Source of the DNA: Pleurostoma richardsiae
Lineage: Eukaryota; Ascomycota; Sordariomycetes; Calosphaeriales; Pleurostomataceae
Length of the DNA: 64,000 nucleotides
Reading direction: 5' to 3'
NCBI GenBank assembly: GCA_030052745.1
Contig: JANBVO010000027.1
Span: forward strand, 62,001 to 126,000
The notes beneath the pieces are model-generated. The model was not told the DNA's origin and ran no database searches. It saw only the letters and a list, made by a program, of their open reading frames with translations. Both the position numbers and the translations under genes were made by a program. How positions within the stretch are numbered: position 1 is the first letter of the stretch; every line of letters starts with the position of its first letter. Of this stretch, positions 1 through 64,000 are shown one piece after another.

Positions 1-25
1 GTTACTCCACTGCCCTTGACTGCCC

Positions 26-76
26 ATGTCGAGGAAGATGGCTTTCGACACTTGCGTTCCCCTTCTTTCCTCCTAA
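26..76 (+). other. Possible upstream ORF of the 153-5849 gene
   Basis: A 17-codon ORF (ATG at 26, TAA at 74-76) lies 77 nt before the chosen main start. A second ATG lies inside it in the same frame. The window begins only 25 bp upstream, so I cannot tell whether this stretch is 5' leader, an upstream exon or untranscribed DNA. Confidence 0.3.
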
Positions 77-152
77 AGAGACCCAGCCGTCCGCATAAAC
101 ACCGAGGCACCTAGTGGGACGCCAGCTCGAGCTGCCTCCCCACCCCGCCAGC

Positions 153-3100
153 ATGGCATGGGACGCTTGCCGTCGCAGATCGGGGCACAGCCAGACACCC
201 TCCTCTGCAAGAGAGGGTGGAGGCAGGCGGTTTTCCCTTAAAAACCTGCTGGTCAGAAAGTCTCGTCCAAAAGCGCCGGAGAAGGACACAGCAAAGGCGC
301 CGGAGAAGGACGAGGCATTGACGCCGGACACGGATACAGCAGAAGTGCCTGAGAAGGATACAGAACCGGCACCAGATAAGCTGCCACTGGTGATGCCGCT
401 ACTACCGGCAACGTTGCCGCCGCCGCTGCAGTCACGCGGCTCCGACAGCAGGCGGTCTCGCATCACTGCGCCGCTGGAAGTCAGAGTCACAGTCAGGTTC
501 CTGGACCCCGTCATACGCTCAGTCTACAGCCGAACATACGAGAGCTCGTCGGCACTCGACGTGACGGACAGGTTATGTCGCGGTCTGCTTCGGAGGATCC
601 AGCACTGCAGCGAGGAGCTCATCACGCGCAAAGACTCGGGTGCCCTGAGCCCGGCGCCACAATGCCAGAACAAGCCACCAAAGGATGCACGCTTCGAGAT
701 GGACTTCCAGGTGTACCGCAAGGATGTCGGGCTGTGGTCGCAGCGGACCTACACGTCCTTCCAGAAGCAGCCTCTCACGTCCGAGACAGTCAAGGAGGTG
801 GTGCGCTCAACTCACCGCATGATCGGGCTGTTCCTACGGCGGCACGACGCCGGCTTTCGGTGGACTGACGAACCGGTTCCCGAATACTTCTCCGAGAAGC
901 CTGCCACGTTCCGACCGTCGCTCGAAGGCCACTTGTCACTCTGCTGTGTCCCCCGCGGCCGTTTCATCGAGTCGTCGCAGTCTTGGGAGTTCATACCAGG
1001 CTACGCCGTTGAGCTCACCATGAGTAGCCATAGCCAATTCCGCAAGGAACATCCAGACTTCAGAAAAACCCTGAGGCTGAGCAGTAGCCAGAGCACACCT
1101 CTGACCCTTGCCCTCGGGGAAGAGCTGATCTGGCAGGCCTACAGGTTTGTCCAGGACTCTCTTGACTCGCGGAAACACCTTCTCGACATGGAGCATCGAC
1201 GCTGCGATCATGATCCCGAGGTAACTTTCGACTGCCAGCATTTCGACGACTACGCCGTGGAGATCGGATTGCGGATAGTCAACAACCTAGGCCCTGCGTA
1301 TGAGCATCTCTGCCGCAGCCTCCGTACCGATCTGCGGCTATTCCGTTACCCCGACTGCGCAGACTGCGATGAGTTTTTTGAAGAGTCGCAGGTCCAATTT
1401 TCTAGGTTGCGAGACGAGGTCGACGGGCAGCTCGCCAAGCTCGAGGACTTCGACTTTCGGATCCTGGACTTGAAGGGTCGCGGCTGGGAAGCCCACAATC
1501 CCGCCCGGTTCGTCCTCGACGGCCCGGTTTTCTACTCCCGCCGGATTGTGGAGGCGATCCTTGACCGCATCCAGACCGGTGTCACCGACGTCCTCCGCGG
1601 CAACGGTGTCACCATTCACATGGTGGCCTACAAGCGGGGCCACCTCATACTAGACAAAGCTCTTGTCGCCCGCGAAAGTAAAGCAATAGCCGCTCAGGAG
1701 GGCGGTGAGACCCCTGAGAGCCAGAAGGCGTTCTTCATCTCCAAGCTGCGCGAACGGATACAGCGAGACTTGGACCTCATCTCTCGCGATACTTGCTATA
1801 TCGAGGACATACCCGATGAGCCACTTGTGGAACCAAATGGTCCGGTGGGTGTAGTCAGTTCAAAACCAGAGGTCGATACAGTGTCCCGGGAGGGCTCGCC
1901 TGCTGTTCTTGAAGTATCAACCCCGACAACACCCACCACGCCCACCGGAAGAGTCTTCCCGCTTGTTCCCTCGAAGTACCGGCTGAGCAGCGACTCTATT
2001 GTTCTCGCCAACGGCTCGAGCGGTGATCTCGTGGCGGCTCTGCCCACTGCTGTCGCTGTCCCCGTCCCGATCTCCGCACCTGCTCTTGAGGAGACTCTGA
2101 TTCGCGCTGTTGATGAGCCTGAAGTTGTCGTAGTCGATGAACCTGTTCTGGTTGCCGTGGACGAGGCTCCCTGCGTCGAACCGACTGTCGTAGTCGCTCC
2201 TCAGCTGGACGACGCGAAGGAACTGTCTTCCGAGATCGCAACTACCCCCGAAGAGGTTGCCTCGTTACCAGAGGAGCCTTCTTTCGAGGTAGAAACTGCG
2301 CCCACGGAGGTCATTCGTGAACCAGAGCAGGCACACGAGCCGTCTCCGGAGACAATCGATGCTACAGAAAACGTGAACGCTGAATCAGACGACTTGCAAG
2401 AGCCTGTGTCTGAGTTAGCAACTGCACCCCAGGAGGTCGCCTCTGTCATAGACTCCTCACGGGAGCCGCCTTCTGAGATGGCAACCGCACTCGAAGTGGC
2501 TTCTCCTGGACCAGACGAAGCGCAAGAGGCATCCTCCGTCACATTGATTGTACCCGAAGAGGTCGTTCCTGTGCCAGAAAGCATGGAAGAGCCGCTTGTT
2601 GAGACAGCAGTTGCACCTGTCAACACCATCTCTGAACCAAAGGACACGCAAGAGCCGCTTACTGAGAAAGCACCCGCACCAGAAGAGGTCACATCTGAAC
2701 AAGAGAACGCTCAAGTCCTTCTCGAGTCCCCAGAGCTTCAACCTCAAAGTGATTCTCTGTCGCTCCGCTCTGGCGACGGCGCCGAATCCAGCAGGCCCTC
2801 GACCCCTGGCCTGAGCTCGGGCGGCGACGCCTCTCCAGACGCCAGCCTCCTCATCACGCCGACGTTCGTGCGCACCATGCCCGGATCGCAGGAACCCGCG
2901 ATGCGGTATTCCGACCTCACTCTGGAGCTGGGTACGCCGGGTCCGAGCACCGACGGACATCTCGGGGTCGTCTTGGGCAAGATGAAGGCGGCTTTCGAGC
3001 CATGCTTGCCCGACGGGACGTATCCTACGCCGCCGGAGTCGGAGGTTGCGTCAGTAGACATGGAGACTGCTGAAGTATTGAACGAGCCCGAGAGCTCCGA

Positions 3101-5849
3101 CGTCACTGAGGTTGCGACACCTGTCGTGCAGATCGGTGCCGAAGAAGAGAAGTCTCCAGTCGAAGCGGAGGCGTCTGAAGATGTCCCTGAAGAGACTGAG
3201 CATGAGCCAAGTATGCCTGAGCTTCCCGTGGTGTCAGAGACGGACGCCGTGGTAGCAACTCATGCGGATGACCGTTCAGTCGAGGCATCTCTATCTGTGG
3301 AAAAGGAGGAGCCTAGCATGCCTATCTTGGCTGAGGTCCAGGAGACAGACTCCGTGGAAGGCCCTTCCGTCGACGAGCAACCAATTGAGGCATCTCCAGA
3401 GGTTGAGCGTGAGCCCAGCATCCGTGAGCTCGCCGTCATTCCCGAGACAGCCCCTGTGGAAGTTGATGATGCGGATGAGCACCCAGTGGACGATTCTCAC
3501 GTCAGCCCTCCGCCGCTTCCGTCGGAGTTAGACAATGACATCCCGATTCCCGTTTCGGTGGAAGAAGACATCCCCGAAGCGCTCCACGATGCTGAGCAGC
3601 TGCTGGAGGCGGAAGCCGTCTTGTCGGACTTAGGTGACAATGCCATCGCCGATGAAGACATTGGGGAAGCGGAGATCCTAGAAGCGTCAGCAGTGCTTCT
3701 AAGCCCTGTGACTCCTAGTCTATCGGAGGCGACGGGAGACGTCTCGCCCTCAGACTCTGGAGCATCGTATACGGAAGAGGGTCTCCCTGCGGAACATCTT
3801 GAGGAGACTCCGTCCGTCGGGGTCTCAACGGAGGATATTTCGGCTTTAGAGTCTGAGATACCATCCCAGACCGACAACATCGCCTCTGAACAGCATGAAG
3901 AGACTCCGGCAGCCGAGGGCGCTCTGGAGGAAGTTTCGGCTTTAGACTCTGCAATACCGTTCACTGAAGAGGTCAACGCTGTAGAACATTACGAGGAGAC
4001 TCCGGTACCCGAGGTCCCTCTGGAGAGTGTTCCTGCTTTAGATTCCGCAACCTCTCCCGAGACCGGCGATGTCGTCGTGCAGGACCCCGAAGAGACTCCA
4101 GCTGCCGAGATGTCACTGGAGGAAGAGTTAGAGATCCCCGAAGATGCGCAAAGTCCATCGGAGGTGGTTGCAGTCTCCGAGCCTGTGGAATCGGCTGACC
4201 CTAGGCTCTACGTCGAAGAGTTGTCCCGTTCCAAGGTTGACTACTTCGAAGATGAGGATGAGGCACTAGAACCACAGACGCTCCCACCCTCAAGCACGGA
4301 GGAGAATGAAGCCGTACCGGTGCACGCAGACAGCGAAACGCCGATTCTGGCGTCAGCCCTTCCGGCTGAGAGCGTGCCCGAGCTGTCACAACTGCTTTCT
4401 TCGGAGTTAGTTGAGAAACCTAAATCCGATGAGATGGAGAACATCCCCGAGCCCGACCAAATGGTGGAAACAGAGTCCGAAACGCCGACTCTGACATCAG
4501 CCCTATCAAGTGAAAGTGTACCCGGCTCACCCTCTTCGGTGTCTACTGAGGAGCCCAATCCCGATGAGCTGGAGGACGGTCTCGAGCTGGACCAGACGGT
4601 GGAAGCCGAACCTGAGCCGAACGCCGTTTCGGGATCCGTCCAGGACAGCGAAGCGCCCGAGTCGGCGGAGCCTGCCCAGTCAACAGCCGATGAGGTTGGA
4701 GACATCCCCGAACTGTCCCAGACGGAAGAAGTAGAAGCCGAGCCGACCGAGGTTCAAGAGTCCATTCGGGACAGCGATGACCAGGCGGAACCTGCCCAGT
4801 CAGCGACCGATGAGCTAGAGAACACCCCTGAGGTGCAATCGTCGGCGGACACTGAGCCCGAGCCGGACAGCGAATTGTCCGATCGGGTGGAACTTTCCCA
4901 GTCAACGGCCGATGAACTTCTGCCCGCCCTTGAACCCAATCGGTCGGTGGAAGTCGAGCCCGAGCTGGACGGAGTTCAGGAACCTGCTCCGTCAGCGGTT
5001 GATGAGCTCAGCCCTAGTCCGTCGGAGAGTCAAGTACCTGAGGTAGCTATCGTGGAGCTGGAGCCTGTTGTCACCAAGGACTCGTCGGCGTTACCTACCG
5101 CCGACGACTCTCCTGTCTCAGAGCCGCTTCAACAACCATCGGAGATACAGCCGACCCCAGCGCTCGCCGAAAAACCCTCCATCCAGTCCTTGGCTGCCCG
5201 CCGCAGCCCCTACCTCCTCCCTCCCCTGCAGGTCTCCTCCTCCCACACAAGCATCTCCTCCGAGTGGGAGGACTACGACTCCAACGCCGCCCGGACCTCG
5301 ACCTCCAAAGACTCCGTCGACACCATACTCCTCCAGGATGAGTCCGTCCCACCGCCGACTACCCGCCCGGCCGTCCCCCAGCGCCTGAGCACCGCGACGG
5401 CCGGCTACCTCGGCCTGCACGAGACCCGCCTGGTGGAGATGGGCCTGCGCGGCGCCCTCGTCGGCTCCCACCGCTTCGACGCACCCCGTCCCGCTACCGC
5501 CACCTCAGACCTGACCGTCCGCCCCGGCACGCCCCTGTCGCCGTCCAGCGACGCTGCCGCCGCCCCGCGGCCGGCGAAGGCGTCGGTGCGGATCCACCAC
5601 CACCGGCGGACGCGCAGCGCCGGGTTCAAGGCGATGCTGAAGGCGCCGCGGTCGTCGCTCAAGCTAAGGAAGAAGGGGGGAGAGGTCAGCGGGGAGGTGA
5701 CAACCACGACGACGAAGGACGCCTCCGGGCACGAGGACGGAGCGAAGGAGGCGGTGGAGGAGGGCGGGGCCTCCCGGGCGTTGCCGAGGGTCATGATGCT
5801 GTTTGGAGGCCTGGCGCTCGCGTCGCAGATCATGACGAAGTCCTCGTGA
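153..5849 (+). CDS. Large acidic repeat protein, function unknown
   Basis: A single exon of 1,898 residues. I do not recognise a named family; it looks like a Pezizomycotina-specific conserved hypothetical. The frame opens at 114 without an ATG; the first in-frame ATG is at 153. The N-terminus is Arg-rich with short Pro-Glu-Lys-Asp repeats. Residues about 90-600 look globular, with aromatic and Cys/His-containing stretches. From about 640 to 1,750 the chain is extremely acidic, Glu/Pro/Ser/Val-rich and repetitive. It has a degenerate period near 23 residues around 2,230-2,700 and an exact 32-residue tandem unit at 3801-4088. The tail turns basic and ends in a 15-residue hydrophobic stretch (VMMLFGGLALASQIM) that could be a weak tail anchor. 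A scaffold or membrane tether is conceivable, but that is inference. Confidence 0.8.
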   Translation: MAWDACRRRSGHSQTPSSAREGGGRRFSLKNLLVRKSRPKAPEKDTAKAPEKDEALTPDTDTAEVPEKDTEPAPDKLPLVMPLLPATLPPPLQSRGSDSRRSRITAPLEVRVTVRFLDPVIRSVYSRTYESSSALDVTDRLCRGLLRRIQHCSEELITRKDSGALSPAPQCQNKPPKDARFEMDFQVYRKDVGLWSQRTYTSFQKQPLTSETVKEVVRSTHRMIGLFLRRHDAGFRWTDEPVPEYFSEKPATFRPSLEGHLSLCCVPRGRFIESSQSWEFIPGYAVELTMSSHSQFRKEHPDFRKTLRLSSSQSTPLTLALGEELIWQAYRFVQDSLDSRKHLLDMEHRRCDHDPEVTFDCQHFDDYAVEIGLRIVNNLGPAYEHLCRSLRTDLRLFRYPDCADCDEFFEESQVQFSRLRDEVDGQLAKLEDFDFRILDLKGRGWEAHNPARFVLDGPVFYSRRIVEAILDRIQTGVTDVLRGNGVTIHMVAYKRGHLILDKALVARESKAIAAQEGGETPESQKAFFISKLRERIQRDLDLISRDTCYIEDIPDEPLVEPNGPVGVVSSKPEVDTVSREGSPAVLEVSTPTTPTTPTGRVFPLVPSKYRLSSDSIVLANGSSGDLVAALPTAVAVPVPISAPALEETLIRAVDEPEVVVVDEPVLVAVDEAPCVEPTVVVAPQLDDAKELSSEIATTPEEVASLPEEPSFEVETAPTEVIREPEQAHEPSPETIDATENVNAESDDLQEPVSELATAPQEVASVIDSSREPPSEMATALEVASPGPDEAQEASSVTLIVPEEVVPVPESMEEPLVETAVAPVNTISEPKDTQEPLTEKAPAPEEVTSEQENAQVLLESPELQPQSDSLSLRSGDGAESSRPSTPGLSSGGDASPDASLLITPTFVRTMPGSQEPAMRYSDLTLELGTPGPSTDGHLGVVLGKMKAAFEPCLPDGTYPTPPESEVASVDMETAEVLNEPESSDVTEVATPVVQIGAEEEKSPVEAEASEDVPEETEHEPSMPELPVVSETDAVVATHADDRSVEASLSVEKEEPSMPILAEVQETDSVEGPSVDEQPIEASPEVEREPSIRELAVIPETAPVEVDDADEHPVDDSHVSPPPLPSELDNDIPIPVSVEEDIPEALHDAEQLLEAEAVLSDLGDNAIADEDIGEAEILEASAVLLSPVTPSLSEATGDVSPSDSGASYTEEGLPAEHLEETPSVGVSTEDISALESEIPSQTDNIASEQHEETPAAEGALEEVSALDSAIPFTEEVNAVEHYEETPVPEVPLESVPALDSATSPETGDVVVQDPEETPAAEMSLEEELEIPEDAQSPSEVVAVSEPVESADPRLYVEELSRSKVDYFEDEDEALEPQTLPPSSTEENEAVPVHADSETPILASALPAESVPELSQLLSSELVEKPKSDEMENIPEPDQMVETESETPTLTSALSSESVPGSPSSVSTEEPNPDELEDGLELDQTVEAEPEPNAVSGSVQDSEAPESAEPAQSTADEVGDIPELSQTEEVEAEPTEVQESIRDSDDQAEPAQSATDELENTPEVQSSADTEPEPDSELSDRVELSQSTADELLPALEPNRSVEVEPELDGVQEPAPSAVDELSPSPSESQVPEVAIVELEPVVTKDSSALPTADDSPVSEPLQQPSEIQPTPALAEKPSIQSLAARRSPYLLPPLQVSSSHTSISSEWEDYDSNAARTSTSKDSVDTILLQDESVPPPTTRPAVPQRLSTATAGYLGLHETRLVEMGLRGALVGSHRFDAPRPATATSDLTVRPGTPLSPSSDAAAAPRPAKASVRIHHHRRTRSAGFKAMLKAPRSSLKLRKKGGEVSGEVTTTTTKDASGHEDGAKEAVEEGGASRALPRVMMLFGGLALASQIMTKSS
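3801..4088 (+). repeat. Three tandem 32-codon repeats inside the acidic protein
   Basis: Three consecutive units of exactly 96 nt start at 3801, 3897 and 3993. Each encodes 32 residues beginning EETP, with a central S/P-A-L-E/D-S core. A truncated fourth unit begins at 4089. Amino acids diverge between copies but length does not, so the array is old or its length is constrained. Confidence 0.85.
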
Positions 5850-6459
5850 GAGAGGCTCTCATCGTCGCGTTTTCTTGTTTTTCGTTCGATTCATTCTTTA
5901 TCAAGCATTGCATAGGGTGGGCATCATTAGGAAGGATGGTGGACTACAGCAGTAACTCGTCATGCTGGGCGTCTCTCGATGGAGGAACAGAGAGCACTCT
6001 AGGGCATTGGGACGGGATGAGGAGGTGCTAGCAACGTTTGTGGGCCGGCTGCAGACTTATATACCTGAATAGGGGCTTAGATAGGCCCGTCAATGAAGCT
6101 TTACGATTTACAAACCTGAGAGCAGGCATGAACGCGTGAAACTGTGTTGGTGTAATCTCACTCCGGAGGAGCTCATGATGCTCTACCTAGTCCTGTGGTA
6201 GGCGAGCACGGCTAGCCAGCACTGAATAAGCCTGCAAGAGATGAAATATCCCCGATGACACCTGCATGAACATAAAAGTGACACCGGCCTAACGCTAACT
6301 CCCATTTGAGATCAACTTCCTACATCTGCACTGTCCCAAGGTCCTCCTGAAGCAGTAACCCCTGCATCCGACCTCCTAAGGAACAGTCTCGAGGTCTCGG
6401 CACATATGCTCTCATTGTCATCAGGGTAGGTAGGTACTCATACAGTGTAGAAACATCAT
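5850..6459. other. Intergenic, convergent 3' ends
   Basis: This stretch separates the converging acidic-repeat gene and SEC20. It must hold both 3' UTRs. A short GGTAGGTAGGTACTC stretch sits near 6424. I see no gene. Confidence 0.6.
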
Positions 6460-7839
6460 CTACAGCTCGTCCTTAGCCCTGCCGGCATCCTTAGCGGCCT
6501 GCTTCGCAGCCTCCTTCTCCTCCTCCCACATCCTCTTCATCGGGTTCGGCTGGTCGGCGCCGTCCGCCGTGCCGTTCGCCGCCTCCTCCCCGGCGTCGTC
6601 TCCCGCCCCCTCCTCGGTCCCGTCGACGATGCGCCCAACCTTCTCCACCATGGAGTCGCCCGCATCACCCTGCTGCTGCCTGTCCTTCGCATCCTCTCCG
6701 ACCCGGACAGTCGGCACCGCTTCATCATCGCCCGCCATCCCCACGACCGTCGCTCTCTCCCCCCTGCTCCCCTCATCCCCGCCAACGATCTCCATCCTCG
6801 CCCCTCCACCGCCCCCGACTCTCGCCACGCTGCTGCCCACCCTCCACCCCGTCCCCAGCACCAGCCGCAGCGGCAGCCAGACCAGCCACCACAGCGGGCC
6901 GTACAGCAGCCTCCGGAACACCAGCCAGCCCGCCGTGGCCGTCAGCATCCACAGCGCCGTCTGCAGGTACCACGTGTCCGACTTGTTGCTGCGCAGCAGC
7001 GTGCCCACCAGGTCGCGGCTGCTGGCCAGCAGGTCGTCCAGCCGCCCGTACGCGCCGTGCAGCTGCCGCAGCTGCGCCGTGCTGTCGCCCAGAGCCTGCT
7101 GCGCCGCCACCGACCGCGCGAGCTCCGAGGCGATCAGGTCGTGCGTGCGCCGCAGGGCAGAGGTCACGTCGCTGGAGCGGGCGGTCACGGGGTCGTCCGG
7201 GCGGGAGGCTTGTTGCTGCTGCTGGTGCCGCCGGCGGTGGTGCGGTAGTGGCGGCTGTAATTGTTGCGGCTGCTGGCCGGGTGTCGGCGAGGAGGCGGTG
7301 GACCGGTTCGGTGTGGTGGACGCCGTGGTGGTAGTGTATGAGGCGAGGAGGATCTGCCGCTCGAGTCGCTGCGCGGCCTCGAGGGAGCGTTTGGCCGACA
7401 GTTGAGCATGGCGGAAGCTGGCACGGCAGCTGTAGTACATTGAAAGCTCTTGTTAGCAAACACATCGAAATAGGAGCGAAAACAAACGAAGGCCGGTCTC
7501 AGCGCGGTAGGAATCAGCAACCCACCTCCTCAGCTCCGCCTCCAGCCTCTTCGCCCCCTCCGTCAACCGCGTCTTGTTGTGCTCCTGCCCGCTGCCCGGC
7601 CGGCCGCCCTTGAGGTCCGCGATCTCCTCTTGCAGCAGCTCGAGGTCCTCCTCCTCCTCCCGCAGGACCTGCCCTATCTCGGCGCTCAGCTCGCCCGCGA
7701 CGTTGTCCTCGTCGTCTGTCCCGAGGGGCACCGAGCCCGGCTCGAACCTCAGGCCCGCCAGGCGGTCGATCAGCTCCCGCAGCTGCGTGGTCGTCTCCTG
7801 CAAGGCATTGAGCCGCTCCTGAAGCGCCTCGAACGACAT
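6460..7839 (-). CDS. SEC20: Sec20 ER/Golgi Qb-SNARE
   Basis: Exons 7839-7526 and 7429-6460 give 427 residues. The intron has GTGGGT, GCTAAC and TACAG signals; the ATG sits in a CACCATG context. The protein is the Sec20/BNIP1-type t-SNARE acting in Golgi-to-ER retrograde transport with Ufe1, Use1 and Tip20/Dsl1. The N-terminal 105 residues form a coiled coil. A Gln/Pro-rich linker follows, then the SNARE heptads at about 190-255. A long hydrophobic segment (about 258-292, Trp-rich) is the membrane anchor. The luminal tail is Gly/acidic and ends in KDEL, the retrieval signal; budding-yeast Sec20 likewise ends in HDEL. The gene is divergent from mL53 across about 530 bp. Confidence 0.93.
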
Positions 7840-8366
7840 GGTGGTGTTTGCTGTTTGTGCGGCGTTGCCCCTGAACACGAATTTGCCTGGCCGCTGATAT
7901 GGCCCTGCGCGTGAGTTTATCGGTGGTAAAGGCTGGCAAGCGTATAGGAGCTGCAACTGCAGTCGAGGTGAGCTTCGCGGCTCAAAGGCTCGGAAGACAC
8001 TGTTGTCCTTTGGGGAGCTCCCCTGTTCGGAAGAAAGCTGGCCTTTGCCTGCCCGACGTCACTTACATGAGGTGCACGTGACCCCAATTTTCCAAGCTCC
8101 CGAGCAGGTACCTTGTACCCAGGTACGTACTGTACCCTGCGGTACCCGGCCCGGCGCTCGTGAACATTTTCTCCGGCTCTCAGCTCCGGCGCAGCACGAG
8201 GAGACAGACAGACCCGAGGAATTGACCGTCACTCCCGAGTCTCCCTCGAGATCCGGTTTTACTGAGCGAACCCCGGGAGCTCTGATTTTCAGCTCCTCGC
8301 CCCAGCACCAAAAACCGAGCAGCAATCCAAGAAGTGTGTGGACCACCAGAGGAGCAAGCATCCAAG
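7840..8366. promoter_or_regulatory. Divergent SEC20/mL53 promoter with GGTAC cluster
   Basis: A 527-bp spacer serves two divergent starts. At 8103-8150 five GGTAC/GTACC elements crowd into 48 bp, several of them palindromic GGTACC or GTAC. No factor can be assigned from sequence alone. Confidence 0.5.
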
Positions 8367-8753
8367 ATGATCACCAGGTTCATCACCGAGGTGAACACGA
8401 AGTTCAACCCCTTCTCCGCGACCGCCAAGCCCGCGCGCCTCTTCCTCTCCTTCCTGCCGCCCAACGCCCGCGCCACCGGCATGAATATCAGCACCACGCT
8501 GCTGCCCCGGGGCTCGGCGGACCCGAGCTCGCTGTCCGTCAAGTTCAGTACGTTCTTCTCTTCGCGGATCATAGACCCAGACCTCCAAGGGGGCTTGGGA
8601 GAGTTTTCGGAAGCTAACGAGAGATCTACAACTACAGAGGATGGCAAGCAGATAGATGTGGACTGCGCTAAGATGGACATCAAGAGCATCGTGGAGGAGG
8701 TGGACAGACACTCGCGGATGCTGCAGAAGCAGGCCGACCTGTCGGACAGCTAA
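8367..8753 (+). CDS. MRPL44: Mitochondrial large-subunit ribosomal protein mL53 (Mrpl44)
   Basis: Exons 8367-8547 and 8638-8753 give 98 residues, the same length as budding-yeast Mrpl44. The intron starts GTACGT, carries GCTAAC and ends CTACAG; it splits the Lys codon that precedes DGKQIDVDCAKMD. The protein is a small thioredoxin-like-fold subunit of the mitochondrial 54S/39S particle. The frame is open upstream of 8367 without an ATG, and MITRFITEV is the family-like start. No long presequence is visible, as usual for this protein. The downstream pyrophosphatase gene converges on it with 314 bp between stops. Confidence 0.93.
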   Translation: MITRFITEVNTKFNPFSATAKPARLFLSFLPPNARATGMNISTTLLPRGSADPSSLSVKFSTFFSSRIIDPDLQGGLGEFSEANERSTTTEDGKQIDVDCAKMDIKSIVEEVDRHSRMLQKQADLSDS

Positions 8754-9067
8754 TGGGGGCCAGCTGAGGCTCTTGTACGATATTGGGGTGTTTGATAGTG
8801 TTCACAGCATGGTATAGGCGTTGGACGGGATGATCATGCAGCAGACATCCCCGACACTTGTTATACGAAGCAATGCTCTTGGATATAATCGGGCGACTGT
8901 ATATTGGAGCCGATAGAGCATAAAAGCTCCGTCAAGTATCTACTCGCAAGCTGTGGAATGTCAGGAGACATGCAAACTCGGAATGAGAGACGATCCCATA
9001 AGCATTTTCAAGCCCAATTGCAACTTTTGTCTAACGGTGACGAAGAAGACCGTCTAGGACCGCCACC
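8754..9067. other. Intergenic between convergent mL53 and pyrophosphatase genes
   Basis: Holds the 3' UTRs of both genes. No ORF or repeat stands out. Confidence 0.6.
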
Positions 9068-10753
9068 TTACGCGGAAGCTCCGCTGATGAAGAACCACTT
9101 GTCTATCGAGGCGTCGATCTTGGCGGGGGGAAGCTCCTCGCTTGGGGGCAGAGGAGGCAGCTGGTCAGGAGAGACACGGCTGGTAGAGTGGGCGACGGTC
9201 AGGTTGGTCCTACAAATCGAGTTAGTCGAGCTATGCTGAGGGTACGGAGACGCTAAGTAAACCTACGTCGAGATGTTTCCAGGCTGGGTCTTGCCGGTGA
9301 TGAGTCTCTCCCAAGCCTCAGAGCACTCACGGACAACGTCCATGGCGTACCTGCGTTCCCAAGTCAGCGATCATACCGTAGAGGGTTTGAGTTGGGGAAT
9401 CGGATCTTACTTCTTGTTCTTGCACTCGCCGGTGAAGGCAAACTGGTTCTCGGGCTTGCCGTCGGGGATCTTGTAGATGCGGAACCACTCGTTCGTGGCG
9501 CGCAGGAGGCCGGGCAGGTGGCGCTCGACGTCCTCGACGTCGTTCAGCTTAGGGGCGAGCGGGTCGTTGATGTCGATGACGATGACCTTCCAGTCCGTCT
9601 CCTCCTCGTCGAGGAGGGCCATGACGCCGAGGACCTTGACCTGCTTGACCTGGCCGGTGTAGCCAACCAGCTCGCCGATCTCGCAGACGTCGAGAGGGTC
9701 GTTGTCACCCTTGGCCTTGGTCTCGGGGTGGACGACGTTGGGGTCCTCCCAGGTCTGGTCACGATGCTGTCAGTAACGCAGCCATTGACGGTCATGTTGC
9801 AGCTTGTGGAGGGTCTATCTAACGTACCTGGGGGAAGGCGCCGTAATTCCACAGGTAGCCCTTGTGGGGGAAGCAGTTGCGGACATATCGAAGCTTGCCC
9901 TTCTTGATATCTTGCTTGATGGGGTTGAGGAGCTCATCCTTGGAGATCTGTGTGTTTCAATCGTGATCAGTATTCGCGTGTCTTGCTGAGAGTGTGCATG
10001 TCGTCATCCTCTGCCTCTCCAACGCCAGCTGTGCTTGGCGGGCATTGTGCACGTGGTGCGCAACTTTCGTCACCAAAGAGAGGCAGATGGGCAGCACGCA
10101 ACAGAGAAGAGAGGTAAGCTTACCTCCAGCTTGGCATTGGTCCACCGGGGGATCTCGACGATCATGTTCAGGACGGTCTGCTCCGGGTTGGCATAGAGAG
10201 GGATGTCGTGGAACGTCGAGATGGGGACGCCGTCCTTCTCGATGTACACGCGGTGCTCGAGCGTGTTGGGCGCCGCGACCTTTCGCACGCTGTACGACAT
10301 GGTGGGCGACGGTGCGGGGGGGCTGTCTTGCTGCTGGTGCTGGGTTTGGTCGGTGGAGGAATTGGCGGTGCTCGAAAGGTGACGAGCGATCTGGGCGGCG
10401 CGGAGGGACGAAATTTTGGCAGACGAGGACGGTGAGGGCCTTGCTGCCGGTGGTGCTGCCGGAGGGGGAGAAGAGTTTGAAGATGAGGTCTGCAAGTTGC
10501 GGGCAGCGGTGGCGGTGGAGCAGAGAGTGGGAGAAGAGCGAGGAGGGGGAGGGGCTCTAGGGCGGGGTCCCGCTCCGAATTTGCTGGGCAGATTGTGTGA
10601 CGCCAGCGCAAACCCTCGCGCTGTGGCTTGCGCCAATAATCGGCTGTTGTTGGCCTGGACGACCGGACGAAGCTGGGTCCGGCAGCGGGAGAAGGTGCAG
10701 CAGCAGCGGCGGTGCGTTGCGGTGAGCAGAGGCAGAGCCCGTTGGGAGGACAT
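9068..10753 (-). CDS. IPP1: Inorganic pyrophosphatase, probable cytosolic and mitochondrial forms
   Basis: The enzyme hydrolyses PPi to phosphate. The core form starts at ATG 10300 with exons 10300-10124, 9947-9828, 9754-9411, 9350-9267 and 9209-9068. It has 288 residues (yeast IPP1 has 287). The metal-binding signature DNDPLDV places the catalytic aspartates at 116, 118 and 121. The last exon supplies the conserved [10 protein letters not shown] end; the intron before it (GTAGGT...CTAAC...TGTAG) is easily missed because reading through gives an early stop. An in-frame ATG at 10753 adds 151 residues without interruption, rich in Arg, Ser and Ala and poor in acidic residues at first, like a mitochondrial presequence. 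The upstream ATG has T at -3 (weak); the inner one is CACCATG (strong). Boundaries given here include the long form. Confidence 0.95.
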
Positions 10754-11742
10754 GCAGCTCGGTAGGTATATTAGTGAGGTAAGGTGGAAGACGGAGGCTT
10801 AAAGGCCTTAGAGGCAGCACAAGAACCCTGTGAGCCCCGTTGAGAGCCTCGGTAGACGGGATGGCAGGCGGTGAAAAAGATCGATCGAGCGATGCAAGCA
10901 AAAGTCCCCCTTGGTGTTCCCGCCGTGGCCGAAGAGATCAGGGACCGCGGTACACAAGCCACGCCAGTTAATCTGGGTACCTTAGCCCTGCCGCCGGCAG
11001 CGTCACTCCTACTGGGTACGTGTGCCGCCGTAATTGATCTGCTAGGGGCACCTGTGAGCGGCGCGGGAGGATTCGGCTGTTGCGTGCTTCCGTTCGGATC
11101 GAAGGATGATGATCTGTCTGTGGCCGGAGCTTCAGGTGCTCTTGGCTGCCGCTACGGCTTCCAGTAATTCCGTGATAACCGTGATACCCGGATCTCTGCT
11201 TCAACTCGATATAAGGGAAGACGAGAGAATTATCTAATGGTGATGTTTGCAAGCACAGGCAAAAAGGCTTGCCTTCTCTCACTCTTTCTTTCACAAGCAA
11301 AAATTGTCCTCTATCGAGGCCGGTATTTAAATGAAGCTTCAGGGGTCCCGGACACTCCCAATATCACCAGCCACATTGTGGCTGAGGTCCCTTTCCGCAA
11401 GGACATAAGCACCTATCATTCACAGATATCCTCAGCGTCAATGAAGCACCGCATATGCCCGGCTACCTTGCGAGAATACCAGTTTAATGCTACCATCTGC
11501 CTGCCTAATAGAGCTAACAAGACGTAATCGTTCAAACAATGCTGCTGTGCTGTCCCCACGGTCCCGCAAAGCCCAGCTTTCTCTCAGGGGTATCTGCTGC
11601 TCGCCCAAGGGGGGAAAAGAAAGCAAACGAAAAAGCATAACGACCGCAACAAATGACCCGTAACCACGCATTCGACGCAGTAGGCTCGTTCTCGTCATGA
11701 CACAACACCCCTCGTCTCACACAAAACCATAGCCTCCGTCAA
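10754..11742. other. Intergenic: pyrophosphatase promoter and UNC13-like 3' region
   Basis: About 1 kb upstream of the pyrophosphatase long start and downstream of the UNC13-like stop. Only short chance ORFs are present. I recognise no RNA gene or repeat. Confidence 0.5.
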
Positions 11743-14700
11743 TCACCGCCTAGGCAGGCTGTTCCGCCCAAGCTGCCCGGCGGTGTTCCAACCCTGGTGG
11801 ATGCTCTGCCGGACGATCATGGCCGCCGCCTGGCTCGCCGCCATCCGCTCCTTCTGCCGGTGCCTCTCCTTGAGGTACCCCACCGCCTCAGGCCGCATGC
11901 GCAGGATCCGCAGGATCATGTCGTCCGACGGGTCGGCCTGGGCCTCGCGCCGCCGCTCCTCCTTGGCCTGCCGCATCGCCACCAGGTTGCGGTTCATCAT
12001 GATGCTCTTGCCGCGCCGGATCGTGCCCATGCTGCCGAATGCCGCCGCCCCGCTGAATGTCGGCCCGAACGTCGGCGGCGCCGACAGCCGGTTGTGCTGG
12101 AAGGCCTGCCCGCCGGCGGCAGCCTGCTGGAACTGCTGCTGTGCCCGCTGCTGCGTCGCCGCCACCATGCGCTCCGACGTGCGGATCAGGTTCTCGGTCG
12201 TATCGAAGTAGAAGAAGTTGAGCGACGCGAGCTCGTGCCACTTAGGCGACTTGAGCACCTCCGCCGGCACCCCCAGCACCTCGCCGTTCTCGTCCTTGGC
12301 ATTGAAGAACTCGAAGAGCAGTTGTAGCCACTTATACACAACGTCCAGCTCCGCCTCGGTTAGAGGCTTCTGCGACGACGGCTTATCAGACAACGGGGGC
12401 ACCAGGAGCTTCTCGATCGCTATCAGCACTTCCTTCCACAGGCGGGTCATGACCGCCAACATGGTCGCGTCTGTCAGAGTCTGCTTCATGATAGCAAAGT
12501 TCTCGTCGAAATATGTGAACAGCGACTGCAGCGCGTTTTCCACGTCCGCTTGCGTCAGCTGCGGCGCAACAGACTTCCGGTTCTTCCACATGCCTGTAAT
12601 CGAGGCGGCGATGCCACGGCTGAGCAAAGCCTTCAGGGCATCGTGCGACAACGATGCATTGATATGGGCAGTGAGCTGAACACGAGTTAGCAACGTGAGT
12701 ACAACTTCGAAAACGAAGTCCGGTGCAGTCTTACCTTGTCGGTGATCTTGCGCACCATGTTGCGCTCCGTCCTCTTCAGGTGCCTGAAGGCCTTCCCAAA
12801 GTGGAACTGGATATCGTCCTTCTCGCCCTCCATGCTGACTCGTAACAGCAGTCTGCCTTGAGTGTCCAGGTCTAGCCAGAACTCACGGGGGAGGTAGTCG
12901 CTGAAGTGTACGGGATCAAGCTTAAGGGAAGTCCTCCCGACGAAGTCATGGTCTCCGAAAGTATCGTAGTCCCAGATCGTCGCAATCAGGTTCAGAGGGC
13001 CGGTGACTCTTATATCCACGGCCTCGTCCCAGGAAGGATTCAGATTTCTAGGGATGACCCGCGTCTTCGCGAGTCGCTTCTGGTACTCGTCACAAAGAAC
13101 CACATACGGATCACTATAGCCGTTCGGGTCGCAAGCTTTGAGGTCTTCCGCTTCCACAATCTTGACCGTAAAAACGTACGTGCTCGGCCGGCGGATTTGC
13201 TCCTTAGGACCTTCCGCACGACGTAGAACTTCGGCGCATTGTTCAACGTTCATGAGCTTCTCCAGTTTATCAAGCGCCTGCATTGCGTACTCGATATTGT
13301 TCAATTTCACAAATGACTAGAAACGAGTTAGTCGCAATGTCTATAGCATCGCCAGAAACATTGCACATACCTCGGGATAGAATTGGAAGGGTTCAATCCG
13401 GTCCTTCGTGTTCCAGGCGTCCTTGGCCATCTGCATGATGCGCTCCTGTGCTGTCTTTTGGGCCGCGGCAAGCTCCTGAGCCGTCTGTCTGTCCATTTCG
13501 CGGTTGAATCTTTGCTCGACAATCTCGCAGTAGCGACCAATACCCGAAGCAAACGCCTTAGCAAGGGCTGTCATGAACTTGGCATGATGAACGTCGTCGT
13601 CCCACTCCAGCTGGAACACCTGATCGACGGTCTGGTTGAAGAGCTGAAAGACATCGACAACGGAGACGCTGTGGCGTTCCGCATCGCTGGGGATACCGTC
13701 CGGGTTCTGGGTTCGGACCTGGAACTGGTCCTGCTTGATGGCCTGCTCAACGAACTCCTCCATGCGTGTTTCAGCGTTGTTGATCCAGCGCCAAACGAAC
13801 TCCGCCAGGAGGCTCTCAATACTGAAAGCAAATGGGACACCGGGAAGCGATTCGACGTGGATCTTGCGGATGTCCACAAGTTCCTTATACAGATCAAATC
13901 CATCCTGAAGATCGATTTCGACGCCGCGGTCCTTGGCCACGGTGATGATCCTCTCAATTATGACGTTAGCATCCTTCTCGAAATTCGGGAATATCGTCTC
14001 GACAAGGACCGTGAACGGACTGACGCCCAAGATCTCGGGGTTCTTCCGGTAGCGATTCTTTATTTTCTGGCTGAGCCCAGTGACCTTCTTCCCCAAGCCG
14101 ACGACATGGCTGAAGTCCCAGTCTTCCTGACTGATGGGGATTTCGGCATCCAAATAACCACGGTAGACATTGGCAGCTTGTTGGCGGAGGCCCTCAGAGA
14201 GGAGCTTCGAGAACTCCGCAGCGTCCTCCGGCTTCCGGGAGAATGACGGATCGTTGTAGATATGGTTCGTCAGAACATACATGACCGCGCCCACTGACGG
14301 GGGTTTTGGTTCGTAGCAGTGCTGAAGCAGGTCATAGAGGTCTCGGAGGAGAGCATCGTTTAAGCTGTTCAGAGTGTGCTGAAAGACTGCAAAATCCTGT
14401 ATAGTCCACTTGCTGGTATCGATCTCGTGCAACGCCGCATGGTGGCTCTGGATATAGGGCGGCTTCCTGTGCTCTGGAGGTGGCTCCTTCACGAATTCGA
14501 ATACGGCATTCACATCTTCGACACTGATCTCCTCATCCATAAACTTACGGGTAGCAACCTCGAGCAGAGTGACGTGCCGCGTAAACTGAGGAATCCGCCA
14601 GCGGACACACAACTCTGTCAACAACTCCATAGACTGTCTTGACAAAGGGGTGTAGGGTATAGAAGGGTCAGCATGCACCAAGTCGAACTGCATAGCATGC

Positions 14701-15989
14701 TGGAGTATGACCTTGTAATGGGCGCGGGGATCGGGGGGGATGTACGTGTAGCTAGCATCATCTCCACTTCTGATACTGGAAGCATCTTCGATAGACAGAC
14801 TGCTCAAGCTAAGAGACGGGTCGAAGCCCAGCGAGCCCGAGTCTGGGTTGGAGATCATCCTAGCGAGATCAGAATATGCCTGGTCTTCCCCATAGGTGGA
14901 CTGGGGCCGGACAGGTAGAGGCTTCTCGTAGCTCCCAGTGGATGTCTTGCTCAGTTCAGGCCTGGCAGTCAAAATATCGAGCATCATGGAGGACAGGTGG
15001 CCCCGCTCGCCTCTCCTCCATTCCTCAAAGGCATCATCAAGGTCAAAATCTTGCCGTCTCAGTGCGCCGAGCATGTTCGAGTCCAGGCGATGCTGGTAGG
15101 CCTTCAGGTCCTTCAGGGCAGCTTCCTCGGTCCACACGTTGCGGTTCGCATCGATATCAGCCTGCACCTGGGAGTGGACGCGGCCGAAGATCTTTGCAAC
15201 AATCTGCACCATGGGCATGTCCTTGACATCATAGGTCAAAGGCACCTCGACCTCGATGGTCTTGTGCTCCGCATCCTGGCCAGTGTCGATGAACAGGTCT
15301 TGGTCATTCCTGAGCAGCTTCTGCTCCAGCGTGTGGAGACGGCTCATCAGCTCAGGCTTGTCTCGGTCGCCGCCGTGGTCCTTGAGGACATTCGCTATAA
15401 GCCTCACAAACAGAGCAAGGTGCCTGTCGACCAGAATCTTCCAGGTGATGTCTTCTTGACCAGTGTGGAACTGCCTCTGCACCTTGGTCGCGGAGGAGTA
15501 GAAGATGAGGACTAGCGGCTCGAGCTTGCGGTCCTTGTCTATGGATTTGCGGAAGTTGGCATCGGTAAAAGCGATGTATGCCTCGCCGAACGACCTCTTG
15601 ACCGCCGCATCGTTGAAGCCTGGCTGTTTCTCTATTCCCTGCAGCACGCCCTGCATGCGCTTCTCAAGGGCGGCGCGGAAGCTATGCGGGAGCTTGAGGC
15701 TGGAGGTGCTCGAGCCGGTAGGCATGAACTCCTTCATGAGGTCGGTGACGTTGGAGGTGTGTGTGCGGTGGACGGGCTTTGGCGTCGTAATGTACTCCTT
15801 GCGCTTCTTCTTGGGCTGCAAAAGATAGTGCAAGTAGGCGACGCGGAGGGCGAAGCTGTAAGCATCTTCAAAGGTGACGACGGTCTGGAAGGCCCTCGAG
15901 CCAGCGCGCGACCTCCTGCGGGCTTCATCCTGCAGCCTGTTGACGCTGGCCCGGTTCGGCTTCCACGACCTGCTCGACGCCGACGACAT
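11743..15989 (-). CDS. UNC13/Munc13-like protein (MUN domain with central C2)
   Basis: Exons 15989-13371, 13316-12735 and 12675-11743 join in phase 0 to 1,377 residues. Both introns have CTAAC branch points. The order is a basic N-terminus, a long helical region, MHD1 at about 620-840, a C2 domain at about 921-1030, then MHD2 at about 1075-1240. C2 calcium loops are intact: CDPNGYSDPYV and DYDTFGDHDF keep the acidic ligands. This MHD1-C2-MHD2 layout is the fungal Unc13-like family (DUF810/MUN), related to fission-yeast Ync13, which supports exocytosis and membrane priming during cytokinesis. Fusion at hyphal tips or septa is the likely site of action, by inference. The C-terminus is Gln/Arg-rich and not conserved in animal Munc13. 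Confidence 0.9.
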
Positions 15990-17166
15990 TTTGGCGGTCG
16001 CGGTCGTGGTCGCGGTCGTGGGCGGCCGCGGAGATCGGGAGGCTGGAGGCTGGAGGCTGGAGGCGGGGGTGGCCGCACGGGCAGTTCAGACGGGGGCGCT
16101 TGCGGGCGTTGTCATGAGAACGGTATATCGCTGGGAAACTTGGAGCAGCAACGCAGAGAAGCGATCGAGGCCACTGTAGAATTAATCGGTGCTAGTGATG
16201 ACAGGCGACGTTGTGCAAATTCGGGGCTGTTTGTGTGGTGGTGGTTTCGTCAGGGTGTTTTTAGTTGGGGTTGGATCGATTGATTGATGTCCAACCCAAC
16301 TACTCTACTACTGCAACTGCCGGGGGCGCTTGTTGGTGGTGATCAACGTCATCTGGACACACGCCTCCGGCCACACCAGCGACCACACCACAGCACGAGA
16401 TTTGGCGGCCAAAGCGGCGGCGCGCGGTGGGGGCTGCGACCGTAATCTGCTTCGTATTTTTGGCATCACAGGGGGGGTTTGGAAACACGCTATAACAGGC
16501 GCTATTATACGGGCGTGCTTCGCAGCCACCGCAGTCCATCCTACCGTCACAAGTTTTTTGCTTGCTAAAGCACCGCAGGAATCTGCGAATATTCTTTACA
16601 TTCCGGCACGTTCAGGGTCTCTGGTGGCTTTGATTGTTCATCAGCGAGATGAACGAAGTACTCTCCCTCTATGTGGATTGATGACGCCGTATTCTACACC
16701 TTGACGACCTCCAGGGACTGCTCTCCGCCACGCTGACAAACTCTCGTCCATATTCCAACCTGGACTCTCGGGTTCGAACCACGCCCGTCCGGCCTTACAA
16801 AGCTACTGTCGTGGCTTGCATTAGATGAAGGCCGCACCCGTCGGGCGTCCCGCGAAACCTCCAAAAATCCACTCTCTGCACACCAACGTGCTGACTGGTT
16901 AGCAGCAGATAGCTGTCCTATTTCACAGTAGCCTAGTTGCCGCCGTGCTAGTTTGTGCTCCCACAGGACTTGATCCAGACTTCCACAGAAGCACCAGGGC
17001 AACGGCTGCTCACATAGCAACTGTGTGTACGGACGAATTAGACTGGCGCTCCTGAGGAACCTCGGAGTTGCCCTATGCTACGTCTTTTCCTCTTGTATCT
17101 GAGGACTTGGGCAAAAATGCGTCCCTAGTTCCGCATGTTGGGTTCCTCCAGGAGCCTCTCGTGCTT
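15990..17166. other. Intergenic: UNC13-like promoter and thioesterase 3' side
   Basis: About 1.2 kb without a supported gene. A GGTTCGAACC decamer at about 16770 mimics a tRNA T-loop, but the flanks do not pair. It marks the start of a gene-poor segment that runs to 22.1 kb. Confidence 0.5.
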
Positions 17167-18379
17167 TTATATCTTACTGAGCATGCTCCCACGATGTGAC
17201 GTGTGCACTCTCTCTTCTAGAGTCATCTGGTTACACACGGCAACAATATCTCCGTCAGGGTCCAGGATCAAGATCTCGGCATCCAGCCGACCGTTACGGA
17301 TGCGTTTGCTTTGCTGCCAACAACGCTATGAGCAAGAGAAACATCATGACAAAGACGAATGCGCGAGGCAGAGACTCACCACGCGTACGAAGAGGAATTC
17401 TGCCCCTGCGGCTGGCAATATCTTCTTGATGTCCATGTTCAAGATAGCTGGTGTTGTCTTATACAGAAAGGGCAGCGAAAGGTCCGTCAAAGCAAGCGCT
17501 TTGTCGTGCAGGTCAGACTTAGCCACACATATGTCGGCCACGATGCCTAGCGACGACGTTGAGAAGGTTGTCCCATCAGAGAAGCTTATCCAGTGATCGA
17601 GTGTGGGCCGGGGCAGCGTCGGCTCCTTCTCTAGGAACAAATCGACGGTATCGCGGCCACTGTCGGTCTGTCTGAACGTCTAGTGGTCTTCTGTCAGTGA
17701 TGGTTTGACATCACTTCCTGAAGTCGGAAGCGGCGTGCTTGATGGATCGCAAGGAGATCGAACCCTTGAAAAGTGGTGAAGGAACGCGACATACCAAAGC
17801 TCCATGCAATTTCCATGACGCATCTTCATCCTCTCTGAGTTTTTGAAGGTTGACTGGCCGCGGCGCGGGTCGAAGCTCAAAATTCGTTTCGATGCTAGAA
17901 CCCTTCAACTGAGCCATGTTGGTATTGGTGAGGTAGGCAGTGACCAGCTCATCGCCGAGCCTGGCTGGGTCCAACCTCCCCGACAGACCGGCTGTGTCGC
18001 CGCTGTAGTCAATCAAGGTCGTTTGCACGACGGACGTCTGCCCTCCGAGCTTCAAGTCTCTGACCTTAAAGACAGCACAGCCGCCATGAGTTGGCCGGAG
18101 ATAATTTAGCTGGACAGCAACAGTATGTGGCTGATGATAAGCCGCCAAGGTCGTGCTGAAGTGGATTCGAGAGACCTCAAGAAAACAAGACGCTTCACCG
18201 GCAAGTCAGCTGTGACGTTCAAGGAGAATTGTAGGTATCAGAGAACCGTCTGCCAGACCTATGTATCCGGGGCTAGGGATATCGGATCGTTCGGAATCGT
18301 AACCTAGCTCAACCACATAAGTGTGGGAGCTCAGCCTCCTGATGGACAAACCCTCTTGGAGAGACGCAAGGGTGATCAT
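17167..18379 (-). CDS. Thioesterase-like (double hotdog) protein, probably frameshifted near the 5' end
   Basis: Exons 17795-18175, 17380-17679 and 17167-17313 (read on the minus strand from high to low) join with GTATGT...CTAG and GTGAGT...GGCAG introns. They encode the C-terminal three quarters of a fungal acyl-CoA thioesterase-like protein. Recognisable blocks are YHQPHTVAVQLNYLRPTHGG, the LTNTNMAQ region, SLGIVADI and a final ILDPDGDIVAV strand. The natural first exon would be 18379 to about 18217, starting MITLASLQEG and including SSHTYVVEL. It cannot be joined in frame: the 41-nt GT-AG intron (18216-18176, GTCACA with a GCTGAC branch) leaves the frames one base apart, and reading through meets TGA. 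One indel in exon 1 would explain this. The usual D-W-C-x-G motif also looks eroded. Either a young pseudogene, a sequencing error or an unusual splice. Confidence 0.7.
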
Positions 18380-19775
18380 CTTGGGGACTGATGACGGTTT
18401 GAGTTTGAAGTATCAGTTCAAGGGCCCCGAGGGCTGAGCAGGGAAAGCCAATCTTTTGTATGAGGCAAAGAGCTAGGTTAGTCTACTTCATGGAAGGACA
18501 CTGGATATGGACAAAGCTCTACTTGTAAGCTGATATCATAACCCAACCGTCAGTCCTACAGAACAAGACGTATGCTTGGGAGGTGTTATAGCAGGGCATG
18601 CCACTGCCAGGGAACGCAATGTCTTTGACCACCAATGCGCTCGTCCCGCACAGCACGTTCAGTCAGAAATCCGGCGCAGGTGAGAACGGCACCAGCTGGT
18701 CCAACGCTTCCTCCTAGCAAATGACGACCAACATCACTGCCATCAGGTTATGGATCCGGATGCGAGAGACCAGCCTAGAACCAGTCAGATGTGGCCACCC
18801 TCATCTGAGATTTGGGGGCCCCATCCGGCCAGTGGTCGAGACAGCGCATCCCTCAGGATCAGGTCCACGTACAAAGGACTTTGGAAAAGAAGGCTGCGAG
18901 GTGTGCGGGAAGGCTAGGATAAGCAGGACATCGGCGGTCTTCATCAGTCAGCATCTCCACCCTACGCCGGGTGCTCTACTATATTTTGCGCATAAGCATG
19001 AGCTCGATCCTTCGCCTACTCCGAACCTGGAGGACGGTGTGATGAGACCGGCGTAAAGGCGCACGTGCCCAGTCCCGCGTGCAGTGTGTATAAGGGGAAG
19101 GGCAAACTTCATTACAATGGAACGGTAAGACTCAAGCCTTATACCTATGTATCTATCGATGCTATCACCAAGGAGATAGCCAGGGCACAAACCCACCACA
19201 ATATTTCCTCAAGATTCCACGATCTGGTCACTGTTCCTCCGCCGGCCTTGGGAGAATATGCTAACCTCTAATGAACAGAAGATACCCCTATGACCCGACG
19301 AGTCTGATGAAGGACGGTACCTTGACCAATGATTATGGAATTGGAGAGCCTGCCACACGTTGCCCCCCGGCATCTTGGAAATGGCGGGAATTGCAACGAG
19401 TTGTGGCACACCGGCCCTGCGGTCACTGAGTCTCGAGCCCTCTAGCTGCCGCAGCCTTGCTGCCATGCTCTATTCCATAGGACATACGGCTCTCTTGCGG
19501 CAGCGCGGCAAGAAGCCAGCGGCCTGGACTGCGACCCAACCTTCAGCACGGCTGCATATTCGCGAAGCACCATCTTTCAAAGCCTTTCCAGCTGAACATG
19601 CTCTTTCTTGCACCTTCAGACTGTACAAAATCGGCCTGCCCGCTTTCCGATCCATCTTTCCAAAACCTAGCCAACGTATTTCCTTTATTCACACACTCCC
19701 AGTCCCGAAAGGAAGTTTGTTGTATTCTCTCGCAAGTGGACCGATCGCTTCTTTTCATCCTTTCGGCTCTGCAGT
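18380..19775. other. Gene-poor spacer in the 16-22 kb island
   Basis: Holds the upstream regions of the thioesterase-like and Cys/His-repeat genes. Several ORFs up to about 110 codons exist but lack consistent splice sites or recognisable motifs. I call nothing here. Confidence 0.5.
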
Positions 19776-20552
19776 ATGGCCCATTACCCTCGCAGCATGG
19801 GATTTGTCCCTGGGAACAACGTCTATGGCACTCGCGGCGCGGTCCCCATACCTGGCAACAGCGTCCATGGTCTTGGCAGCATGGTCCATGTTCCTCGCAA
19901 TGTGGCCTCCGCCCCTTGCAGGATAGTCCCTACTCCTCCTAGCAGGGTTCCTCCCGAATCAAAGTGTTACTTCTCAAATTGCGGTTTTAAGCGTTCAGAG
20001 CAGAGTTCCTACTGCGAGAGGCGTAAGTTAAAGTCATAGGTAACCAGAAACCTACCTCAACTCCAATGCTGACGCGGTCTTGCTCCAAATACTAGACACG
20101 TGTTCCGCCCCTGGTGAAGGCGCTCTGTGCAATGTAGCAGTAGCATTTGACGATGCTGAAAGATGCCCGATGCGTAAGCTGTCCCCGTTTCCGCTAAGCA
20201 TGCCTCCGCCTTTCCCTGATTCCCAAGCCCTACGAAGCCTGTTTGGCGATAACTCTAGCTGATCTTCTGCCTTATATACTCTAGATAAATGTAAACATCA
20301 GTTCTGTCCAATGACAAAAATGCAGAACGGATCCGGCTATTGCTCTACACGTAAACGATTAGCATTACCTAACAGATTGGCAAGCAAGATTTAGGATGAA
20401 CTGCTAATGCTATGACAGACTACTCTCCTCCGAGGACGGTTTCGGACTCTCGTCCTCCACAGACGGTGCCCGGAAGGACGGGACCCGTCTATCGTCTTCC
20501 AATAGAGGCAGCCAACTATTCTGACGATAAGTGTGGTTGTACTATACTGTAA
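19776..20552 (+). CDS. Small Cys/His-repeat protein, possible CaaX prenylation
   Basis: A four-exon model I built by hand: 19776-20022, 20096-20173, 20285-20350, 20419-20552, giving 174 residues. The ATG has A at -3 and G at +4. Every intron is phase 1 and splits a His codon as C|AY. Donors are GTAAGT, GTAAGC and GTAAAC; branch points are GCTGAC, GCTGAT and GCTAAT; acceptors are CTAG, CTAG and ACAG. Splicing creates three modules of the form C-x4/8-C-x10/11-C-x2-H, each running on into the next, a likely zinc-binding repeat. The first 60 residues are Gly/Pro/Val-rich. The last four residues, CTIL, fit a CaaX box ending in Leu, which would favour geranylgeranylation. I recognise no named family. 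It sits alone in a gene-poor segment. Confidence 0.6.
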
Positions 20553-21023
20553 CCGGAGGCGTTTAGAGCGTGCTACGCTCTGTAGATGGCGCTGAAATAA
20601 ACTGGCCTCATTTCACTTGCCCCATACAAAACTTCACAGTTCACATGGAGCCAGTACAAGGAGATTCACTCGGAGAAGTTCTTATAGTAATGTATCTTCA
20701 GGCAGAATCACGGGGAGCGTTTCGATCTGGCTTATAGTCGGCCTTAGCAGAGCCAAACCGAGATTGCCAGGTCAATACTCGAATGCTGGAGGATTGAAAA
20801 CCGTGGCGACGGACGACAAGGAATGGACACGTTCAACAGGACTCCGAGTAACCTGAAAACTAGCGACTATTGCGAAAGGTATTGAAGTTGTTTTTGGTGG
20901 TCGAGGATTTCAATGTAGTTTCAAGCTCATGGGCAGATCACGGCCACGCGGCGCCGGGAGCCGGGGGGCCGGAGTCGACGTCACCGGGATGCTCCTCCGG
21001 GATTAGGGGTCTTTTTAGGAGGA

Positions 21024-21038
21024 GGGGGGGGGGGGGGG
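21024..21038 (+). repeat. Run of 15 guanines
   Basis: An uninterrupted G15 preceded by GGAGGA. Such tracts can form G-quadruplexes only if further G-runs join in; the nearby GGGGG runs are few. The length may also be a sequencing uncertainty. Confidence 0.9.
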
Positions 21039-21600
21039 TCAAAGGTGGGCCCTATTCTGACCGTTAGTACACGAGTTAAAGCACCACATCAAAGCCTTGG
21101 ATTTGCGCTAAGGAAGACAAGCCTCGATCTTGTGACGGCCTATCGTGGCATAGTGCGGACAAGACGAGGATACACAAGATTCATAAGCAGGTGCATGTTC
21201 CATTTCTGGCTCGTGTGGCCCTGAGACTTCACGGTACCTAGCTACTGTGATACATAGTAGGACATGATGGTCACGGTGTTTCTCATGTAGAGAGATGCGG
21301 CAGCGGCGCGTGCAGGAACGATAAAATACTTCGGTGCGATAAAGATGGGATCTTTGGCGGCAGACGAGGCCGTTGCTTAAAAGGATGACTTGGTACTTCG
21401 CATAACGTTATGAAAGTTAAGAAATACCTGGTGGTGCATCGCCTTAAGCAGGAGCAATCAGCAGGTGCGATGCAATGTGAGACAGAGACATCGCCTGCCC
21501 TGGGCTGAGTCCCTGACAGATCGATAACGTTAGGCGAAGTACCTCGCCTTGGCCTATGCGAGTTGAGATACCTTGAGGTGCACCAAGTGCCTTGGATGCG

Positions 21601-21645
21601 TACCTTACCTACCTAAGGTAAGGTACCTCAGGTAAGGTAGGTAGG
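21601..21645. repeat. Palindromic GGTAAGGTA/TACCTTACC cluster
   Basis: TACCTTACCT at 21601-21610 is followed by its exact reverse complement AGGTAAGGTA twice, at 21616-21625 and 21630-21639, then GTAGGTAGG. It can fold as alternative hairpins with a 5- or 19-nt loop. GGTA/TACC-rich blocks also occur at 8103-8150, near 6424, 26240 and 33390, so this looks like a dispersed non-coding motif. Confidence 0.8.
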
Positions 21646-22137
21646 CATGGTATATGAATGATACGGGCGTCAAGCCACTTCTTCGCCTCAATGTCAGCCC
21701 GTGACTCGTTAATTCTTAACCTACCAGGCCTACTGCTCCCGTATGACACCCGGCCAACAACGGTTTTTCCCTTTTCCATCGAGCGTTGCCTGCTGCGCTG
21801 CCGCTGCTCTATTCTTGGAAATGGACGAGTTACGTCGGCCCTGTCATTTTACACATCCTTAGGGCGCCTTTTTAGCACCGGCGAGGGGAACAGATCGCCG
21901 TTGCTCCTGGCCTGGGTTGATATTCCTTTGGCTTGGCGTGCGTCCCCCCTGTATCTAACCCCGCCGCTGCGAAACGGGGCCGCCAAATTCCCATTCCGAG
22001 CAGACGGCACTTGCCCCGTTCCTCTTCCAGTTCAACCAACACTTCTTACCGCCGGCCAGCCATCATAGAGCCTCAGTATTCTTGCTCCTCTTCCTCTCCG
22101 CTCCTCGGGAGACGGCCTGTCCTCCAAGTTCCTCGTC

Positions 22138-25100
22138 ATGGGCAATGTCTCCAGCAGGCCCGACGAGGGCGCCGCCCTCTACCTGAGAGACCAGAACCGA
22201 TGTAAGCCTTGCCACGAAACGACGTCGCGACATCCTGCCCTCCTCCCGTCCCCGTCGCCTTCGCCGTCGCCGGCTGCGAGCGAGCGCGCTGACCTTCTGT
22301 TCCACAGTATCCATCTCCTCCGTCGTCGTTAGCTGCCCTCGCAAGCGCACGTCCATAAATATCGTTCCGAATGCATTTCCCGCTACGAGATTATCGGCTG
22401 CCCGTCCTGCGGGCGACAACTCTCCTATCGAGTTTGTTCAGGTGCGCACCTCATCCCTATCCCCTCTCCGCCTCCCCTTTCGCATGCGCTTACCGGCCGC
22501 TCCGGCAGGACACCGAGCTGTCTAGCCCTGGTCTAGGGCCCTCCTTTCTGCTCAAGCTCAGCAACGACGACGACCTCATATTTACGTTTACCTTCATTGT
22601 TCGCCAAATAAAGCAACTACCGCAGAGTGGGGTTGCCGGCAACGTCGAGGCCAACGGGTCGGTCGCCGATACCAACATCAGCGGGCTCACCTATGTCTAC
22701 GCTTCCACTGCTCGAGAGGTCGAGAACCTCGTCACTCGTGAATTCCACGCCGACCCAAACCTGCACAAGAATTCAAATGTCGAACTGGTCGGCGATATCC
22801 ACACTGGCGGTAGCCCTTCGGTGTCGTTCGAGTGGTCATGGAAGTGGAAGCCGCCCAAGAACACAGAGGATAGAGGCGGAGGCTGGCACAATTCCTGCAG
22901 TGTACGTCCAAATCGCCGTGCTCGACTTGCCGGGATTGGGTCGCTGATATACTCCTAGTTTGTAGAATACGACCCACGCGCCCACCGCCTGGATACCCTT
23001 GCCAGCTTTTCGTTCTGGGTGCAGAGTAAGCCGCAAAACGCTGCCTCCACTGGACAGAGACTCATTGCATACAGATACAACCCCCTATCTCAGTCATCCT
23101 AACTCGCCGTCCCCGCCTTTCCTATTGGGCGTTCCACCCAAGAACCGTGTTCCTTCCTCGCAATCGGTCGACTCGAGAATGAGCGGCGTTGATGTCGAAG
23201 AACCTGTCTCTCCGCAGCCCATAGCCACGGAGTTCAACAACGCTATGCTTGTGCCACCGCTTCCCCCAGCCGTTGCTGTGACTGCAGCGGTCTCCAGCTC
23301 TGCCCCTGAACCTGTCAAAGTAGACATCAGTTGCCCTCGTCCCGGTGACGACGTGTCGGTTACGGACGATGGACCTGTCTTCCGGGCTACCATGAAGGCA
23401 CTGGAACAGAAAACGGGCAACATGCGCACGCAGATGAAGAAGGTGATCAAGAAGGCTGAAGCAGCTCATGCAGCACAACTTGAAGCGAATGACGCCTTCT
23501 CGACCTTCATTGACGCACTCAAAGAAGCTTCATCCACCAATGCCAATGCCGTCCAGCCGGCTATCGAACACTACTTCGACAGGATCGCCAAGGAGATCCT
23601 GCGTTATGAAGGCCAGAACGCACACAACCTCTTCAAGATGGTCATCGAACCCCTGAACAAGCTTTATACTATAGATATCAAGCAAGCGGAGGCGAAGAAG
23701 CGTGACTTTGAAGAAGAGAGCAAGGACTACTACGCCTACGTTGGGCGTTATCTTGGCCAGAGGCATGACTCAGTGAAGGCCAAGCAGAGTGATTCGAAAT
23801 ACCAGAACAAGCGGCGCAACTTTGAGCTCAAGCGATTCGACTACTCCTCCTTCATGCAGGATCTTTCGGGCGGTCGAAAAGAGCAGGAAGTCCTATCCCA
23901 CCTCACCAAATACGCCGATGCTCAGGCTAGGGCTTTCCTCGCCGCGTCAAAGAAGGTCGACGCCCTCCTGCCTCAGCTCGAGGCGTTATCGAACGAGGTG
24001 CAGGTGGCAGACAAAGAGTATCAGTACCAGAGACGAGAGAGAGAAGAGAAGCGCCGTCTGTTAGAGAAGAGCAACCTGTCTTATACCGAACCTGAGACCC
24101 CGGTATCAAATGGTCAAGTGATAGCCGCCAACGGTAATCAGTCCAATTCCGAGTCTGACCTAGGTCGAGCGGACAGTACTGGGTCAACACTCAAACCTGT
24201 TGGGAGCGGTAATTCTAACCCCGTGGCCAATCCCGCCGATCTCTCCCGATCTCCGGGAAGTCATGGCCACTCCACGGTCGGGAGCCCTCCTCAGACTTCT
24301 AAGTTCAAGGGCATCCGTGATCTCGAAGAACGTGATCCAATCCAGGCGGTGATCGCGGAGAAGGGCGGTGGCACTCAACGGAAGGAAGGCCTACTCTGGG
24401 CTCTTAGCAGGCCGGGCAGTCATGTGGACCCTCGGTCCTTAAATAAACAGGGATGGCACAAGTAAGTCGACACACCAATGGAGAGCATGCCGTGATGCTG
24501 ACTCTTAACCAGGTTCTGGATTGTTTTGGACCAAGGAAAACTGTCGGAATACAGCAACTGGAAACAGAAGCTCGATCTCCACATGGATCCGATCGATCTA
24601 CGCATGGCGTCCGTGCGAGAGGCCAGGAACGCAGAGCGGAGATTCTGCTTCGAGGTCATAACGCCACACTATAAACGGGTGTATCAAGCAACGTCTGAAG
24701 AGGACATGAACAACTGGATCACATCTATCAACAACGCCCTGCAGAGTGCCGTCGAGGGTCGTGGGGTGCGAGACAAGCCGGCGCACCCGACCACGCCAAA
24801 TGAAACGAGTTCGTTGAGGAGAGACATTGGCTCGATCTTGACTGGCAAGAGCCCTTCTCTCGGCCACGGGCACGCGCCGCCATCTCTCGCCGCGGGCTTC
24901 CCAAGCCGGCGTACTACAGTGGGCGCGAGACCTGTAACTCAACGGAGCAGCAGCAGCAGTTTCGACGACAGTCCGGACAAGTTGCTTCAGATGCTTCGTG
25001 AAAATGACCAGGGCAACTGCTGGTGCGCGGATTGCGGCTCGGGAGCCAAAGTCGAGTGGGTGTCGATCAATCTCGCCATCATCCTGTGCATTGAATGCAG

Positions 25101-25839
25101 TGGAATTCACAGGTCCCTCGGAACCCACATCAGCAAAGTCCGCTCCCTTACTCTGGATATCACATCCTTCACGCCTGATATCGTGGAGTTGCTTCTTCTT
25201 GTTGGTAACCGGGTGTCAAATATGGTCTGGGAGGCCAGGCTGGATCCTGCCCTCAAGCCGACACCGCACGCCACTCGCGAGCAGCGCTTGAAGTTCATCA
25301 CTGCGAAGTATGTCGACAGAGCTTATGTCGAGCCTATCTCCGCAACGCTCTCTCAGTGGCCCACGCCGGAAGAAACACTTCTTGCAGCGATCAAGAAGAA
25401 CGATATCCAGCAGGTGATATATGCTCTGGCTCTCCGTGCAAACCCCAATGTCACCGATAGATCCAGGGGAACACATGCTGTCTTCCTAGCTCTTGCAGCT
25501 GCAGACCCGGCAGCTCCGAGCCCGACGGCAACACCAACGCCACCTGATACCAAGCCTGTGCCGTTTCCTGTCGCCGAAATGCTGATCCAAAACGGTGCTG
25601 AGGTGCCGGCAACTATGCCTGCTTTTCCTCTCAGCCGTAGTGCTCAGCTATACCTGGAACTCAAGCGCGGGAGAGCTGCTGCGATGGCGACCACCGGACT
25701 CGGTTCCCGCGACGGTGTGAGCTCCTTGCCCGAAGCCATGTCGCCGGCGGAGAAGATGGCGAAGGAGAAAGAGGCCCGACTCCAGAAGCGAGTGAGCGCC
25801 GGAGGGAGGCTGGCGAAGTCACCGATCCCCGAAAGGTAG
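22138..25839 (+). CDS. csx2: BAR-PH-ArfGAP protein (Csx2/ACAP-like centaurin)
   Basis: Six exons: 22138-22201, 22308-22441, 22509-22901, 22959-23025, 23075-24461, 24513-25839; 1,123 residues. The family activates GTP hydrolysis on Arf GTPases at curved membranes. The N-terminus MGNVSS fits N-myristoylation (Gly2, Ser6). A fungal N-terminal domain occupies about 20-220. BAR coiled coil is about 318-530, PH about 655-760, ArfGAP about 833-960. The zinc finger reads CADC...CIEC followed by SGIHR with the catalytic Arg; spacing between Cys pairs is 17 rather than the usual 16. Two degenerate ankyrin-like repeats follow (LAAIKKNDIQQVIYALALRA). Aspergillus orthologues are annotated Csx2. Role in endocytic or Golgi traffic is inferred from family. 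Confidence 0.92.
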
Positions 25840-27089
25840 AGCTTTCGGAGGCACGTGGCCAGCCACTAGCGAAAAGCTGGCAAGCCCGCGTCTTCTTCAT
25901 TTCGACCCTGTACGATTTTCTACGAAGCTTCGCTCGGAGCGCTTGGCTGCGTGGCAGCTTACCCCCCGAATGCCAGTTACGCTTCATGACGGACCAAGTG
26001 GCTTTCTGAATGATGGGGGCCTTATGAGACGCCAAAAACTGGGGTTTGGGAGATGTGCCATGTTCTTTTCCGTATACACGATACTCGGCGTCGGGGACGA
26101 AATCAGATGGAAGGGAGCTAGCTGTTCGCACATCAGCACAGCGCAGCACAGCACAGCACAGCGAGACAGAGCGCAGCGAGGGCATTGGGTGGGTCACGAC
26201 TGGATATCATGAGGGCGAGGGATGCCGCTATCTATTCTACATAGGTAGGTGACTGACTGAAGACGGCGTGGGAGAGGGGCAGTCCAAGCAGGGAGGCGTG
26301 TGACTGCTTTTTCCTTTTGTGGGACCCGAGTCGAGGCTTTGGAAAGCTGGAGGAGCCGCCGCATTGGAACCGGAATGGGTATTGTAAGGATAGTTCATAA
26401 TAGTAATGATACGAAGCATGCGATGTGCCTGCACGACTGTACCACTGAAGTTTCTTGCCTGAAGTCTTCCCAACGTCTGTGACTGCTGGCTTACATAGAT
26501 GGTCCTTTGAACCTAGCTCGGAGACTTCGTCATTTGAGACATGCTCGATTTCTCATGAAAACTACTTATATAAGGCAAGTAGCTGAATCTTCCCGACACC
26601 CTGACGCCCGGTTGGAAACGAGACGCCCTTTGCTTTTTGCTTTTTTGTACACACTGCACCGTCGATACTCCTTTGCCCCTCCCCGGCCTCCGTGTGACCC
26701 TTCCACCCAGTCCAGTCCGTCCTCTTCCTCACCTCGCGGCAACTCGTATCCATTAGCAGTAGTATGATACCTACAACACAGCAACAGCAGCAACAGCAAC
26801 GCTAAGCAATGCGACCAACTCAGCCACCCGCGATGAAAGCCCCAGTAAAAGAAGAGGAAGAAAAGATGCCAGGAGCGAACCGAGCCCTGTAAGGCACACA
26901 CAACTACACCCTGGGAAAGAAAGAAAAAAGGGATGGGATGGCGACGGGCTTTCCCCCGATAACCGTCCTCCCCGATCTGGAGCCATAAGATGACCGATAA
27001 CAGAGCATAAACCAAGAAAGAAAGAGTAAAGAAACCCCAGAGCCCGCTCAGCCAGCCAGCCCGACAAGGCAGGAGACGGCGCCGCGCAA
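25840..27089. other. Intergenic, convergent ArfGAP and CHK2 3' ends
   Basis: 1.25 kb between two converging genes, long for 3' UTRs only. It contains a pentamer microsatellite and a run of CAGCAACAG units near 26782. A pyrimidine-rich block lies at 26620-26720. I find no supportable gene on either strand. Confidence 0.5.
26135..26165. repeat. GCACA pentamer microsatellite
   Basis: About six near-perfect copies of GCACA/GCGCA in 31 bp, with GAGACAGAGCGCAGC trailing. Not in a coding frame that I support. Confidence 0.8.
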
Positions 27090-29439
27090 CTAGTGCTTCT
27101 TCCCCTTGCCCTTGCCCTTCTTCTTAGCCAGGTCCGCCTTGGAGTACACGCTGGCCGGGTCGTTGCCGAACAGCTCCTGGTCCCCCTTGCCGCCCATCTC
27201 CATGAACTCGCCGGGCCTCCGGGCGTCGTCCGGGCGCGACTCCACCGCCGCCGCCGCCGGTGCCGCGTCAGGATTCTTGGCGAACACCTTGACGGGCTGT
27301 GCGCCCGGCCTGGCGCTCCCCGGGACGCGATTGACCTGCACGGAGTTGATGGAGCTGAGCAGGGTGCGCTCGCGCGTGACGCCGCGCCGGTTCACCTCGA
27401 GGCGGGTGATGCCGCCGACCAGGCCGTCGGTGCTATCGTTCACGCCCGGGGCGCCGGCGGTCATCCAGGGGTGGCTGAGGCACTGGTCGACGGTGTAGCG
27501 CCTCTCCGGGTCCACCACGAGCATGTGGTCGATGAGGTCCACTGCAGGGGAACACGGTTAGCTTGGCTCTCGCCTGCAGTTTGTAGAGGAAGACTTTTTA
27601 TACGTACGCGCTGGATCGCCGACTGAATCCCAATACGGCGAGGGGTAGTCGAATCGACCGCTCTTGATCTGCTGCGACAGGGTGTATGGGAATTCCTTAG
27701 AGTGCAGCTCGTCCGAGAAGGGCGGGAATCCGCACAGACAGATGTACAACACGACGCCGAGCGACCAGATGTCGACAGCCTTGGTGTACTTTCTGTGCCG
27801 GCCGTCGGCTAGGATCTCCGGCGCGACGTAGCTCGGCGTGCCGCACAGTGTGGTCGTGAAAGACTCCTCGCCGATGATCTTGGCGAGCCCGAAGTCGGCG
27901 AGCTTGACATGCAAGTCTTTGTCCACCAGCAGGATGTTCTCCGGCTTGATGTCGCGATGGACAATGTTGCGGTCATGCTACTCCAAGGTCAGAATACAGG
28001 AGAGGAGACGAAAGACAGGGATAGTTATGGGTGGGGAGAGTTGCACTCACCAGGTATTTTATGCCTTGGAACAACTGGGTGAATAGCTTGCGGGTTTCGG
28101 CTTCCGAGAGCTTCCCCCTCTGGACGATGAGGTTGAACAGCTCGCCCTCCGCCGCCAGCTCCAGAACCAGGTAGACAGCGTTGCGCTCATTAAACGTATC
28201 CTTCAGGCAAAGCACATTCGGATGGCTGACACCCATCAAAACAGCAATCTCTTGCTGGAGACCCTCCGTCTTGGACCGCTCCTCCATGCCAGGCGTCTTG
28301 GTGAAGATCTTGACGGCATAGCGTTGTCCCGTAGACTTTTCCACGCAGAGGAACACTTCAGCAAAATGGCCCTTTCCAAGTCTTTCGAGGAGAGTGTACT
28401 GTTGCAGGAACGCGCTTGTGGTACGGCTCCTAGGGTATCTGAAGATGAATCGCGCCTTGTCCGCGACCGCAATCTCGTCTTGCTCCTGAAGCTCTCTCCT
28501 CTGGTTTCTCCCAAGGAGCGCTTCGTTTACAAAGGTGCCGTTGCTAGACAGGTCTTCTATGACAGCAACCGTATCATTACCTTTGTTCTCTGTAAAGATC
28601 AAGCAGTGCCGGTTTGAGACAATGGGGTCGTCCACCACAATATCTGCCGATGGTATTAGTTTCGAATCAAATGATGGTCGCCTCCCCTACAACTTACCGC
28701 ACTCCGGATGGCGACCTATCAGGTAGCCTCCGGCCGGTATGCCCGATATTTTTGTCTCCTCAAATTCCTTCTCCTGCTCTTTGGGCGCCTTCTTGCCCTT
28801 CTTCTTAGGAAGCGCCTCTTCGACGTCGTCAGGACAAGGGCAAGCCATACGCTTCCTCATGACAAGACAACGGCCTCCATATCGTGTGTCGAGAGGGAAC
28901 AGGTAGCCCCACACGCCCTCCTTGACCTCATCCTCAACCTCGTCGGAGAGGGCGGCGTTGGGGTCGACATACTGCGATGGGAAGGCCTGAGTGTCCTGTG
29001 GCGGCGACGAGAATGCTTGCGTCTGGGAGTACGGCTCCTCGTTGCGGTTGTGGTGCTGGATCTGGCTGGGGCGGCCCTCCTCGGGGGTGGCGGTAGCCTC
29101 CTTGAAGAGCGTGCTCGTCTCCTCGGTGGTGAGGTGGGTAACGGGCGACGGCAGCTGCTGTTTGGTGCTCACGGGCGTCTTGAGCGGGTCGTCGTTGTCG
29201 GTGCGCTGCGACAGGCGCTCGGATCGGCGGGGCTTCTTTGTGGATTCACGTTCGGGTTCTGAGGGCGAGCCCTGGCGCCGGCGGGTTAACAACAGGCATA
29301 AGTTCATGGTTCGTTGCCTGCGACTGTGACAACTGCCTGCCATCTAGGGGACGCTTGGCTGCAGGAGGGACGGCAGAGGCAGAGAGGGCATACGTACGCG
29401 GGCCCTTTTCAATTGGCTCTGTTCGGTGCGAGGAGCCAT
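27090..29439 (-). CDS. prd-4: CHK2-family checkpoint kinase (FHA plus Ser/Thr kinase)
   Basis: Exons 29439-29398, 29271-28698, 28643-28051, 27977-27608 and 27541-27090 give 676 residues. The first exon is only 14 codons (MAPRTEQ...). The FHA domain is about 195-275 with GRHPEC, SNRH and SSNGTF phosphothreonine-binding motifs. The kinase is about 289-560: glycine loop GKGHFAEV, Lys318, HRDIKPEN with Asp412, DFG at 431-433, GTPSYVAPE. The tail is Pro/Ala-rich and ends in a lysine/glycine nuclear-localisation-like stretch. One FHA before the kinase is the Cds1/Chk2 layout (ChkB in Aspergillus, PRD-4 in Neurospora, which also links damage to the clock). It acts below ATM/ATR in the nucleus. SQ/TQ sites cluster at about 85-130, the usual ATM/ATR target region. 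Confidence 0.93.
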
Positions 29440-30899
29440 GATAGCTTCGTGGCGATACCGTCGCAGCGAGGCGGATCCGTCCAGATAAACAGGAAAATCA
29501 CAAAATTACGAGGCCGCCGGGTGACGATGTTTGCCTGGAGGGTTGAGGTGCCTGGGGCTCCGGGGGGGCCAAGGAGCTACAACACCATTAAAAAAGCTCC
29601 AGCCACAAGGCCACAGAGAGGGTGGAGTGGAGCTGCTGGGGGGGAAGCCTGGTCCGCCCAGAACCGTCATTGCCTGCGGCACCTGGCCTGGCTGAGTCAA
29701 CGCCCTCCAGGGCACAAGGCCATCCAGTCAAATCATCCGCTCCTTCACAGCTGTCATGCAGGGGCCTCCATCGAAGACAGACGGGCTCCGCCACTCATGC
29801 TGGGTGTCGGCGAGTGCTCATTCCCTGTGCAGAGCGCGGCTCGCAGGACGCGGCTGATATTGTCACGTACGCGAATCATCCATGGCTGACTCGGGGACAA
29901 CCAGACAGTCTCGGCGTTGTCTGTGGCCTCGAGGCGCCCTTGACGCAGACGACACTGTCTACCCACCAAGCCCAGCATCATGCTGACAAAACCATACCAA
30001 GCCCCTCAGCTAACCCCCCAGGTCCCCCTGCGTGCTTGAAGAACAGCCAGATAGCAGACGGCATTTTTGCCTGGACTAATGGTCCTCAGCCACGTACAAG
30101 CGTTCCTTGACGAGAATAAGAGCGCGGCTCATGTCACGTCCCCGTACGGATCACCATTTCAGCTCGTGCGTACCTAGGCAGATGAGTTTAAAGATTGTAC
30201 TGCTGCTTGGACACTCCTCCAGTCCTATTGATGCAATATCAACTCGTAAAGGCCGGCCCGAAGACCGGCCTGCGTGCTCAAGGTCACGGGAGGCTGGCAG
30301 CAACTCGCGGCCGCCGACGAGTCTCCAAGTATCCCGTGCCAGCCATGTCTCGGTCTGCACAAAGCCATGAGGTCGATCTGCGGAGACGGTAAGGAGGACT
30401 CAGGCGCACGGGTACATCCGCTCATGTCATCAAGCTTTCCCGGTGGACGTTACCACGAGGCTTGTTGGCTGCATTGGTATTGCTGTGTAAGCTGTCCTGT
30501 ACTGAAGTGAAAGAGGGAAGCAGTGGTCTAAGAGAGCGTTTTCTGTTGCACAGGTCTAGCTGTGCTCCATATCGTATATATATACATGTATTTAGTCTAG
30601 CTGTCGCTCTACAGAATGCCCCTCCTTCGTCAATCGAAGAGTTCAATTCGACCGTACTGTTTCTGTATATGCAGTGTGTATGAGTAATAGCGACAATTGC
30701 CCAGAGAAAGAAAGAAAAGTGAGGTGCAGGCTGAGGTGCAGGCAGAGCTGTTGTGAGGCTGTGAGATGTAGACGCGTGATTGGCTGTCATGGGATCGCTT
30801 CTTGGTGGGGCTAAACTCCCTCCCCACCTGCCTTTTCTCCGACACTTCCGAACTTCACCCACACCGCCCTCGGATCGGAGAAACATCACCACCGAGAAA
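29440..30899. promoter_or_regulatory. Divergent CHK2/eIF3m intergenic region
   Basis: 1.46 kb between divergent starts. The eIF3m-proximal 120 bp are open in frame with the gene and contain an ATG at 30789, but are C/T-rich like a leader. I see no additional gene. Confidence 0.5.
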
Positions 30900-32553
30900 A
30901 TGAGTTCTGCCACCCACAACCCCAACGGCCCCACTGCGGGCGAAGAAACAGAATCGGACTGGGAGTGGGAGGTCGAATTGCTGGATTTGTACGTGAACAC
31001 CGTGAGCCCAGAGGACGTCAGAACAGTCGACCTCGGCGAAGTCCCCCTTCCCGAGCCACATTCCCCTCTGCGCGCCGATATCACGCCGCCCGTTTCCACT
31101 TCAGAGGAGGATTCCCATTCCGAGACTACCGATCGCGCCGACTCCCCATCCAAGATGCCCGAGAGACGACCCTATCGCCGTGAGCTCATCCACGTGGATG
31201 GCTCCGACGTCGAGCTCCTGCAGGAGATCGCCGGCGTGTGCAAGGTCGGCGATGAGGTGAAGGATCTACTAGAGAAGGAGCAGAAGGAGGAGGCTCTCGG
31301 AAAGATCGTCAAGGCTTCTATCGCCCTCAACTCTGTTCCGGAGAAGGACTTCGGCCCCGCCTACAACCTCCTCATCTTCCTCGTTCTCGAGTCTGAGGAC
31401 CCCAAGAAATATTTACCCACCATCTGCCAGAACCTGCAGAAGCCCATCACGTCCTCGCCTGTCAACGGCCGCGATCTCGCCATCGGCGAGCTGACCAACG
31501 TCTTCAACCTCCTGGCAAAGAACGACCCGTTGCGCTACAATGTCTTCATGCAGATCCTGCGCTTCGTCAAGATGCACAGCATGTTCGATCTTATCAGCGG
31601 TGCCCTCAAGAACATTCCCGGCTGGCTCGAGGAGTGGGACATGGACGATGAGGACAAGCGGACGATGTACGTCGAGATCTCGAATGCTGCTGCCGAGGCC
31701 GATGCGAAGGAGTAAGTACAAAGGAATATCCAGTTGAAGTCTCCTTGGAGATACAGCGTGACTGACGCAAGATACTTGCAGGGAGGCATATCGCCACCTT
31801 CTGCTGGCGCTGCGCACGTTCGATCCTAATGACGCCGAGGAGTTTAAGTCTGAGGAGGCCCAGCAGCTGTCCCTCCGTGCCCTGCGCATGATCCTGCTCA
31901 TCGACAAGCCGTGGGCCTACGACTTCCAGGGTCTCCAGGTGCTCGCCCCCGTCCAGGCGCTGTCCGAGTCTCACCCCGTCTACGCCCAGCTCCTCGACAT
32001 CTTCACGGAGCAGGACCTCGACGACTTCAACGACTTCAACGAGGAGCACGAGGGCTTCCTGGAGAAGGAGAACCTCGACTACAAGACGCTGCAGACCAAG
32101 ATGCGCCTGCTCACCTTCGCCAGCGTGGCCGCCAGCCACGAGCGGACCCGCGAGGTCCCCTACGACGTGATCGCCAAGGCGCTCCAGATCCCCCAGGAGC
32201 AGGTCGAGCTGTGGATCATCGACGTGATCCGGGCGCAGCTGGTGGAGGGCCGGATGTCGCAGCGGGAGAAGGTCTTCAAGGTGCACCGGACGACCCACCG
32301 CGTCTTTAGTGAGAAGCAGTGGCGCGAGCTGCAGAGCCGCATCGACGGCTGGAAGACGACGCTCACCTCGGTCGAGGGCGTCATCCGCCAGGCCCAGACC
32401 GAGGCGGAGCAGGCCCGCGAGCGGCAGGCGCAGGAGGTCGAGCGCCGGCTCCAGCAGGCGGGCCTCGGCGACGGCCCACAGCGGGGGGACCGCCGGGGCG
32501 GCGGCCGTGGCCAGCAGTCGCAGCAGCGTGAGCGTACGGACAACGATGACTAG
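30900..32553 (+). CDS. eIF3m: Translation initiation factor eIF3 subunit m, with N-terminal extension
   Basis: Exons 30900-31711 and 31782-32553 give 527 residues; the intron is GTAAGT...CTGAC...TTGCAG. The protein is a PCI-domain subunit of eIF3, which binds the 40S ribosome. The family match begins near [15 protein letters not shown]; the PCI winged helix is about 385-465 ([20 protein letters not shown] onward). The end is Arg/Gly/Gln-rich. Starting at 31155 (MPERRPYRR) would give 442 residues, the usual size. However, the frame upstream to ATG 30900 is open, strongly GC3-biased like real coding DNA, and 30900 has an AAAATG context. So I call an 85-residue acidic N-terminal extension, with 31155 as alternative start. 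Confidence 0.9.
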
Positions 32554-33802
32554 AGAGAGGTGTGAAAGTGGAGGGTTGACGACATGGCCGCTTGCTTTTG
32601 CCTACTTCTGAGCTAGGGGAGAGAGAGGAGAGACGGTGATTTGCACCGCGAGGTTCCTTGTGATCATAGAATTCTCTCGCGAACGATATCATGGCCTGGA
32701 TGTGCAACGGCGTTCAATGCAGCTAGCACCGTATGGGGCCATGCATCACCGTATGGGCCAACGGCTTCATTTGCATAAAGGAGGGGATCAAAAAGCATTC
32801 ACGAGGGAAAATGCTTCTACTGGCAGAGATGAAATGAAAAAGACGACTTCTATAAAACAAATGGCCTGTGGCTGACCGGGCTGAGGCCCAGTGACTGTGA
32901 TGGTCTCTTGGTTGACCTGTGTTTCCAGGAGTCCTCCGCCCTCCTACGCACACTATCTAGGGACCAGCAAGTCCAGCAGGCTCATCTGTGCCCTGCAGCT
33001 CTTCACTCCGTCGATTTCCTTGATGCTGCGAATGCGAGACACGCACAGGACATATGACCACCTCGAGAAAAGTGTGCCCACATTCATGACCGGAAGAGGC
33101 TGACCCTGCATATGACATGCTACAGTGAGAGGAGAGTTGATGATGACAGGGTGGCTATTAGGCACCACCTCTCATATACAACGTGAACCAGAAGAGGATA
33201 AGGGGTATGTAGCCACCAAGAGGAGTCCTCGAAGCGCCCTTCCTTCTGCTATCCTGTGCTTTGCGACTTACCGTACGCTTCTCATTACTTTTGACGGTGT
33301 CATGAAAGGGCATACAGGTGAGAAGAGCAGCAGATCCGAGTCATTTAGATCATGGCCGCGAAGGTGACGTAGTTTGTCCATTTATAGCCTAAGGTAGGTG
33401 ACCTGCGCTATCAATACGACACGACAGAGGAAGCCCATCAGCCCGTTTCGAAATCTTCATCTTCTTCCCTCTCCTCTCGGTAGTTGTACAGATAGGTGAT
33501 AGTAGATACGATCCTTCCCCCCGACAAATTAAAAGTAGTAGCACCTGCTGCTCTGCTGCTGCCGCGCTCACTCGCTACGTTTCCATCCATATAAAGTGAG
33601 AAACTGACTTAGGAGCGACAGCAGGTGATTTCCCCCAACTGGCCCAGCCCCCCGCAAACGCCAATGGTATAATCCTAAGTATTTTGAAGAAAGAAAAGGC
33701 TTCAGCTCAGCTCAGCTGAAAGAGTAAGTAGAAGAAGTGTTTATGAGGCAGGATGGGAGGGCAAGGGCCAAGCCACCCGGGTGAGGACGACCCCAGCTGT
33801 GC
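32554..33802. other. Intergenic, convergent eIF3m and four-TM gene
   Basis: 1.25 kb between converging stops. Only short unsupported ORFs. A CCTAAGGTAGGTGACC element lies near 33390. Confidence 0.5.
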
Positions 33803-35430
33803 TCACCGCAGACCAAAGGAGGTCTGCGAGGCGGGCGGGCTCTTCACAGCCGCGCCGGCATAGGCGCCAGGGATGGGCACGGCATCGTACTGCTGCTCTC
33901 CAGGCGCGACGGGACCGTGCTCGTTGATCTTCTCCCCAGTCAGCTGGGGCGCGGTCGTCTCCACAGGCGATCGGAAGCCGGTCTGGCCGAGCTTGGGCGT
34001 GGCAGACGGGGCCTTGGGAGGCGGCGCCTGCAGCTTGAACGAGGGGGTGACGGCAGGCTTGCTGAAGGACGACTGCGGCTCGGGGATGCGCTGGCCGCCG
34101 GGCGTGAAGGGAGAGGCCTCCTCGATGTCGCCGAGGGAGCGATAGGCGGCGGGCGGAGGGAAGCGCGGGGACAGGGCGTACTGAGAGAAGGCAGGGGACT
34201 TGGGGCCGCCAGAGGTGTACTGGGAGAAGGCGGGCGACTTGGGGCCGAAGCCAGGAGTGTTGGGGGCGGACTGGGTGCGCAGCTGGGCGAGATAGAGGTC
34301 GGAGCGGGCCTTGTCGCGCATGTCCATGGACTTGGTGAGGCGGCGCTTGGAGTAGTAACGGTAGAAGATGACGCTGTAGAGCGTGATGCTGATGACCTCC
34401 ACGACGATCTCGATGATGATGCAGATCAGAGACCAGTTCTGTGTCATAGTCAGCGATGTGTAGCCTCGAACAGCTCTCCCGAAAGCCGAAACTCACCTGA
34501 AGCCTGCAAACAAGGGCGTAGTCGACCTTCTCGGAGAAGAGCTGCGAGCGGTGGTTCTGCACGCAGGCCCAACCCCACATGTCTTGGTTGTTGCTGTTGT
34601 TCCTGCTGAACTGCAGCACGCCGGCCGCCAGGGCCCACATGGCCATGCTGAAGATGAACCAACCGACGGCGAAGAGCGTGTAGTAGACGCCAACCTTCTC
34701 GGCGCGCCGGTGGCCGCCGCGGCAGTAGCCGATGAAGACAATGATGCAGATGAGCAGGGACACGCACGACGAGGCTAGCACGACCTTCTGCGGCCAGGCG
34801 TTGGTGCCGTGCGCCCACGGCGGCAGGCCGTTCTGTGCGGGCAGCGACTTGGTCGCGTTGAAGATGGCGAAGGAGCTGGAGAGCATGGACAGCACGATCA
34901 GGCTGCAGCTGAAGTTGACACCACGGAGCGCGAACTTAGCCATCCGGACGCGGGTCTTGATTTTCTGCGGTGGCTGTTAGCATGAGGTCCGTCTCTTGTG
35001 CCTGGAGAGCACATACCACGTCCTTGGCCTGCTCTTTCTCTGTCATTGCCTCTCTCTTCTCTAGGACTTGCTCCTCCCTGAAGGTGGGGCTCAGCGGGTT
35101 GGTGAAGCCCCTGCCGGGAGTCCCTGGCACCTTCATGGCGCTCTTGAGTGGTGACCTAGGCGTCATCGGGACGGTCACTGACTCCCGGTTGGAGTCGTCA
35201 TTGATGTATCCAAAGCCGATATCGCCTGGCTGAGCCTGAGCCACCATAGATCTGTCCTTGAACGGCAGTTCCCCCTCCACAGGAGAGTGGACAGTAGTAG
35301 CCTCAGCAAAGCGCGGTGTCCTTGGCGGCTTGGCCAGGGAAGAGGATGTGGATGATGAGTCGGTTGAATCTGATCGCTTGGGGGCGAGGTGAAGAGCGGC
35401 AGGCCGCTTCTTGTCGTCGTTGATCGCCAT
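33803..35430 (-). CDS. Four-transmembrane plasma-membrane-type protein
   Basis: Exons 35430-35017, 34964-34497 and 34438-33803, all phase 0, give 505 residues. Four hydrophobic segments lie at about 149-170, 197-217, 230-253 and 295-320, with short loops. The 140-residue N-tail and the about 185-residue C-tail are hydrophilic and presumably cytosolic. The C-tail repeats GPKSPAFSQY twice and is rich in Ser/Thr-Pro sites. The fold suggests a MARVEL-like tetraspan. Some fungal proteins of this look are annotated as hyphal anastomosis proteins (HAM-8 type), but I cannot confirm that by eye, so no symbol is given. The last codon lies within 60 bp of Cys-free, low-complexity 3' sequence. Confidence 0.85.
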
Positions 35431-38400
35431 TCTGACGAGGACTTCTGTGGACGACGACGCAAAACCAAAAGAGCAGACACCAGACCAGTTCTATATAGAG
35501 GACGACTAAAGGGAAGTGAAAGGCAAGAAGATAATGAGTCTGTGTATATGCAGTGAAGAGACACCTTCTTCAAGTAATACCATCCAGGTTAGGAGAGACC
35601 AGCTGTCGAGGAGAGAGAAGAAGGCCCAGAGCCAGAACAGCTGGGGAGGATAGTGATTTTGAGTTGGCGCCGCCGCGAGGGGGAGCAGGGAAGCCGGGCC
35701 TCGTGGGAAGGCCGCCTGCACGGGATATTAGCGGAGGCTACTACTTGGAAGCAATGAGATGTCGTACGTTAACAAGGGTGGCAGTAGCTACGGCCCAGTT
35801 GAGGTCCTGATAGGGTAGCTCCTTGAGCTCCCAATAGAAGCCGGCGATTCGAGATAGAAATAGACGCCCAGCAAGTGACAGAGTGGCACCGTGCAACAGG
35901 CGTCTAGCCTAACAGTTCGAGGGTCTCCGGCGTGGGCCGTGCAATGGAGTGCTCGCAGGATGTTGAAGGAGGGTCTCTGGGACACAGTCTGTGCGTATAT
36001 ACAGCCTCTTCCAGAGAGAGATAGGGACAGCTCTCTCCTCGCAACACTGCCCGGGCGTTCTGAGTCTCTTGAAGACGGAAGCAAAGAAGAAGAGAAAGCG
36101 ATATCGAGTGAGCTGCTCAGATAACACCGCAGAAGAGGGGTCGACCAGGGCTCATGTAGAGGCGGTAGGAATGCGAGTGCCTCTCGCCCACATGTCGGCT
36201 GCTCAAAATATCACAGGGACGGCAGCCCGGTGGTGGTAATCGCTGTGTACGAAGTACCTCGACTGGCTGTTGGCGCCTTTGTCGTTGCAGACCGGGACTC
36301 GCATCTGCACGACAGAGGCGCCGATTGGTGTGGGATGCCCGGGGGCACCCACGCATTCTTCCAAATTTGACAAAGGACAGCAGCCACTTGGCTGGAGAGA
36401 CCAGGGACAGAGGAGGATCGTGGGCGACTCGGCAGAGGGCGAGGGACGTGGTTGGGCGGCAAGAGACATGACAAGGAGAGGGGGAGCGGGCTGGAGAGAC
36501 GGTACTCGCAGAGGACGGGCGTGAATCCATGCGCAGATTGGCCATCACCAACCCTGTACATCGTCGACAGGGACCCTTGCAGCCAGCGCTAGCATCGCGG
36601 AATCGACGCCCGCCCCCTCATAGGCTGCACCTCGAAAACGCACGTCCAATCAGCTCGCCCGTTCGATGTGATTCCCGCCGTCCATCTGCATGTTTCGCAC
36701 CTGGGCGGTAAGCAACGCAACCTCCATCACCTCCCTCCGGGCGCCAGAGCTGGCTGCCCGGGCCGTTTTCAAGCCTGGATCTGAAAGAAGGAGGGCGTGA
36801 TGGACTTGGCACTCAAATCTGGACTTTAAGCTGGTCATTTTGCCCTCTCCGGAGTACTTACACCTCGACTCCCAGTCTGGAACCTGCGAGTAGTGAGAGA
36901 CAAAAGAGCCTAGAGCAATTATGTTGTAGTCGTAGGGCAAAGAGGATGCAAAGAAAGAGAGTATGCCTGCAAAGAAATCTGGGAGTCTCAATGGGAACTC
37001 TTTGTCTCGCACAAGCACAAGACCAAAATCTCACATACGCCCTGCTCTCTCTGCCTTCTGTCCCAGAAGTCTCGATGCACTCTCTCTGCTCGGATCTCCT
37101 TGCTCTACGTTCTTGGGCATGCAGGTCATAATTAATCGCTCCATATGGAATAACCGGGAGATTCTGCATCTCAATCCTCTGGTCGCGACCTTGACAACTA
37201 ACCGGTCGGCTACAGAGGCTGCAGGACGTGCTGTCAGAAGGACGGCTACTTAGCCCGCCTCTCTTTGCCTATTTTTAACCCATCTTCATTCCTCTGGGCA
37301 AATAGACGTCGAGGCCAGCCCACCATTTAGCCCAGTTTTCTAGAAGGCCGTCAAGCTAGGAGGATGTGAAGAGAGGTGCATCTGCGCCAAGCTCACAAAT
37401 CCCGGATCTTTCCCTCTCTTAAGGTTCTCCCGCTTCTCAACCGTAAATCCTATAATCCTCCAACGGTGAGGAGGGACCGGCAGTCAAAGATCGTCTGCAA
37501 TGATTACTGTACGTTAGCCGGGTTGCTATTTATTACCACAGTACACAGCTACGTAGCGCTGCAATATCATTCGTGGGGTCTGGTAATGCGTCACTCGGTC
37601 GTCTTGTGCATCAACCTATGGACTGCGATTAGCAGATACTCCGATAGATATCTTGAAGACAGAACAGTCGCCATGAACCGACCCTGGAGTAGAATACCAA
37701 GAGTGCACGGCGCGGTTGTCCGACGGGGGTCGTCGAGGTCCAGAACATCGATCATCTCGGCAACCGCTGCGACATGATATACTGTGTTCCGTAGTTGTTC
37801 AGCTTGTGAATTTGCCGTTTCATACCCATCATACTTGCTCATCCAGTAGTTCAGTCCATAATCTAGTCACTTGCGCCCTCTTATCTCACCGAAGTTGAGG
37901 GAAAACGTCCTGCAGGCCTTCCGGGCTAACGAATAGCTTATCGACTCGACTCACCGAGCCAGAAAAGAAGACGAGTTGGGAATCATTTTGCCTCTTGAAT
38001 TTCCGTTGTCGATATGCGGATTATTTGTATCGAGACATCCATCCCACTGCTATCCAAGGCGGTGCAAATAAAGCCTACAACGTAGATATATTGGGGCTAT
38101 AGAGTGGATTGTCAGCAGCTGCATGACCAGCCTCATACCGGAATCTCCAGAGCATTGTGCTACTCTGAACGGATGCTCCAACCGGATGGGAATCAACGGT
38201 AGGCAATGCGATGTCTATCTACGTCTACCCCGTCGGGGACTCTTCAGGCAGTTCTCTCTCCTTGGTTAACTACACCGGAGACAGAGTGAGCGGAGCCATC
38301 GCGGGGCAGCACAACCTTATCAGCTTATCGGAGAACAGCCGCGGCCCAAAGAGGACTAGCGCAGAATATCCTGGCTGCGAGTCCATCCATGACTGCACAC

Positions 38401-38647
38401 GAAATTTTGTCACGGTGGAGGCAAAATAGGCGTGACTCTGAGAAGCTCCGCCCTCGTTCTGGACTTGACGACCAAACTTGCGAGTGTCTCCTCTTCCAGC
38501 CGACTCCTTGATCGACTCGAAGACAGCAGCTACCCCCACCTGAAACCGGCCCTTGAAAACGCATCACATCGAGAACTCGAGTCCATACCCGAATATATCG
38601 AGTCATCAGAGGGGCGGAATCGCGAATTACCCCGCGCATCACCAAAT
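35431..38647. other. Large intergenic gap, 3.2 kb
   Basis: The longest spacer in the window. It carries upstream regions of both the four-TM gene and eIF2-gamma, which are divergent. I checked both strands for spliced reading frames and found none with recognisable motifs. The best single ORF is 83 codons on the minus strand (37842-37591) and looks like chance. Confidence 0.5.
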
Positions 38648-40300
38648 ATGGCTTCCAACGGCGACAAGTTTGGAAACGACGTCGAATCCGGGTCTGAGTC
38701 GGGAGGGGAGTCCCCTGCCCTCGAGCCTCAGCACCTGTCGGACCATGAAATCGAAGAGAAGCCCCTGAAGCCCGCGCTGAAGAAGACCACCCCGGCGCCT
38801 GCTGTTCAAAGACCGTATCTGCCGCCGCAAACGGAGCCGAAAGATCTCGACGTCAAGTCTCTTTCCCCGTTAACGCCAGAAATTATTGCGCGGCAAGCGA
38901 CCATCAATATCGGCACGATCGGCCATGTCGCCCACGGAAAGTCGACGGTCGTTAAGGCTATCTCGGGTGTGCAGACGGTCCGATTCAAGAACGAGCTGAT
39001 CCGAAACATTACCATCAAGTTAGGTTATGCCAACGCCAAAATATACAAGTGCGACAACGTCGAGTGCCCCCGGCCAGGATGCTTCCGGAGTTACAAGAGC
39101 GACAAGGAGGTCGACCCTGCCTGCGAGCGGGAAGGCTGCGGAGGAACCTACAGACTGCTGAGACACGTCTCGTAAGTCTTGCTCCTTTTCGTTGACTTCT
39201 GTGGAAAGTACGGAGCGCTGATTGATTCGTAAGATTCGTTGACTGTCCCGGACACGACATTCTCATGAGCACCATGTTGTCGGGTGCCGCAGTCATGGAC
39301 GCTGCGCTACTGCTGATCGCGGGTAACGAATCATGCCCGCAGCCCCAGACGTCGGAACATCTGGCAGCTATCGAGATTATGAAGCTCGACAAGATCATTA
39401 TCCTCCAGAACAAGGTTGATCTGATGAGGGAAGAGGCCGCCAAGCAGCACTATGAGTCAATCCTCAAGTTTATCCGAGGCACTGTGGCTGGCAAGTCTCC
39501 GATTATCCCCATCTCTGCACAGCTCAAGTTCAACATCGACGCCATCAACGAGGCTATCGTCAACACCATCCCCGTCCCTCCCAGAGATTTCAGCATGGAT
39601 CCCCAGATGATTGTGATTCGATCGTTCGACGTCAACAAGCCTGGTGCCGAGATCGACGAGCTGAAGGGAGGTGTCGCTGGTGGCAGTATCTTGCACGGTG
39701 TGCTCAAGCTTGGCGACGAGATCGAGATCCGGCCCGGCATTGTTACCCGCGACGACAAGGGAGATCTTAAGTGCACTCCCATTTTCAGTCGCATCGTGTC
39801 TCTGAACTCCGAGGCCAACGACCTCAAGTACGCCGTTCCCGGAGGCCTGATCGGTGTTGGTACCCGCATCGACCCGACTCTGTGCAGAGCCGATCGCCTG
39901 GTCGGTTTCGTCCTCGGCCTCAAGGGCAGGCTGCCCGAGATCTACAGCGAGATCGAGGTTAACTTCTACCTGCTTCGCCGCCTCCTCGGTGTCCGGACAG
40001 CGGACGGCAAGCAGGCTAAGGTTGAGAAGCTGGCGAAGAATGAAGTCATCATGGTCAACATCGGCTCGACTTCCACTGGCGCCAAGGTCGCTGCCATCAA
40101 AAAGGACGCAGCCAAGCTGATCCTGACCAGCCCTGCTTGCACCAACATCGGCGAGAAGGTCGCCCTGAGTCGGCGTATCGAGAAGCACTGGCGCCTGATC
40201 GGATGGGCCACCATCGCGGCGTAAGTTCTAGCATCCTGGAGTTCCCTTCCTCCTTTACTAACATATCGGTAGCGGTGTCACGCTTGAGCCGAGCGCGTAG
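38648..40300 (+). CDS. GCD11: Translation initiation factor eIF2 subunit gamma
   Basis: Exons 38648-39171, 39234-40220 and 40273-40300 give 512 residues (yeast Gcd11 has 527). It is the GTPase core of eIF2 that carries Met-tRNAi to the 40S subunit. Motifs: P-loop GHVAHGKST at 92-100, switch region, a four-Cys zinc knuckle (CDNVEC...CEREGC), DCPGH at the start of exon 2, and NKVD. Domains II and III follow. The first 75 residues are an acidic fungal extension. The last exon is only 28 nt and adds GVTLEPSA; its intron has GTAAGT, CTAAC and GGTAG. The frame is open upstream of 38648 without a better ATG. Confidence 0.96.
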
Positions 40301-40613
40301 ATGTGCGGCAGTTCCTGATACAACACGTATGTACTTCGGTATAGGCATAGACGGTGCGCAAAAGTCCGGGGGCATGTGGAGTTCCGCGGCAGAGGAGACG
40401 GAGTCGAGAGGACTTGGACTGACTCGAGCGGGAGGCACATAATACTCCCGCCTGAACCGTCTATAATTACCTAGGTAGTTTGAGCCTTTTGATGGACCGG
40501 CCTGGCCCATTCACGCAGCATTAGGAGCGCTCATATCCGTGGACGCCAGAAGGACAGCCCCCCATATTCTAACAAGATGATTGCCAAACCTGCTTTGCGC
40601 CCTGAACTTTTTC
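40301..40613. other. Intergenic, convergent eIF2-gamma and DUF5102-like gene
   Basis: Short 3'-3' spacer with an ACCTAGGT palindrome near 40470. No gene. Confidence 0.6.
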
Positions 40614-42309
40614 TCACTTCCTGACCTTCCGTGCATGCTTTACCAGGTTTTCTATGACGCCTTCGAATGCCTCTCGGTCGCCGATCTTCTCGTCTGTCCT
40701 CTTGGTCCAGTACTCCAGCACCTCCTTCGCCGTGACCTCTAGCGTCTCCAGCTTGGCGACGTGCTCCGTCATCTCCTTGTCCGTCATGCCGTTCAGGGCC
40801 TCCTCCGTAGTCGTGCAGAGCTGCTTCGCAGCCACGAGGTCCAGCTCCGGCTCCGGCGGCGGTCCCTTCCTCCTCTTGCCGGACGACGGGCCCGACGCCG
40901 CCGGCCGGCCCTGGGAGTCGACTGACGTGGACGACGCGTTGGCGCCGGCCTGCCTCAGCCTGGAGACGTTAGACCGCGAGTCCGAGGAGGTGCGCAGGGA
41001 GCTGGAGGAGCCCGCGCGGTGCAGCGAGGGCAGCACCAGCTTCTTCTGCTTGGATGCGGGCAGGATCTCGTCCAGGTCGACGGGCACGCCGAGCGAGACG
41101 AGGAACAGCCGCCGGATCCGCGAGCGGATCCAGTCGGGCGGCTGCAGGGGCGGGGGCGCCACGAGCTGGGACCACAGCGAGGCGCTCCGCGGGGTGAGGA
41201 ATATGGGGTTCTCCTTTGAGAGGGGCGGTATGGACGGGACCTCGGCGTCGTCAGCGGGGAAGAGCGCGTTGAGGTAGGGTTCTGTTGCTGCGAATATGTC
41301 GTCCGAGTCCATGCCTTCGAAGTCGGGTATTGGCTGCGGTGCTGGTTAGTACATCTCGATGAACCCCTCGTTACGGTATTGAGGAAACTGTGGGATCTGC
41401 AACGTACAAATGATAGAGGTTGGACGGCTGGTATTGATGATGGTACTGGCGCAGGGGTAGAAGGTGAAGGTTGTTCTGTAGGCTCTTGGAAACCATCGTC
41501 GAAGTCCCCGAAATCGGCATCGCCGTCGCCCTCCTCGAAGTCATCGAAGTCGTCCCCGAAGGCGTCATCATCACCATCCGCTAAGCCCGCACTGCGAGGA
41601 CCGGCAGATAATGGGTTCGCGGCAGAGTTAAAGGAGGATTTTCGTCTTGTACGACCCGCGCTGGGTGATTTAAGACCTGGTGATTTTGGGGCATCTACAG
41701 GGATACAGCTTTAGTATTTGAGGGGTTCTAGACCTGGCGGAGAAGAACTACAGAGCCGTACCAGTAGCGCCTCCTGAATCCTCCTTGCCGTCGGCAGTCA
41801 GTCTGAGATCTGGCGGAGGATCCGCCCTGTGCTTTATCTCGGGGTGCGTCTGCACCTCTGAGCCACCAGGACTCTCCTCAACCACCGTCTTGGGGATGGG
41901 CTTGCCACCCGGCGTGGTAGGCCGCTCCACCTCCTCGTCCTGAGAGCTCGGGGGCCTGGAAGCCTTCTCGTTCTCCTCGTCGGGGATGATGGCTATCTCG
42001 TCCGGTTCGGCATCTCCCTCCCGCTTCTTATACGCATCCGTGCCAGGCACCTCACCATAGGACGGCTCATGGCTGACCTTCTCGACCCGGGTCTTGGGGA
42101 TGGGTGAGTTTCTGGAGCTAGCCTGGACCGACTGGGCATCGGAGAAGTGGTCTTCGGAGCCGGAACCGGACGATTCTGCGCAGGAGAGTCAGCAAGGTGT
42201 CTATAAGGGGCGGCGAGAAGGCTGTGGGACACTTACCAAGATCATGGGCTCCGGGGTCTTCGATGCCCTCCTTCTCGGGAGGAGTGAGGGTATTCCTCCT
42301 CGGTGGCAT
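40614..42309 (-). CDS. DUF5102/Laa2-like protein, possible AP-1 accessory factor
   Basis: Exons 42309-42237, 42175-41762, 41694-41408 and 41333-40614 give 497 residues. The ATG is in CACCATG context. The N-terminal half is acidic and disordered. A central segment repeats Asp/Phe motifs (DDFDDFEE, DFGDFDDGF) of the type that bind clathrin-adaptor ear domains. Then comes an ordered block with PIPDFEGMDSDDIF and WIRSRIRRLFLVSLGVPVDL, and the end is helical (LEVTAKEVLEYWTKR). This resembles fungal proteins placed with budding-yeast Laa2 (DUF5102), which recruits Laa1 and AP-1 to the trans-Golgi. That family link is from memory of motif style and is moderate. Divergent from NSP1 over 814 bp. Confidence 0.75.
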
Positions 42310-43123
42310 GGTGCTCGAATCGGACGTGCTATGCGTTCCGAGAGATAGAACTAGGGTATTCCGGCGGTGGGGAGGATATACGGAGAATAGCTCTGAGGCC
42401 CTGCCTCCAGGGCTATTGAATAGAATCGAAGAGGCTAGCACCGACCGCTCCGAGAAAAAGGACAAGCACAACAAGACAGATTAGATGGGCCCTTCCAAAG
42501 GTTCCTCTTGTTAAATTGGACGAACTTTCAGGTTATGCAGGGCATGGGGATAGTATAGCTAAGGTATCATGGATGAGCATAAGGCGTCGAGGCCTTGTGG
42601 CCTGGGCGGTCTAGCCCACCATGTCCCTGACTAACGTAAGCGAGTGCACGGACGCCGTCGAGGAGCCAGACCAAAAGTCACAGGGCAAAGCTCTGCATTA
42701 CAGAGATACAGCTTTCTTAGGCACCGGTCTGCCGACTGTCAAGGTCTTCAGCTAACTTCCCCAGAGCTGCGCAGCGGTACCTTTCTTAGCGCGATAAGGG
42801 CAGGCGCGCTTCAAGCTTGACCCAGTCGCGAAAGAAAAGCTCCCTGGTGATTCTAACCGCATTTTTGCTGTCCCCATTAAGCTACCTGCGATACCTGACC
42901 GGCGGGACAACAACAACCGCCCACGCTGATCAAGATCGGGCTACGATTCTCTTCGCTCGCCTCAAGACTGGCTTTTTCTCAGCAAGAAGCGGTGGCACGA
43001 CGACGACCGCCTGCCGCACATCTTTGTGAAGGAGGAGAGAGGCGCTAGCCAAGGTCGCAACCATCGTCATTGATTCTACGACCCTTTGTCCCAGCGCTCT
43101 GCGATCTATCGACCGATATCAAG
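42310..43123. promoter_or_regulatory. Divergent promoter region, DUF5102-like gene and NSP1
   Basis: 814 bp between two divergent ATGs. Both flanks are plausible leaders; the NSP1 side holds CGACGACG-rich sequence. No gene seen. Confidence 0.5.
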
Positions 43124-45489
43124 ATGTCCACGCCAACTTTCAGCTTCGGAGCACCCGCATCTAGCGCGGCCTCTTCTACTCCGTCTGCAGCGACGACGTC
43201 TACGGCCCCGGGCTCCACGAGTCTCTTTGGACAAGCGACAGGCACTTCCAGCTTCTCTTTCGGAAATGCTTCTGCTGGCGGTACAGATGCAGGTAAGCCC
43301 AGCGGAGGAGGCCTATTCGGCGGCGGGAACTCGACCAGCGGAACACAGAAATCTTTATTCGGTGGTGCCTCTGGCACGTCGGCTTCGCCAGCCACCGGTG
43401 GCTCCGTGTTTGGTCAGTCAACCACGGGAGGCAGTGGAGATGGCGGTCCGTTTGGAGCCAACGCCAACAAGACGCAAACAGGAGGTCTTTTTGGTGGCGG
43501 ACCAACCACATCATCTGCCCCTGCGGGAACGGCTTCTGGTGGAGGACTGTTTGGTAACTCGAGCACACCCACTACTTCTGGTGCCGCACCTTCTCTGTTT
43601 GGCTCAGCTCCCACCGGCCAAGGAAGTGCTTTTACATCTACTGCGCCATCCTCAGGAGGACTCTTCGCCAGTTCCGGCAAGTCATTATTTCCGTCTGCCG
43701 CAGGTGGCAGCTCTAGCACGGCGAACACGGCGGCTCAGGCTACCACTCCGGCGAAGCCTCTGTTTTCTTTGAACTCGACGACGCCGGCTGGTGCACCCCC
43801 TGCCGACTCCGCGAAACCAACACCGAGTCTCTTTGGCAGCGCTGCCTCCCAGCAACCATTGCCCAGTCTCCAGTCCAACCAAGCGGGCGGGAAGTCGGAA
43901 ACCCCATCCTTGTTCATTCAGCAACCTGCCAAGACCGGAGGTCTCTTTAGTAGTCCAAGCAGCACGCCGACTCTTCAGACCGGATCGACTGCAACTGGAG
44001 GAAGCAATCTCTTTGGTGGTACTTCTACAACTCCCGCTACTACTACCACTGGTCAAGGTGATTCTTCTCAGAAGTCCGGCTTGTTTGGCGGCTCCGCAGC
44101 GTCCACCCCCAGCTTGTTTGCGAAGCCAGCTGCAAGCTCTTCCTCGAATCTTTTTGGTGGCGCTGCTGCCTCATCTTCTCAACCCGCCCAGCCCGCCGCT
44201 GGGACGACATCTACTCTTTTCGGAGGTAACAAGGCCTCCGCGCAATCTTCTCAGCCTGCGTCTGGCACCACCCCTAGTCTTTTCGGAGCTAAGCCCGCTA
44301 CGACGACCGCGCCTACAAGGAGCGCGACCATGCCGGCCGGAACAACTTCATCTACCCCGAGTCTCTTCGGAGCAGCGGCGCCGACTGACACCACGCCAGC
44401 GACCTCAAAGCCGTCTCTTTTTGGTGGGCTAGGAGGTGCCACATCGACCACAAGCGCTGCTGCGGATTCCACATCCGGTCAGACGAAGTCTCTCTTTGGT
44501 GCTCCTGCTACAACGACTGCGGCTCCGACCGCTTCGGCCGCCACCACTACGCCTAGCTTGTTCTCAGGCTCGTCAGCTACATCAGCTCCAGCGGCCGCAA
44601 GTAACGCGGCCGCTTCAGGTACGACCGCTGCTGGAGGTATGGCTGGAAGCACGCTTGGTGCGCTGGGAGCTGGAAAGACTGCAGAGACAACGCCTGCGGC
44701 AGCCACATCGTCAACAACCCAGAATGCAGCTGCGTCCACCGCCAATCTATCAGCCTCGACTATGGGACCCCCATCACAACTCCCACGCTTGAAGAATAAG
44801 ACGATGGATGAGATTATCACGCGTTGGGCTACCGACCTTTCCAAATACCAGAAAGAGTTCAAGGAGCAGGCTGGAAAGGTCGCAGCATGGGATCGTCTAC
44901 TTGTTGAGAATGGTGAGAAGATCCAGAAGCTGTACCTGGACACTTATGAGGCAGAGCGAGCCAGCAACGAGATTGAGCGTCAGCTTCAGCAAGTCGAGGG
45001 CAACCAGGAGGAGCTGGAGGCCTGGCTTGACCGGTACGAGGAAGAGGTCAATCAGCTCTACTCCCGGCAGGTCGGCCCGACTGATCAACTGGGCGGTCCG
45101 GATCAGGAGCGCGAGCACACGTACAAGCTTGCGGAGAATCTGACTGACCGTCTCGACGAGATGGGTAAGGACCTCGGCAAGATGATCAAAGAGATCAACG
45201 ATATCTCTGGCACACTGAGCAAGGGTAGCAAGCCTGACGATCCGGTGAGTTCGCACAATTTATTCTATTCCCGACAGCGTGTCGCTAACACCGTCATTAG
45301 CTGAGCAACATTGTCCGCGTCCTCAACGGCCATCTTACCCAGCTTCAGTGGATCGACAGCAATGCTGCAGCCCTCCAGGCTAAGGTGGCAGCCGCCCAGA
45401 AAGCCAGCAGCGGCATGGGAAGCCAGTATAATGCTCCGGAGAGCGATGCAGCTGAAAGCTTTTATCGGTCCTACGTGGGCCGGCGTTAA
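43124..45489 (+). CDS. NSP1: Nucleoporin NSP1 (Nup62 family)
   Basis: Exons 43124-45244 and 45301-45489 give 769 residues. The protein lines the nuclear pore channel. Residues 1-540 are a Ser/Thr/Ala/Pro-rich FG domain dominated by SLFG and GLFG cores with only two FSFG near the start, unlike the FSFG array of yeast Nsp1. The conserved Nsp1_C coiled coil runs from about 558 (NKTMDEIITRW) to the end; it binds the Nup57/Nup49 and Nup82 partners. The intron (GTGAGT, GCTAAC, TTAG) sits late in the coil, and exon 2 supplies 62 residues ending SYVGRR. Reading through the intron would truncate the coil. Confidence 0.95.
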
Positions 45490-45912
45490 GTTCTTGCCAG
45501 GGGCCAAGACCTCTGTGGTTTGCATCACCATAAATGCACATGATGAATACGCAGGCGTCTCTGCCTGTCACATGCTTGGAATTCGAAAACGGCCGGAGCA
45601 ATCGGTTACTCTAGAGAGGACTGTATCTCTTCATTTTGCTTTGCAGTGGGGGAGGATGGATGCACGCAACAGTGCGCGTGCATATGTACATGTACAAGTA
45701 GTTGTTAAGATGCAGAGTGGAAAGAGCAGCGAGATGTTGCTCAGTCCAATCTTCTTAAGCAAGATCAACCAGACATTCCGATTGTAAATCAAGCTGTCAA
45801 CATCCTCCAGTGCCAGTCTCCCTTTCTCTACAAGTCTCTCTGTCCCGGTGTCCCCGCGAGGTCCATTCAATTCTGTCTTGCTCAAGCGGGGAAGCGAGGA
45901 CCGAAGGGCATT
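45490..45912. other. Intergenic, convergent NSP1 and ATPase-inhibitor gene
   Basis: 423 bp of 3'-3' spacer, with an alternating CATATGTACATGTACAAG stretch near 45690. No gene. Confidence 0.6.
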
Positions 45913-46435
45913 CTAATTGTGCTCGCCACCCTGCTCCCTGGTGATCTCGTCACTATGAAGGAGATGTGTTAGTCTTGAACTACATCAAAGGCAGCATTCG
46001 AGCAGCAAGGGTTCTGTCGGATGAGGATCCGGGGATAGTCGGAACTGACATGTGGTCGGAAAGCTGCTTGAGGTGGGCCTGCTGCTCGGCGAGCTTCTTC
46101 TTCAGCTCGAGGAGCTTCTCCTTCTCGCGCTGGCGGATAGCGAAGTCCTCGGCGGCGCGCTCACGCTTCTGAAAGGCGTCACTGCGGACAGGAGAAGAGC
46201 GGTTAGCCAGCTGCGTCTTTGCCGAGACGGGGTGCGGGGCGGGCACCCCGGGAAGACGGGGGAAAACAAAAAAGAGCAAAGATATGGGCGGGAAAACCTA
46301 CGCCTGCCCGGTCTTGGGAGGGGCGCCGGTGTCGCCTTCTGCCATTGCTCGCGCGGTGACTGAGAACGCCCGGCTGGGGGTTATCGACAGCGTCGGGCGA
46401 GGAAGCTTGGTCTTGAGGAAGGACTGGCGAAGCAT
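45913..46435 (-). CDS. INH1: Mitochondrial F1F0-ATPase inhibitor (IF1)
   Basis: Exons 46435-46302, 46181-46050 and 45952-45913 give 101 residues. IF1 binds F1 at low matrix pH and blocks ATP hydrolysis. Residues 1-31 form an Arg/Ser/Thr presequence (MLRQSFLKTKLPRP...). The inhibitory region DAFQKRERAAEDFAIRQREK is intact, followed by the dimer/helix region. Introns start GTAGGT and GTCAGT, and the last exon is 40 nt, encoding DEITREQGGEHN. Yeast Inh1 is 85 residues with presequence. Confidence 0.93.
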
Positions 46436-48844
46436 TGTGATGGTATGCGGTGGTTTTCTGCTCGTTGAGGGATAATGGTGGTTTTGGCGGGCCGAAGGTG
46501 GTTTAATGGATCTGGGAAATCTGGATGTGGCAATCCGGGGTAGAGCTGGGCTGCTGACGCTTTCTCTGGCTTGTCTGCTGCCTCCGGTGCGTGTCAGTAG
46601 CTGGATGGGCGTGGAGGGGCCGGTGGTTACTGGGTTTCGCTGCCCTCACTCACTTGTTGTAGCTTGAGAATGATGTGTGGTCAGGACAGGAAACAGGCGA
46701 TTTCAATTCGTCAAGGTAGCTGCTGATCGGGTGATGGGCCTAAGCTTTCCCGTAGCTCGGCTGTCCGACGGCAAACTGAAGATCTTGCTACTTGCATATC
46801 TTGGATATATCGCATCTTGGATTCTGCAATCTTGCGCGGCTATGTAACAAACACGCGTAGAACATCCGCTAAAACAAACCCCCAATACTGCTTAATCGCG
46901 CCCCCGTGTTTCCGAGGTCTTCCCCTCATATTGAATCACGGGGTAATGGCCAAACTGGATCACATGGCCCCTGCTAACCGCCAATTGGAACTGCTGGAGA
47001 GCCGCCTATAGCGATATGTCGAGGGGTCGTTGCAACAGTCTCACGACTCAATGACTCTGGCTCCGGCCTCGAAGGCGACGATGGGATTTGATGAGTGTTG
47101 AAGGGTTTGCAGATCTTCCCTCTCCATAGGATATGCGGAGTCAAACGAGCGCCTCTCGGCCCTCTGACGTGCCTCTTTAACGTAGATGCGCATCAACAGA
47201 GCTACTCTCGAGCTGTGACCACCAAATTTCAATCTACCAAGCGCAAAATAGCAGCAAAAGATCAGACATTGTCTGTTCTGCTCAATAATCCTGAAGTCTT
47301 CAAAGGAGTTCCATGGGCGTTATCGAGCACGTGGTTAGCATCAAGGTGCCAATCTCCCATGGTTGGCGCCTCTGGAACTGTTGGTTTTCGGCAACTGTTG
47401 CCAGTTGGACGGCAGGGCTGTGACATGACAGGACACGGTAACGCCGGCTCGCCAAGGAAAGGGAGAATGGGCACTGATCGATATGGGGGAGCCGCGCGAA
47501 ATGAAACTTTCCCCATCATGCGGCGACTCTTGCCCCTGGAAATGAGAGTTCTCTCCTAGTCTCTTTTATCCCTTCCCTTCCTTGCCTGCTGATAGGCCGC
47601 CTGGAAAGCAAGTTGAAGCAGCTGCAAACGGCATAAACAATGCCTGGGCCGTACGAGATACACATCAGACGTGTTAGGCAGGGCAGCAGAGCGCTCCGAC
47701 AAAGTAAACATCTTGCTCCAGCGTCTCCAGCTGCCATTGTTTCATCAGTTCGGCAGAGACCTGGAGAGATGCAGGGCAAGCTGCAGGCAAGGAGAATTGT
47801 TTGGGTCCAGATCGTGCAGTCTATTGGTCGTCATGTGTTATTTCGGGGGTTTCCATGGGAAGTGACGTTATCCCGTTGCTGGATGGGCTCAAAGGAAATC
47901 GGGAAATCAGCCTGAGGCCCATCAATTGCGGTGGCAGTGGCTGTGCCTATTTTTTACGCACTTAGCCCGACTAGGAAGGAGACCTGCCTGTTTGGGAAGT
48001 ATTTATAGTCACGTGCAGCCTCTGCGTGCGTGCTGGCGGGTGATTTGTTGGCAGCGAACCAGAAAGAAGGCGACGGGGGGGCGGTCGGGGGACACAGTAG
48101 CAAGGGCCGCGCTGCTCATCTGCCCTTTAGGTTAGGTGGTAGGCAGTTGAGGTCGTGCGGGCGTGCCACCAAGAAGCACCCCTTCCTCTATTTTCTTCTT
48201 CCAACTTCAACAACCTCAGCAAAAAGCCAACTTTTCCCATCACCGTACCGCCTCCGATTCCTTCTTGCGCCATTTCTCTTGGTTCACTTCTCGACAAATC
48301 TGTCACCGAAATCCATCTCTATTCCATCAAGGTCAGTCCCGCCCACGCTTGCCTATCATCAGCCTTTAGCAGCTCTCCCCGCCTTGTCCCTCACAGCAGT
48401 GCGAGGTGGTCGAGGCAGGCGGCCTGTGTTGCACACCACCACTTTCGTCATCGCATCCCCTCATCACCGCCTCAACCCGCATTCTTCTTGCACTCTGCGC
48501 GGCGCATCACGGTTTGGAGCATCTCCTGCCAGGAACGCGACTTGGCCTTTCGGCATCATCGTGTCAGGCGCTTCTGCTAGACCCGGGACGCGCACGAAAC
48601 CCCGCCGTGTGGAGCGGGGAGCCTCCTTTTTCGTCATGAAGTCAGCGAGCGAGGCGCATTCCACCACTGCCGCCTCAATTTCCATTGAGAGCATTGTGAT
48701 TGTCTGCGCCTCTTTGGCATCCTCCAGGATCCGCGTCTTTCTTCAGGATCTGAACACACCACCCTACGCGCGCCTGAATCGTCTTTTATTAGCTTCCGCG
48801 AGCATTAAGCTGACAATCCCTCTCTAGATACCACAGTCATCAAC
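46436..48844. promoter_or_regulatory. Divergent upstream region of INH1 and 14-3-3, 2.4 kb
   Basis: Contains the promoters of both genes. The 14-3-3 side is strongly pyrimidine-rich from 48170 on and probably holds a long leader with an intron (listed separately). A 265-codon open frame at 48030-48827 lies across this leader and looks non-coding. No other gene is supportable. Confidence 0.5.
48332..48827 (+). other. Probable 5'-UTR intron of the 14-3-3 gene
   Basis: Donor AAG|GTCAGT at 48332, branch GCTGACA at about 48809, acceptor CTCTCTAG ending at 48827, only 17 nt before the ATG at 48845. Leader introns placed just before the ATG are common in highly expressed fungal genes. Confidence 0.55.
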
Positions 48845-49872
48845 ATGGGTCACGAAGATGCTGTCTATTTGGCCAAGCTCGCCGAGCAGGCTGAGCGCTA
48901 CGAGGGTACGTACACGAGGATATACGAGGCCGATGCACGGTGCTAATGCCACCTTCTCAGAGATGGTCGACAACATGAAGATCGTCGCCTCCGAGGACCG
49001 GGATCTGACTGTTGAGGAGCGAAATCTCCTGTCTGTCGCCTACAAGAACGTCATCGGTGCCCGCCGCGCTTCCTGGAGAATCGTTACCTCTATCGAGCAG
49101 AAGGAGGAGTCGAAGGGCAACTCCGCCCAGGTTACCCTCATTAAGGAGTACCGCCAGAAGATCGAGGGCGAGCTAGCCAAGATCTGCGAGGATATCCTCA
49201 GCGTTCTCGACAAGCACCTCATCCCGTCTGCCAAGACCGGCGAGTCCAAGGTGTTCTACCACAAGATGTACGCGCTGCTTCGCACACCGCCAATTATAAC
49301 TCTCTGCTAACCCGTTTGACAGGAAGGGCGATTATCACCGCTACCTCGCTGAGTTCGCCGTTGGCGACCGCCGCAAGGACTCCGCCGACAAGTCCCTCGA
49401 GGCCTACAAGGCTGCTACCGAGGTTGCTCAGACCGAGCTTCCTCCTACGCACCCCATCCGCCTTGGTCTTGCACTGAACTTCTCGGTGTTCTACTACGAG
49501 ATCCTGAACGCCCCCGACCAGGCCTGCCACCTTGCCAAGCAGGCGTTCGATGATGCTATTGCCGGTAAGTGACGCGAATTGTCTAGATAAACGAGGGATA
49601 TGAGCGTGTGCTAACAAACAACCCACAGAGCTTGACACCCTGAGCGAGGAGAGCTACAAGGACTCGACTCTGATCATGCAGCTCCTCCGGGACAACCTGG
49701 TGAGCCCTTCCCATGACACGTTGTCCATAACAGAAGTACTAACTTATGATTCTAGACCCTGTGGACTTCTTCTGAGGCGGAGCCTGCCGCCGCTTCCGGC
49801 CAGCCTGAGGCTGCTCCTGCGGAGGAGAAGGCTCCTGAGCCGGCTCCCGAGGAGCCCAAGGCTGCCGAGTAG
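48845..49872 (+). CDS. BMH1: 14-3-3 protein (Bmh1/Bmh2 type)
   Basis: Five exons: 48845-48905, 48961-49267, 49323-49564, 49629-49699, 49756-49872; 265 residues. The dimeric all-helical protein binds phosphoserine/threonine motifs in signalling and metabolic partners. The ligand groove residues are present: Lys and Arg in [12 protein letters not shown], then DYHRYLAEF. Both 14-3-3 signature-like blocks are clear, including the conserved second signature around [16 protein letters not shown]. The tail (about 30 residues) is Ala/Glu/Pro-rich and variable, as usual. Intron positions match several phase classes (1,2,1,0). Confidence 0.97.
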
Positions 49873-50506
49873 GCGGCGGTGTTTCTCGATGTCATGGCCG
49901 GTTTCCATTGGTTGATCCTTCAGAGGATATGGTGTCTTTGGAGTGTGGATCGGAGAACCTTTAAGACTATGCCGAATGCTTTATTCGAATACACGCGTCT
50001 GGGGCGATTTCTCTGTCTTGCGCAGAGGCTAATGATGGCACTTTGGAGGCTTTTCCACAGCTTGCTTGTTATCTAGACTCTAATGCAACAGAAACCAGAA
50101 TCGCCATGGGGAATAAAACCTCTTTATCTTCGTGATGCACGCTCCTTTAACTAGACTTATGGAAACCTTCTATTGTTCCCTCTACTACAATAATCCTCCT
50201 CAATAACCGCGCGGGTATCGTGTATCAATCCTAGACCCACCACCAGGGCCCGTCTGGATATTCGTGGCAAAGTTCCCCCAGCAATCGTAGGGGCTGCTTA
50301 TCACGCTGGTAGAACCGTTCTCAAGCTTGGAGCTCATCCTTAGTCGGCTCAGGTGACTGAACGGTCGGTTGGACCTGTGTTGACTTGATCGAATAACGAA
50401 CGAGCTATGCAAGGAGTGCGGCTGTCTTCTCATGCAGAACAGAAGTCGACATCGCGCAGCTGACATCCTTTTTTCTCGTGATCAATGCAGTCATCACCCC
50501 ACCACG
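49873..50506. other. Intergenic, convergent 14-3-3 and DPH4
   Basis: 634 bp of 3'-3' sequence. The 14-3-3 3' UTR probably ends near the GAATAAAAC at about 50110. No gene. Confidence 0.55.
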
Positions 50507-51082
50507 TCAACCGGGCTGCCTAGCGGCAGACAAGTTCGCCTCGTCGACGACGGCGAAGTGCACGCGCAACCACAGGCTGCAGTCCTGGCAGCCAACGATC
50601 AGCTCGCCGAGGTCCCCGGCCTCCTCCAGGTCGGGCTCCCCGAAGGCGAACCCGCGCTCGTTGCCGCACCGGCAGGGCCTGTACCAGCGGCGCCGCGCCT
50701 CGTCGAAGGCCAGGTCGTCGAGGTCGGCGCTCTCGATCCCCGTCTGGAAGCGCTGCTGCCTGGCGCGGCCCTCGAGCCCGCGCGCCAGCCTGAGCGCGCG
50801 GTCGTACTCGGCGCGGCGGGCCGGGTCGGACAGCGCCGCGTAGGCGGCGGAGATCTGGTCCACGGAGAAGACGGTCGAGTGGGCGCCCGTGCTGGTCACG
50901 GGAGGGTCGCCGGGCCGCATGCGGAAGGCCTTGTCCGGGTGGTTGCGCAGGAGGGCGCGGTGGTAGGCCGTCTTGATGATCTGCGAGGGGTCCCGGTCGT
51001 CCTCGAGGTAGCTGCGCGGGATGCCGAGGACCTCGTAGTGGGTCGGCTCCAGGGCGTCTCCTTCTTCCGGAAGGGAGGCCAT
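50507..51082 (-). CDS. DPH4: Diphthamide biosynthesis protein 4 (DnaJ plus CSL zinc finger)
   Basis: A single exon of 191 residues, starting MASLPEEG. Dph4 is an iron-binding J-protein that helps Dph1-Dph2 in the first step of diphthamide formation on eEF2. The J domain is about 12-95 with the HPD motif in NHPDKAF; an insert (about 48-65, PGDPPVTSTGAHS) lies between helices II and III. The CSL-type zinc finger near the end has CRCG and CQDCSLWLRV. The frame upstream is open for some codons but the ATG at 51082 is the first that starts just before the J domain. Confidence 0.93.
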   Translation of the reverse strand: MASLPEEGDALEPTHYEVLGIPRSYLEDDRDPSQIIKTAYHRALLRNHPDKAFRMRPGDPPVTSTGAHSTVFSVDQISAAYAALSDPARRAEYDRALRLARGLEGRARQQRFQTGIESADLDDLAFDEARRRWYRPCRCGNERGFAFGEPDLEEAGDLGELIVGCQDCSLWLRVHFAVVDEANLSAARQPG

Positions 51083-51595
51083 CTGCGCAGGAGGAGAGGC
51101 GGTTCGGGCCACTCGAGGATGTAAGGTTTACAGCAGAGAAAATGAAGTATGCGGGCCGGTCGATCTGGTGGAAAGTAGAACTTAAAAGAAGCTATGGCGA
51201 TACAGAGATATAGCGATCACGTGCAGGTCATATGGGCCGGTCAGAATGAAGGTATTCAAGGTGAAGTTTGGGAAGAAAAACTGCCGGAGATGTCGATGAT
51301 GACATCCTACGTATGACATAGCTGTTCGAAGAGTTACTGCGCTCACATGCATCCTTTGCTGTCTGCGATAAGGCACTGCTCTAGAAGTGTAACCCACCCG
51401 CAAGATATTAAGCTCCTGATAAGGGAAGATCCAGTCAGAGACCTTCCCTGACAAGTCTCAGAAAGTCCTGCCCTCAATATGGACTGCAGAGCAATATAAG
51501 AAGATTTTGTCTGCTGAAATGGGTATACATTGATGGTACACTTTGTATATACAATCGAGGACTGTCCTCTCGCAGCCGCGAGAATATCACATCTC
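51083..51595. other. Intergenic: DPH4 promoter and mL59 3' end
   Basis: 513 bp between two tandem minus-strand genes. It continues the open frame of unspliced mL59 sequence, which is not coding. Nothing else seen. Confidence 0.55.
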
Positions 51596-52194
51596 TTATT
51601 TGGGGAACTTTGTCCAGTTTCGCTTGCCGACCTATTATAATGTGAGCATAGCGACACTAGATCTATATTGTAGATCCTGAACTTACTGCTTTCCATTGTC
51701 TGATGAGCTTCGGCATGTTGAGCATCGCTTCTCTCCTCTTCTCCATCCTGCCCACCGGTCAGCATCACAGTAATGTCTCGGACCGTAGATATTGGAACGT
51801 ACTTCGCAATCAGGGTTCTCTCGTAGGCATGTCCCTTGACCTTCTGGCCGACACCCGTGCCCTTGACTCTCAATCCGAACTCGACGCGCTTCCCTAACCT
51901 CTCCTCGGTGCCCTTGGGCGTGTATGGCAGCAGTTCCTCCACCCCATGCTCCCTAGCCAGCTTGACCAGCTCGGCTTGCCTCCGTAGCGAGAACACAGGG
52001 TCGTGCCACTGGCCCGTCACGGGGTGTTTCGTAGAGCGGAAGGGGTTCGGTGTCGCCTCCTGGTAGGCAGTCTTGGGGACCTCGCCATTCGCAGTGGGCG
52101 TCAGGATGGACTGAGGCGGGTAGCGAGCGAAAAACCGCTGCAGCCGGGGTGGTAGGGTTTTGGCCAGCTGGACGTACTGTGACGTGGTCGCCAT
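51596..52194 (-). CDS. MRPL25: Mitochondrial large-subunit ribosomal protein mL59 (Mrpl25)
   Basis: Exons 52194-51803, 51747-51687 and 51631-51596 give 162 residues. Recognised by RFFARYPP, KHPVTGQWHDPVFSLRRQ, VEELLPYTPKGTEERL, RVKGTGVGQKVKGH and the end KRNWTKFPK. The two 3' introns (GTACGT...GTGGGCAG, GTAAGT...TAATAG) must be removed; the unspliced frame stays open for over 100 further codons and gives a false C-terminus. The final exon is 36 nt. It starts back to back with PRP28 across a 428-bp divergent spacer. Confidence 0.94.
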
Positions 52195-52622
52195 GGCGCA
52201 GGGCTGTCGTCGGGGCGGCTCGTTGAAGCTGTCAAACCCCGGGTCATGCAGAAGGCTGTAAGCTCAAAATTCTGGCTGCTAACATTCACGGTGCCGGCCC
52301 GGCTGTCGGATGGACAAGGCCAGACCGTTGAGGCGGAAAGCATAAGTGGGTCTTTACACCGAGTCAGTTTGGTCATTGGCTGATATGCCAGCCGGCGAAG
52401 GTGGGGCTTACGGATATGTCAGCCTTGTCTTGGGCGGCGACACTTAACACTTCTTTAGCGACAGAAGAAGAACGAAACTCTATCAAACAACAAACAATCC
52501 TTTTTGAACCCCTCTCCTGGGCTCGAACTATTCCGCGCCCTGTGTCACGACGACAACTTAGGCGTAAAATACAACGTCCAGCAGTACTCGCATCTTCAGA
52601 AGCATATCGATTGTGACTGAAC
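52195..52622. promoter_or_regulatory. Divergent promoter, mL59 and PRP28
   Basis: 428 bp between divergent ATGs. Moderately AT-rich centre. No defined element identified. Confidence 0.5.
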
Positions 52623-54830
52623 ATGGCCACGACCGTGAATGGCATCGGCAACGGCGCCGCGCGGCGGAAGCCGCTCGATTTGGAGGATCTCTTGCGAAAG
52701 AAGAAAGAAGCAGACGCAGCGGCCTCGAAGCCACGTTTTATTCCCAAGTCAGAGCGTGAGAAGCTCGCTGCCAAGAAGGTGCAGGAGGAACGGGAGCGAG
52801 AGGAGCAACGGGAACGGGAAAAGAGAGCGGCTTCGTTACGACGAAGCAGCTCGGGAGAGGACAGGAACAGGTCAGGCAACTATCGTCATAGTGGACCTGC
52901 TGTGCCGACTGGGCCCAGGGCCATGAACCAGAATGGCTACTCTGACCGTGATCGCGGGCACCACGCGAACGGGCGCGACAACGGGCGTGCGAACGGCCAA
53001 CATAACCGCAAGGAGTCCGCCGCGGCGTCGAAGGCCAGCAAGCGCTCCGCAGAAGACGACGAAGAGGCGCGCATACGTGCACGATATATGGGCCCGGATG
53101 TCAACCAGAGCACGTTCTCCGCGAAGAAGAAGCGCCGGCGAATGACGGAAAAGAAGTTCAACTTCGAGTGGGACGCAGAGGAAGATACGACTCAGGATCA
53201 CGATCCGGTCTACGCAGAACAGAAGGGCCCATCATTCTTCGGCGCCGGCCGATTAGGTGGATTCGATGATTCCATGGCGGAGGAGCAGATGAAGGAATAT
53301 TGCCGCTCCCTGGAGCAGAGGGACCCAGAGCATGGCAGGGAGCGCGCTCGAGAGCTGATGGAGCAGTGGCGACGAGGGAAGGAGAGAGCAAATCGCAACG
53401 CCCTGGGGAAGCATTGGTCGGAGAAGAGCCTCGATGAGATGCGCGAGAGAGACTGGCGCATCTTCAAAGAGGACTTCGGTATCTCTACGAAGGGAGGGTC
53501 CATTCCGAACCCGATGCGAAGCTGGAAGGAATCCGGTCTGCCGCGAACCCTGCTCTCAGTTGTGGAGAACGTGGGCTATACGGAGCCCACGCCTATCCAG
53601 AAGGCGGCTATTCCGATCGCTCTTCAAGCGAGAGATCTTATCGGTGTAGCCGTAACTGGTTCCGGAAAGACGGCTGCCTTCCTTCTTCCCCTGCTCGTCT
53701 ATATCTCTGGACTACCACCGTTGGATGAATACACCAAGGCCGATGGTCCCTACGCGCTTATTCTCGCCCCAACTCGTGAACTGGCGCAGCAGATCGAGAG
53801 CGAGGCGAAGAAGTTTGCTACACCACTGGGCTTTACTTGCGTTAGCATCGTCGGTGGCCATTCTCTTGAGGAGCAAGCATATGCGCTGCGGAACGGTGCA
53901 GAGATCGTCGTCGCCACTCCTGGTCGTCTCGTCGACTGCATTGAGAGACGCCTGCTCGTCCTTTCCCAATGCTGTTATATCATTATGGACGAGGCAGATC
54001 GCATGATCGATCTAGGCTTCGAGGAGTCTCTCAACAAGATTCTCGATGCCCTTCCCGTTACTAACGAGAAGCCGGACACGGAAGAAGCAGAGAATGCCCA
54101 ACTCATGAGCAAGTACCTGGGAGGCAGAGACAGGTACAGACAGACGATGATGTATACTGCGACAATGCCCCCGCTAGTCGAGAAAATCGCCAAGAAATAC
54201 TTGCGGCGCCCAGCTATTGTCACTATTGGCAACGTTGGTGAAGCCGTCGAGACTGTGGAGCAGCGTGTGGAGTTTATCAACGGAGAAGACAGGCGGAAGA
54301 AGCGCTTGGGCGAGATTCTTATGTCTGGCCAGTTCCAACCCCCCATCATCGTTTTCGTCAACATCAAGCGAAATTGCGACATGGTGGCTCGAGACATCAA
54401 GCACTGGGGTTTCTCTGCGGTCACCCTGCATGGAAGCAAGACGCAAGAGCAGAGAGAGTCCGCGCTGGCGTCGCTGCGTAACGGCCAGACGGACATCTTG
54501 GTGGCTACCGACTTGGCTGGTCGTGGTATCGACGTTCCGGACGTGTCTCTCGTGATCAACTTCAACATGGCGCCCAGTATCGAGGCCTACACGCATCGTA
54601 TTGGTCGTACCGGTCGTGCCGGAAAGAGTGGTGTCGCCATCACGTTCCTGGGCAACGAGGATGCAGACGTCATGTACGACCTGAAGCAGATGATCATAAA
54701 GTCGTCGATCTCCAAGCTGCCGGACGAGCTGAGGAGACACGAGGCTGCACAGCAGAAGCCCGTGAAGGGTAGGAAGGTAGAGGACGTGTCAGCGCCTTCG
54801 GGATTCGGAGGCAAATCCGGCGGGTGGTAG
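52623..54830 (+). CDS. PRP28: Pre-mRNA-splicing DEAD-box helicase PRP28
   Basis: One exon, 735 residues. Prp28 (human DDX23) swaps U1 for U6 at the 5' splice site during tri-snRNP joining. The N-terminal about 200 residues are charged and Arg/Glu/Lys-rich. The Q-motif region contains YTEPTPIQKAAIP. Then come GSGKT at 346-350, PTRELAQQ, TPGRL, DEAD at 456-459, motif III as TAT rather than SAT, and HRIGRTGRAG from 658. An intronless splicing factor is notable in a window where most genes are split. Ends PSGFGGKSGGW. Confidence 0.96.
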   Translation: MATTVNGIGNGAARRKPLDLEDLLRKKKEADAAASKPRFIPKSEREKLAAKKVQEEREREEQREREKRAASLRRSSSGEDRNRSGNYRHSGPAVPTGPRAMNQNGYSDRDRGHHANGRDNGRANGQHNRKESAAASKASKRSAEDDEEARIRARYMGPDVNQSTFSAKKKRRRMTEKKFNFEWDAEEDTTQDHDPVYAEQKGPSFFGAGRLGGFDDSMAEEQMKEYCRSLEQRDPEHGRERARELMEQWRRGKERANRNALGKHWSEKSLDEMRERDWRIFKEDFGISTKGGSIPNPMRSWKESGLPRTLLSVVENVGYTEPTPIQKAAIPIALQARDLIGVAVTGSGKTAAFLLPLLVYISGLPPLDEYTKADGPYALILAPTRELAQQIESEAKKFATPLGFTCVSIVGGHSLEEQAYALRNGAEIVVATPGRLVDCIERRLLVLSQCCYIIMDEADRMIDLGFEESLNKILDALPVTNEKPDTEEAENAQLMSKYLGGRDRYRQTMMYTATMPPLVEKIAKKYLRRPAIVTIGNVGEAVETVEQRVEFINGEDRRKKRLGEILMSGQFQPPIIVFVNIKRNCDMVARDIKHWGFSAVTLHGSKTQEQRESALASLRNGQTDILVATDLAGRGIDVPDVSLVINFNMAPSIEAYTHRIGRTGRAGKSGVAITFLGNEDADVMYDLKQMIIKSSISKLPDELRRHEAAQQKPVKGRKVEDVSAPSGFGGKSGGW

Positions 54831-55129
54831 ACAGCTTGTGTTAGATACCCTTAATGTACGGAGTATGTTTGCTACTATAGAGTACTATGCGATTCATGAG
54901 CTGCCCTCTAGATCGCTCATGGTGTCATGTTCATGACCCCTGACCCCTGAGACGGACTCGAATAGTAGCAGCCAGCCGGCCATTCAGCAAGAGACTTCGG
55001 ATCTGATAACCCACCTCACGAAGTTTGGGTACGTAACGTGTACTGTACGTACCCCTGCGCTCCAGCATGTGATACGCATGGTTGGTTGATTTTGGCTGAA
55101 AGGCTCCCCGAGAACGGCCGGAGAGAAGT

Positions 55130-55197
55130 GCCCCTCTGCCCCTCTGCCCCTCATACCCCGCGCAGATGCGCTACTAACGTTAGCACGTTAGCACGTT
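55130..55197. repeat. Two short 8-bp tandem repeats
   Basis: GCCCCTCT occurs almost three times at 55130-55152. CGTTAGCA occurs twice plus CGTT at 55178-55197. Both lie about 750 bp upstream of the carrier ATG. Confidence 0.8.
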
Positions 55198-55709
55198 GCT
55201 TGGGCTCTGCAGCAGGGACCGCATTTCTGGGTACGAAAGACCATGAAATTTGACTCAAATTTTGTAACGGCGACTTTTTCCCGGCTCCAAAGAGGCCTGT
55301 CCGTCCACCTCCACCGTCCACGCCAGCGACGAAGACTTCACCGCCGGATGGTTCCCACTCCCTGCACAGTGGTACCTCGGTTTCAAGGGGCTCGTCCAAA
55401 TACCATGACACCACATTATCTTATCTGATCTTGATCTTTCCGACATCGTCGCCCGGGCTCGAAGGAGCATCCTTGCGACATGTGCCTGTTCATCCGCCCC
55501 GCCCCTGACCCTCCACGACTGCCGCTCCATATCGTCGAGCGGTGACAGAGCAGAGCCCACCAACCTCTTGTCCGTTGTTGGCTCTGCTCCTGCATACAGG
55601 AAGACACACTTCCATCCTCTGCAAATCTCTTGTCTGGTGGCGTTCCTTCGACACTCCAGGCCGTATAAAGCGTGCATTTCAGCTGAGGCAAACACCAACT
55701 CCTTTCAAG

Positions 55710-55846
55710 GTAAGGACAACTACGGACTGCTGGGGATTCCTCTCATAGTTTTGTTCACATTCACTACCACCAATCCTAAAAGCCTCATGTGTGACGAGGT
55801 CTGGCGTTTCATTCATTCACCGACTAACATGGATGAAGGCGTGCAG
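55710..55846 (+). other. Probable 5'-UTR intron of the ornithine-carrier gene
   Basis: Donor AAG|GTAAGG at 55710, branch GACTAAC at about 55822, acceptor GTGCAG ending at 55846. Removal would delete the leader ATGs at about 55788 and 55830 that could act as upstream starts. Confidence 0.5.
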
Positions 55847-55934
55847 CAGAAGCTTCCTCTTACTTTGAGGTCGCTTTGTTCTTCTAAGTACCTTCACTCC
55901 CCTGGTCACAACTGCTTGACCGTCGGCGCCCAAG

Positions 55935-57004
55935 ATGGAGCCGGTTCCTCATACCACCGTTGGGATTCCGAGCAGAGCTCCCATGGCTACGCCGTTGGAT
56001 ATCAAGGCCCGAGGCGCTCTCACCGAGTCTATTGAGGACATTCTCTACGGATCAGTGAGTCGCCGCTCCCGGGCCACCTTGTTCACCCGAGCCCTTACTA
56101 AAACGCACCGCAGATTGCCGGCGTCGTGGGCAAATACATTGAATACCCATTCGATACGGTGAAAGTTCGTCTACAGTCACAGCCAGATCATCTGCCCCTT
56201 AGGTATAGAGGGCCCTTAGATTGCTTCAGGCAGTCCATCAGATCCGACGGGTTCCTCGGCCTGTACCGCGGCATTAGCGCACCGCTTGTGGGAGCTGCGC
56301 TTGAGACGAGTAGTCTGTTCTTTTTCGAAGGAGTGGGAAGGGACGTCGTTTACAAGTCTGGATTCTGCCCAGCGGACAAGTCTCTGCCTTTGCCGGCTCT
56401 CTGGTTCACCGGGGCCTTCTCCGGTGCCTTCACCTCATTTGTCCTCACTCCGATCGAGCTGGTCAAGTGCAAGATCCAAGTTCCCGAAACCGAAGCAGGT
56501 ATGGCCAAGGTACCTTTAAAACCGATAGCCGTCATTCGCGACATATTCCGGCATGAGGGGTTCCTTGGATTCTGGCACGGGCAGATGGGAACGTTGATCC
56601 GCGAAGCAGGAGGCTGTGCTGCTTGGTTTGGATTCAAGGAGACGACCACCAAACTGTTTCGGGACTTGAACATCAAAAGGGCAACTTCCAAAGAGGAAAT
56701 TGCCTCCATCATCGCCAACCCTCTCCCTCTCTGGCAACAAGCTCTGGCAGGAGCGTCCGCCGGAATGTCATACAACTTCCTCTTCTTCCCCGCCGATACG
56801 GTCAAGTCACGCATGCAGACCACCCCTATCGGCGGGTCAGGTCTAAAACGAACATTCTGGGGCGAAAGCGTCGCTCTGTGGAACCAGGCAGGCGTCCGCG
56901 GCTTCTACCGCGGGTGTGGTATCACAGTCTTGCGATCTGCCCCCAGCTCTGCCTTCATCTTCATGGTGTACGATGGCCTCAAGAAACACCTTCCGTTACC
57001 ATGA
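55935..57004 (+). CDS. arg-13: Mitochondrial ornithine/basic amino acid carrier (ORT1/ARG-13)
   Basis: Exons 55935-56054 and 56114-57004 give 336 residues. It is an inner-membrane carrier that exports ornithine from the matrix for arginine synthesis. Three carrier repeats have the signatures [23 protein letters not shown] and [11 protein letters not shown], with six transmembrane helices expected. Assignment to the ornithine type rests on overall pattern ([12 protein letters not shown], the [10 protein letters not shown] helix, [19 protein letters not shown]). A carnitine/acylcarnitine carrier is the main alternative. The intron is GTGAGT...CGCAG, phase 0. Confidence 0.9.
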
Positions 57005-57319
57005 GCCGACAACGATGCGGCCATAACAAAATAGCGTGAGCCACCTATTGGTGCGTCAAGGAGCGATGGCAAAAGGCGTTGCTTTGACGGGATATGAAAA
57101 CGAAATCACATAGACTTAGACGACTGACTAGATAGACGGCGTTTGGCGGATATGCTCGGGACTTTTTGGCCCTCAAGAAACTCGACTAGGTAAATGCCCA
57201 AAATACAAGACGCTGACCGGTGGGGAGCGTTTCAATTGACTATACATACTCATTCTCTCGTTTCATAGTAACAATGATAATCCATCAGGCCGATTTCAGC
57301 CACCCAATACCCCGTTCCT
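57005..57319. other. Intergenic, convergent carrier and TspO genes
   Basis: 315 bp of 3'-3' spacer. Nothing distinct. Confidence 0.6.
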
Positions 57320-57963
57320 TTACTCCGACTTGGGAAAGTCCTTGCCCTTCAGCCTCCAGTTGTTCAGGTACCCAGCGCCGGCGCTCAGGTACGTCGCGAA
57401 GCCCAGCCAGCCCAGGTAGGGCACCATGAGCAGGCCGGCGACCTTGTCGACGGAGCCCCAGAGGTAGGTCAGGTAGCCGTTGATGCCGAGCAGGGCGACG
57501 AGGTCAGCAGTGGCCTCGACGGGGCGCCTGAGGCCGAAGAACAGCGGCATGTAGGCCAGGTTGAGCACGAGCTGGACGGTGTACAGCGTGGCGCCCTGCT
57601 TGGTCATGCGAATGTGGTCGACGGAGCTGAGGGGGCCCAGGCCGACGCTGACGGCGCGGTAGGCGGCGTAGCCCATCACGCCGTAGAGGACCGTCCACAC
57701 GGGGCCGAAGACCTGTGGGGGCGGGTGGTACGGCGGCTGCTTGACTGCCAGGTAGGTCCTCTGGGTCTCGGTCGCTGTTGTGCGGGCAGGGGGACGTGGT
57801 CAGCTGGGTGCAATTGCGTGATGGGGGGGACGCGGGCATGCGGTGACTTACGACGGGTGCTGTACCCTACGGCGGTGCCTAGGGCGATGGGCAGGAGGAT
57901 GGATGCCGCCGGGTTGGCGAACACCGAGTGGGGGAGGGTCAGGGCTGGGATATAGGTGGTCAT
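57320..57963 (-). CDS. TspO/MBR family protein (peripheral benzodiazepine receptor type)
   Basis: Exons 57963-57852 and 57774-57320 give 188 residues. Five transmembrane helices are visible, typical of TspO. The family motif YHPPPQVFGPVWTVLYGVMG is intact, as is the Trp-rich stretch NWRLKG near the end; WGSVDKVAGLLMVPYLGWLG forms helix IV-V. TspO proteins bind tetrapyrroles and sterols at mitochondrial or ER membranes. The fungal role is poorly defined. The first 37 residues hold the first hydrophobic helix; the intron falls just after it. Confidence 0.92.
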
Positions 57964-58971
57964 GTTGGCCTGAGTGTGGGACTGGTGAATGAATTGGGAG
58001 TTTCTGGGAGAACAAGTTCGTTCCTGTAGCTCTGGCTGAGTCTCGCTGTTTATATGTACGTGCAGCTATTCACGGGTGGGAGCTTGTGTTCTGGACAGCG
58101 GAGAGTCCGGGGAAGTGGTCTTATTCCAGTGGTCATATGACGACATACCACCTTACGACGCCTGGAGCAGGGAGCTATCCCCCCCGTACTACGTGCTACG
58201 TGTGCACTGCCGAGGCCCCCCGACTCCCGCGATCCTGCCTTATCGCAGGCTTATCTGGCCATCGGCGCGCCTTGCCCCAAACGGCATTACCTTCTGATAT
58301 AGTCACGTGATATAGTCACGGCTGAAGCTCGGAAGATCATCACCTTATTCAGCCGCCTCCAATTGAACCCATTCCCTTTCCAATGCATCCTCGCCCGGAC
58401 CAGCCTCACTCAGTGGATCAGAGCAAGCAGCGGCATCACCCTCGAGGCCAGGCTTGATTCTTCTGGTCCGCATACTCTGTCTATCTTCTCAGCAACTGTT
58501 CGTTTTTCCATTTTCCATTCAGTCACGCATCCTCTGTCCTTGTCGGACTGCCCTTCTCAATCATCCTTGGCTGCGCACGTCGTCCCTCACATCCACCTCG
58601 CTTGCCTACTGCCGTCAATTGCTCCCTCCTTCCCCAGCCGTCTTCCTCCCACAGTATCTTCTTGTTCGTTTGCTCAGGGCGGCATCTTGCGCGCGCTATC
58701 TTTCTCCGCATAATTGCCTTCTCAAGCTCTTCTTGCTTCTCAATCCACTTCCATCCTCGTTTCAAACACTTCTATTCGGGATGTTTTCTCTAACGGCAAT
58801 CATGGCGCCAAACATTAGGCTCCTGCTCCTCTTTGGAAGCTCTCAGTTTACAAGCATAAGATAGAGCGGTTGACGAAGCTCCTCCCCCGCCGCCCTGAGA
58901 ACCCACGGGACTCCTCCCTCCCTCCCTGGCGCCCGATTGTCCTCCGACCGCATCGATTCCCTAAGGACGTC
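57964..58971. promoter_or_regulatory. Divergent TspO/ARS2 intergenic region
   Basis: 1 kb between divergent starts. Holds a 13-bp tandem duplication that makes a CACGTG box. From 58360 the sequence is pyrimidine-rich and likely the ARS2 leader, with several upstream ATGs. Confidence 0.5.
58295..58320. repeat. Perfect 13-bp tandem duplication creating a CACGTG site
   Basis: TGATATAGTCACG is repeated exactly at 58295-58307 and 58308-58320. The junction forms CACGTG (58304-58309), the core of bHLH (Cbf1-type) sites. It sits about 330 bp upstream of the TspO ATG and 660 bp upstream of the ARS2 ATG. Confidence 0.85.
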
Positions 58972-61833
58972 ATGGATTCATACACCTACAGGGACTCGGC
59001 GCGCTCGCCGAGCGACCGGGACAGGGACAGAGCCTGGAGCACCCGCGATGACTCCAGATCTAAAGATGAGAGGGTGGATACATTCTACCGCGGTAGATCA
59101 CCTGGTGTGTTATATTCTCCTATCCGTTTCCGCGGGCTGTGCATCCCCTGTTACGTTTCACTGGCCTGCTTCGAGCCTTTCGAACTCTCGCTTGCATGCT
59201 TACACTTCTGCTCTATAGGTCACGAACGCCGTCGGAATCGTTCCCGATCTCCCGCAGCTGTCGATAGGTACGAGCCGAGACGCACCAGAGATGACTATCC
59301 CACAGCACGCGATCGCGACGACCGTCGACGGATCGGCTCCCCTCCAGCCAATATTGATCGTTATGTGCCCGGTCAAGAGCCGGGCCCGGCTGTGCAGCTA
59401 ACGAACCCTATTCCTAATCCGTTCAGACTTTCGTATCAAGTTGGATTCTCATACTTCGGCGAGTGGTGGAGAATGGAACAGAAGATAAAGGATGCCAAAG
59501 AGCGTCAGCGGACTGGTCGTCGGCCCCAGCCCGAGCGCGTGCGGAGCCCCAAAGAAGCGCAAGACGAGCGCGAGAAAGAGAAGGCCAAGATCCAGGCCGC
59601 TTACGACGCCTACAAGGAGGAGCTCCAGGCGAAGATGGCTCAGACCTTCGTGAAGCAACACAAAGAGGAGCAGTGGTTCCGCGAGCGTTATGTGCCCGAG
59701 GTTCGAGATCCACTCAAGAAGGAGCTCAATGAATTCCGCCGTGGTGCCTACACACAGTGGGAGCAAGACCTCGAGTCAGGTACCTTTGACGAGTTTACCT
59801 TAGAGGGCATACCCAAGAGCGAGAGCAATGGAGCTGGTGGAGTGGTTGAGAAGGAAGAGGGCGAGGCGACGGCGGCCAACGAAGTTCTGGGCGTCGGAGA
59901 TCTCGTTCCCGCCAATAGCACCGAGATCCGGGATGAGAACCTCTTTCAGCCTACGCTTCTGATCAAGACGATTGCTCCAAGCGTCAGCCGCGCTAACCTC
60001 GTGGCATTCTGCAAGGAGCATCTTGGTGAAGGGGAAGGTGGCTTTAAGTGGTTATCCCTCAGCGACCCCAACCCGAGCAAGCGCTACCACCGCATCGGAT
60101 GGATTATGCTTCACCCCACCGCGGAAACTGCTGCGATTGCTGATAGGCCTGATCCAAAAAACGAGGATGAAGACGGTGAGGGCGAGATCAAATCCCCCGT
60201 CCCTGTCTCTACCGCGGAGAAGGCTCTTGAAGCGATTAATAGCAAGACAGTGAAAGATGAGGTCCGTGGCGACTTTGTCTGCCACGTAGGTGTTCATAAT
60301 CCTCCCAGCAACCCTCGGAAGAAGGCGTTGTGGGATTTGTTCTCTGCCCCTGAGCGCATCGACAAAGACCTCGGCCTGGTTCAGCAACTAGTCAACAAGT
60401 TTGAGGAAGACTTCGGCTCGGACTTTAACGCCATATTGAAGGTCGAGGAGAGAGTTGATGACCTCAGGAACTCGGGACGTCTCAAGCCTGCTATTTCGGC
60501 CCCTTCTACGAAGAAGGTTAAAAAGGAGCGCGTCTTGGATCTGGACGAGGCTATGGACGAAGGCGAGGAGCCTGAAGCAGCCGAAGAAGAGGAAGAAGAG
60601 GAAGAGGGCATGGTGGACGACGAAGTGGACGACGAGGATCTGCTTGTTAAGAAGAAGCAGCTTGATCTCCTGATTGAGTATCTTCGCCGCGTCTTCAATT
60701 TCTGCTTCTTCTGCGTCTTTGAGAGCGACTCGGTCCATGAGTTGACCCGAAAGTGTCCTGGTGGCCATTTACGGCGCCCTCGGAGCACTCTTTCGTCGTC
60801 CGCTAAGGCGGTTGCGCGTGCGAGTGCGTCGGGTGAGCCCTTCCCCAGCAAGAAGCGCACCGAGCCTGCCGAGCTAGAAGAAGGAGAGGCGCCGGAGCCG
60901 GAGCGCAAGTTCCGCAATACCTCGAGCAAGACTGAACAGCAGCTCCAGCGGGCTTATAACTGGGTCAAGACTTTTGAGGACAAGCTGATGCAGATCCTGG
61001 ACCCAGCGACAGTTGACGTTCGGAAGCTTGGCGGTAAACCGATTGATGAGGCGTTGGATGAAGAGCTGTCCAAGTACGTCAAGCAAGAAGATGAGCACAA
61101 GTGGCGATGCAAGGTGCCGGATTGCTCGAAGCTTTTCAAGGAGGAACATTTCTGGAAGAAGCATGTGGAGAAACGCCATACCGAGTGGTTGGAGAAGCTG
61201 AAAGACGAGGTAAGATATTGTCCCGTGCTGGCCTGCTCTCACACACAACATCACTGATCGATGCGCTAGTTCGAGCTCATCAACGCGTACGTGATGGACC
61301 CGGCACACATTGCCCCGTCACGGACTGATGCAAACTCCAATGGACACTTCCCACCTGCCAATGGCCAGAACGCTACGGGTACGCCCCGCGGCTTCAATCT
61401 GCAGAACTTCACCATGAACAATATGATGCCCCTTCCGGGATTCGCACCGATGACGGGAGCAGGATTCCCGCCCATGTTCAACCCTGCCGGTCTGCCGTCC
61501 GCTGCGGGTTGGCATCCAGGTGGAGGTGATGAAAGAGGCGCTGGACCGATTCGTCGTGGAGGTGCCATGAGCGTCGGCGCTGCCGGGCGTTATAACAACC
61601 GTTCTGGGCCGTATGATCGCCGGCCTACCATGCGTTACGACCCTAATGCCGGCGCCTTCGGCATGATGGGCGGCGGCAGCAGAGGCGGCAGGAACGGCGC
61701 TGGTCGATGGGGAGATGGTGCTGGTGGTGGAGCAGCCGTCGGCCCGCGTGAGGCTATCCAAGGCAGGACCCTCAAGAGCTATGAAGACCTGGACCAGGTG
61801 TCCGGTGGCGGTGCGGGAGAACTTAACTATTAG
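58972..61833 (+). CDS. ARS2: ARS2/Serrate-type RNA-processing scaffold
   Basis: Exons 58972-59104, 59219-61209 and 61270-61833 give 895 residues. ARS2 (fission-yeast Pir2) links the nuclear cap-binding complex to RNA decay and processing. The N-terminus is Arg/Ser/Asp-rich. The DUF3546-like helical block (GFSYFGEWWRMEQ; FVKQHKEEQWFRERYVPE) is at about 155-260. An RRM-like middle and an acidic stretch (EEEEEEEE) follow. The ARS2 core ends in a C2H2 finger, CKVPDCSKLFKEEHFWKKH, and the tail is Gly/Arg-rich. Intron 1 (114 nt, GTGTGT...TATAG) has no stop and keeps frame, so retention would insert 38 residues. Confidence 0.93.
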
Positions 61834-62389
61834 TGTGTTAAGCTGCTTGCATTCTACGATTCAGTCATACTGGGAATGAGGCACATATTTTCTTGCTCAA
61901 GGAGGAAGCACACATCGATAGGTACGGACGTTGCGTCTGTGGAGTCTAGCTAGATTTGCTCATGAGAGGATATCTGAACGCGTTCAGGGATGGCTGCTAG
62001 TCTGTCATCGCTTCTTAAAAAAAAAAAGCTGGGGACTTCACCTGAGTCAAGGGCCCCCTATCTGGGAAGTATTGCTCTGCGGACTGGCTCTATAACGACG
62101 TTGTTACGATAGCTGAGCTGAAATGGAGCGGTGTTTGGAAATGGTCCTTTTTTAAGTGCATATCCATCACGGAATCTCTAGTGGTGATAGTCTCACAACC
62201 CGAAAGCTATATTTTCGTTCGCAATAAAGCCCAGGTAACCCCAGCGCATCCATACATCTCGCCGACAAGCTCTAGCTCCATGGTAGATATACATTCGTCA
62301 TACTCGACTTGTAGTCCTGCTCCCCTTCCAACCCGTCAGGTCCTCCTCTCCGGCCCCTATCCTGAATCACTACACCCTCCTCTCTCCCT
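61834..62389. other. Intergenic, convergent ARS2 and CCT4
   Basis: 556 bp of 3'-3' spacer. It has an A11 run at 62017-62027 and an AATAAA at about 62223. No gene. Confidence 0.6.
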
Positions 62390-64000
62390 TTACCTGCTCA
62401 GGGCAATGTCGTCTATTCTCAGAATCATCTTGACCGTCTCCGCCGCCAGCTCGATCTCGCTCGTGCTCACGAGCAGGGGCTGCAGCACCTTCTCGTTGGC
62501 GATGTTGGGGTTGACGCCGCCGGACTTGATGCTCACGCCGGCGTTGCGCTCGCCCATCTCGTGGCGGTGCCGCAGGTCCGTAACCACCTTGATGGAGTTG
62601 AGCCCGGCGTTCTCCGCCAGCGTCGTGGGGATCACCTCGAGCGCGTCGGCGAAGGCCTTCCAGCAGATGGCCTCGGTGCCGGGCAGCTCGCGGGCACGGT
62701 GGCTCAGCTGGGCGGCGACCTCGATCTCGGGGGCGCCGCCGCCGGCGATGAGCGCCTTCTTCTTGACCAGGCAGCGGATGACGCACAGGGCGTCGTGGAG
62801 CGACCGCTCGGCCTCGTCGAGGATCAGCGAGTTGGCGCCGCGCACGACGACCGACACGGTCTTGCCCGCGGACTTGGTCCCCGTCACCTTGACCATGCGG
62901 CTGCCGGAGGACTGCACCTCCTCGACCAGGTCGGCGGTGCCGAGCTTGTCCTCGGTGAAGGAGTCGATGTCGGCGATGGGCTTGCAGCCGGTGGACTTGC
63001 AGATGAACTCGACCTCGTCGCGCTCGATGTCCTTGACCGCCAGGATGTTCAGCTTAGCCAGGAAGTGCAAGCTGAGGTCGTTGACCGCGTCTCTGAGGAT
63101 GGACTTCTGGATCAGGAGGACGTTGCACTTGGCCTTCTTGATCTTCTTGACCATGTTCAGCAGGTACAGCCGCTCCTCCTTGACGATCTTATCCATCTGC
63201 CGGTAGTCGTTGACCTGGATCGTGTTCTCCATGTCGGGCTTCGGCGGGCTGAGCTGGAACTGGATCAAGCCGATCCGCGCCTTCTCCATCCGGACCGGGC
63301 CCGAGGCGTTCTTGATGACCGGCTGAGTCAGGACCAGGCCATCGACCAGCTCGCTGTCCTCGATGGTACCGCCAACCTTCTTGATTATCCTTATGTTCCG
63401 CAGGTCGACGTTGTCTGCCGTCTTGGGATCTATCGTCTTCATGACCGAGTTGACCGCCATCGGCCCCAGGAGGTTCGAGTACTGCGAGACGATCTTCGAG
63501 GAGAGCGACGTGTTCGCCGCCTGCAGGAGCGCGGCCGTGTCTGTGAGGGAGATGGGCTGTGACATGTCGTGCAGGATTTCTACCGCCGCCGCCGCCGCCC
63601 GCTGGAAGGACTCTGAGATGACTGAGGGGTGGATGCCCTTGGACAGCAGCCGGTCCGCGGCGCCGAGCAGACTGCCACAGATGACGACGACGGACGTCGT
63701 GCCGTCTCCGGCCTCGACGTCCTGGGCGTTCGACAGGTTGACCAGCATTTTTGCCGTCGGGTGCATCACCGACATGCTCTTGAGCATCGTGCTTCCGTCG
63801 TTCGTGATGATCGTCTCGCCCTTCCCGCTCCGAATCATCTTGTCCATACCCCGCGGGCCTAGTGATGTCCTGATCGCGTCGGCAACAGCTGCAATGAGGT
63901 TAGACACAGTGTGCTGCTGACTTATAGCGGAGTAGGCAATGTATATCACTGACCTCGTGCTGCGACAATATTCGACGACCGCACCGCCATGGGCTTCTCC
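62390..64000 (-). CDS. CCT4: Chaperonin TRiC/CCT subunit delta (CCT4), 5' partial
   Basis: Exon 63888-62390 plus the 3' end of an upstream exon at 64000-63954; the start lies beyond the window. The intron has donor GTCAGT and acceptor TTGCAG and splits an Ala codon, giving [19 protein letters not shown]. About 515 residues are present. CCT4 is one of eight subunits of the cytosolic chaperonin that folds actin and tubulin. Motifs include [19 protein letters not shown] (ATP site) and AGGGAPEIE. The EKPMAVRSS peptide at the window edge matches the CCT4 N-terminal region, where KEKP precedes the first helix, so the Met there is probably not the start. The C-terminus is [12 protein letters not shown]. 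Confidence 0.96.

Follow-up and report, generated by a model that had tools for sequence, protein, structure and literature searches.

The locus considered here poses the question of why three introns in one short gene should all interrupt the same residue of a repeated Cys/His motif, and whether this arrangement is accidental, was built by copying exons, or arose when introns entered an existing array. The gene lies at 19776..20552 on the forward strand of a 64,000-nucleotide stretch of Pleurostoma richardsiae DNA (hereafter the window), which forms part of contig C57; the whole genome comprises 39.4 Mb in 136 contigs.

Structure of the window gene

Translation of the spliced model gives a protein of 174 residues encoded by four exons and carrying three Cys3His modules. 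Exon 1 (19776..20022, 247 nt) encodes a Gly/Pro/Val-rich N-terminal part followed by module 1, whose first Cys codon lies at 19965, as far as the first base of the module's His codon; intron 1 (20023..20095, 73 nt, phase 1, GTAAGT..CTAG) splits this residue, His 83. Exon 2 (20096..20173, 78 nt) supplies the remainder of His 83, module 2 (C-x8-C-x11-C-x2-) and the first base of His 109, and is followed by intron 2 (20174..20284, 111 nt, phase 1, GTAAGC..CTAG), whose length is divisible by three but which contains a stop. Exon 3 (20285..20350, 66 nt) likewise completes His 109 and carries module 3 (C-x4-C-x11-C-x2-) up to the first base of the last His, 131, which is split by intron 3 (20351..20418, 68 nt, phase 1, GTAAAC..ACAG, with a branch-like CTAAT); exon 4 (20419..20552, 134 nt) comprises the rest of His 131, a Pro/Thr/Ser-rich tail and the stop codon.

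A preliminary description of this DNA had proposed three GT-AG, phase-1 introns, each splitting a module His as C|AY, and the spliced translation across junctions 20022/20096, 20173/20285 and 20350/20419 bears this out; the recomputed spacings of modules 1–3 (C-x4-C-x10-C-x2-H, C-x8-C-x11-C-x2-H and C-x4-C-x11-C-x2-H) agree with the C-x4/8-C-x10/11-C-x2-H reported there. Its observations of good branch points, of stops in the unspliced frames and of short middle exons running from one split His to the next hold equally, with a CTRAY-like motif and an in-frame stop on retention in each of the three introns, and with exons of 78 and 66 nt leading from His 83 to His 109 to His 131. All nine Cys and three His residues of the modules are present, the frame is unbroken from ATG to stop, and GC3 is an ordinary 0.51.

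The stretch immediately upstream (19576..19775, forward strand) is rich in pyrimidines (C+T 64%, versus 50% in the window) and is likely, by its composition, to be the promoter or 5′ leader of the gene. Within exon 1, N-terminal of the modules, lie three degenerate 21-nt repeats (19811-19894) that share 71-76% identity with the reference copy and specify a peptide repeat of Gly/Asn/Val type. Neighbouring open reading frames include a MUN-domain protein on the reverse strand (13344-15989) and, on the forward strand, BAR and PH/ArfGap parts that probably belong to one gene (22999-25836), the Pfam domains of the window's neighbours being MUN, BAR, ArfGap/PH, eIF2 gamma, Nsp1 and a DDX23-type helicase. 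Among 2-kb bins, that spanning 20001-22000 has the highest TpA/ApT ratio (1.03) and the lowest GC (0.52) of the window, with a G run near 21027.

A family of four modular genes

The modular exon arrangement of the window gene is not chance, because searches of the same genome, with a DNA pattern modelled on such an exon and with protein queries, led to three paralogs, at C126:268k (L018), C126:352k (L035) and C126:666k (L036). The pattern (AG|AY, 3 or 6 bases, TGY..TGY..TGY, 6 bases, C|GTRNG), run in four versions across the 39.4 Mb, gave 16 matches at 15 distinct places, against 8 for control patterns read backwards. Seven places fall in two family genes, one being exon 2 of the window gene and six lying in one C126 gene, and every one of the seven keeps an open, correctly phased frame, compared with one of the eight places outside these genes (L011), where no second module was found within its 3-kb locus. 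Two of the three paralogs came from protein searches.

The window gene is the shortest of the four found: L018 has 12 modules and 11 introns, L036 (reverse strand) 12 modules and five introns, and L035 (reverse strand) 15 numbered modules and three introns, one of these numbered modules being two fused and a four-Cys unit standing before module 1. This first unit of the L035 protein (3832-4021 of its locus, reverse strand) is of the form C-x2-C..C-x2-C, not Cys3His, and has no intron; in L018, a long Gln/His run (3582-3720) splits module 1 between its second and third Cys. Three of the four genes share a single 871-kb contig, C126, yet do not adjoin one another.

Four genes is a lower bound, because protein searches with one member often miss the others: an approximate query sequence of the window gene returned none of the three paralogs, and the window gene was not among the matches in its own genome to either an L018 query or an idealised-module query. 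Weak protein matches on C82 (E 0.14, approximate query), C43 (E 0.024) and C95 (E 0.31) were taken as chance, having no module array in the frames of one strand nearby.

Intron position across the family

All 22 introns in the four gene models are in phase 1 and lie within a module-ending His codon, so that the family has the form of a phase-locked exon array, in which introns of a single phase flank the repeats at equivalent positions; such an intron is present at the His of 22 of 42 modules and absent from the other 20, with L035 the extreme case (three modules of 15 with an intron, 12 without). The His concerned ends a C-x2-H in every instance except one C-x3-H. Junctions read xxC|AYx, internal exons are without exception multiples of three (18/18), and exon lengths range from 60 to 126 nt, each exon holding single or double modules. 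An intron directly after module 2 is common to all four genes. CTRAY-like branch motifs occur in 16 of the 22 introns; seven introns contain no stop if retained, and three of these are also multiples of three.

Because the models had been drawn by eye with the His-codon pattern in mind, a splice search neutral to Cys and His was run, in which codon usage was taken from long open reading frames of the window, Cys/His codons were unweighted, splice weights were set by hand and the modeller's start codon was supplied. This search predicted 21 introns, of which 15 were exact, four shared the donor with another acceptor and two lay elsewhere; set against the models, 19 of 22 donors were recovered without reference to the motif and seven of 22 introns differ. 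The search stopped early in two genes, the window gene and L018. For the former, intron 1 alone was recovered exactly, intron 2 was given the right donor with an acceptor 17 nt downstream, and intron 3 was missed by a path that had already ended after intron 2. Since every predicted family intron cuts the same His codon, the units appear to behave like exchangeable exons.

The module and known protein families

An alignment of 41 modules reads H-x-C-x3-[G/N]-C-...-[Y/F]-C-x2-H-x-C, where the C, C, C and H columns are invariant since modules were picked for those residues; among columns that played no part in the picking, G/N precedes the second Cys in 71%, Y/F precedes the third in 69% and a Cys stands two residues after the His in 88%. 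Given the invariant C/C/C/H spacing, the motif is most naturally read as a putative zinc-binding array, as the preliminary description had suggested.

Against Pfam, all four proteins stay below every cut-off. The window protein gives sub-threshold matches alone (GcrA 0.26, TRM13 CCCH 0.32, WRC 0.81), L035 has no matches, and those of L036 and full-length L018 are likewise sub-threshold and fall on a coiled-coil-like tail and the Gln/His run. Searched singly at E ≤ 1, the modules match ten families, each in one or two of the 41, the best being WRC (0.0018) and DUF5763 (0.0021). Zf_WRKY19 (PF24906) has the same arrangement of short tandem Cx4C...CxxH motifs, which is insufficient for membership: an idealised array scores 55.6 bits against it, above the cut-off, which reflects the look of the motif and not kinship, while none of the four proteins is listed at E ≤ 10, one real module in 41 matches (E 0.28), and the seven places that the profile picks out in the genome all score below threshold and lie outside the four family genes.

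The EsV-1-7 motif is spaced C-x4-C-x16-C-x2-H, unlike most modules of the family, and its profile (PF19114) matches none of the four proteins and one of 41 modules at E 0.54. EsV-1-7 is otherwise comparable in being a tandem eukaryotic Cys/His motif with no assigned function (PMC7457493). The PDB sequence that best matches a module profile is the A20-type finger of TNFAIP3 (2eqg); a profile of 14 modules gave E 0.01, but the lead weakened as E rose to 0.13 with the profile of 41. A20 zinc fingers take Cys as their fourth ligand, whereas His occupies that place in 41 of 41 family modules (rows picked for His), and with neither a significant match nor the Cys ligand the modules were not assigned to this type. 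An origin from transposons was rejected, the CxC6 domain of KDZ transposases being weakly like the idealised module but like only one of 41 real modules at E ≤ 1.

Ten selected flanking reading frames around the paralogs carry Nop, Fungal_trans_2, Myb, ADH and DUF3716 domains, of which Fungal_trans_2 and DUF3716 are fungal-specific, and no transposase. Together with the Pfam domains next to the window gene, these two point to a filamentous fungus and probably to an ascomycete. The view that the window gene encodes an undescribed protein is uncontradicted, in that no Pfam cut-off is reached and no such fungal Cys3His module family is described among the best-ranked literature matches listed. 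The family's proteins are probably carried as hypothetical in annotation, because the modules reach no Pfam model, and the family may be widespread, though unnamed, in fungi.

Putative function of the window protein

The C-terminus of the window protein, CGCTIL (20532..20549, forward strand), is of the CaaX type noted in the preliminary description, with CTIL at 20538-20549 and a second Cys two residues upstream. CaaX ends with a final Leu, such as CTIL, are of the geranylgeranyl type, and a prenylation signal is plausible here. The other three family proteins have no CaaX end, and CTIL is therefore a feature of the window member only. Tails among these paralogs differ, that of L018 being rich in Arg, Asp and Ser and that of L036 coiled-coil-like, so the family seems to put one type of array on different tails.

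From these features, the window protein is most likely a small, membrane-tethered adaptor built on zinc modules. Each module, of 20-40 residues and the general form H-x-C-x3-[G/N]-C-x(8-16)-[Y/F]-C-x2-H-x-C, would hold one zinc ion through its C, C, C and H; the three would together bind a partner, the N-terminal part would be flexible, and a geranylgeranyl group on the CTIL end would hold the protein at a membrane.

A zinc array that binds nucleic acid, in the manner of CCCH fingers, is an unlikely though reasonable alternative to the membrane adaptor, to which the weak likeness of single modules to WRC, zf-C3Hc3H and TRM13 CCCH (each in one or two of 41) and the Arg/Asp/Ser-rich tail of the C126:268k paralog lend some weight. 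CCCH fingers are spaced C-x7/8-C-x5-C-x3-H, however, a spacing found in none of 42 modules, and those of the window gene are not C-x8-C-x5-C-x3-H fingers; the CaaX end of the window protein and the coiled-coil-like tail of the C126:666k paralog also speak against binding of this kind.

Origin of the exon arrays

Wherever the family models have an intron, it interrupts the His codon that closes a module, directly after that codon's first base, and exons therefore begin with AY and finish with C. A copy of such an exon placed in any of these introns would restore His on both sides and keep the frame, and the family most likely arose through duplication of a phase 1-1 exon, with intron-poor members derived by later intron loss or by duplication within exons. 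We regard the account as a whole, in which phase 1-1 exon duplication produced the family and the window gene is its shortest member, encoding a membrane-held zinc adaptor, as probable with moderate confidence.

The preliminary description had the window gene itself growing by duplication of a phase-1 exon, a proposal that best accounts for the whole family, though not for this gene alone; DNA traces of duplication are marginal at best. A second module with a long first loop occurs in all four genes (8, 8, 8 and 13 residues); first loops of at least 7 residues occur in six of 42 modules, four of them at position 2 if the four-Cys unit of L035 is taken as its first unit (hypergeometric 1.3e-4, for a feature picked post hoc). 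The sequence S-K-[YF]-C is common to the first units of L018, L035 and L036. Taken together, these features suggest that the ancestor was already multi-module and that the intron after module 2 was inherited; because the long-loop second module is shared by all four genes, they further suggest that the three modules of the window gene were inherited and that it did not grow on its own. On this view the arrays did not start from the window gene, which is a short member of a family that was modular before it.

Comparison of the DNA gave no clear similarity between introns or between exons of the four genes, as judged by local scores against shuffles. Introns of the same gene reach a best local score of 15, and mononucleotide shuffles do not exceed 11, but when resampling preserves neighbour frequencies six of 200 sets reach 15 and 47 of 200 reach 13, and the best intron match is a pyrimidine run; similarity between introns is hardly above chance. 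Exons score 16 at best within a gene (14 shuffled) and 22 between genes (21 shuffled). Any exon duplication is, on this reading of the sequences, old.

The same lack of clear duplicated DNA in introns or exons would be expected had an intronless repeat array come first and introns then been inserted repeatedly at one preferred site in the His codon, and intron-poor arrays such as that of L035, with 12 of its 15 modules intronless, do occur in the family. Parallel gain nevertheless strikes us as improbable, since it demands that up to 22 insertions all struck the same base of the same codon while the rest of the four genes received none. AG|G, the proto-splice site, is the target usually proposed for new introns; the site here is C|AY, and conservation around it is limited to Cys, His and, more loosely, a few further positions.

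It is similarly improbable that the window gene is undergoing decay as an unexpressed fragment of the family whose exons have stayed open, for although it is short (three modules against 12–15 in the paralogs), single, on a contig apart from the other three genes (by protein searches, one with an approximate query) and of ordinary GC3, it retains a full-length frame, usable splice sites at three introns, all of its module Cys and His residues and a pyrimidine-rich stretch upstream. RIP-like mutation is an unlikely cause of any decay, in that the 2-kb bins show no extreme dinucleotide ratio around the gene, except for TpA/ApT in 20001-22000.

Comparison with known exon-per-repeat systems

Animals have genes with one exon per repeat and a constant intron phase, and Tetrahymena has them in extreme form. 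Because each internal exon in the present family is a frame-neutral cassette that starts and ends within a His codon, with ten consecutive internal cassettes in the C126:268k gene, exon skipping could yield zinc arrays of varied length and composition from a single gene, on a plan independent of both the animal 1-1 modules and the leucine-rich repeat (LRR) genes of Tetrahymena; we put this forward as a highly speculative possibility.

The Tetrahymena LRR genes are the closest published gene architecture found, with arrays of 90-bp, phase-2 exons, nearly 50,000 in number, that were explained by exon shuffling and for which the authors state that they knew of no comparably uniform tandem repeats in any other eukaryote (PMC6564038). 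The two systems have in common repeats laid out as separate exons, a single intron phase and a split junction codon; they differ in that the Tetrahymena exons encode leucine-rich repeats in phase 2 and measure exactly 90 bp (PMC6564038), whereas those of the present family encode Cys3His modules in phase 1 and span 60-126 nt, with half of the modules intronless. Exons of uniform length, and recent copies that still resemble one another in DNA, both traits of the Tetrahymena genes, were not found in the four fungal genes. The fungal plan instead combines short introns and a different repeat with the presence of both intron-rich and intron-poor paralogs in one genome, and a filamentous fungus of this kind would allow exon duplication, intron loss and intron gain to be distinguished in a tractable organism.
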